From a virus: 21,952 nt of DNA. The number at the start of each line of letters is the position of its first letter. The stretch's first letter is position 1. Shown piece by piece: positions 1-21,952 of this stretch. The position numbers and the translations under genes were made by a program. The DNA lies in IMG/VR virus record IMGVR_UViG_3300006332_000228, positions 1 to 21,952 of that record. One strand, written 5' to 3'. Below the pieces are notes generated by a model. It worked only from the letters and a program-made list of their open reading frames with translations. It searched no databases and was not told the origin of the DNA.

Positions 1-2
1 AG

Positions 3-209
3 GCAACCCATCTTTTATTATTACAAGAAAGAAAATGTAGATCTTGTGGTAAAGTTAAAGATTTGGTGGAGGATTTTTATCTTACTAGAAAAAATAGAAG
101 AAATCAATCATCATATTCTTATGAATGTAAGGTATGTACAGTAAAAAGAATAGTTAATAATAGAAAACCTAAAAAGAAAAATATTGATTGGCAATATCCA
201 GATTGGTAA
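3..209 (+). CDS. Partial small zinc-ribbon protein (5' end outside window)
   Basis: An open frame runs from the left edge to a TAA at 207-209; the start lies upstream. The 68 visible residues hold CRSCG near residue 12 and ECKVC about 36 residues later, so there are two CxxC pairs as in a treble-clef or zinc-ribbon fold, embedded in a Lys/Arg/Asn-rich protein that ends in DWQYPDW. This spacing resembles small phage zinc-finger proteins and the N-terminal ribbons of some phage HNH-type endonucleases, but no HNH residues are visible in this piece. Base composition is very AT-rich (about 25% GC in 61-120 by hand count), lower than the genes after it, which hints at a separately acquired accessory gene. 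A DNA-binding role is inference. Confidence 0.6.
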   Translation, partial: ATHLLLLQERKCRSCGKVKDLVEDFYLTRKNRRNQSSYSYECKVCTVKRIVNNRKPKKKNIDWQYPDW

Positions 210-248
210 TGTTCATGCACCGTTTCCCCAATGAAAAAGGGTCTTTCC

Positions 249-255
249 CTAAATA
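249..255 (+). promoter_or_regulatory. Putative late promoter box upstream of gp18
   Basis: CTAAATA lies 38 bases before the gp18 start. T4 late promoters have TATAAATA as their only element, at -10, read by gp55; the C-variant is the form seen repeatedly between virion genes in this window. The same heptamer also occurs by chance inside genes here, so position is the main support. Confidence 0.5.
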
Positions 256-292
256 ATTTCAGTAATAATCTGAGAATTCGGAGACAGAAAAG

Positions 293-2497
293 ATGCCACT
301 AAATTTAGCATCTCCTGGTATTGTTGTAAGAGAGGTTGATCTAACAATTGGGCGAGTTGATTCTACTAGTGGATCAATCGGAGCGTTGGTAGCACCATTT
401 GAAAAGGGACCTATAGGAGATCCACAGTTAATTGAAAGTGAGGAGGATCTGCTCCAGACTTTTGGTAGACCATATAGTACAGACAAGCATTTTGAGCACT
501 GGATGGTTGCCTCATCTTTTCTTGCTTATGGTGGAACAATGCAAATTGTTCGAGCAGATGATCAAACAATAAGAAATGCTACTGATGATGGAGATGACAT
601 CAAAATTAAAGGTGGTGAGCATTATCAGCAATTAGGATATGACGAGACAGCATATTCGAGTTGTATAGTTGCTGCTAAGAACCCAGGAACATGGGCAAAT
701 GGTATTAAGGTAGCAATCATTGATGGTCTTGCTGACCAGGTTCTTGGTGTTACTACTACTAATAGTTCAGACGGTATAACAATAGGATCTGTAGTAACTC
801 AAGATGTTCCAGATGATGCTGTAGCAGTAGGTGTTGGTGGAACAACTCCATTAACTGGACAATTTAAAGGTACTGTTACTGATATTGGAACAGGAACCAT
901 TTCAGTCAAACTAACACATCACATTGATGCTAACGGAACAGTAGAAAATGTAGATTACGCAGATTCTGGTGTTTATAGGTTTGGAACCGATAAGAATCTT
1001 GGCGTTACAACTGCTGGACAATCAACAGCATGGACATCTTCACTGGATGTTACTGGTGCTAGTGATTGGTTTGAAGGGCAAAACATTAATGTAACTGGTG
1101 GTGCTATTATTGAGTGGGATGCTTTAGCATCGACACCTGGTACTTCAGCATATGCTGCAGAAAGAGGTGGTAGATTTGATGAGGTTCACGTTGTTGTGAT
1201 TGATGATCTAGGATTAGTTACAGGTAATGCTGGAACAGTTCTTGAGAAGCATTTATCACTTTCAAAAGCAAAAGATGCTGAGTATTCTGTAGGAAGTTCT
1301 TCTTACTGGCGAAAGTATCTAGAAATTAATTCAAATTATGTATTTGGATTAAGTGGTCCTAAATCAATAGTAGGTCAATCAGCAGTTGGATTAGCAACAG
1401 TATCTCATAGTGGTTCTACTAACGACTATGATCTTGATACTAATTGGGATCAGGATGCTGGTTCAATTATTTTTGCTGGTTCAGGTAATAACCAACTTAC
1501 TTTACAAGGTGGTAAGAATTACGGTGGTAAAACAGATTTGGTTACACCTGGTGCTTTGAATTCTGGATTAGATGATATTATTTCAGGTCTAACTTTATTT
1601 GAAAATAAAGAAGATATTGAAGTAGACTTCATTCTTCAAGGATCTGGAAGTTACGGTGAATTTGACTGTGCTGCTTTGGCAAACAAATGTATCGCTGTAG
1701 CAGAAGCAAGAAAAGATGCTGTAGCATTTGTTTCTCCTTATAGAACAGCATTTATTAATGATAATGCCAATAACAGTACTAATACTGATGCGGTTAATGA
1801 CATTGATACCATTACTGAAAAGGTAAAGGGATACGCTGGTAACATTACTTCAACAACATACGGTGTAATCGATAGTGGTTACAAGTACATGTATGATCGT
1901 TTTAATAACACATTCAGATATGTTCCACTAAATGGAGACATTGCTGGAACTTGTGCTAGAACAAGTATCGAACAGTTCCCTTGGTTCTCACCTGCAGGAA
2001 CAGCAAGAGGTGCTATTCTTAACGCAGTTAAATTAGTATACAATCCAGGACAAAAACAGAGAGATATACTCTACACAAATAGAGTTAACCCTGTTATTAA
2101 CTCTCCTGGTGCTGGAATCGTATTATTCGGTGATAAGACAGCATTTGGAAAAGCATCCGCATTTGATCGCATTAACGTTCGTAGATTATTCATCTATCTT
2201 GAAGATGCTATTTCTGCTGCTGCTAAAGATCAACTCTTTGAGTTCAACGATGAAATTACAAGGACTAACTTTGTAAATATCATTGAACCATTCCTAAGAG
2301 ATGTTCAAGCAAAACGAGGTATCTTTGACTTCGTGGTTATTTGTGATGAGACTAACAACACAGCAGCAGTTATTGATTCTAACGAACTAGTTGCTGACAT
2401 CTTCATCAAACCTGCACGTTCTATCAACTTCATTGGTCTAACCTTTGTTGCTACCAGAACTGGTGTTGCTTTTGAAGAAGTAATCGGTTCCGTTTAA
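293..2497 (+). CDS. 18: Tail sheath protein gp18
   Basis: Contractile tail sheath subunit, which polymerises around the gp19 tube and shortens to drive the tube through the host envelope. The 734-residue product opens with SPGIVVREVD, typical of myovirus sheath N-termini, and has the conserved C-terminal half: an LEDAIS/FEFNDE stretch, then FLRDVQAKRGI, FVVICDETNN and the closing KPARSINFIGLTF. It is longer than T4 gp18 (659 aa), the extra length lying in the variable Gly/Thr/Ser-rich surface region around residues 180-400. The start is supported by GGAGA at 280-284, nine bases before the ATG. It is the first gene of the virion block and is followed 21 bases later by the tube gene, with no promoter box between them, so the two are probably cotranscribed. 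Confidence 0.97.
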   Translation: MPLNLASPGIVVREVDLTIGRVDSTSGSIGALVAPFEKGPIGDPQLIESEEDLLQTFGRPYSTDKHFEHWMVASSFLAYGGTMQIVRADDQTIRNATDDGDDIKIKGGEHYQQLGYDETAYSSCIVAAKNPGTWANGIKVAIIDGLADQVLGVTTTNSSDGITIGSVVTQDVPDDAVAVGVGGTTPLTGQFKGTVTDIGTGTISVKLTHHIDANGTVENVDYADSGVYRFGTDKNLGVTTAGQSTAWTSSLDVTGASDWFEGQNINVTGGAIIEWDALASTPGTSAYAAERGGRFDEVHVVVIDDLGLVTGNAGTVLEKHLSLSKAKDAEYSVGSSSYWRKYLEINSNYVFGLSGPKSIVGQSAVGLATVSHSGSTNDYDLDTNWDQDAGSIIFAGSGNNQLTLQGGKNYGGKTDLVTPGALNSGLDDIISGLTLFENKEDIEVDFILQGSGSYGEFDCAALANKCIAVAEARKDAVAFVSPYRTAFINDNANNSTNTDAVNDIDTITEKVKGYAGNITSTTYGVIDSGYKYMYDRFNNTFRYVPLNGDIAGTCARTSIEQFPWFSPAGTARGAILNAVKLVYNPGQKQRDILYTNRVNPVINSPGAGIVLFGDKTAFGKASAFDRINVRRLFIYLEDAISAAAKDQLFEFNDEITRTNFVNIIEPFLRDVQAKRGIFDFVVICDETNNTAAVIDSNELVADIFIKPARSINFIGLTFVATRTGVAFEEVIGSV

Positions 2498-2518
2498 TTA
2501 GAGGTTTAAAAAACAATC

Positions 2519-3106
2519 ATGGCTAGAAACCAAGTCAATCCACCACCATTAAGGACTATTTCCAACTTCAAGAGTAAGTTGACAGGTGGTGGTGCTCGTG
2601 CCAATCTGTTTGAAGTTGTCCTCACTTTCCCTGATGCTGCTCAACCAGATCAAGATGTCCTTGAAAAAGCAAGATTCTTAGTAAAGGGTGCTAATTTACC
2701 AGCATCCAATGTTGCTCAGATCGATATTCCCTTTAGAGGAAGGATTCTTAAAATTGCTGGAGACAGAACATTTGATACATGGACTGTTACCGTAATTAAC
2801 GATACTGATTTTGCTATTCGTTCAGCGTTTGAAAACTGGATGAATGTTATAAACAGACTATCTGATAACACTGGTTTAGTTAATCCAGCAGATTATCAGG
2901 CAGATGCTTATGTCTATCAGTTAGATCGTGATGGATCTACTCTAAGATCTTATAGATTCTATGATACGTTCCCAACTCAAGTTGGACCTATCGAACTTTC
3001 CTATGATGCTCAAGGAATTCAAGAATTCACTGTTGAACTACAAGTTCAGTATTATGAAGCAATTAAAGGAACTGGTCCAAATGCTGGTGGTGACAACATC
3101 AACTAA
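2519..3106 (+). CDS. 19: Tail tube protein gp19
   Basis: Subunit of the inner tail tube through which DNA passes; it stacks as hexameric rings inside the sheath. The 195-residue product matches T4-type tube proteins in its N-terminal FKSKLTGGGARANLFEV stretch, the FLVKGANLPAS region, the FRGR/GDRTFDTWTVTV strands and the C-terminal YDAQGIQEFTVELQVQYYE. T4 gp19 is 163 aa; the extra residues are at both termini. It sits directly behind gp18 and before the portal gene, the usual T4-like order. Its stop codon lies within a CTAAATA box that probably drives gp20. Confidence 0.96.
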   Translation: MARNQVNPPPLRTISNFKSKLTGGGARANLFEVVLTFPDAAQPDQDVLEKARFLVKGANLPASNVAQIDIPFRGRILKIAGDRTFDTWTVTVINDTDFAIRSAFENWMNVINRLSDNTGLVNPADYQADAYVYQLDRDGSTLRSYRFYDTFPTQVGPIELSYDAQGIQEFTVELQVQYYEAIKGTGPNAGGDNIN

Positions 3107-3109
3107 ATA
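3103..3109 (+). promoter_or_regulatory. Putative late promoter box upstream of gp20
   Basis: CTAAATA overlaps the gp19 stop codon (TAA at 3104-3106) and lies 33 bases before the gp20 start. Same box and similar distance as in front of gp18 and gp22. Confidence 0.5.
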
Positions 3110-3135
3110 GATCATAAAGAGACTAATTTTATACT

Positions 3136-4770
3136 ATGGCAAAACTTTTCGGGTTTTCAATTGAGGAAACGCAAAAGAAATCCACTTCGATAATCAGCCC
3201 TGTTCCCAAGAACAATGAGGATGGGGTTGATAATTTTATATCAAGTGGATTTTATGGTCAATATGTAGATATTGAAGGTGCGTACCGTTCAGAATATGAT
3301 CTAATAAAAAGATATAGAGAAATGGCATTGCATCCAGAAGTGGATGGTGCTATTGAAGATGTAGTAAATGAAGCAATAGTTAGTGATCTATATGATTCTC
3401 CTGTAGAAGTTGAGTTATCAAATCTAAATGCTACAGAGAGTATAAAGAAAAAAATTAGAGAAGAATTTAGATATATTAAAGAATTAATGGACTTTGATAA
3501 AAAGTCTCATGAAATTTTTAGAAATTGGTATGTAGATGGTAGAGTATTTTACTTAAAAGTTATTGATGTAAAAGCTCCACAAGAAGGATTACAAGATTTA
3601 AGATATATTGATCCTCTTAAGATGAAGTTTATTCGTCAAGAGAAGAAAAAACCAGGTAATGGTGATTTATCAGTAAGATTAAGGAATAATGAAGATGCTG
3701 TTCCTAATCCTGAGTTTGATGAATATTATCTTTATACACCTAAAATTCAACATCCAACTTCAATGATTGGACAGATGGGTGATAAGAAAGCTATAAAAAT
3801 TGCTAAAGATTCTGTTTGTTATTGTACTTCTGGTTTAGTTGATAGGAATAAGAATAGAGTTCTTTCTTATCTTCATAAAGCAATTAAGGGTCTTAATCAA
3901 CTTAGAATGATTGAGGATTCTCTTGTTATCTACAGATTATCGAGAGCACCTGAAAGAAGAATTTTCTATATTGATGTAGGTAATCTACCTAAACAAAAAG
4001 CGGAGCAGTACCTTAAAGAGGTAATGTCTCGCTATAGAAATAAGTTAGTCTATAATGCAGATACAGGAGAGATACGAGATGACAAAAAATTCATGTCAAT
4101 GCTCGAAGACTTCTGGTTACCCAGAAGAGAAGGAGGACGAGGTACTGAAATCTCTACGCTCCCAGGTGGACAAAATCTTGGAGAACTTGAAGACATCAAG
4201 TACTTCCAGAAGAAACTCTACCGAGCATTAAACGTACCTGAGTCAAGGTTGGAATCTGATTCATCATTTAACGTTGGTAGATCTGCTGAGATCACACGTG
4301 ATGAAGTTAAATTCCAGAAGTTTATAGCTAGACTGCGTAAGAGATTCTCTGATTTATTCAACGATCTTCTTAAGACACAATTGGTACTCAAGGGTGTCCT
4401 AACTTTAGAAGAGTGGGATGAATGTAAAGAGCATATTCAGTATGATTTTGTTGCTGACAACTACTTCAGTGAGTTGAAAGAGCAAGAGATTATGAATGAG
4501 CGTATGGCTCTTGTTGCTCAAATGGATCCTTTCGCTGGTAAATATTTCTCACTTGAATATATGCGTCGTCAGATATTACGTCAGACAGACGAAGAGTTTA
4601 ATGAGATACAAGAGCAGATGGAGACTGAGATCTCAGAGGGTAAACTTGTTGATCCTGTAGAGATGCAGAAGTTGGAAGTTGCTCAAATGGAGATGTCTTT
4701 GATGCCCCCAGAACCAGATCCTGCGGAAGCAGGTATCAGTGATGCGGACTATAAAAAAGGAAACATCTAA
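3136..4770 (+). CDS. 20: Portal vertex protein gp20
   Basis: Dodecameric portal at one capsid vertex; it nucleates prohead assembly, docks the terminase and joins the neck. The 544-residue product (T4 gp20 is 524) carries the T4-like portal hallmarks: HPEVDGAIEDVVNEAIV near residue 70, the YRLSRAPERRIFYIDVGNLP segment near 275, GGRGTEISTLPGGQNLGEL near 335-355 and a C-terminal YMRRQILRQTDEE helix. It lies between the tail tube gene and the prohead core/protease genes as in T4. Composition changes inside the gene: 60-base blocks at 3421, 3481 and 3541 are 20-27% GC by hand count, whereas blocks at 4141, 4381 and 4561 are 40-45%. The identity is clear; the composition shift is treated as a finding. 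Confidence 0.97.
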   Translation: MAKLFGFSIEETQKKSTSIISPVPKNNEDGVDNFISSGFYGQYVDIEGAYRSEYDLIKRYREMALHPEVDGAIEDVVNEAIVSDLYDSPVEVELSNLNATESIKKKIREEFRYIKELMDFDKKSHEIFRNWYVDGRVFYLKVIDVKAPQEGLQDLRYIDPLKMKFIRQEKKKPGNGDLSVRLRNNEDAVPNPEFDEYYLYTPKIQHPTSMIGQMGDKKAIKIAKDSVCYCTSGLVDRNKNRVLSYLHKAIKGLNQLRMIEDSLVIYRLSRAPERRIFYIDVGNLPKQKAEQYLKEVMSRYRNKLVYNADTGEIRDDKKFMSMLEDFWLPRREGGRGTEISTLPGGQNLGELEDIKYFQKKLYRALNVPESRLESDSSFNVGRSAEITRDEVKFQKFIARLRKRFSDLFNDLLKTQLVLKGVLTLEEWDECKEHIQYDFVADNYFSELKEQEIMNERMALVAQMDPFAGKYFSLEYMRRQILRQTDEEFNEIQEQMETEISEGKLVDPVEMQKLEVAQMEMSLMPPEPDPAEAGISDADYKKGNI

Positions 4771-4773
4771 ATA
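4767..4773 (+). promoter_or_regulatory. Putative late promoter box upstream of the prohead core gene
   Basis: CTAAATA overlaps the gp20 stop (TAA at 4768-4770), 28 bases before the next start codon. It repeats the stop-codon overlap seen at the gp19-gp20 junction. Confidence 0.45.
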
Positions 4774-4794
4774 ATATTATATTAATGAATCATT

Positions 4795-5058
4795 ATGCCT
4801 ACTGATGTCGCTAGAGATATAGTAAACGCACTGTTTGCTGGACAGAAAGATCTGTCCGATTACGTTGTACAGGGTATGAATGCGAAAGCAGTTGATGCCA
4901 TAGATGCAAGGAAGCAAGAAGTTGGAAAGGTTTTATTTAAACCACAGGAAGACGGTCCTGAAAACACCGAGCAACCTGCGGATGCTGAACCACCTGAAGC
5001 TTCAACCGAAACCGAAACCGAGGAACCTAAAAATGAAACTGATCAGGGAGGAGATTGA
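4795..5058 (+). CDS. 67: Small prohead core protein, gp67-like
   Basis: An 87-residue protein between the portal and the prohead protease, the position of T4 gene 67 (prohead internal core protein). The N-terminal half (DVARDIVNALFAGQKDLSDYV, then a short Lys-containing helix) looks like the helical start shared by T4-like core proteins; the C-terminal half is almost entirely Glu/Pro/Thr/Asp, with a short Thr-Glu repeat encoded by ACCGAA triplicated near 5005-5020. The last 26 bases overlap the start of gp21 in another frame. The role in scaffold formation, with later degradation by gp21, is inferred from position and acidity, since sequence similarity to T4 gp67 is low. Confidence 0.7.
   Translation: MPTDVARDIVNALFAGQKDLSDYVVQGMNAKAVDAIDARKQEVGKVLFKPQEDGPENTEQPADAEPPEASTETETEEPKNETDQGGD
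5020..5025 (+). promoter_or_regulatory. Ribosome binding site that fixes the gp21 start
   Basis: GAGGAA sits seven bases before the ATG at 5033, within the end of the preceding gene. It supports MKLIREE as the true N-terminus of gp21 rather than the in-frame ATG 129 bases upstream, whose extension (Pro/Lys-rich, antisense in character to the acidic gp67 tail) has no counterpart in the family. Confidence 0.7.
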
Positions 5059-5680
5059 AACCGCTAAAGTAACAATCACCGAAGGTAAGAATGGGAAAAA
5101 ATCTCATTTTATCGAGGGTGTATTTTTGCAGGGGGAGATCAAAAACCGCAATGGTCGGATGTATCCTATTTCGACATTGCAACGTGAAGCAAAAGCTTAC
5201 AACACAAAGTATATTGAGAAGGGACGTGCACTAGGAGAGTTGGGTCATCCTGATGGTCCTACTATCAACCTAGATAGAGTGTCACATCTCATCACTTCCC
5301 TTAAACAGGAAGGTAATAACTATGTTGGCAAGGCAAGACTATTGGATACACCAATGGGTAACATTGCCAAGAATCTTATTGATGAGGGTGTCAAGTTGGG
5401 TGTTTCATCCCGTGGACTTGGTACTATAAGAGAAAGAGATGGTGTTAAAGTCGTCATGGATGACTTTATGCTCGCAACAGCAGCAGATATTGTTGCTGAT
5501 CCTTCCGCACCAGATGCTTTCGTCAATGGAATCATGGAAGGAAAGGAATGGATCTACAATAATGGGTCAGTTCAAGAGCAAACAGTGGAGCAAATCAAAA
5601 AAAGAATTGATAATGCTGCACTAAATCAAATGGAACAGGTAAAACTTTCCGCATTTAACCAGTTTATGCAGAGCTTGTAA
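5033..5680 (+). CDS. 21: Prohead core protease gp21
   Basis: Serine-type prohead maturation protease (T4 gp21 family), packaged in the core and activated after shell assembly, which cuts scaffold and capsid proteins after Glu. From the ATG at 5033 the product is 215 residues, close to T4 gp21 (212). Family landmarks are FIEGVFLQGEIKNRNGRMYP (26-45), the ELGHP motif with catalytic His72, and GVSSRGLG (123-130) with the catalytic serine (Ser125 or Ser126), followed by DDFMLATAADIVADPSAPDAF. The frame stays open 43 codons further upstream, but that stretch overlaps the gp67-like gene and is not conserved. The 26-base overlap with the upstream gene suggests translational coupling. Confidence 0.95.
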   Translation: MKLIREEIETAKVTITEGKNGKKSHFIEGVFLQGEIKNRNGRMYPISTLQREAKAYNTKYIEKGRALGELGHPDGPTINLDRVSHLITSLKQEGNNYVGKARLLDTPMGNIAKNLIDEGVKLGVSSRGLGTIRERDGVKVVMDDFMLATAADIVADPSAPDAFVNGIMEGKEWIYNNGSVQEQTVEQIKKRIDNAALNQMEQVKLSAFNQFMQSL

Positions 5681-5692
5681 TAACCTGGTTGT

Positions 5693-5699
5693 CTAAATA
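5693..5699 (+). promoter_or_regulatory. Putative late promoter box upstream of gp22
   Basis: CTAAATA 39 bases before the gp22 start, in the short gap after gp21. Same spacing class as the boxes before gp18 and gp20. Confidence 0.5.
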
Positions 5700-5737
5700 A
5701 CTAATAGCAATCGCATTTTATCGATACGGAGACTACA

Positions 5738-6784
5738 ATGTCAGAAGAGAACACTAAAACTCTGGATGAATCAAGTGTAACCGCAGGAGCGAAGCCAGCA
5801 GAACCTCAAGGTAAATTAGGTCCTGATGGTAGTAGTCTCGCAGGTGTACAAGATTTAGGAGGTCCAACACCTTTCAATTCCAAACCAGATGATGATAGTA
5901 ACAAGTATAAGACTATCGCTGGTGGAAACGCCCAAGCACCTACAACTAAACCATCTGATGCTTCCGCACAGAAGGCAGAATTTAGTGACAAGGGTGACGT
6001 TAAAGCAGGACACGAACCAGAAGGTGACGTGATTGCTGAAAATCCTGTAGAAACAGAGCGTGAAGTTATTGAGGTTGACCTCAGTGCTGACGTTGCTGCT
6101 CTTACAGAGGGCGAGAACCTATCAGAAGAATTCAAAGAGAAAGCAAAAACTATCTTTGAAGCTGCTGTAGTTTCTAAGCTAAACGAAGAACTTGACCGAA
6201 TGCATGAAGACTATGCAAAGGTCTTGTCAGAAGAAATTGAGACTGTGAAGACAGAACTTTCTGAGAAAGTTGATGACTATCTAACCTATGCTGTTGGACA
6301 GTGGATGGAGAAAAATTCCCTCGCTGTTGAAGCTGGTATTAAGGCAGAGATGGGAGAGTCAGTACTTCACGGACTTAAAAAAGTTTTCGTCGAGAATTAC
6401 ATTGAAATTCCTGACGAGAAGGTTGACCTTGTAGATGATCTACAGAGTCAGCTTAACAACATGGAGTCTAAACTCAACGAGTCTATTGAAGAAAACGTTG
6501 GACTTTCTAAGAAAGTTGGCGGCTATATTAAGAATGGGATTGTGACAGAGATTGCTGAGGGACTAAGCCTCTCTCAGAAAGAGAAGCTAGTATCTCTAGC
6601 AGAAGCTGTTGAGTTTGAAAATGAAGATACTTTCAAAGAGAAAGTTTCTACACTACGTGAGTCCTATTTCTCTACGAAGCCTGAGAAGACAACTGTCTCT
6701 GAGGATGTCCAAGTAGAGAACGCACCAGAAAGCGGTAGTGCTATGGAAGCATATGCACAAGCAATCGCTAGATGGGGCAAATAA
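5738..6784 (+). CDS. 22: Prohead scaffold core protein gp22
   Basis: Main internal scaffold of the prohead, degraded by gp21 before DNA packaging. The 348-residue product is highly acidic and mostly helical after residue 115, with long heptad-rich stretches (KTIFEAAVVSKLNEELDRM and following) expected of a coiled-coil scaffold; the first 110 residues are low-complexity Pro/Gly/Asp/Lys. T4 gp22 is 269 aa, so the disordered N-terminal arm is an extension of the kind seen in marine relatives. It lies between the protease and the major capsid gene as in T4. Several xxE sites (for example ALTEG near residue 127) could be cut by gp21; that is inference. Confidence 0.92.
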   Translation: MSEENTKTLDESSVTAGAKPAEPQGKLGPDGSSLAGVQDLGGPTPFNSKPDDDSNKYKTIAGGNAQAPTTKPSDASAQKAEFSDKGDVKAGHEPEGDVIAENPVETEREVIEVDLSADVAALTEGENLSEEFKEKAKTIFEAAVVSKLNEELDRMHEDYAKVLSEEIETVKTELSEKVDDYLTYAVGQWMEKNSLAVEAGIKAEMGESVLHGLKKVFVENYIEIPDEKVDLVDDLQSQLNNMESKLNESIEENVGLSKKVGGYIKNGIVTEIAEGLSLSQKEKLVSLAEAVEFENEDTFKEKVSTLRESYFSTKPEKTTVSEDVQVENAPESGSAMEAYAQAIARWGK

Positions 6785-6821
6785 TCCACAATTTCTATTC
6801 TTAAACGGAGTCAGTTAACAA

Positions 6822-8189
6822 ATGTTTAACGCAGAATCACTCCAAGAGAAGTGGAACCCTATTCTTGAGCACTCTGAGCTCGATCCTATTAAGGATACTT
6901 ATAGAAAAGCGGTTACATCAGTCCTCTTGGAAAACCAAGAAAAGTTTTTGAAAGAAGAGCGTGGTCTCGTAACTGAGGCTGCACCCACCAACTCTCTAGG
7001 TGGCACAGGTTATTCAGGTGGCAGTACCGCAACAGGTCCTGTAGCAGGTTTCGACCCAGTTCTTATTTCACTAATTCGTCGTAGTATGCCTAAGCTAATT
7101 GCTTATGACATCTGCGGTGTCCAGCCAATGACTGGACCAACAGGACTCATCTTTGCGATGAGATCTACTTACGGTACAAACCGTGACATCAACAACAGTG
7201 CATCTGAAGCATTCTTCAATGAAGCAGACACTGAGCATTCATCTGAAAACAGTGCTAACAACTTAGCATCTAATACTCAGACAGGAAGCAACCCAGGACT
7301 ACTTGCTGACGCTGCTGGTAACTACACCATCGGTGGTCAAGGTATGACTACTGCTCAGTCTGAAGCATTAGGTGACGGTGCTAGTAACCACTTCCAGGAA
7401 ATGGGATTCTCTATTGAGAAGGTTACTGTTACTGCTAAGTCACGTGCTTTGAAAGCTGAGTACAGTTTAGAGCTTGCTCAAGACCTTAAGGCAGTTCATG
7501 GATTGGACGCTGAGTCTGAGCTTGCAAACATCCTCTCTACTGAAGTTCTCGCTGAGATCAACAGAGAAGTTGTAAGAACTGTTTACAAGATCGCACGTCC
7601 AGGTGCTCAGAATAACACAGCAACTGCTGGTACATTCGACCTAGACGTTGACTCAAACGGAAGATGGTCAGTTGAGAAATTCAAAGGACTTCTATTCCAG
7701 ATTGAAAGAGACCAAAACGCTATCGGGCATGAGACTCGTCGTGGAAAGGGCAACCTATTGATCTGCTCCGCAGACGTAGCAAGTGCTCTATCAATGGCTG
7801 GTGTGCTTGACTATTCATCTGGCATCAATGGTGCTGTTGGTGGATTGGGTAACGTTGATGACAACTCTTCAACTCTTGTTGGAACACTCAACGGACGCAC
7901 AAAGGTATACGTTGACCCTTATTCAGCAAACGTAAGTGACAATCACTTCTATGTTTCTGGATACAAAGGTAGTAGTGCATATGATGCAGGACTATTCTAT
8001 TGTCCATATGTCCCACTACAAATGGTCAGAGCCGTAGGTCAGGATACATTCCAACCTAAAATTGGCTTTAAGACTCGTTACGGAATGGTTGCAAACCCAT
8101 TCGCTGAGGGTCTTTCACAAGGTCAAGGTGCTCTTACTGCTAATGCTAACCGTTATTACAGACGTGTTAAGGTAACAAACCTAATGTAA
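6822..8189 (+). CDS. 23: Major capsid protein gp23
   Basis: HK97-fold major capsid protein that forms the hexamers of the head. The 455-residue product has the T4-like markers SLIRRSMPKLIAYDICGVQPMTGPTGLIFAMR (about 76-107), EMGFSIEKVTVTAKSRALKAEYS and a C-terminal RYGMVANPF. An N-terminal delta-like domain ends in RGLVTE-AAPTN; E52-A53 fits the gp21 cleavage rule, so the mature chain probably starts at A53. Codon use is biased to C-ending codons (AAC, TTC, GAC), as expected of an abundantly expressed gene. No gp24 vertex paralogue follows it, unlike T4; marine T4-likes are generally reported to lack gp24. The gene is followed by two hairpins, the second a strong terminator. Confidence 0.98.
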   Translation: MFNAESLQEKWNPILEHSELDPIKDTYRKAVTSVLLENQEKFLKEERGLVTEAAPTNSLGGTGYSGGSTATGPVAGFDPVLISLIRRSMPKLIAYDICGVQPMTGPTGLIFAMRSTYGTNRDINNSASEAFFNEADTEHSSENSANNLASNTQTGSNPGLLADAAGNYTIGGQGMTTAQSEALGDGASNHFQEMGFSIEKVTVTAKSRALKAEYSLELAQDLKAVHGLDAESELANILSTEVLAEINREVVRTVYKIARPGAQNNTATAGTFDLDVDSNGRWSVEKFKGLLFQIERDQNAIGHETRRGKGNLLICSADVASALSMAGVLDYSSGINGAVGGLGNVDDNSSTLVGTLNGRTKVYVDPYSANVSDNHFYVSGYKGSSAYDAGLFYCPYVPLQMVRAVGQDTFQPKIGFKTRYGMVANPFAEGLSQGQGALTANANRYYRRVKVTNLM

Positions 8190-8205
8190 TATCGTATTCC
8201 GATAT
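8189..8205 (+). terminator. Hairpin at the gp23 stop codon
   Basis: ATATCG and CGATAT form a perfect 6-bp stem around a TATTC loop, starting on the last base of the gp23 stop. It has no T tract of its own and sits just before the strong terminator at 8211; it may protect the 3' end of the capsid mRNA or be incidental. Confidence 0.35.
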
Positions 8206-8210
8206 ACACA

Positions 8211-8238
8211 CAAGAGACCCTTCGGGGTCTCTTTTTTT
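8211..8238 (+). terminator. Rho-independent terminator after gp23
   Basis: AGAGACCC (8213-8220) pairs perfectly with GGGTCTCT (8225-8232) around a TTCG tetraloop, followed by an uninterrupted run of Ts to 8238. This closes the virion block. Confidence 0.95.
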
Positions 8239-8249
8239 ATGCTATGATC

Positions 8250-8256
8250 CTAAATA
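8250..8256 (+). promoter_or_regulatory. Putative late promoter box after the gp23 terminator
   Basis: CTAAATA lies 12 bases after the terminator and 29 bases before the 54-aa ORF, well placed to restart late transcription of the small genes and gp3. Confidence 0.45.
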
Positions 8257-8278
8257 CTTAAGTAGAATAGGTATAGCC

Positions 8279-8443
8279 ATGAACGGTAGGCTGACTAAAG
8301 TTGATATGACTTCTAAGCTCATGCAACTTAAGAGAGAGTTACACTATAAGTGTGAGATAGGAGAGAAAGGTAAGTGGGAATGCATTGGTGCCAATGAGTA
8401 CCTAAACAGAACACTAGACGTACTGGACGAATTTTATATGTAA
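8279..8443 (+). CDS. Small conserved-type phage protein, 54 aa, function unknown
   Basis: ATG at 8279 opens a 54-residue frame ending at TAA 8441-8443. The product (starting MNGRLTKVDMTSKLMQLKRE, ending LDVLDEFYM) is charged and probably all helical, with one KWEC segment and no membrane span. Codon use is like that of its neighbours, and it fills the gap between the capsid terminator and the next gene without overlap. I recognise the pattern as a small gene often found behind gp23 in cyanophages, but no function is known to me. Confidence 0.6.
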   Translation: MNGRLTKVDMTSKLMQLKRELHYKCEIGEKGKWECIGANEYLNRTLDVLDEFYM

Positions 8444-8452
8444 TGCTACAAT
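8424..8452 (+). promoter_or_regulatory. Possible sigma-70-like promoter before the membrane-protein gene
   Basis: TGGACG (4 of 6 to TTGACA) at 8424-8429, a 17-base spacer, then TACAAT at 8447-8452. Initiation about seven bases after the -10 would fall on the ATG at 8459. The -35 match is weak, so this is tentative. Confidence 0.3.
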
Positions 8453-8458
8453 GGACGT

Positions 8459-8773
8459 ATGACAGAAGAAATGATCAGAAAGATCTCCTACACCAAGGAG
8501 GAGGTTGATATATTAATTGCTGAGGCAGTCGCAGAAGCACGACGCATCGATGAAGAGTCAATGCGTAAGCACAATCGTGACGCTACTATCATCAGTATGA
8601 TTCTGGGGTTCACCTGTCTAGCATTATTTGTTGATGGTCTCCTAAGAATACTAGGTATCATCCCACCATTTATGAATATTGATGTTGATATAATCGATCA
8701 GATTGTAGAGAGGGTAGAGCAAGATGTTATACCACAGGTTGAGAAGTATAAGGCATATATACCACGGATATAA
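8459..8773 (+). CDS. Small single-span membrane protein, function unknown
   Basis: A 104-residue protein with a charged helical N-terminus (1-43, including KEEVDILIAEAVAEARR), one hydrophobic span at about 44-69 (TIISMILGFTCLALFVD then LLRILGIIPP) and an acidic C-terminal tail. There is no cleavable signal peptide, so it should sit in the inner membrane. The start has no clear Shine-Dalgarno site; an ATG four codons in (8471) is an alternative. It lies among small genes between the capsid and gp3. One span of this type is compatible with a holin, an inner-membrane spanin or an exclusion protein, but nothing specific identifies it. Confidence 0.65.
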   Translation: MTEEMIRKISYTKEEVDILIAEAVAEARRIDEESMRKHNRDATIISMILGFTCLALFVDGLLRILGIIPPFMNIDVDIIDQIVERVEQDVIPQVEKYKAYIPRI

Positions 8774-8776
8774 ATA
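8769..8776 (+). promoter_or_regulatory. Putative late promoter, exact T4 octamer TATAAATA
   Basis: The only intergenic copy of the full T4 late promoter octamer that I found. It overlaps the stop of the membrane-protein gene and the first base of the 49-aa ORF's ATG, so a transcript started here would lack that ORF's start codon and would serve gp3 and the genes after it. Confidence 0.5.
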
Positions 8777-8925
8777 TGTTAAGTAAGGACTATAGACTTA
8801 GGCTGTCTGTTATTGCCTGTAAGACTCGTCTTAACAGGGAGGTCAGTCTTGATGATAGGATCTGGGCTCAGAAATTAGTTGAGCATAACAATCATGCCAG
8901 AGGTATCTGGGAAAGGATGACATGA
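8776..8925 (+). CDS. Small phage protein upstream of gp3, 49 aa, function unknown
   Basis: ATG at 8776 opens a 49-residue frame (MLSKDYRLRLSVIACKTRLN..., ending GIWERMT) whose TGA overlaps the gp3 start as ATGA. The product is basic and likely a two- or three-helix domain. Its tight coupling to gp3 and neighbour-like codon use support a real gene. I recognise it as a type of small ORF seen next to gp3 in cyanophages, without known role. Confidence 0.6.
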   Translation: MLSKDYRLRLSVIACKTRLNREVSLDDRIWAQKLVEHNNHARGIWERMT

Positions 8926-9476
8926 CTACGTGGAAAAAACAAATAGAGAATAGAAACTTCCTATCCCCGATAGGGTTCAAGTTTAGTCTCGCAAAATACC
9001 CAAAGGTATCTTATTTCTGTCAGACTGCTAACATACCTAGTATGAATCTAAGTATTCAGCAGCAGTCCACACCATTTAGATCACTACCATTGGAAGGATT
9101 CATAGAGTATGATCCTTTAACACTATCATTTTTGGTAGATGAGAATTTAGAAAATTATTTAATACTACACAACTGGATACGTGCACTAGGTACTCCTGAC
9201 TCTACCATTGAGAGGAGAGAGTTTGTCCTTAAGATGCAGCAGTTGTTTGGTAACACAGACCTCTACGCTGATGCCACATTGATGGTACTCAACAGTAATT
9301 TCCAACACAATTTTGACGTTGTATTTGAAGATTTAATACCTATAGGGTTGAATGCATTGGAGTTTAATGCTACAGTAGATGGCACGGAGTATGCTATGGC
9401 AACAGTATCATTTAGATACCTTGCTTATCAGATCCGTAAGAAAGAAGAATCGAAACGTAATACGCAAATCGACTAA
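8922..9476 (+). CDS. 3: Tail completion protein, gp3-like
   Basis: Predicted tail-tube terminator/sheath stabiliser. The 184-residue product starts WKKQIENRNFLSPIGFKFSL and contains FIEYDPLTLSFLVDENLENYL, HNWIRALGTP and a C-terminal YAMATVSFRYLAYQI, the pattern of cyanophage proteins annotated as gp3 and, more broadly, of tube-fold proteins (gp19/gp3 type beta strands with an ENY..hnWi helix). T4 gp3 is 176 aa. The start is set by AAAGGA at 8912-8917 and by the ATGA overlap with the upstream ORF. A baseplate- or tube-related paralogue is the main alternative. Confidence 0.7.
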   Translation: MTTWKKQIENRNFLSPIGFKFSLAKYPKVSYFCQTANIPSMNLSIQQQSTPFRSLPLEGFIEYDPLTLSFLVDENLENYLILHNWIRALGTPDSTIERREFVLKMQQLFGNTDLYADATLMVLNSNFQHNFDVVFEDLIPIGLNALEFNATVDGTEYAMATVSFRYLAYQIRKKEESKRNTQID

Positions 9477-9656
9477 ATGAAGAAACTATTATTCTTGGCA
9501 CCATTGTTAGTAGGATGTACTAATCATGGTGGAATAGCATTACCTGATGGATTTACTATGCCTGGCACAGCAGACTTATACACTTGTGAAATTACAGGTG
9601 AACATGCTCAGACATATTGTGACACAGGTGAGCATCCTGACTTATGTGATTGTTAA
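9477..9656 (+). CDS. Small cysteine-rich predicted lipoprotein, 59 aa
   Basis: The ATG follows the gp3 stop with no gap. The 59-residue product has a type II signal peptide: two Lys, then LLFLAPLLVGC with the lipobox LVGC and lipidation on Cys14. The mature part would be only 46 residues and has four more cysteines (37, 48, 57, 59), Gly/His-rich and ending in CDC. The stop overlaps the uvsY start as TAATG. In a Gram-negative host it would be anchored in the inner or outer membrane. Small phage lipoproteins serve as outer-membrane spanins or as superinfection-exclusion factors; which, if either, applies here cannot be told from sequence. Confidence 0.75.
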   Translation: MKKLLFLAPLLVGCTNHGGIALPDGFTMPGTADLYTCEITGEHAQTYCDTGEHPDLCDC

Positions 9657-10099
9657 TGAATCTAGATAAAATTGAGGAGATGTGGGCAAAGGATGCAGAG
9701 AAGTTCTTTGACCACAGGGATTTACCAGAGTTGCTTGCCAACGATAGTATGGAAACCCCAAGACTCCATGCAAAATATTTGCAACTATACAATGAATTTA
9801 AACTTATGCTCTCTGATGCGGAGAAAAAGTATAAGCAGTTGTATAAAGAGAAGTGGTTATACTATAACGGTAAGGCACCTGCTACAGTATATGCTGAGAA
9901 ACCCTTTGATCTCAAGGTATTAAAGGGTGATCTTGACATGTTCATCGATAGTGATGATGATGTATGTCGAGCCAAGCAGAAAATAGACTACCTAGAAACT
10001 TGTATAAATTCTATTGATAGGATACTTAAGGAGATCCACAATAGAGGATTTGCTATTAAGAACACTATCGAAATTGTAAAGTATTATGGGATTCGATGA
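9656..10099 (+). CDS. uvsY: Recombination mediator UvsY
   Basis: Loads the UvsX recombinase onto ssDNA coated with gp32 in recombination-dependent replication. The 147-residue product (T4 UvsY is 137) is helical and charged and shows the family's central YKEKWLYYNGKAP segment and the C-terminal RGFAIKN (130-136). I place the start at ATG 9656, overlapping the lipoprotein stop; the frame is open a little further upstream but only with a TTG. It ends in an ATGA overlap with uvsW, its usual partner in marine T4-likes. Confidence 0.93.
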   Translation: MNLDKIEEMWAKDAEKFFDHRDLPELLANDSMETPRLHAKYLQLYNEFKLMLSDAEKKYKQLYKEKWLYYNGKAPATVYAEKPFDLKVLKGDLDMFIDSDDDVCRAKQKIDYLETCINSIDRILKEIHNRGFAIKNTIEIVKYYGIR

Positions 10100-11553
10100 C
10101 CACCATCATAAAGAAGAACGAGATCTTCCTGAAGGTGGAGGCAGAACCTCATCTTCATAAGGAATTAAGTGAGCATTTTCAGTTTGAAGTACCTGGTGCA
10201 CAGTTTATGCCAGCAGTCAAACGGAGATACTGGGATGGGAAGATAAGATTATATTCACCTGGTACTGGAGAGATATATTGTGGTCTATATGATTACCTTA
10301 CTGATTACCTAGAGACTAAGGGTTATCATTATGAGGTCTTAGAAGATAAATACTATGGTAGGCCAAATGATACTGAAGAGTATGTCACACCTGAAGGCAC
10401 AGCGGCTTTTATTCGTTCTCTTAGGCTCCCCTTTAAGGTCAGAGATTACCAACTTAAAGGAATTTACACTGCGATTAAATTTCGTCGCAAGCTTTTATTA
10501 TCCCCCACGGGCTCGGGAAAATCGCTAATAATATATGCATTGGTGCGTTGGCACCTGCTAAAAGAGAGGGAGATATTAATTATTGTCCCCACTGTTTCTC
10601 TTGTAGAACAATTGTATAAGGATTTTATAGATTATGGTTGGGATGTCAGGGAAGTTCATAAGATTAGTGCAGGAGAAGAAAAGTATGTCGATAATAAAGT
10701 CGTTATATCAACTTGGCAGTCTATCTATAAGGAATCCAATAAGTTTTTTGAACGTTTTGATGTCGTTATCGGGGATGAAGCACACCTTTATAAAGCTAAA
10801 TCACTCGTGGGCATCCTTACGAAGTGCTATGATGCGAAGTATAAGGTAGGACTGACTGGTACTCTGGATGGTATGGAAGCACACCAACTGGTACTAGAAG
10901 GATTGTTTGGTAGATGTGATAAGGTTACTAATACAGTAGAGTTAATGAAACAAGGTCACCTTACTCCTCTTAAGGTGCGGATAATACTACTCAAACATGG
11001 TTGGGTACCCTTTGATTTCTATCAACAGGAGATGGATTACCTCTGTATGCACACCAAACGTAGTAATTTCATTACTAATCTAGCACTAGACCTAGAGGGT
11101 AACACTCTTATACTCTATAATTACATAGAGAAGCACGGAGAACCTATATGGGAAATACTAAATAGTAAAGTAGAGAAAAATCGTAAGGTTTTCTTTATAC
11201 ATGGAGGAGTTGATGCTGTTGAAAGAGAAGAGGCTCGTAAGATTTGCGAAACTCAAAAGGATGCTATAATATTAGCATCATATGGAACCTTCTCAACAGG
11301 TATTAACATTCGTAATCTCCACAATGTTATCTTTGCATCCCCTAGTAAGTCTAGGGTAAGAAATCTACAGTCCATTGGACGGGTTCTGAGGAAAGGAGAC
11401 AATAAAGCACAGGCAGTGTTGTATGACATTGCTGATGACTGCTCTAAGGACTCTCAGTATAATTATACTCTTCGACATCTTGTAGAAAGGATGAAAATAT
11501 ATGATGAAGAGTGCTTTGATTATGATATAACCAAGGTCAATTTTAAGAAATGA
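10096..11553 (+). CDS. uvsW: DNA/RNA helicase UvsW
   Basis: Superfamily 2 helicase that unwinds branched DNA and R-loops, helping the switch from origin-dependent to recombination-dependent replication. The 485-residue product (T4 UvsW is about 500) has an N-terminal domain, then RDYQ (117-120), Walker A SPTGSGKS (136-143), DEAH (227-230), LTGTLDG (253-259), the ASYGTFSTGINIRNL motif V region (394-408) and motif VI QSIGRVLRKG (425-434), so all helicase motifs are intact. It overlaps uvsY upstream and the Sm-like gene downstream by ATGA, which suggests a translationally coupled operon. Confidence 0.97.
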   Translation: MTTIIKKNEIFLKVEAEPHLHKELSEHFQFEVPGAQFMPAVKRRYWDGKIRLYSPGTGEIYCGLYDYLTDYLETKGYHYEVLEDKYYGRPNDTEEYVTPEGTAAFIRSLRLPFKVRDYQLKGIYTAIKFRRKLLLSPTGSGKSLIIYALVRWHLLKEREILIIVPTVSLVEQLYKDFIDYGWDVREVHKISAGEEKYVDNKVVISTWQSIYKESNKFFERFDVVIGDEAHLYKAKSLVGILTKCYDAKYKVGLTGTLDGMEAHQLVLEGLFGRCDKVTNTVELMKQGHLTPLKVRIILLKHGWVPFDFYQQEMDYLCMHTKRSNFITNLALDLEGNTLILYNYIEKHGEPIWEILNSKVEKNRKVFFIHGGVDAVEREEARKICETQKDAIILASYGTFSTGINIRNLHNVIFASPSKSRVRNLQSIGRVLRKGDNKAQAVLYDIADDCSKDSQYNYTLRHLVERMKIYDEECFDYDITKVNFKK

Positions 11554-11987
11554 CTATCCAATACATCAGACACGAGCAAGAATTCTATGGAGTCATCAAG
11601 TTAAAATCTGGTGACACTCTCTTAGGTACAATGATTGCTACAATAGAAGACGACAATCCAGATAAGACTGTATTTTATATACAGGAACCTGCTACTCCTA
11701 ACATGCATCAAGTAGAGAAGGATGGGAATATTGGTATGGCAGTTGGTCTACTCAAATGGATGATGTTTTCTGATGAAGATTTCTACATGGTTAATGAAGA
11801 TGACGTTGTTACTGTGGCACCTATGTCTATGGATAGTATCCTGATGTATAAAATGTGGGTGCGTAAAGAGTGTAAGACATCTAAAACAGATGTTGAAGTT
11901 AAAATGAATCCTAATATGGGATTGGTTGGTAAGGTATCTGACTTTAGAAGTAAGTTGGAGGACTTCTGGAAACGCACTAACTCTTGA
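11550..11987 (+). CDS. Sm-like small phage protein, function unknown
   Basis: A 145-residue protein between uvsW and gene 55. Residues 12-50 (YGVIKLKSGDTLLGTMIATIEDDN and following strands) follow the Sm1-like pattern of a bent beta-barrel, with a hydrophobic/Gly-hydrophobic strand after a LKSGD turn; strands continue to about 90, and the C-terminal 50 residues are basic and helical. Similar small proteins occur at this site in cyanophages and are usually unnamed. RNA or protein binding through an Sm fold is inference from the pattern only. The stop overlaps the -35 box of the gp55 promoter. Confidence 0.7.
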   Translation: MTIQYIRHEQEFYGVIKLKSGDTLLGTMIATIEDDNPDKTVFYIQEPATPNMHQVEKDGNIGMAVGLLKWMMFSDEDFYMVNEDDVVTVAPMSMDSILMYKMWVRKECKTSKTDVEVKMNPNMGLVGKVSDFRSKLEDFWKRTNS

Positions 11988-12012
11988 CAGTATTTGAATT
12001 AACCTATACAAT
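11984..12012 (+). promoter_or_regulatory. Near-consensus sigma-70 promoter for gene 55, with palindrome at the -10
   Basis: TTGACA (11984-11989, 6 of 6), spacer of exactly 17 bases, TACAAT (12007-12012, 5 of 6). Predicted start near 12019, giving a leader of about 15 bases that begins at the ribosome site AGGTGAG (12019-12025). A perfect 13-base palindrome, TATACA-A-TGTATA at 12005-12017, covers the -10. Confidence 0.85.
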
Positions 12013-12033
12013 GTATACAGGTGAGATAATTAT

Positions 12034-12513
12034 ATGGCATCTAAAATGGCTCGTAAGCAGAAGCAACACTACGTTGATAACAAAAAGTTTTTACAAGAGA
12101 TAACGAATTATCGACTTGCGGTTGAGGCTGCGAAGAGAAATGATGAAGAGAAACCTCGTATCACTCATTATCTTGCGGAATGTTTTTTAAAAATAGCAAC
12201 ACACTTATCATATAGACCAAACTTTATTAACTACATGTATAAAGAGGACATGATCTCTGATGGAGTGGAGAATTGTGTCCAGTATATCGATAATTTTAAT
12301 CCAGAGAAAAGTAAGAATCCATTTGCATACTTCACACAGATAATATATTACGCTTTCTTAAGAAGGATAGCAAAAGAGAAGCGTCAGATGGATATACGTG
12401 ATAAGTTAATAGAAAAGAGTGGGTATGAGCAAGTATTCCATTCAGATAATAATGATGATCACTCTGAAATGAATAGCATTAAGGGTAGAATTGAGACAAG
12501 TATGAGGAATTAA
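12034..12513 (+). CDS. 55: Late transcription sigma factor gp55
   Basis: Minimal sigma-like factor that directs host RNA polymerase to phage late promoters, in T4 together with gp33 and the gp45 clamp. The 159-residue product (T4 gp55 is 185) has a sigma region 2-like core at about 43-130: ITHYLAECFLKIATHLSYR, MYKEDMISDGVENCVQYIDNFNPEKS, NPFAYFTQIIYYAFLRRI and KEKRQMDIRDK. The C-terminus (ending RIETSMRN) is polar and lacks the hydrophobic-acidic clamp-binding tail known for T4 gp55. It has its own sigma-70-type promoter and overlaps the next gene by TAATG. Confidence 0.95.
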   Translation: MASKMARKQKQHYVDNKKFLQEITNYRLAVEAAKRNDEEKPRITHYLAECFLKIATHLSYRPNFINYMYKEDMISDGVENCVQYIDNFNPEKSKNPFAYFTQIIYYAFLRRIAKEKRQMDIRDKLIEKSGYEQVFHSDNNDDHSEMNSIKGRIETSMRN

Positions 12514-13085
12514 TGGATCTATTTGCGATACCAATACATCATGGTAAATTAGATCTTCCTTTAGACAATCTTCGCAACAGACTAGACAATCTATTTCAAC
12601 AGTGTGATAGGGGTGTTTGGGCTGGTGAGACAGGTCTTTCTACTGGTCAGTTAGGTTTAGATTTACATCAATATCCAGAGGTTTCGTCTCTGGTTGATGC
12701 TCTTATGCCTAGAGTGCATGAATATTGGGAAGTATTACACTATGTCCCTGCTACCTTAGAGGTAGAATCATGTTGGGCTAATCAACATAGTGTAGGTGAC
12801 AGGACACAAGAGCATGGACACTGTGATGGACACAGGCAGACGCACGTAGCGTCTGTTTTTTATGTCGAGAAGGTGGAGGGTGCTGATCTTGAGTTTATTA
12901 ATCCATTGGATTATATTCATAAGATGACACCACTTGCAGGAGAGCAGGGTGATATGCTAATGTCTGAGAGTATAGCCTCGAAAACAGGTGATTTCTTCCT
13001 ATTTCCTGGTTGGATGCGTCATCGCACTAGTCCTACTAAGAATAAAAGAATTGCGATCAGTATAAACTTTAAAGGTGTTTGGTAA
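12513..13085 (+). CDS. 2OG-Fe(II) oxygenase family protein
   Basis: Predicted iron- and 2-oxoglutarate-dependent dioxygenase of the short phage type (Pfam 2OG-FeII_Oxy_5-like). The 190-residue product shows SCWANQH (86-92), HGHCDGH (101-107) with a candidate H-x-D at His103/Asp105, a VASVFYVE strand, GDFFLFPGWMRHRTSP with the distal His170, and RIAISINF with Arg179 for 2-oxoglutarate. Substrate is unknown; hydroxylation of protein, DNA base or small molecule is possible. It is coupled by TAATG to gene 55 upstream and gene 47 downstream. A terminator-like hairpin lies inside the coding sequence at codons 109-117. Confidence 0.88.
   Translation: MDLFAIPIHHGKLDLPLDNLRNRLDNLFQQCDRGVWAGETGLSTGQLGLDLHQYPEVSSLVDALMPRVHEYWEVLHYVPATLEVESCWANQHSVGDRTQEHGHCDGHRQTHVASVFYVEKVEGADLEFINPLDYIHKMTPLAGEQGDMLMSESIASKTGDFFLFPGWMRHRTSPTKNKRIAISINFKGVW
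12837..12861 (+). terminator. Intrinsic-terminator-like hairpin inside the oxygenase gene
   Basis: CAGACGC (12837-12843) pairs perfectly with GCGTCTG (12849-12855) around ACGTA, directly followed by six Ts. By form this is a complete Rho-independent terminator, although it encodes conserved-looking residues of the oxygenase. Confidence 0.6.
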
Positions 13086-14119
13086 TGGATAAAGTATTAT
13101 TGATAACTGATCAGCATTTTGGTGTGCGTAACGATAATGTGCACTATGTTGATAGATATAGAAAGTTTTATACTGAGAAGGTACTACCAACCATTGATAA
13201 GGAAGGTATTACAGAGATATTATGTTTAGGTGACACCTTTGATAGGAGAAAGGGAGTTAACTTTAACTCTTTAGAAGCCGCAAAAGACATGTGGTTTAGA
13301 CCTCTAGAGGACAGAGGTGTTAAAATGACAATGTTGCTAGGAAATCATGACATCTATTTCAAGAATACTCTTCGTGTTAACAGCCCTGAGCTTCTTCTTG
13401 GGGAGTTTAATAATATTGAGATCATTTATTGTCCAGGTGAGAGGCTTATAGGTGGGGTAAAGATGATGCTTGTCCCTTGGATATGTGAAGAGAATAGGGA
13501 AGCATGTTTTGAAGCAATAAACGATACAGATGCTGACTATTGCATGGGTCACTTTGAATTGAATGGTTTTGATCCAATTCCAGGTGTAACTATGAAAAAT
13601 GGTGATGATCCTACATCACTGTCTAAGTTTAAAATGGTATGCTCAGGACATTTTCATTGTAGAAGTCATAAATCTAACATCCATTACCTAGGTAACCCAT
13701 GTCAATTGTATTGGAATGATTACGGTCATGATCGTGGGTTTCATATACTAAATACTTCTACAAGAAAATTAAAATTCTATAAGAATCCTTATCACACTTT
13801 CAATAAAATATTTTATAAAGACGATCTTAATCTGACACCAATGTCTCTTAAGAAATTAGAAGGGACTTATGTTAAACTCATCGTTGAAGAGAAGGATGAT
13901 CAAGTAAAATTTGATCAGGTGGTTAGAAGATTACAGGCAGTTGACCTAGCAGATCTAAAGATCATTGAAGATGTAACATATGATCTAGACAATGTAGAAA
14001 CTGACGTTGAGGTTGAAGACACACTTACTATACTAGAGCACTGTGTTTCAGAGTTTGATAATAAAGATGATATATTTCCAATACTTAAATCCTTATACAT
14101 GGAGGCAACAGATTGTTAA
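13085..14119 (+). CDS. 47: Recombination nuclease subunit gp47 (SbcD/Mre11-like)
   Basis: Metallophosphoesterase subunit of the gp46/47 complex that processes DNA ends for recombination and degrades host DNA. From the ATG at 13085 the product is 344 residues (T4 gp47 is 339). Metal-binding motifs are in order: DQH (9-11), GDTFD (49-53), GNHD (86-89), GHFE (155-158) and GHFH (188-191). The frame is open two codons further upstream with TTG, but ATG 13085 overlaps the oxygenase stop as TAATG and gives the family's normal N-terminus. It ends in another TAATG overlap. The partner gp46 is one gene downstream. Confidence 0.96.
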   Translation: MDKVLLITDQHFGVRNDNVHYVDRYRKFYTEKVLPTIDKEGITEILCLGDTFDRRKGVNFNSLEAAKDMWFRPLEDRGVKMTMLLGNHDIYFKNTLRVNSPELLLGEFNNIEIIYCPGERLIGGVKMMLVPWICEENREACFEAINDTDADYCMGHFELNGFDPIPGVTMKNGDDPTSLSKFKMVCSGHFHCRSHKSNIHYLGNPCQLYWNDYGHDRGFHILNTSTRKLKFYKNPYHTFNKIFYKDDLNLTPMSLKKLEGTYVKLIVEEKDDQVKFDQVVRRLQAVDLADLKIIEDVTYDLDNVETDVEVEDTLTILEHCVSEFDNKDDIFPILKSLYMEATDC

Positions 14120-14388
14120 TGTTTGTGCTACTTGACAAGAAGACAGGTGGTGTATATGCTGTAAGGGATGACAATCATACTGAGCGAGTGGTCCAGATCT
14201 TTGTTGACAAAGATGATGCGACACGTTATTATGATATGCTGCTAGCTGATGATTATCCTAGGAAGCTAACTGTACAGGAAATCGAAGAAGATCAGGTCAA
14301 AGAGAATTGTACGATGCATGGGTATGCATTTTCTTTTATAGGACCAGATGAATTTGTAATTCCTCCCCCACAAGACGACACTAAATGA
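14119..14388 (+). CDS. DUF3110-like small protein between gp47 and gp46
   Basis: From ATG 14119 (TAATG overlap with gene 47) the product is 89 residues; the frame opens two codons earlier with TTG, which I do not use. The pattern FVLLDKKTGGVYAVRD, RVVQIFVDKDDATRYYDML, LADDYP, LTVQEIEED, then C and GYAFSFIGPDEF with a final IPPP, resembles the short DUF3110 domain known mainly from cyanobacteria. It looks like a small alpha-beta fold of the ferredoxin-like kind. Function is unknown. Its place inside the 47-46 pair, with ATGA coupling to 46, suggests coexpression with the nuclease. Confidence 0.75.
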   Translation: MFVLLDKKTGGVYAVRDDNHTERVVQIFVDKDDATRYYDMLLADDYPRKLTVQEIEEDQVKENCTMHGYAFSFIGPDEFVIPPPQDDTK

Positions 14389-16046
14389 TTGTATTTGATA
14401 AGATTCGTTGGAAGAATTTCCTATCTACTGGAAACTCTTTCACTGAGGTGAATATAACTGATGCTCAATCACACCTAGTCATAGGTGCCAACGGTGCAGG
14501 GAAGTCCACGATGCTGGATGCTCTGTGCTTTGTATTGTTCAACAAACCATTCAGAAAGATCACTAAGTTACAGTTGGTCAACAGTATAAATGAGCGAGAC
14601 ACCACAGTAGAGATAGAATTTACTATAGGTAGTATAAATTATAAAGTAATTAGAGGAGCGAAACCAAATGTATTTGAAATTTATAGAAACGGTAAACTAC
14701 TTGACCAAGACGCTGCTTCCAAAGATACACAGAAGTACCTTGAGCAATCCATCCTCAAGTTTAATTACAAATCCTTTACACAGGTCGTCATCCTTGGTTC
14801 ATCCACATTTGTCCCATTCATGCAACTCAACGCTCCTGTCAGGAGAGAAGTTATCGAAGATCTATTGGACATCCAGATCTTCTCACGAATGAATAATCTA
14901 TTGAAAGATAGATTAAAAGATGCAAGGGATATCATAAAGAACTGTGAGCACGAGTTGAAACTTGCTTCTCAACAGGTTGAAATGCAAGAAAGATCCATTA
15001 CTACCTTAGAGAAACTCAGCAGTGAGCATAAGAGTAAGATGGAAGCACGTATGGAAGAGATTCATACAGAGGTTGAGACTAGTCAAGATGAGATCACTGA
15101 GTTGACTAAGAAGATTGATCGAATGCAAGACATACAATTAAAGTATGATGAGATGAAGGAGATGAGGGTCAAGATAACTCACAACCTAGAGAAGGCTGAC
15201 AAGGATTTGAAGTTTTATTGGGAGAATGATAACTGTCCTACATGCAATCAAGTGTTAATGGACAAGACTGCGTTGATTGATGGAGCACAAGGGAGACAGA
15301 AGAGATTTTTAGAAGGACTTAATATAATCACAGACTCACTTAACAGAGGGAATACACAGATTAAGGAGTTACAAGGTCATGCACAGGATATAAACAAGGC
15401 AAATGCAAGGATCAGTGCCCTTCAGAATGAGTTAAGGAAATTGATGAAGGAAGTAAACCAAGAGGCACCTGATATTGATCTTGAGAGAGAACAATTAGAT
15501 AAGTATCAGTCCTTACTTTCGGCCACTGAAAGTGACTGTGCTGAAGAAAATAAGAATTATGACAATTTAACGCTGGTTGGTACCTTATTAAAAGATTCTG
15601 GTATTAAAAGTAAGATCATTAGTAAATTCATACCTGTAATCAACCAGATGATTAATAAATATCTACAGTCGATGGACTTCTTCGTTAACTTTACCCTTGA
15701 CGATGAGTTCAATGAAGTAATTAAGAGTAGATTCAGAGATGAATTCTCCTATGCCTCATTCTCAGAGGGTGAGAAGCAGAAGATTGACCTAGCACTCCTC
15801 TTTACATGGAGAGAGATCGCAAGACTCAAGAATTCTGCTGCTACTAACCTTCTTATACTGGATGAGGTCTTTGACTCTTCACTGGATGACTCTAGTACAG
15901 ATGAATTACTGAAGATTCTAAGGGGATTAGGTGAGAATGTTAATTTATTTGTCATTTCTCACAAAGGTGAGCTACTTCTTGATAAATTTGAGAAAACCCT
16001 GAAGTTTGAGAAGGCAAATGATTTTTCCAAACTGGCAGCATCATAG
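14385..16046 (+). CDS. 46: Recombination nuclease ATPase subunit gp46 (SbcC/Rad50-like)
   Basis: SMC-like ATPase that partners gp47 in DNA end resection. The 553-residue product (T4 gp46 is 560) has Walker A GANGAGKST (34-42), long coiled-coil arms at about 170-280 and 300-390 flanking a zinc hook CPTC (284-287), the ABC signature SFSEGEKQKIDLA (458-470) and Walker B NLLILDEVFD (488-497). All catalytic motifs are intact. It begins in an ATGA overlap with the DUF3110-like gene and ends with tandem stops TAG-TAA, followed by the structured 140-base intergenic region. Confidence 0.97.
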   Translation: MIVFDKIRWKNFLSTGNSFTEVNITDAQSHLVIGANGAGKSTMLDALCFVLFNKPFRKITKLQLVNSINERDTTVEIEFTIGSINYKVIRGAKPNVFEIYRNGKLLDQDAASKDTQKYLEQSILKFNYKSFTQVVILGSSTFVPFMQLNAPVRREVIEDLLDIQIFSRMNNLLKDRLKDARDIIKNCEHELKLASQQVEMQERSITTLEKLSSEHKSKMEARMEEIHTEVETSQDEITELTKKIDRMQDIQLKYDEMKEMRVKITHNLEKADKDLKFYWENDNCPTCNQVLMDKTALIDGAQGRQKRFLEGLNIITDSLNRGNTQIKELQGHAQDINKANARISALQNELRKLMKEVNQEAPDIDLEREQLDKYQSLLSATESDCAEENKNYDNLTLVGTLLKDSGIKSKIISKFIPVINQMINKYLQSMDFFVNFTLDDEFNEVIKSRFRDEFSYASFSEGEKQKIDLALLFTWREIARLKNSAATNLLILDEVFDSSLDDSSTDELLKILRGLGENVNLFVISHKGELLLDKFEKTLKFEKANDFSKLAAS

Positions 16047-16186
16047 TAAGAAGGCTGCTAAACGTCATCTCAAGCCGCAAGCACTGCGGTCTGCACGAGA
16101 GAGGCGAAGACACTTAAAGAAGTGTCTACTCGGACCCCCAAAGCACCCAAGGGGGTCTTATACTGTACATATACACGAAAGGATCA
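16047..16186 (+). other. Structured intergenic region with three hairpins
   Basis: At 140 bases this is the longest clearly non-coding stretch in the window. Hairpin A: CCGCA/TGCGG (16075-16079 with 16085-16089). Hairpin B: AGACACTT/AAGTGTCT (16108-16115 with 16120-16127), a perfect 8-bp stem around AAAG, inside an outer CGAG/CTCG pairing (16096-16099 with 16129-16132). Hairpin C: GACCCCC/GGGGGTC (16133-16139 with 16151-16157), followed by TTATACTG. It is more GC-rich than its surroundings. I see no tRNA signature. A ribosome site (AAAGGA) lies just before the next gene. It may contain a terminator for gene 46, a small RNA, or a leader of the VWA gene. Confidence 0.6.
16133..16160 (+). terminator. 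Probable weak terminator after gp46
   Basis: A 7-bp perfect G/C-rich stem with an 11-base loop followed by only a short T-containing tail (TTATACT). It resembles the gp23 terminator stem in sequence (GACCC...GGGTC) but lacks a full T tract. Confidence 0.45.
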
Positions 16187-18376
16187 ATGCTTCAGCAACA
16201 AGAAATCAAAGGTACACTTGCCAAACTACTCGCAACAGAGAATCTTATAGTAGAACATAAGGTAGTTGAGACTGCATCCTTTGATGTTGATAAGAGGGTC
16301 TTGGTCTTACCTATATGGGACACAACAGAGAGAGTATACAACCTATTAGTAGGACATGAAGTAGGACACGCACTCTTCACACCAAATGAGGAGTGGAAAA
16401 CCTTAGAGTGCCCTAAGTCTTATGTAAATGTCACTGAAGATGCAAGGATTGAGAAACTAATGAAGCGTAAGTTTCCTGGTCTTGCTAAGGATTTCTTCCA
16501 AGGGTATAAGCAACTCAATGCAGGTGACTTTTTCCAGATTCAAAACATAGATGTTGAGTATATGAATCTGATTGACAGAATTAACCTTCATTATAAGATC
16601 GGATCCTATGAAATGATCCCATTTAATGACGCTGAGGCACCCCTCAGAGACGCTGTAGGGGCAGCAGAAACATTTGAGCAAGCATTGGAGTGTGCAAGAG
16701 CAATTTATGAGTATGAAAAAGGTCAAAAAGAGAAGGAGAAACTGGAGTCTTTATCTGGGACGGAAGATAAATCAGATCTTAATATCGATGGGACTACAGG
16801 AGACTCCGTGGGAGAAGCACCAGATGGTGAAGACGGAGAGACAGATGGTAAATCTGATTCGCAACCTGAAGAGACTGAATCAGACTCAGATCAATCCGAG
16901 GGTGAAGCGATTAAGCAAGGTGGCACAGAAGCAGGTGACCTTGAAGCTCAGACAGATAGGTCCCTCGCAGATAATCTCAAGAAACTTGCATCAGACTATC
17001 AGGGAGACCAAACGCATTACGTTGAGATTGATGACGTGGATATTTCTCACCATGTAGTGAGTCCACACAAGGTGCATGAGTTAACTTCTGAGTTTTGGGG
17101 TCAAGAGCAGTATACAAATAAGGAGTATGAATACTATCAGGAGTTAAACTGGGAGAGATGTGATTCTGAGTATAGAATATTCAAACGTAAGGCAAGTCAG
17201 GAAGTAAACTATCTCTCTAAAGAATTTGAGATGAAGAAGTCTGCTGCTGCATATGCTAGAGAGCAAGTTGCTAAGACTGGTAGTCTTGATATGGCAAAAC
17301 TCCACACATATAAGTGGAATGATGACATCTTTAAGAAGATAACAGTCAGACCTGACGGTAAGAATCATGGATTGATCTTCCTATTAGACTGGTCTGGATC
17401 AATGGCAGATGTTATCCATGACACATACAAGCAATTGCTTTCATTATGTTTCTTCTGTCGTAAATCAGGCATCCCATTTGAGGTATATGCATTCGTCCAA
17501 GATGGACATTATATTTCTCTTAATGCTAGAGATAGAGAAGAGTGGGTTGGTCGTGTTAATACCTTCCATGTGCCTTGGGAATTCTCTTTACTAAACTTCC
17601 TTAGCAGTAAACTTAACAATGCAACATTTGATTTGTATGCTAAGGAATTATTCCGAGTAACATACATGTATGAGTCTCGTTATGGTCATGGTTATAGAAT
17701 GAGTTACTATCACTGTGAGGAGAGAAGACATGAGATCCCTAATGCTATCCCAAATCATTTGAATCTTGGTGGCACACCACTTAATGAAGCACTTGCATGT
17801 TTGCAAAGTCTTATACCTGACTTCCAAAGGAGGAATGGAGTTGAGAAGACACACTGTGTTATCTTAACTGATGGTGATGCACAACACTCTGGTATGTGGA
17901 CTGAGAGTGAGTGGAGAGGTGAAGACAAAATCCATAGGACTGGTCTTCGTTACAACACTTCCTTCAGAGATAGAAGAAATGGTAGGACATATAAGTTTGA
18001 TAACATGAGACCACAGCACTCAATTACCAAACAGTTACTACAGTATCTTAAGGGTCGCTATCCTTCATGTAATTTCTTAGGATTCCGTATCGCATCTAAT
18101 CGTGAGGTTAATAAGCATGTTGAATATGCAGAAGAGTTGAATGAGAGACAGATTAAAGATGCTAAGAAGGCATGGACTAAGAATAAGTCTTGCTCTGCAC
18201 CTATAGAAGGGTATCAAGAGTTATTCTTTTTATCATCTAAGCATCTAAATATTGACACTGAGTTTGAGCCTAAGTCAGATTCAAAGGCAGATATTAAGAG
18301 AGCATTCACTAAGTCTCTTAAGGGTAAGTCAAACAACAAGAAGATCTTATCCTCTTTCATTGATCAAATAGCATGA
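16187..18376 (+). CDS. VWA-domain protein with metalloprotease motif, CobT-like
   Basis: A 729-residue protein in three parts. N-terminal: HEVGH (57-61), the HExxH zinc-protease signature, followed by NVTEDARIE (81-89), which fits the third-ligand helix of gluzincin-type proteases. Middle: a very acidic low-complexity linker at about 184-262. C-terminal: a VWA domain with complete MIDAS residues, DWSGS (401-405), Thr530 in LGGTP and TDGD (561-564). The VWA plus acidic linker layout is that of CobT/ChlD chelatase subunits, which work with AAA+ partners; a CobS-like ATPase lies one gene downstream. No CobN-like subunit is present in the window, so literal cobalt chelation is doubtful. The start is supported by AAAGGA nearby. 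It ends in an ATGA overlap with the next gene. Confidence 0.88.
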   Translation: MLQQQEIKGTLAKLLATENLIVEHKVVETASFDVDKRVLVLPIWDTTERVYNLLVGHEVGHALFTPNEEWKTLECPKSYVNVTEDARIEKLMKRKFPGLAKDFFQGYKQLNAGDFFQIQNIDVEYMNLIDRINLHYKIGSYEMIPFNDAEAPLRDAVGAAETFEQALECARAIYEYEKGQKEKEKLESLSGTEDKSDLNIDGTTGDSVGEAPDGEDGETDGKSDSQPEETESDSDQSEGEAIKQGGTEAGDLEAQTDRSLADNLKKLASDYQGDQTHYVEIDDVDISHHVVSPHKVHELTSEFWGQEQYTNKEYEYYQELNWERCDSEYRIFKRKASQEVNYLSKEFEMKKSAAAYAREQVAKTGSLDMAKLHTYKWNDDIFKKITVRPDGKNHGLIFLLDWSGSMADVIHDTYKQLLSLCFFCRKSGIPFEVYAFVQDGHYISLNARDREEWVGRVNTFHVPWEFSLLNFLSSKLNNATFDLYAKELFRVTYMYESRYGHGYRMSYYHCEERRHEIPNAIPNHLNLGGTPLNEALACLQSLIPDFQRRNGVEKTHCVILTDGDAQHSGMWTESEWRGEDKIHRTGLRYNTSFRDRRNGRTYKFDNMRPQHSITKQLLQYLKGRYPSCNFLGFRIASNREVNKHVEYAEELNERQIKDAKKAWTKNKSCSAPIEGYQELFFLSSKHLNIDTEFEPKSDSKADIKRAFTKSLKGKSNNKKILSSFIDQIA

Positions 18377-18912
18377 ATATCTTTGCAGTAGATGAGGATC
18401 CTGCACTAGCAGCATTCTCTCTACCAGACAAATACATTGTTAAGATGCCTGTTGAGACCACGCAAATGATTGCGTTGGTCTTTTCTAGGTGGCATTGGAA
18501 TGTTGGACCTGTTTTAAAGGCAGATAATAAACCATATAATACTACTAAGGGTGCATTCAGAAATCATCCATGCACTAAGTGGGCAGCAGAAAGTCCTGAC
18601 AATTTACAGTGGTTATTTCAGCATGGTATATCATTGTGTAATGAATACACTTCTAGGTATGGTAAGAAACATGCATGTGAAAGAAGTATCAGACTAGCAG
18701 CACTAACACAGATGGAAAATGGATGTCCAGAGCATCACACACCATTTGTTAGAGCAATGCCTGATTCTTTAAAGTACCGTGAGGATATTGATACTACCAC
18801 TGCGTATCAAATGTACGTATCAAGTAAGGAATGGGTGCTAAATGATTACAAGCGTGTGCCAGATAACAAACCGTCCTGGTTACCTACACAACCTTATGAT
18901 ATAGGGTTATAA
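18373..18912 (+). CDS. Phage protein of unknown function between the VWA and AAA+ genes
   Basis: A 179-residue protein beginning MNIFAVDEDPALAAFSLPDK and then YIVKMPVETTQM, with later blocks FRNHPCTKWAAES, NLQWLFQHGISLCNEYTSRYGKKHACE and FVRAMPDSLKY. This resembles a family of phage proteins with an N-terminal D-x-DP..AA and DK..VKM..E..Q motif, for which I know no established function. Conserved His, Cys, Trp and Asp residues suggest a compact globular, perhaps enzymatic, domain. It is translationally coupled to the VWA gene (ATGA) and is followed after 28 bases by the AAA+ gene. A terminator-like hairpin lies in its codons 28-38. Confidence 0.75.
   Translation: MNIFAVDEDPALAAFSLPDKYIVKMPVETTQMIALVFSRWHWNVGPVLKADNKPYNTTKGAFRNHPCTKWAAESPDNLQWLFQHGISLCNEYTSRYGKKHACERSIRLAALTQMENGCPEHHTPFVRAMPDSLKYREDIDTTTAYQMYVSSKEWVLNDYKRVPDNKPSWLPTQPYDIGL
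18454..18485 (+). terminator. Terminator-like hairpin early in the 179-aa gene
   Basis: AGACCACGCAA (18455-18465) pairs with TTGCG-T-TGGTCT (18470-18481) around ATGA, about 11 bp with one bulged T, followed by TTTCT. It is a strong stem for this genome and sits only 80 bases into the gene. Confidence 0.4.
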
Positions 18913-18913
18913 T
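18885..18913 (+). promoter_or_regulatory. Possible sigma-70 promoter upstream of the CobS-like gene
   Basis: TACACA (18885-18890, 4 of 6) and a perfect TATAAT (18908-18913) separated by 17 bases. A start near 18920 would give a leader of about 20 bases carrying AAAAAGGA before the ATG at 18941. Confidence 0.5.
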
Positions 18914-18940
18914 AAGTGTATACAAAACAAAAAGGACACA

Positions 18941-20035
18941 ATGCCAGTTAAACTAACAGTTACCACTGAAGACATCAGAGATTACCTAGTAGGTGAGTTT
19001 GGTGTAAACGTAAAGACACCTGAATTGCAAGCAGCATGTAAGAGATTTGACCTTGCTTATCAGACAGTCTCAAAATACTTAGGAGAATTTAAAGTAAAGA
19101 GAGGAGTATGGGATCTAACAGTGGCAGAAGCAAAGGAACAACTAGAGAAGACTGTATCTCTTGTGTCAACTGAAGTAAAAGATTTGGTACCAACTAAGGA
19201 TGACCACTTCGTACCATTCGGTAACTTCACTGACCTCAAGAAAGTTATAACATCTAAGGTTTTCTATCCAATATTCATCACTGGTCTATCTGGTAACGGT
19301 AAAACCTTTGGTGTAGAGCAAGCATGTGCTCAAGCAAAGAGGGATCTTATCCGAGTAAACATTACTGTAGAAACTGATGAAGACGATCTTATTGGTGGGT
19401 TTAGGCTTGTGGATGGGAATACAGTTTGGCATAATGGACCTGTCATCGAAGCACTTGAGCGTGGATCAGTACTCTTACTTGACGAAATCGACCTTGCTTC
19501 CAATAAGATTCTCTGTTTACAGTCAATCCTTGAGGGTAATGGTGTCTTCCTAAAGAAGGTAGGACGTTATGTAAGACCTAAAGAGGGATTTACAGTGGTT
19601 GCAACTGCTAATACTAAGGGTAAGGGTAGTGAAGACGGTAGATTCATAGGCACAAACGTCCTAAATGAGGCATTTTTAGAGCGTTTTCCACTAACATTTG
19701 AGCAAGAATATCCTAATCCCAAGACAGAGATTAAGATGCTCAATAACTATTGTAAAGAATTGGACTGCTGTGATGATAAGTACATTGCTAACCTAACTAC
19801 ATGGGCCGAAATTATTCGTAAGACCTTTAAGGATGGTGGAGTGGATGAAGTTATCTCTACACGTCGTCTTGTGCACATAATCCGTGCGTATGCTATATTC
19901 TCTGATAGAGTGAAGGCAATCAAGGTATGCTTAAATCGTTTCGATGATGAAACAAAACAGTCATTCTTAGAATTATATGATAAGATTGATAACGAGGTTG
20001 ACATCGAGAACCTTGACAACATTCTAGCCAGCTGA
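18941..20035 (+). CDS. cobS: CobS-like (MoxR-type) AAA+ ATPase
   Basis: AAA+ ATPase of the CobS/MoxR group, 364 residues. After an N-terminal helical domain (1-90) come Walker A GLSGNGKT (115-122), the VETDEDDLIGGF region (143-154) with a helix-2 insert, Walker B LLLDEID (178-184), sensor 1 ATAN (221-224) and the arginine-finger region AFLERFP (244-250). Cyanophages commonly carry a gene annotated cobS; in bacteria CobS works with CobT (VWA) and CobN to insert cobalt in the corrin ring. Here the neighbouring VWA-metalloprotease protein is the natural partner, and no CobN-like subunit is seen, so a protein-remodelling role of MoxR/VWA type is at least as likely. The ribosome site AAGGA precedes the start. 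Confidence 0.9.
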   Translation: MPVKLTVTTEDIRDYLVGEFGVNVKTPELQAACKRFDLAYQTVSKYLGEFKVKRGVWDLTVAEAKEQLEKTVSLVSTEVKDLVPTKDDHFVPFGNFTDLKKVITSKVFYPIFITGLSGNGKTFGVEQACAQAKRDLIRVNITVETDEDDLIGGFRLVDGNTVWHNGPVIEALERGSVLLLDEIDLASNKILCLQSILEGNGVFLKKVGRYVRPKEGFTVVATANTKGKGSEDGRFIGTNVLNEAFLERFPLTFEQEYPNPKTEIKMLNNYCKELDCCDDKYIANLTTWAEIIRKTFKDGGVDEVISTRRLVHIIRAYAIFSDRVKAIKVCLNRFDDETKQSFLELYDKIDNEVDIENLDNILAS

Positions 20036-20041
20036 TATACT
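20013..20041 (+). promoter_or_regulatory. Near-consensus sigma-70 promoter for the DUF3310-gp45-gp44 operon
   Basis: TTGACA (20013-20018, 6 of 6), a 17-base spacer, and TATACT (20036-20041, 5 of 6). It spans the last codons of the CobS-like gene. Transcription should begin near 20048, exactly at the ATG of the next gene, so the message would be leaderless for that gene and leadered for gp45. Confidence 0.8.
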
Positions 20042-20047
20042 AACTGT

Positions 20048-20362
20048 ATGAAATACAGAGAAGACGATACGATCAAGGTGGTGCAGGATTATATCTCCAG
20101 CACCTACCGATCCCACTACTCAAACGAAGAGAAGGGGGTCCAGACTCTAGACCTCCTTGAGGCAATAGGATCAGCAGAGCACTTCTGTCAATCCAATATC
20201 ATTAAGTATGCATCTCGCTACAAGAAAAAGAGTCAGCATAAGAGTGACGTGTTAAAAATCATTCACTATGCTATACTATTATATTATTTCTCAGGCACGT
20301 CGTATCCTGATGATAAAGAAGTCCCACCTCCAACACCAGCAGAATTTATAGACTATGACTGA
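20048..20362 (+). CDS. DUF3310-family small phage protein
   Basis: A 104-residue protein with the DUF3310 pattern: a sequence around VQTLDLLEAIGSAEHFCQSNIIKY followed by ASRYKKKSQHKSDVLKIIHY, that is Q-x-x-D, FC.(S/G)N.IKY..RYK.K and a final helix. This short helical domain occurs alone or fused to nucleotide-kinase-like proteins in many phages; its activity alone is not established. No good ribosome site precedes the ATG, consistent with leaderless translation from the promoter just upstream. A stable hairpin (20132-20140 with 20150-20158) lies inside the gene. The stop overlaps the gp45 start by eight bases. Confidence 0.85.
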   Translation: MKYREDDTIKVVQDYISSTYRSHYSNEEKGVQTLDLLEAIGSAEHFCQSNIIKYASRYKKKSQHKSDVLKIIHYAILLYYFSGTSYPDDKEVPPPTPAEFIDYD

Positions 20363-21170
20363 AGATTTAATAGCGTCAACAGAATTAAAAACAGATACTG
20401 CAAATGCAGTACGAAATTCCGAAGCAAGAGCAAAGGATCCAAGAACAAATATCCAACTAAGTAAATCAACTATTGATCTGTTGAGGAATTTTAGTACCAT
20501 TAATAAGTCTATTATTATTGAGGAAGGATCTTATGTACAAACCATGTCAGTCAATAAGAATATTATTGGTATGGGTAAGATCAAGGAATTTATTCCATGT
20601 AATATGGCGATCTATGATCTACCATTATTCTTAGGAGCATTGTCTCTATTCAAGAAACCTTGGTTGAATTTTCCTGATGATAAGAAAGTAATTATTTTTG
20701 ATGAGGAGACTAAAGGTAAGACTGTATTCTATTACAGTGACCCTGAGATTATTGTAACTCCACCTGAGTTTAATAAAGATCTTCCTGAGCAAGAGCTTAT
20801 GTTTAATCTTCCACAGTCAGATCTAACTCAGTTGATGCAAGCTGCAAAGGTTTATGGTGTTGAGGATCTATGTATTAATGGGTACAAGGGTGAGTATAGT
20901 ATCTGTGTAAGGGACAATAAGAATAAGACTTCTAATGTATTCTCTTTACCTCTTAAGAAGGTTAACTTCTTCCAAGGTCTTCAGACAGATGGTGAAGAAG
21001 AATATAAGTTGACTGCTGAGAGAACGACATTCTGTTTCTGCTTCAAGGTAGAGAATTTAAAATTACAAGATGCATCTTATCATGTAGTTATTAGTAATAG
21101 GAATATTGCTAACTTTAATTCAATGACTCACAGTGAGTTAAATTATTTCGTTGCTATGGAGCCTAAGTAA
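20355..21170 (+). CDS. 45: Sliding clamp gp45, with N-terminal extension
   Basis: Trimeric DNA polymerase processivity clamp, also required for late transcription in T4. Similarity to T4 gp45 begins at residue 34, QLSKSTIDLLRNFSTIN, and continues through MAIYDLPLFLGALSLF, the central linker and LQDASYHVVISN to the C-terminal LNYFVAMEP. The product is 271 residues versus 228 in T4; about 33 residues (MTEDLIAST... to DPRTNI) are added at the N-terminus. There is no in-frame ATG, GTG or TTG between residue 1 and the conserved start, so the extension appears genuine. Its stop overlaps the gp44 start as TAATG. Confidence 0.93.
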   Translation: MTEDLIASTELKTDTANAVRNSEARAKDPRTNIQLSKSTIDLLRNFSTINKSIIIEEGSYVQTMSVNKNIIGMGKIKEFIPCNMAIYDLPLFLGALSLFKKPWLNFPDDKKVIIFDEETKGKTVFYYSDPEIIVTPPEFNKDLPEQELMFNLPQSDLTQLMQAAKVYGVEDLCINGYKGEYSICVRDNKNKTSNVFSLPLKKVNFFQGLQTDGEEEYKLTAERTTFCFCFKVENLKLQDASYHVVISNRNIANFNSMTHSELNYFVAMEPK

Positions 21171-21952
21171 TGTTTCTATGGGTAGAGAAGTATCGACCAA
21201 GGACAATTGAAGAATGCATACTACCCGAAGATACTAAAAAGGTATTCAAAGGATTCTTGGAGCAAGGGGAGATACCAAACCTCTTGCTCTCTGGGTCTGC
21301 GGGTGTAGGTAAAACCACAATAGCGAAAGCATTGTGTGATGAGTTAGGAGCAGATAGTTATGTCATTAATGGGTCTGATGAGGGTCGATTCTTGGACACT
21401 GTACGCAATCAGGCAAAGACCTTTGCTAGTACTGTTTCTCTCACTTCTGATTCCAACCACAAGGTTATTATTGTGGATGAAGCAGACAACACAACTCCTG
21501 ACGTACAATTACTTTTACGAGCGTCGATTGAAGAGTTTCAAAAGAACTGCAGGTTCATCTTTACTTGTAATTATAAAAACAAAATCATAACACCACTGCA
21601 TAGTAGGTGCTCAGTAGTAGACTTTAACGTTAGAGGTAAGGATAAACTTAAACTTGCTGAAGCATTCTTCCATAGGGTCAAGGTTATACTTGAGATGGAG
21701 ATGGTTAAGTATGAAGAGAAGGTGGTAGCAGAGGTAGTAAGGAAGTACTTCCCAGATTTTCGTAGGACTATTAATGAATTGCAGAGATATTCTGCAACAG
21801 GTGTAATAGATGCTGGTATATTATCGTCAGGTAATGAATTTAGTATTGAGAAGGTAGTTGGTCATCTCCGTAACAAAGAGTTTACTAACATGAAGAAGTG
21901 GGTTGCTCAGAATATGGACAACGAACCACAGGTTATCATGAGAAAGATATAT
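21170..21952 (+). CDS. 44: Clamp loader large subunit gp44 (3' end outside window)
   Basis: ATPase subunit of the gp44/62 clamp loader that opens gp45 and places it on primed DNA. The frame starts at ATG 21170 (TAATG overlap with gp45) and is open to the right edge, giving 261 residues of a protein that is about 319 in T4. It starts FLWVEKYRPRTIEECILPE, the standard clamp-loader N-terminus, then Walker A GSAGVGKT (42-49), Walker B VIIVDEAD (99-106), sensor 1 region IFTCNYKNKI and the arginine-finger SRC motif (145-147). gp62 would be expected just beyond the edge. Confidence 0.96.
   Translation, partial: MFLWVEKYRPRTIEECILPEDTKKVFKGFLEQGEIPNLLLSGSAGVGKTTIAKALCDELGADSYVINGSDEGRFLDTVRNQAKTFASTVSLTSDSNHKVIIVDEADNTTPDVQLLLRASIEEFQKNCRFIFTCNYKNKIITPLHSRCSVVDFNVRGKDKLKLAEAFFHRVKVILEMEMVKYEEKVVAEVVRKYFPDFRRTINELQRYSATGVIDAGILSSGNEFSIEKVVGHLRNKEFTNMKKWVAQNMDNEPQVIMRKIY

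Follow-up and report, generated by a model that had tools for sequence, protein, structure and literature searches.

A CobS-like AAA+ ATPase and a zincin-like VWA protein of cyanophage type as a candidate protein-remodelling and proteolytic machine

In ocean metagenomes, cobS is counted as a viral gene of vitamin B12 metabolism. The locus described here, in which a cobS-like gene follows a gene for a protein with a zinc-protease motif and a VWA domain, raises the question of whether the two serve B12 synthesis or form a machine that remodels and cuts proteins. The pair is not new: phrog_459 and phrog_249 are known families and both readings have already been published. The window analysed, 21,952 nucleotides in length, is a 22-kb IMG/VR fragment and not a complete phage genome. 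The label 'cyanophage-type' is well founded for it, as its capsid protein is closest to those of Synechococcus/Prochlorococcus myophages (85% to S-CREM1). We think it probable that the pair is one ATP-driven machine for protein remodelling and proteolysis, and not a vitamin B12 gene.

The two proteins and the predicted fold

The first gene of the pair (16187..18376, on the plus strand like all features of the pair given below) encodes a protein of 729 residues, which matches phrog_459 ('peptidase'; T4-GC 146) over its full length (E = 1.8e-239, residues 4-729 against profile positions 3-736). A sequence-only reading had described it as joining an HExxH motif to an NVTEDARIE segment, an acidic linker and a VWA domain in which no MIDAS residue is missing, and all of these proved to be in place. 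HEVGH, a putative zinc-binding and catalytic motif, occupies residues 57-61 (16355..16369) and NVTEDARIE residues 81-89 (16427..16453) of an N-terminal metallopeptidase-like domain of the minigluzincin type (residues 1-180, 16187..16726). By analogy with gluzincins, we propose E84, 23 residues past H61, as the third zinc ligand. The linker, residues 190-256 (16754..16954), is acidic (D+E 33%, K+R 4%) and probably disordered, with a pLDDT below 50 across residues 191-250 of the structure model. It precedes the VWA domain at about residues 391-690 (17357..18256), where the first MIDAS motif, DWSGS (residues 401-405, 17387..17401), is completed by T530 (17774-17776) and D562 (17870-17872).

H57, E58, H61, E84, D85 and R87 are identical in all 111 relatives compared. 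The MIDAS residues D401, S403, S405 and D562 are likewise kept in 111 of 111, and T530 in 110. Since 80 of the compared loci had been retrieved by the search patterns VGHEVGH or EDARIEK, and thus via the motifs themselves, the cleaner count is that of the loci retrieved by other patterns, where the zincin signature is kept in 33 out of 33. The signature exceeds chance expectation: a bare HExxH arises in 6.8% of shuffles of the 729-residue protein, and HExxH together with E[DE]xR[IVL]E at the correct spacing arose in none of 20,000. Searches of Pfam, NCBIfam and PADLOC returned no usable match for this protein, and sequence searches against solved structures gave only noise. PF13203 (DUF2201_N, a metallopeptidase/VWA family) was rejected as its family, having no match in the window.

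Residues 1-180 were modelled by AlphaFold2 with a pLDDT of 87 and a pTM of 0.83. The model places HEVGH on a helix (residues 48-64), in agreement with the earlier expectation of a zincin helix, and NVTEDARIE with E84 on the adjacent helix (residues 77-95). The nearest solved folds are those of the minigluzincins selecase, jannalysin and abylysin, and the seven best matches are all minigluzincins. These seven have Foldseek probabilities of 0.84-1.0 but weak E-values of 0.11-0.41 (about 0.1-0.5 for the minigluzincin matches in general), so the assignment as a zincin depends on the top hits all agreeing and on the layout of the motifs. We describe the N-terminal domain as a predicted zincin fold, which would share with the minigluzincins the HExxH-plus-Glu layout, whereas these consist of a small peptidase alone, about 105-110 residues long. 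When the full model was compared with solved structures, the VWA domain of NorD in the NorQD complex came out best (Foldseek E = 3.4e-4).

The second gene (18941..20035) encodes a CobS/MoxR-type AAA+ ATPase of 364 residues, intact and one gene downstream, just as had been noted. It matches phrog_249 ('cobS', 'porphyrin biosynthesis'; T4-GC 150) with an E-value of 5.6e-132, AAA_5 with 1.9e-16, and also CbbQ_C; its TIGR01650 CobS score of 68.6 bits is below the curated cut-off of 558.55. Walker A (GLSGNGKT, residues 115-122, 19283..19306) is invariant in 16 relatives, as is the LLLDE of Walker B (LLLDEID, residues 178-184, 19472..19492) in relatives. Among solved structures, midasin and CobS are closest to it in sequence, followed by NorQ and CbbQ. 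Between the two genes lies one of the pyrimidine-dimer DNA glycosylase family (18373..18912, 179 residues; PF03013, 4.8e-11), the ATG of which overlaps the stop codon of the protease/VWA gene. Of the 85 tested loci, 29 contain it, and it is therefore no obligate part of the pair. Roseobacter phage CRP-810 has a gene of the same annotated family near cobS-cobT.

Co-inheritance and known relatives

The expected co-occurrence of the two genes was seen throughout, with the CobS gene downstream of the protease/VWA gene in 85/85 loci. The phrog_459-type gene is present in 463 phage records and a near-full-length CobS in 465, and the counts of both are equal for Synechococcus (365), Cyanophage (61) and Prochlorococcus (24). 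The T4-like cyanophages S-B68, S-N03 and S-H34 lack both genes (3/3), and S-H9-1 has both. Both genes are inherited together, and almost every T4-like phage of marine cyanobacteria has the pair; cobS is a core gene of T4-like cyanophages (PMC3037559) and has been reported in over 90% of them. The cyanophage pair agrees with that of the window in families, full length, order and gp46-gp45 position, and the window's protease protein differs by divergence only, being 41-43% identical to those of the closest isolates and about 91% identical to those of two other uncultured contigs.

SAR11 phage HTVC008M carries the pair too, and related HExxH proteins are found in enterobacterial phage-plasmids and IncC-type conjugative plasmids; the plasmids of 219 E. 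coli genomes bear HExxH relatives of CobT. These CobT-like proteins share with the phage protein the HExxH, an ED.RIE-type motif and the VWA domain, and in several loci have an AAA_5/CbbQ_C partner, but they are much diverged, some have recognisable Pfam CobT domains, and the plasmid versions are accompanied by a DUF3150 gene. In three of five chromosomal loci and in IncC locus L164, no CobS-like ATPase was present within the approximately 13-14 kb around the HExxH-VWA gene. Pseudomonas phage nickie retains the pair with SEISK in place of HExxH, and hence in at least one phage the proposed machine works without the protease.

A pair of the same architecture, a MoxR ATPase and a vWA protein with an N-terminal metallopeptidase, was described in group 2.2 jumbo phages and proposed to act in virion assembly (Iyer et al. 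2021, PMC7824862), whereas the neighbourhoods here are those of replication and recombination. The likeness is one of published description; the window has an AAA+ protein with Walker A and B, a VWA domain with MIDAS and a predicted N-terminal metallopeptidase domain. NorQ/NorD, CbbQ/CbbO and RavA/ViaA resemble the pair in the AAA+ class and in having a VWA partner, NorD being the best VWA match. The VWA partners of these systems are not known to have an active zincin domain.

The vitamin B12 reading and other explanations

According to Liu et al. 2021 (PMC8651126), whose host-CobN idea has been repeated up to 2026 (PMC13390420), the pair is a viral CobST that takes over the CobN of the host, forms a cobaltochelatase with it and raises B12 for nucleotide synthesis, which would make 'peptidase' a mis-annotated cobT. 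The pair indeed resembles cellular CobS/CobT in an ExARxE-type motif, an acidic linker, a VWA domain and, apparently, distant ancestry. As a contig scan for cellular relatives gave mainly phage contigs inside MAGs, the cellular comparison was made via Pfam CobT. The phage protein has no match to PF06213 or PF11775 up to E = 1, and its profile, compared directly with that of cellular CobT, reached a probability of 1.7%, so that homology by this direct route was rejected at the sensitivity used. An indirect link runs through the CobT-like proteins of mobile elements (A3-A5 99.5%, A5-A4 100% probability), and the phage protein is a distant homologue of CobT connected only through these. Furthermore, HExxH is kept by every examined phage protein of the family but is missing at the corresponding site in 30/30 cellular CobT proteins, which work with CobN.

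The absence of a CobN, another premise of the earlier reading, was found in all eight complete phage genomes bearing the pair or a CobT-like pair. CobN occurs in just 2 of 50,697 phage records, and neither organism is among those listed with the protease gene. It was detected in the control S. elongatus, which has no CobT, and CobT in none of 194 cyanobacterial genomes, which speaks for the viral CobST. Because cyanobacterial hosts have CobN, a cobaltochelatase role in cyanophages is disfavoured and not more than that. Relatives of the pair also occur in hosts and on elements for which inserting cobalt is an unlikely task. E. coli makes B12 only after cobNST has been added (PMC6249242), and cobN was not found by DNA search on the E. 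coli plasmid carriers; SAR11, the host of a pair-bearing phage, is a B12 auxotroph (PMC9296465). CobN is missing in 40 of 129 Pseudomonadota genomes that have CobT, and therefore in cells, too, CobST does not act as a chelatase in every case. The earlier doubt about cobS as a cobalamin gene is strengthened by the presence of the system in settings from which neither CobN nor B12 synthesis is known, and a 2023 paper states it as unknown whether phage cobS has a B12 function (PMC9983427). All in all, we regard a viral cobaltochelatase as very improbable. These tests favour the remodelling or proteolytic machine of the sequence-only reading, its proteolytic part being putative.

The heads of T4-like phages mature by proteolysis, and the pair could be a chaperone and processing protease that folds or clips structural proteins late in infection. 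Besides the jumbo-phage proposal, an archaeal virus that needs a MoxR-vWA pair for tail assembly, as cited in PMC7824862, agrees with this. However, the window already contains the maturation protease gp21 (4904-5680, identified by its position between gp20 and gp22), the pair is never among the structural genes of the annotated phage genomes examined, and three T4-like cyanophages do without both genes. HExxH-VWA proteins of this kind are also borne by conjugative plasmids, which have no virions. For the family at large this speaks against a virion target, and we consider virion assembly quite unlikely. S-CREM2 belongs to cluster C and reportedly lacks cobS, so its virion proteome says nothing of packaging, and the main text of a Prochlorococcus phage expression paper names neither gene.

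Another explanation is a MoxR/VWA remodeller with a zincin domain that does not cut, a pseudo-protease that binds metal or peptide as a docking module. NorQ/NorD and CobS/CobT are remodellers, not proteases, and both cellular CobT and phage nickie show the pair persisting without HExxH. Nevertheless, the catalytic E58, which is not needed for zinc binding alone, is invariant in the 111 proteins and in the 33 unbiased ones, and its equivalent in 10/10 members of alignment A5, which makes this explanation unlikely to our mind. A protease for host takeover or counter-defence, with a host protein as its substrate, would be in line with the wide spread of related genes on plasmids and phages and with the proposal that zincin and ArdC-type metallopeptidases of jumbo phages act on hosts (PMC7824862). 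Such an improbable role sits poorly with a pair that is near-universal and co-linear in T4-like cyanophages (core: PMC3037559), unlike the typically patchy counter-defence genes, and with the lack of a match of the VWA protein in the PADLOC defence library.

Neighbouring genes and the proposed machine

In the window, the pair is preceded by gp46, an SbcC-like recombination nuclease subunit (14385..16046), and followed by the gp45 sliding clamp (20355..21170) and the gp44 clamp loader (21170..21952, running off the window), all on the plus strand and identified by profile matches or, for gp44, by its match to that of P-SSM2. The neighbours in T4-like phages are gp46/47 and gp45/44, those in DLP6 are DNA polymerase, UvsX and primase-helicase, and those in ICP2 are primase and helicase. 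In Cyrano, RHph_N2_6, nickie and an Acinetobacter phage-plasmid the genes adjoin dnaE, and on plasmids and a chromosomal element they accompany RecT/Bet, exonuclease, SSB or primase, with a CbbQ-type AAA+. The pair of CRP-810 adjoins no replication gene. Gene position is weak evidence of function, and in nickie and ICP2 22-40% of all genes are equally near to replication genes. The 'host or virion target' of the sequence-only reading was a guess; the plasmid carriers speak against the virion, and the neighbouring genes may point to replication or recombination. As the genes adjoin such genes in most lineages, we tentatively place a replication or recombination protein of phage or host ahead of a virion or other host protein as the target, with less than even confidence.

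In the remodelling and proteolytic machine that we favour, the CobS-like subunits would assemble into an AAA+ ring of the MoxR/NorQ type, to which the VWA domain of the partner would dock and present substrates via its MIDAS metal site. The zincin domain on its flexible acidic linker would then cut what the ring unfolds or hands over. We infer a catalytic role for the zinc site, an interaction between the two proteins and a transfer of substrates from the ring to the protease. Cellular CobT may be a relative whose zincin site decayed as its role narrowed to that of an adaptor for the CobN chelatase.

A broader proposal, which we hold to be rather doubtful, is that HExxH-VWA proteins with CobS-like AAA+ partners constitute a class of proteolytic systems of mobile elements that is widespread, has gone unrecognised and works in replication or recombination, that CobT descended from it by loss of the zinc site, and that the commonest 'B12 gene' of marine viruses is not one. 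Such a class would be common to T4-like marine phages, dnaE phages and phage-plasmids, and the RecT/exonuclease cassettes of conjugative plasmids, and might, for instance, clear or recycle replisomes, recombinase complexes or proteins trapped on DNA. If the protease machine is real, the counts of viral 'B12 metabolism' derived from cobS and cobT would need to be dropped. CobT, a subunit of a B12 enzyme, would gain a protease origin, and this would help to explain the occurrence of CobT without CobN in about a third of the sampled Pseudomonadota CobT genomes.

Residues and predicted folds of the pair

Judged by its gp23, which is 85% identical to that of S-CREM1, the 21,952-base virus record is of the T4-like cyanomyovirus type. 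Three plus-strand genes lie between gp46 and gp45, encoding a 729-residue zincin-VWA protein (16187-18376), a 179-residue protein of the pyrimidine-dimer glycosylase family (18373-18912), whose gene overlaps the VWA gene translationally (ATGA), and a 364-residue AAA+ ATPase (18941-20035), which is followed by a small DUF3310 gene ahead of gp45. The sequence-only reading had described a zincin-VWA protein and an AAA+ ATPase here, and it is correct at that level: the former carries HEVGH at residues 57-61, NVTEDARIE at 81-89 and the MIDAS residues at 401-405, 530 and 562, and both Walker A and Walker B are intact in the latter. Elsewhere in the window, a 2OG-Fe(II) oxygenase gene (12513-13085) is flanked by gp55 and gp47; the corresponding place is empty in P-SSM2 and occupied by another gene in P-HM1.

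When the zincin-VWA protein is shuffled, 6.8% of the copies acquire a lone HExxH, but not one of 20,000 has the full signature. Residues H57, E58, H61, N81, E84, D85, R87, D401, S403, S405 and D562 are invariant in 111 aligned relatives. Eighty loci of relatives were retrieved by patterns containing HEVGH or EDARIEK, which biases them toward the motif; it is retained in 33 of 33 loci retrieved by other peptides. The interdomain residues 151-330 are free to vary (mean conservation 0.15-0.34, versus 0.59-0.67 for residues 1-120).

The AlphaFold2 model of residues 1-180, for which 54 relatives were supplied, had a pLDDT of 87.1 and a pTM of 0.83. It is composed of one helix, three strands, a helix at 48-64 that carries HEVGH and a helix at 77-95 that carries NVTEDARIE. 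Its best solved matches were the minigluzincins selecase, jannalysin and abylysin (probability 0.84-1.0, E 0.11-0.41, none significant singly), followed by ArdC and then, weakly, by PprI/IrrE and Wss1. Among predicted viral structures, the zincin domain matched proteins of phages and haloarchaeal viruses at identities as low as 12-20%; several of these bear the name CobT or VWFA. The linker is disordered in the full-length model (pLDDT 75), the best solved match of which, over the VWA part, is NorD from the NorQD complex.

Co-inheritance and gene neighbourhood

CobS lies downstream of the VWA gene, mostly less than 1 kb away, in all 85 loci that contain the C-terminus of this gene and at least 1.5 kb of downstream sequence. 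In annotated phage records, the protease gene was found in 463 and a CobS match, counted only at a query coverage of at least 80%, in 465, and the counts agree (365 Synechococcus, 61 Cyanophage and 24 Prochlorococcus entries in each). The T4-like cyanophages S-B68, S-N03 and S-H34 were reported to be without cobS (PMC10665884), and the VWA gene was not found in these three phages either; S-H9-1 has both genes. Just 29 of the 85 tested loci also contain the glycosylase gene, which hence falls outside the core. Within our sample, plasmids and chromosomal elements do not always have both partners: near the HExxH-VWA gene of an IncC-type plasmid locus (L164) and of three chromosomal loci (L181, L182 and L184), we saw no CobS-like ATPase.

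In T4-like phages the pair is preceded by gp47/46 and followed by gp45/44, and in DLP6 the genes for DNA polymerase, UvsX and primase-helicase are immediately ahead of it. In Pseudoalteromonas phage XG4 (L030 5902-9439), the VWA and zincin parts are encoded separately and in the reverse order, with CobS, gp45 and gp44 after them; Liu et al. described a similar split in HHTV-2 (PMC8651126). The XG4 CobS is broken into two ORFs that overlap (8209-8529 and 8516-9439), which may reflect a frameshift or a sequencing error. The dnaE gene is a few genes away in RHph_N2_6, Cyrano, nickie and an Acinetobacter phage-plasmid, with primase and ligase upstream in nickie and RHph_N2_6, and the neighbours in ICP2 are primase, helicase and polymerase. 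In plasmids and a chromosomal element, a CbbQ-type AAA+ protein is found alongside Bet/RecT, exonuclease, SSB or primase. The only relevant gene near the cobS-cobT genes of Roseobacter phage CRP-810 is an annotated pyrimidine dimer glycosylase/endonuclease V (L171 6037-6531).

The base rate is appreciable: 22-40% of nickie and ICP2 genes have a replication gene no more than 2-5 genes away. The replication/recombination neighbourhood, seen across perhaps five independent lineages, is suggestive rather than decisive. A virion-only role is disfavoured because plasmid carriers exist and the genes are absent from structural modules. One proteobacterial genome carries a cassette of RecT, YqaJ exonuclease, a CbbQ-type AAA+ protein, an HExxH-VWA protein and primase (L180 836-10272), which resembles the cassettes of IncC-type and Marinobacter plasmids and is probably an integrative element.

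Relation to cellular CobT

By the usual models, the phage protein does not qualify as CobT: it had no match to the Pfam CobT models, the window CobS is far under the TIGR01650 cut-off, and a direct profile comparison with cellular CobT aligned 28 columns at 1.7% probability. Ten CobT-like proteins, from Cyrano, RHph_N2_6, a Marinobacter plasmid, the Acinetobacter phage-plasmid, CRP-810 and proteobacterial genomes (five), keep H-E-H and E-D-E in every case. In profile alignments they matched both the T4-like family (99.5%, E 3.6e-23) and cellular CobT (100%, E 2.5e-47). On this sequence evidence, CobT-like proteins of mobile elements bridge the gap between the two.

The Cyrano CobT has strong PF06213 and PF11775 matches, yet retains HEVAH and NALEDVFIER. 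HExxH was found at the corresponding position in none of the 30 cellular CobT loci checked; those whose sequence was displayed have HDPxxH- or HDAxxH-like remnants, many have EAVEQARVE, and one (L154) has an unrelated HEPAH far upstream of the zinc-site position. Read most simply, the zincin site would be an ancestral feature that decayed in the cellular CobT proteins, the direction of change being our inference. The CobT-like protein of Pseudomonas phage nickie (L172 5905-8064) has SEISK in place of its relatives' HExxH and retains the pair, apparently an independent decay of the zinc site.

The cobaltochelatase proposal and a possible function

In the proposal of Liu et al. 2021 (PMC8651126), viral CobST takes over the CobN of the host and the 'peptidase' label is an annotation error; the hijack idea is still repeated (PMC13390420). 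CobN was found in none of eight complete phage genomes that carry either this pair or a CobT-like one, and in just two of the 50,697 phage records, neither organism being in the protease-gene list. The SAR11 phage HTVC008M carries both genes, and SAR11 is reported to be auxotrophic for B12 (PMC9296465). Cyrano-type CobT is on plasmids of 219 of 5,426 E. coli genomes, where a DNA-level search, a weak test, did not find cobN; E. coli requires the entire B12 pathway to be supplied (PMC6249242). As cyanobacteria do possess CobN, which the S. elongatus control shows, the hijack idea is, for cyanophages alone, disfavoured rather than dismissed. CobT is absent from all 194 genomes in the phylum of a MAG titled Synechococcus sp., so that the cyanophage gene is without an evident cyanobacterial source.

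Strong CobT is present in 129 of 348 Pseudomonadota genomes (requested at a completeness of at least 90%). Of the 129, 40 are without CobN, including G020, G028 and G087. In many bacteria, cellular CobST probably does something other than chelation. The record of 'Pseudomonas phage Y13' has a full-length cobN (OQ572414.1 16685-19969) with 60% identity to bacterial cobN, possibly through bacterial contamination or mis-assembly.

For the pair, the analysis shows how the domains are arranged, which residues never vary, what folds are predicted, that the two genes are inherited together and that CobN is lacking. MoxR-class AAA+ rings work with VWA partners. The putative AAA+ ring of the pair may dock the VWA domain via its MIDAS and pass a substrate to the tethered zincin, which would cleave it; that this substrate is a replication or recombination protein is a tentative suggestion. 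Earlier publications already cover the gene family, the pair itself and the two rival interpretations. So far as our literature search shows, the new elements are how cellular CobT differs at the zinc site, its link to the phage family through proteins of mobile elements, the joint loss of both genes in cyanophages, the use of hosts and plasmids to test the B12 idea, and a neighbourhood of replication/recombination genes in several lineages. The long-open function of the pair is now open to direct testing.
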